Assembly (NCBI GenBank): GCA_001303705.1
Contig: LJUI01000172.1
Span: 1 to 5,095, forward strand
DNA: 5,095 bases
Origin: a candidate division TA06 bacterium SM23_40
Lineage (GTDB): Bacteria > LJUI01 > SM1-40
Direction: 5' to 3'
Below the pieces are notes generated by a model. It ran no database searches. It was not told the DNA's origin and saw nothing but the letters and a program-made list of their open reading frames with translations. Made by a program: the position numbers and the translations under genes. Of the stretch, positions 1 through 5,095 are shown one piece after another. How positions within the stretch are numbered: position 1 is the first letter of the stretch; every line of letters begins with the position of its first letter.

Positions 1-227
1 CACAACGCAGCGATCGGCACACATCTCTATCGGCAGATGAACGGGCACTTCAGATCGATCGAGCGCGGCCGGTGCAAAGAACGTTTACACAAGCCCTCCG
101 ACCGATAGCAACATCGTAGGCATAGCCTGTGTCAGGCGCCTTTACACACGGAACCGTACCGGCATCCCCACACGCGCCAGCCGATCGGTACCGCATATGA
201 GGGAGCACATGAGAGAACCCGGGCGCG
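1..227. other. Non-coding stretch downstream of tryptophanase
   Basis: I find no convincing gene in these 227 bp. An open frame on the minus strand (277-50) overlaps the tnaA 3' end, lacks a ribosome binding site and matches no family. The octamer TTTACACA occurs at 84-91 and 141-148 on the plus strand. A small perfect hairpin, GCCTG-TGT-CAGGC, lies at 125-137, inside a longer imperfect AGGC/GCCT stem (118-121 with 138-141) with only a TTT after it on the plus strand. A 7-bp inverted repeat (ACGCGCC with GGCGCGT) frames the first 60 bases after the tnaA stop, but the loop is long and no T-run follows. A terminator or promoter for a neighbour beyond the left edge may be here but cannot be shown. 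Confidence 0.5.
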
Positions 228-1619
228 TCAGATCGGCTCGAACCGTGCCGTGAAGTGCCGCAGAAACGGGGCTTCATAGGTCATCCGCAGCCCCCTGAGC
301 TCGTCCTTTCGCTTCACGATCTCGGCGAAGACCTGGACCACATAATCGAGGTGCGCCTGCGTGTATACACGCCGGGGAACTGCCAGCCTGACGAGCTCGA
401 GCAGCGGGTAGACCGTCTCACCTGTCTCAGGATCGACCTTCGTGAATGCGACCGTCCCCAGCTCTACGGCGCGGATACCCCCTTCGATGTACAGCGCTGT
501 GGTCAATGCCTGGCCGGGGAACTTCGACTGAGGGATGTGCGGGAGAAAGCGCTTGACATCGATGTACACAGCATGTCCCCCGATGGGCTGCAGTACGGGC
601 ACTCCCACACCAGCCAGCTTCTCGCCGAACATCCGTACCTGGGCAACCCGGTAGGCCAGGTGGCGTTCGTCCACGGCCTCCTCTAATCCGATCGCCATCG
701 CCTCGAGGTCGCGTCCGGCTAGGCCCCCGTAGGTGGGAAAGCCCTCGTACAGGATGAGAAGGTTCCTCATCGCCTCGGCGAGGTCATCGATGTTCGTGGC
801 GATGAACCCGCCGATGTTGACGAGCCCGTCCTTCTTGGTGCTGATCGTGCATCCGTCCGCATAGGAGAACATCTCCCGCACGATCTCCGGTATCGTGTGC
901 GTGCCGTATCCCGCCTCCCGCTCCTTGATGAAATAGGCATTCTCCGCGAACCGACAGGCATCGATGAACAGAGGGATGTTGTGCGGTCTGAGCAGTTCCT
1001 TGAGGGAGCGGATATTCTCCATGGAGACAGGCTGGCCCCCTCCGGCGTTGTTCGTCACGGTGAGCATGCAGATCGGTATGACTTCCGGACCGACCTCCTT
1101 GATGAACTCCTCGACCCTCTCGAGGTCGATGTTCCCCTTGAACGGATGATAGGTCTCGGGATCGGTCCCTTCAGGGATCATGAAATCTACGGCGGTCGCG
1201 CCTATGTGCTCGATGTTTGCCCGTGTCGTATCGAAGTGGGTGTTACTCGGAATCTGACTGTCAGAGTGGGCGATCGTGGCGAACAGGATGTGTTCGGCAG
1301 CCCTCCCCTGATGCGTGGGAAGAATATGTTTGAATCCGAAGAGCCGCTGGACTGTCTCAGTGAGTCGATAGAAGTTGCGGCTGCAGGCGTAGGCCTCGTC
1401 GCCCATCATGATCCCCGACCACTGGCGATCGCTCATTGCCGACGTTCCGCTATCAGTCAGCAGATCGACGAAGACCTTTTCCGCCGGAATCCCGAAGACG
1501 TTGTACCCCGCGGCCTCGAGAATCGCCTGCCGCTCCTCGCGAGTCGTGGCCGCAATGGGCTCCACCACTTTGATCTTGTAGGGTTCAGGCATCGGTGCCC
1601 CATTGTCGGTCACACTCAT
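228..1619 (-). CDS. tnaA: Tryptophanase (L-tryptophan indole-lyase), PLP-dependent
   Basis: The 463-residue product is a cytosolic beta-eliminating lyase splitting L-tryptophan into indole, pyruvate and ammonia; E. coli TnaA has 471 residues. Seen: Y77 in MGDEAY (TnaA Tyr74), Q104 and R106 in THQGR (phosphate/cofactor binding), N191 in TNNAGGG, D220 and R223 in IDACRF (pyridine N and O3' contacts), the PLP lysine K263 in STKKDG, and R416 in VPRRVYT, which binds the substrate carboxylate. Specificity positions favour tryptophanase over its close relative tyrosine phenol-lyase: D130 in HFDTTR (TnaA Asp137; Thr124 in the phenol-lyase), H455 in LRHFTA (TnaA His463; Phe448) and L387 where phenol-lyase has the essential Arg381. 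Elsewhere the text is phenol-lyase-like (AMSDRQW, KKDGLVNIGGF). It is the last gene of the run, overlapping the HD gene by ATGA. The first ATG is listed; GTG 1613 or ATG 1592 may be the true start (MPEPYKIKVVEP resembles the usual family N-terminus). Confidence 0.95.
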   Translation of the reverse strand: MSVTDNGAPMPEPYKIKVVEPIAATTREERQAILEAAGYNVFGIPAEKVFVDLLTDSGTSAMSDRQWSGIMMGDEAYACSRNFYRLTETVQRLFGFKHILPTHQGRAAEHILFATIAHSDSQIPSNTHFDTTRANIEHIGATAVDFMIPEGTDPETYHPFKGNIDLERVEEFIKEVGPEVIPICMLTVTNNAGGGQPVSMENIRSLKELLRPHNIPLFIDACRFAENAYFIKEREAGYGTHTIPEIVREMFSYADGCTISTKKDGLVNIGGFIATNIDDLAEAMRNLLILYEGFPTYGGLAGRDLEAMAIGLEEAVDERHLAYRVAQVRMFGEKLAGVGVPVLQPIGGHAVYIDVKRFLPHIPQSKFPGQALTTALYIEGGIRAVELGTVAFTKVDPETGETVYPLLELVRLAVPRRVYTQAHLDYVVQVFAEIVKRKDELRGLRMTYEAPFLRHFTARFEPI

Positions 1620-2152
1620 CCTCCCTTCAATGATTCGAAGACGATGAAATCGACACGATGGACGATGATCGCCTCCGGTGTCCGTTTCGATCTATCTCCT
1701 TCGTGCGCATGAACGGCGATCACATGGATCACCTCGGGCGGGAGATCGTGCTTGGTCGCCAGGCCCATCCCGCTGAACGGATGCCGCAGCAGCTCACCAT
1801 GCCGGCTCTTTCCGAATCCGGCTCCGCTCCGTTCGTACTCCAGCAACTTGCCCACGTCGTGCAGCAGGGCTCCCGCGACCAGAACCTCAGTATCCAGAGA
1901 GAGGTGATCGGCGAACAGATCGGCCATCACTCTCGCTGTGTCGAAGGAGATACGACAGACAGCTCTTGTATGCTCGACGATATTGACGGGACAGTCGGGA
2001 ATGAGCAGCGTAAAGGGGATCTCCGCGAGATCCCCGATCGACCACCCGCCCAGCTCGATAGCGTCCAGCCACACCGCCTCCACTTTCGACCTGAGGCCGG
2101 CATCCTCGATCAGATCGAGCTCAGGAAACAGGGTCGCAATCTCATTGGCCAT
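1616..2152 (-). CDS. HD-domain phosphohydrolase of unknown substrate
   Basis: The 178-residue soluble protein is a single HD domain. The metal-binding series is complete: H61 (VEHTRAV), H98-D99 (LLHDVGK), H124 (RHPFSG), H148/H150 (VHAHEG) and D168 (HRVDF). Five or more metal ligands fit HD phosphohydrolases that use one or two divalent metals to cleave phosphomonoesters, phosphodiesters or nucleotides. A roughly 55-residue N-terminal segment (LFPELDLIEDAGLR, then an acidic helical stretch) precedes the domain and resembles nothing I recognise. No GGDEF, sensor or membrane segment is present, so it is not a cyclic-di-GMP HD-GYP receptor. It starts 10 bp after the lyase gene with an overlapping ribosome binding site, and its TGA overlaps the tryptophanase ATG as ATGA. 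It therefore seems co-expressed with both. Housekeeping, substrate repair or a small-molecule phosphatase role are all possible; the substrate cannot be read from sequence. Confidence 0.86.
   Translation of the reverse strand: MANEIATLFPELDLIEDAGLRSKVEAVWLDAIELGGWSIGDLAEIPFTLLIPDCPVNIVEHTRAVCRISFDTARVMADLFADHLSLDTEVLVAGALLHDVGKLLEYERSGAGFGKSRHGELLRHPFSGMGLATKHDLPPEVIHVIAVHAHEGDRSKRTPEAIIVHRVDFIVFESLKGG
1620..1625 (-). promoter_or_regulatory. Ribosome binding site of tryptophanase, touching the first ATG (GGGAGG)
   Basis: Minus-strand GGGAGG directly abuts the ATG at 1619 with no spacer, which is poor for initiation there. The same site sits 6 nt before an in-frame GTG at 1613 (codon 3), an ideal distance. 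A second purine tract (GGGG, near 1598-1601) precedes an in-frame ATG at 1592 (codon 10) by 5 nt. The real start may therefore be 1613 or 1592. Confidence 0.6.
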
Positions 2153-2157
2153 CACTA

Positions 2158-2164
2158 CCCCCTC
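2158..2164 (-). promoter_or_regulatory. Ribosome binding site for the HD protein, overlapping the lyase stop codon
   Basis: Minus-strand GAGGGGG lies 5 nt before the ATG at 2152 and includes the last two bases of the lyase TGA. This fixes the HD start at 2152 rather than the in-frame ATG at 2341, which lies deep inside the lyase gene, and it suggests translational coupling of the two genes. Confidence 0.75.
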
Positions 2165-2933
2165 AGCCCTTCGGCCCGTCGTACTCGAAATCCCGCGGGT
2201 GGATGACACGCATCGGCTTCTCTCGCGTCTGTTCCTCCCGGATCTGGGCCACGAGCCCGGCCACGCGGGCAATGATGAAGAACGCATTCCCCAACTCAGC
2301 GGGAAATCCCATCTCACAGAGGACGGCGGCGATCGCCCCATCGACGTTTATCGGCAGCTTCTTCCCTGAGTGTTCCTCGAGCGCCGCCTCGATCGCCCGG
2401 GCCATCTCGATATAGTCACCGGAGACGCCCAGCTCGTCAGCGAGACTGAAGAGCTTCACCTTGCGGGGATCGACCGGATGGATCCGATGCCCGAATCCCG
2501 AGAGCCGCTTCTTCTGCGCCGCACTCTCTTCGACCAGCTCACGCGCCACCTCAGCGGACGAGCGACCTGACGCTCGTCGCCGCTCCACTGCGCCGGCCAG
2601 TAGCTTCATACAGGCCTCCACGGCGCCTCCGTGGAACCGCCCGATCGACAGGATGCCGCTCGCCAGGGCGGCCGTGAGCGGCACGCCGGTACTCGCCACG
2701 GTCCGTGCCGCGATCGTCGACGGAGGAGACGCTCCGTGATCGACCGATGAGACGAGGATCGCATCCATCAGCGCGCCGTGGGCCGGTGTCGGTTCTTCAC
2801 CCTTCAACAGGAGGTACACGACCTGTGCGAACGTCGCCTTGCCCATCAGATCTTGAATCGGGCGGCCTCGCACACTGACCTTCCCCGGGCCGATCTCGGT
2901 GATCGCTGTCTTCCACTTCGTGCCCTCTGCCAT
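2163..2933 (-). CDS. Citryl-CoA lyase-like protein (short citrate synthase superfamily)
   Basis: The 256-residue product belongs to the citrate synthase superfamily but is far shorter than true citrate synthases (about 370-430 residues). It matches stand-alone citryl-CoA lyases and the C-terminal lyase domain of ATP-citrate lyase. The catalytic triad is visible: H66 in VDHGASPPS, H149 in GFGHRIHP and D198 in NVDGAIA, equivalent to His274, His320 and Asp375 of citrate synthase and to the VDHG/ADHG, GHR and NVDG motifs of ATP-citrate lyase. HGG (101-103) and the C-terminal REEQTREKPMRVI, ending in EYDGP, are typical of bacterial proteins annotated as citryl-CoA lyase. The expected reaction is cleavage of citryl-CoA or a similar 3-hydroxy-3-carboxyacyl-CoA to acetyl-CoA and a 2-oxo acid. 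The ligase genes upstream would supply the CoA ester. ATG start with GAGAGG 4 nt upstream. The substrate is inferred; a condensing role is less likely but possible. Confidence 0.87.
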   Translation of the reverse strand: MAEGTKWKTAITEIGPGKVSVRGRPIQDLMGKATFAQVVYLLLKGEEPTPAHGALMDAILVSSVDHGASPPSTIAARTVASTGVPLTAALASGILSIGRFHGGAVEACMKLLAGAVERRRASGRSSAEVARELVEESAAQKKRLSGFGHRIHPVDPRKVKLFSLADELGVSGDYIEMARAIEAALEEHSGKKLPINVDGAIAAVLCEMGFPAELGNAFFIIARVAGLVAQIREEQTREKPMRVIHPRDFEYDGPKG

Positions 2934-3048
2934 CCTACCTCTCCCGTACGGTGACCATGCTCCTCTGTGCCATGACCATGTGTCTCGCTATCTCTCGTTC
3001 ACGCGGCGTCCGTAACATCCGTGTCGGGCCGCGGCGGACTTCTCCACC
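2934..3048. other. 115-bp gap between alpha subunit and lyase genes
   Basis: The gap contains a direct repeat TGACCATG at 2952-2959 and 2973-2980, offset by 21 bp (two helical turns), and CGCGGCG repeated at 3002-3008 and 3030-3036. A weak GTCCG/CGGAC stem (3008-3012 with 3035-3039, loop of 22) has no T-run, so it is not a convincing terminator. A 14-codon minus-strand ORF (ATG at 2979, TAG ending at 2935) stops one base before the lyase ATG. The gap could hold an internal promoter or operator, but no clear -35/-10 pair is visible. Confidence 0.35.
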
Positions 3049-3915
3049 CTAGCCCAGGGCGTCCCCGAGAAGCCGCGGTACGTCGAGAAAGGTCTTCGCC
3101 ATCTTTGCGCCCGCCGCCTCGAGTGCCTCGAGCTTGCTCTTCGCCGTCCCCATCTCCCCCTCGATGATCGCCCCGGCATGCCCCATCCGCTTGCCGCGCG
3201 GCGCAAACACCCCGCCCACCATCGCGATTACGGGCTTGGATACTTCGGGAATCGTGGGTGCCGCCATCTCCTCGTACACGCCGCCGATCTCGCCCACGAG
3301 GACAACCGCATCGGTATCGGGATCCTGATCGAAGAGTTCGAGCACCTCGCTGAAAGTCGTTCCAAGGATCGGATCGCCTCCCAGCCCCACGCAGGTCGAC
3401 GCCCCATACCCCGAGTAGGTCAGGGTATCGGCCACATAGTAGGTGATCGACCCCGACCTCGATACGGTGCCGATCCGCCCCGGGCTGAATGCGACCTCCG
3501 GGAGAATGCCGAGGAGCCCCTGCCCGGGAGAGATCACCCCGGGAGTGTTGCCGCCGAGAACCATCGCCCCGTGCGCCGCAGCCTCGTGACGAATGATGAG
3601 CATATCGTGAACCGGGATATGTTCGGGGACGATGATGACGAGCTTGATGCCCGCCCTGATCGCTTCGAGTGCACCATCGAGGACGAAGCGCGCCGGCAGA
3701 AAGAGCACGCTCGTATCGGCCCCGTGTTCGGCCACGCACTCCGCCACTGTATCGTACACCGGAACGCCGTGGACCTCGCTCCCTCCCTTGCCGGGAGACG
3801 TACCGGCCACGATCCGTGTGCCGTAGTCGAGCATCCGCTTCGTATGGAACGTGCCCGAACCGCCGGTGATGCCCTGTACGATCGCCTTCGTCTCTCTGGT
3901 CACCAGAATCGCCAC
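3049..3915 (-). CDS. sucD: Succinyl-CoA synthetase-family acid-CoA ligase, alpha subunit
   Basis: The 288-residue product matches the usual length of SucD (289 in E. coli). It is the CoA-binding and phosphohistidine subunit of the acid-CoA ligase formed with the upstream beta subunit. Seen in order: an N-terminal CoA-binding Rossmann domain (residues about 8-125) starting QGITGGSGTFH and including GTSPGKGG (38-45); GGNTPGVISPG (121-131); the ligase signature SRSGSITYY (152-160); GGDPILG; GEIGG with E209, the Glu that contacts the phosphohistidine in SucD; and GKRMGHAGAI, where H246 is the transiently phosphorylated histidine. All catalytic residues are present. Differences from E. coli SucD are GGNTPG for GPNCPG and SITYY for TLTYE, both in loops around CoA and substrate. 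The start is GTG. The family also contains malate-CoA ligase, citryl-CoA synthetase and the alpha-like part of ATP-citrate lyase, so the acid cannot be assigned with certainty. Confidence 0.94.
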   Translation of the reverse strand: MAILVTRETKAIVQGITGGSGTFHTKRMLDYGTRIVAGTSPGKGGSEVHGVPVYDTVAECVAEHGADTSVLFLPARFVLDGALEAIRAGIKLVIIVPEHIPVHDMLIIRHEAAAHGAMVLGGNTPGVISPGQGLLGILPEVAFSPGRIGTVSRSGSITYYVADTLTYSGYGASTCVGLGGDPILGTTFSEVLELFDQDPDTDAVVLVGEIGGVYEEMAAPTIPEVSKPVIAMVGGVFAPRGKRMGHAGAIIEGEMGTAKSKLEALEAAGAKMAKTFLDVPRLLGDALG

Positions 3916-4070
3916 TCGTCACATCCCTCCTCGCTCCACTGCTCGATACTCCATTCGATCCCCAACATACCCAGGCATCTTCACGACGCGTGCGGCACCC
4001 GCCTGCCCTTCCTTCCCGTCTCGCCTCTCACTATCGACCATCACACAAGGCTTCCTATCGTGGACACCAG
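3916..4070. other. 155-bp gap between beta and alpha subunit genes
   Basis: This stretch separates two subunit genes that usually abut or overlap in sucCD operons. On the minus strand it is purine-rich in the middle (GGGAAGGAAGGGCAGG, near 4000-4015). It holds a possible 40-codon minus-strand ORF (ATG at 4041, TGA ending at 3919) that stops just before the alpha GTG; the last codons of this ORF contain the alpha Shine-Dalgarno sequence. I recognise no family in it and it may be chance. I see no stem-loop followed by a T-run and no clear promoter. Confidence 0.4.
3925..3932 (-). promoter_or_regulatory. Ribosome binding site for the alpha subunit gene (GAGGAGGG)
   Basis: Minus-strand GAGGAGGG ends 9 nt before the GTG at 3915. 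An in-frame TGA two codons upstream of that GTG rules out any longer start, so the GTG is the first possible initiation codon. The ATG inside the following GATGTGA is immediately followed by a stop. The spacing is a little long for an ideal site. Confidence 0.7.
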
Positions 4071-5095
4071 CTACTCTCCCTTCGCCAGCGCCACGGCGCG
4101 CTCCACCACGTCTTCGATGGGAGTCTCGATCCCGTGTATCTCGACCCGCTCGAACAGATCGGGCCGCCGCTTCTTCGCCTCCTCGAAGATGACCATTCCC
4201 TCCCGCCACATGTTCCCGGTCATGCGCATCGCCATCGGCTTCGACAGCCCGTGCTTCTCGAGAAACATCACCACTCCCTTGGCGAAGTCATCGCAGCGCG
4301 AGATCCCCCCGAACCGGGCACCGAAGATCGCCTTGACCTGGGGATTCTCGTCCAGGAGCTCGAGCATCTTGGCGATCCGCTCAGGGGTTGGTCCGCCGCC
4401 CGAATCCATGAAGTTGGCGGGACGGCCGCCATAGTAGGTGACGAAGTCGTTCCCCATGATCCCGAACCCGGCCCCGCCGGGGAACATCCCGATATCCCCA
4501 TCGAGGTCCAGATAGGGAATGCCGTTCTCACACGCCTCCCGTTCCCGATCCGTGAGCTCCCCCTCCTCGTGGCGCTCGCCGATTCCCATCGCCGCCAGCT
4601 CGGGATGGCGGAAGAGCGCATCCTCGTCGACGCTCATCCTGGCATCGCCGCAGACAAACGATCCCTCGGCCGTCTCTATGAGTGGATTGACTTCCAGGAG
4701 CTTCGCATCGGTGGCGAGAAAGACCTCGTGGAGCCTGGCGAGGAGCGAGCCTACCTGCTGGACCGGCTTTCCCGCGAGCCCCATCTTCTTCGCCAGCTCG
4801 ACTCCTTGATGTGAGTACAGCGTCTCGCGCGGCATGAGAGAGAGACGGTGGATCTGGTCGGGATGGGCCCTTGCCGTCTCCTCGATCTCCACGCCTCCCT
4901 CGGCCGAGGCGATCGCCACGACACGGTAGGTGGTGCGGTCGATCGTCACCCCGAGATAATACTCCTTCGCGGTATCGAGGCGCTCCTCGACGAGGAGCCG
5001 CTCCACCAGATGGCCCTTGATGCGCCGCCCGAGGAGTTCAGTGGCAGCCTTCTCGGCATCGTCCGGCGAGGGCGCGAACCGGATCCCTCCCGCCT
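4071..5095 (-). CDS. sucC: Succinyl-CoA synthetase-family acid-CoA ligase, beta subunit (partial, N-terminus beyond window)
   Basis: This is the ATP-grasp (nucleotide-binding) subunit of an ADP-forming acid-CoA ligase, a cytosolic enzyme making an acyl-CoA from acid, CoA and ATP. The reading frame stays open to the window edge, giving 340 visible residues. The first visible ones (AGGIRF) align with the end of the GRGKAGG motif near residue 57 of E. coli SucC, so about 56 residues are missing; the internal GTG at 5006 is not the start. Seen: EVNPL (N136 of the visible part) and GDARM (D150), matching the Mg-binding Asn and Asp of SucC; GGAGFGIM; GGRPANFMDSGGG; FGGISRCD near the C-terminus; TAG stop. 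Loops near the active site differ from E. coli SucC: DSGGGP for DVGGGA, ARFGGISRCDD for NIFGGIVRCDL, RMTGN for RLEGN. It precedes its alpha partner. The gene symbol gives the family; I infer the acid may not be succinate, given the lyase gene downstream. Confidence 0.93.
   Translation of the reverse strand, partial: AGGIRFAPSPDDAEKAATELLGRRIKGHLVERLLVEERLDTAKEYYLGVTIDRTTYRVVAIASAEGGVEIEETARAHPDQIHRLSLMPRETLYSHQGVELAKKMGLAGKPVQQVGSLLARLHEVFLATDAKLLEVNPLIETAEGSFVCGDARMSVDEDALFRHPELAAMGIGERHEEGELTDREREACENGIPYLDLDGDIGMFPGGAGFGIMGNDFVTYYGGRPANFMDSGGGPTPERIAKMLELLDENPQVKAIFGARFGGISRCDDFAKGVVMFLEKHGLSKPMAMRMTGNMWREGMVIFEEAKKRRPDLFERVEIHGIETPIEDVVERAVALAKGE

Follow-up and report, generated by a model that had tools for sequence, protein, structure and literature searches.

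The window, the whole stretch of DNA analysed here (5,095 nucleotides), is the whole of contig C154, from a genome of 2.88 Mb that is ~90% complete. It carries five minus-strand genes, which in order of transcription encode the beta and alpha subunits of an acyl-CoA synthetase, a lyase, an HD-domain protein and a member of the tryptophanase/tyrosine phenol-lyase (TPL) family (Table 1). The intergenic gaps are 155 bp (beta/alpha), 115 bp (alpha/lyase) and 10 bp (lyase/HD), and the HD and tryptophanase-like genes overlap by 4 bp. The beta gene comprises 340 codons and has no start, its N-terminus being cut at the contig end; because the product matches SucC profiles from position 56/57, ~56 N-terminal residues have been lost. 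The alpha gene has a GTG start and encodes 288 amino acids, and the lyase gene encodes 256. The original prediction described a consecutive beta-alpha-lyase module on one strand, and gene calls, Pfam/NCBIfam profiles and matches to solved structures agree with these identities. The three-gene unit therefore stands, but the prediction omitted the coupled HD and tryptophanase-like genes, as well as aconitase-like and IDH-like genes of the wider context, which are candidate markers of a larger pathway.

Table 1. Positions of the genes in the window and of related features at other loci.
Feature	Locus	Position	Strand	Basis
SucC-like beta subunit of acyl-CoA synthetase, partial	window	4071..5095	-	ATP-grasp_2 and Ligase_CoA (Pfam/NCBIfam)
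SucD-like alpha subunit	window	3049..3915	-	CoA_binding and Ligase_CoA; phosphohistidine GHAG
Citryl-CoA lyase (CcyL) family	window	2163..2933	-	Citrate_synt; His-His-Asp triad
HD-domain metal-dependent hydrolase	window	1616..2152	-	Pfam HD
Tryptophanase/tyrosine phenol-lyase family beta-lyase	window	228..1619	-	profile matches
LeuD-like and IDH-like pair, own genome	L189	7190-8887		
LeuC-like gene, own genome	L159	7532-8836		
Tryptophanase/TPL-family gene near HD	L177	5538-6911		
Tryptophanase/TPL-family gene near HD	L044	4797-6119		
Tryptophanase/TPL-family gene near HD	L046	14548-15882		
Fusion of SucD-like alpha and CcyL lyase	L049	7016-8737		
HD - CitF - lyase, Thermoplasmatota	L006	1-4533		
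HD - CitF - lyase, Thermoplasmatota	L007	3950-6736		
HD cluster of genome G081	L184	1868-10585		
Beta-alpha pair and preceding genes, Sumerlaeota	L212	8439-13568		
Lyase homologue with T for first triad His	L099	3080-3886		

The lyase passes the citryl-CoA lyase model NF004869 (277 bits, cut-off 212), and its closest solved structure is citryl-CoA lyase 6hxp (E 7e-57). The triad segments HGG, GFGHR..DPR and NVDG and the later Arg positions agree with 6hxp, of which all catalytic positions are kept, confirming the intact His-His-Asp triad noted earlier. Every Arg aligned with a carboxylate-binding Arg of citrate synthase is also kept. In the lyase tree the CcyL family groups together, including the Hydrogenobacter-type lyase, with the C-terminal domains of AclA outside. 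One homologue (L099) has T for the first triad His and lies near ORFs that by eye resemble acyl-CoA mutase subunits.

Ligase trees contained 39 rows for alpha and 36 for beta, and alternative topologies were compared by the AU test. The ligases of the window and of locus L009 are sister to all SucCD rows (100/98 for alpha, 100/96 for beta), and the clades of 16 SucD rows (99/96) and 16 SucC rows (99/96) exclude the window, so that both subunits fall outside housekeeping SucCD. Joining the window ligase to the Hydrogenobacter-type citryl-CoA synthetase (CCS) is rejected for alpha (AU p 0.002) and beta (p 0.026), a comparison that rests on a single CCS representative, one tree row with a long branch. 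The sister position to SucCD and the rejection of the CCS grouping in both subunit trees support the independent route that had been proposed for this ligase. Joining to the fused alpha::lyase form of Planctomycetota/Verrucomicrobiota is rejected for alpha (p 0.008) and is not rejected for beta (p 0.09). One origin of all lyase-linked ligases is rejected in the alpha tree, to which this comparison is confined (p 8.6e-8), and one fusion origin for the Planctomycetota/Verrucomicrobiota form and AclA is not (p 0.31). The catalytic residues of the ligase are intact, but conserved SucCD motifs are altered in the window: alpha has TYY in place of TYE, and its GEIGGxxEE stretch reads GEIGGVYEE; in beta, NIFGGI(V/T)RCD becomes ARFGGISRCD, NGAGLAM becomes GGAGFGI and the C-terminal tail is longer. 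The window, L009 and Sumerlaeota L212 have these changes in common (TYE to TYY, NIFGGI to ARFGGI/V, NGAGLAM to GGAGFGI), and the standard motifs are kept in the canonical sucCD of the window's own genome (L102) and of the Sumerlaeota genome (L217). The CCS-type alpha L096 shows GEPGGVYEE, and as read from these sequences the motif changes of the ligase run partly toward citryl-CoA synthetase. The GGVYEE motif is not uniform, Y being replaced by C in L213/L214.

Conservation of the ligase-lyase linkage across relatives, which the original prediction had put up for survey, holds in part. The beta-alpha-lyase order is repeated in L009; in the Sumerlaeota, L011 and L016 genomes the ligase type lies on a different contig from the lyase. 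Genomes holding both were reached via the lyase, and their co-occurrence is therefore biased. The Sumerlaeota ligase is of the same type and motifs (69% alpha identity), and its beta-alpha pair follows genes for an aldehyde dehydrogenase and a class III aminotransferase on the same strand, neighbors that would also suit a dicarboxylate. The window-type alpha, with no adjoining beta, is the sole SucD-like alpha found in the L011 and L016 genomes and therefore might serve succinate there. These separate ligases are consistent with an alternative in which the lyase is an unrelated neighbor of an additional synthetase for succinyl-CoA (or another dicarboxyl-CoA), as are SucCD being the nearest clade and the score of alpha against the SucD model (succinate--CoA ligase, TIGR01019), which it passes with 366 bits (cut-off 353). 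We consider this reading improbable, given the altered motifs, the recurrent gene order in L009 and the canonical sucCD already present separately in the Sumerlaeota genome and in that of the window, where the search for a housekeeping copy located it on C67, next to POR_N and other oxidoreductase genes. The beta subunit scores below the SucC succinate--CoA ligase cut-off (294 versus 370 bits), though it is truncated by ~56 residues. Against the malate-CoA ligase MtkAB model NF010647 the truncated beta reaches 228 bits (cut-off 604), and the trees hold no verified MtkAB row.

Two-step citrate cleavage has been described for Aquificae, and duplication of succinyl-CoA synthetase has been proposed as the source of CCS (PMC5441870, PMC9560492). 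Like CcsAB and Ccl of Hydrogenobacter thermophilus/Aquificae, the window combines a two-subunit ATP ligase with a separate CcyL-family lyase, and its alpha shares GGVYEE with L096. In contrast, its ligase comes from another branch, its alpha is of SucD size (288 amino acids versus 337 in L096), and its linked genes are of HD and tryptophanase-like type, compared with an upstream ICDH gene in L096. ATP-citrate lyase (AclBA) contains the same beta, alpha and lyase parts in identical order, but in the window alpha and lyase are separate ORFs, as had been predicted for an unfused activating and cleaving pair. The alpha and lyase domains of AclA are distant outgroups to the window proteins, and the first triad His, kept in the window lyase, is F in the three AclA rows. 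The fused alpha::lyase of Planctomycetota/Verrucomicrobiota has the same lyase family, with an HD gene following at many loci, but differs from the window in its fusion and in the ligase lineage indicated by the alpha tree. SucCD shares fold and phosphohistidine with the window ligase as its closest clade, but is set apart by its conserved motifs and its own clade. From these comparisons the ligase looks to have been recruited from the SucCD lineage, independently of the two known routes.

Related lyases were found at 54 loci, which are not independent since they are mostly from Planctomycetota and Verrucomicrobiota. An HD gene lies nearby on the same strand at 33 of them; other neighbors are aconitase-family (24 loci), IDH-like (15), PrpD-like (7) and tryptophanase-like (4) genes. 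Alpha is fused to the lyase at 39/54 loci (L049 and 38 further, in Planctomycetota/Verrucomicrobiota), and the more complete of these clusters additionally contain HD, homoaconitase-like, IDH-like and PrpD-like genes. The HD-lyase link extends to Sumerlaeota, L009 and Thermoplasmatota with differing gene orders. At two Thermoplasmatota loci the order is HD - CitF - lyase, with LeuC::LeuD after the lyase in L006; L007 stops shortly after the lyase. Outside the window type, CitF or the alpha-lyase fusion takes the place of the ligase ahead of this lyase. The L006 CitF (citrate CoA-transferase family) scores 501.6 bits versus 501.45. A reductive tricarboxylic acid cycle has been proposed for Thermoplasmatota (PMC9802188). 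Elsewhere in the genomes of L006 and L007 there are AclA-like long ORFs. The G081 cluster (L184) unites HD with a CitD::CitE fusion, CitF, an IDH-like gene and two aconitase-family genes, and by eye also includes an XRE-like regulator.

The window probably encodes an ATP-dependent CoA-ligase for citrate or a homologue, derived from the SucCD lineage, together with its lyase. ATP would phosphorylate the alpha histidine. The acid then activated by the phosphoryl group would be a tertiary hydroxy tricarboxylic acid (citrate most likely), whose acyl group would pass to CoA. The CcyL-type lyase would then cleave the citryl-CoA-like thioester through His/His/Asp to acetyl-CoA and, most likely, oxaloacetate as the 2-oxoacid. 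Ligase and lyase chemistry in sequence would make the pair act like ATP-citrate lyase, or reversed as an ATP-conserving synthase. We infer this sequential action, the substrate, the direction and any role of the HD protein. Citrate is most likely the acid, judging from the lyase residues and the replacement of the ligase by CitF, and homocitrate is its main rival. The window's genome also has a full citrate synthase on C182, an aconitase on C40 and an ICDH-like protein, so that a role for citrate only looks partly redundant. It further contains a LeuC-like gene on C52 and LeuD-like and IDH-like genes on C121. Leucine synthesis was rejected as the reason for these genes, as neither an HMGL-like protein nor KARI was found in this ~90% complete genome. 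With an isomerase and a dehydrogenase but no conventional partner synthase, the ligase-lyase pair would be the natural step at the C-C bond. The substrate segment of the IDH-like protein gave no decision among citrate, homocitrate and methylmalate. In a homocitrate module, 2-oxoglutarate and acetyl-CoA would interconvert with homocitryl-CoA and then with homocitrate and ATP, and homoaconitase-like and homoisocitrate-dehydrogenase-like enzymes would lead to 2-oxoadipate in an alpha-aminoadipate-type route, forward or reversed. The absence of an HMGL-type homocitrate synthase from a genome with separate TCA enzymes would suit such a module, as would a saccharopine-dehydrogenase-like gene close by at some loci. 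The linked Planctomycetota aconitase scores 687 bits, above the cut-off of 530, with the homoaconitase model, which could, however, catch other aconitase-like enzymes too, and the best models of the IDH-like proteins are AksF/homoisocitrate dehydrogenase, with scores below the equivalog cut-offs. As the lyase pocket residues agree with citryl-CoA lyase and CitF is a citrate/citramalate transferase family, we regard homocitrate as unlikely. Still less probable is citramalate, whereby pyruvate from the tryptophanase-like enzyme and acetyl-CoA would interconvert with citramalyl-CoA, and LeuCD-like and IDH-like enzymes would lead to 2-oxobutyrate. The LeuC/LeuD-like and IDH-like genes in a genome without citramalate synthase and the pyruvate-forming beta-lyase family gene adjoining HD would fit, but the lyase keeps every citrate-synthase-type Arg, and the absence of KARI makes isoleucine synthesis unlikely.

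Cleavage of citrate by a ligase and a lyase is used as a genomic marker for the reductive TCA cycle. Here a SucCD-derived ligase and CcyL are paired in a genome that has its own citrate synthase and sucCD, which points to more than one origin for the pairing and implies that SucCD or CcyL, taken singly for annotation, can mislead. The pair apparently sits in an undescribed wider tricarboxylate pathway, in which the acid-activating step varies by lineage. A bolder version, which we put forward only tentatively and think rather unlikely in full, is a conserved pathway of several bacterial phyla and Thermoplasmatota with HD, aconitase-like and homoisocitrate-dehydrogenase-like proteins. Ligase and CcyL would there replace the HMGL-type synthase at the homocitrate C-C bond, and the acid-activating step would have been recruited several times (SucCD-type, fused alpha::lyase, CitF, CitDEF). 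Together, the recurrent genes of HD, aconitase-like and IDH-like type mark out a new pathway that can be tested.

The HD protein matches Pfam HD with 41.9 bits (cut-off 22). Structure comparison for its substrate gave the general HD fold alone, with YhaM the nearest (9h3f, Z 16.9, rmsd 2.9 over 160 amino acids); PDB sequences searched by profile yielded no match, and a search of the accessible literature for a CcyL-HD link found no paper. The metal-ligand residues H61, D99, H124, H148 and D168 are invariant, and the HD-motif His (H98) is A in the aligned Planctomycetota/Verrucomicrobiota copies, which retain the other metal ligands. The association of the HD protein with CcyL-type lyases spans bacterial phyla and includes Thermoplasmatota. 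In a set of 98 genomes that contains the window's, a close HD is present in 12, a close lyase in 7 and both in 4, and thus HD also occurs without this lyase. A tryptophanase/TPL-family gene lies near or next to HD in the window, in L177 and at four Phycisphaerae loci. HD adjoins a tryptophanase-like gene in G045, and an IDH-like gene in G058 and G006.
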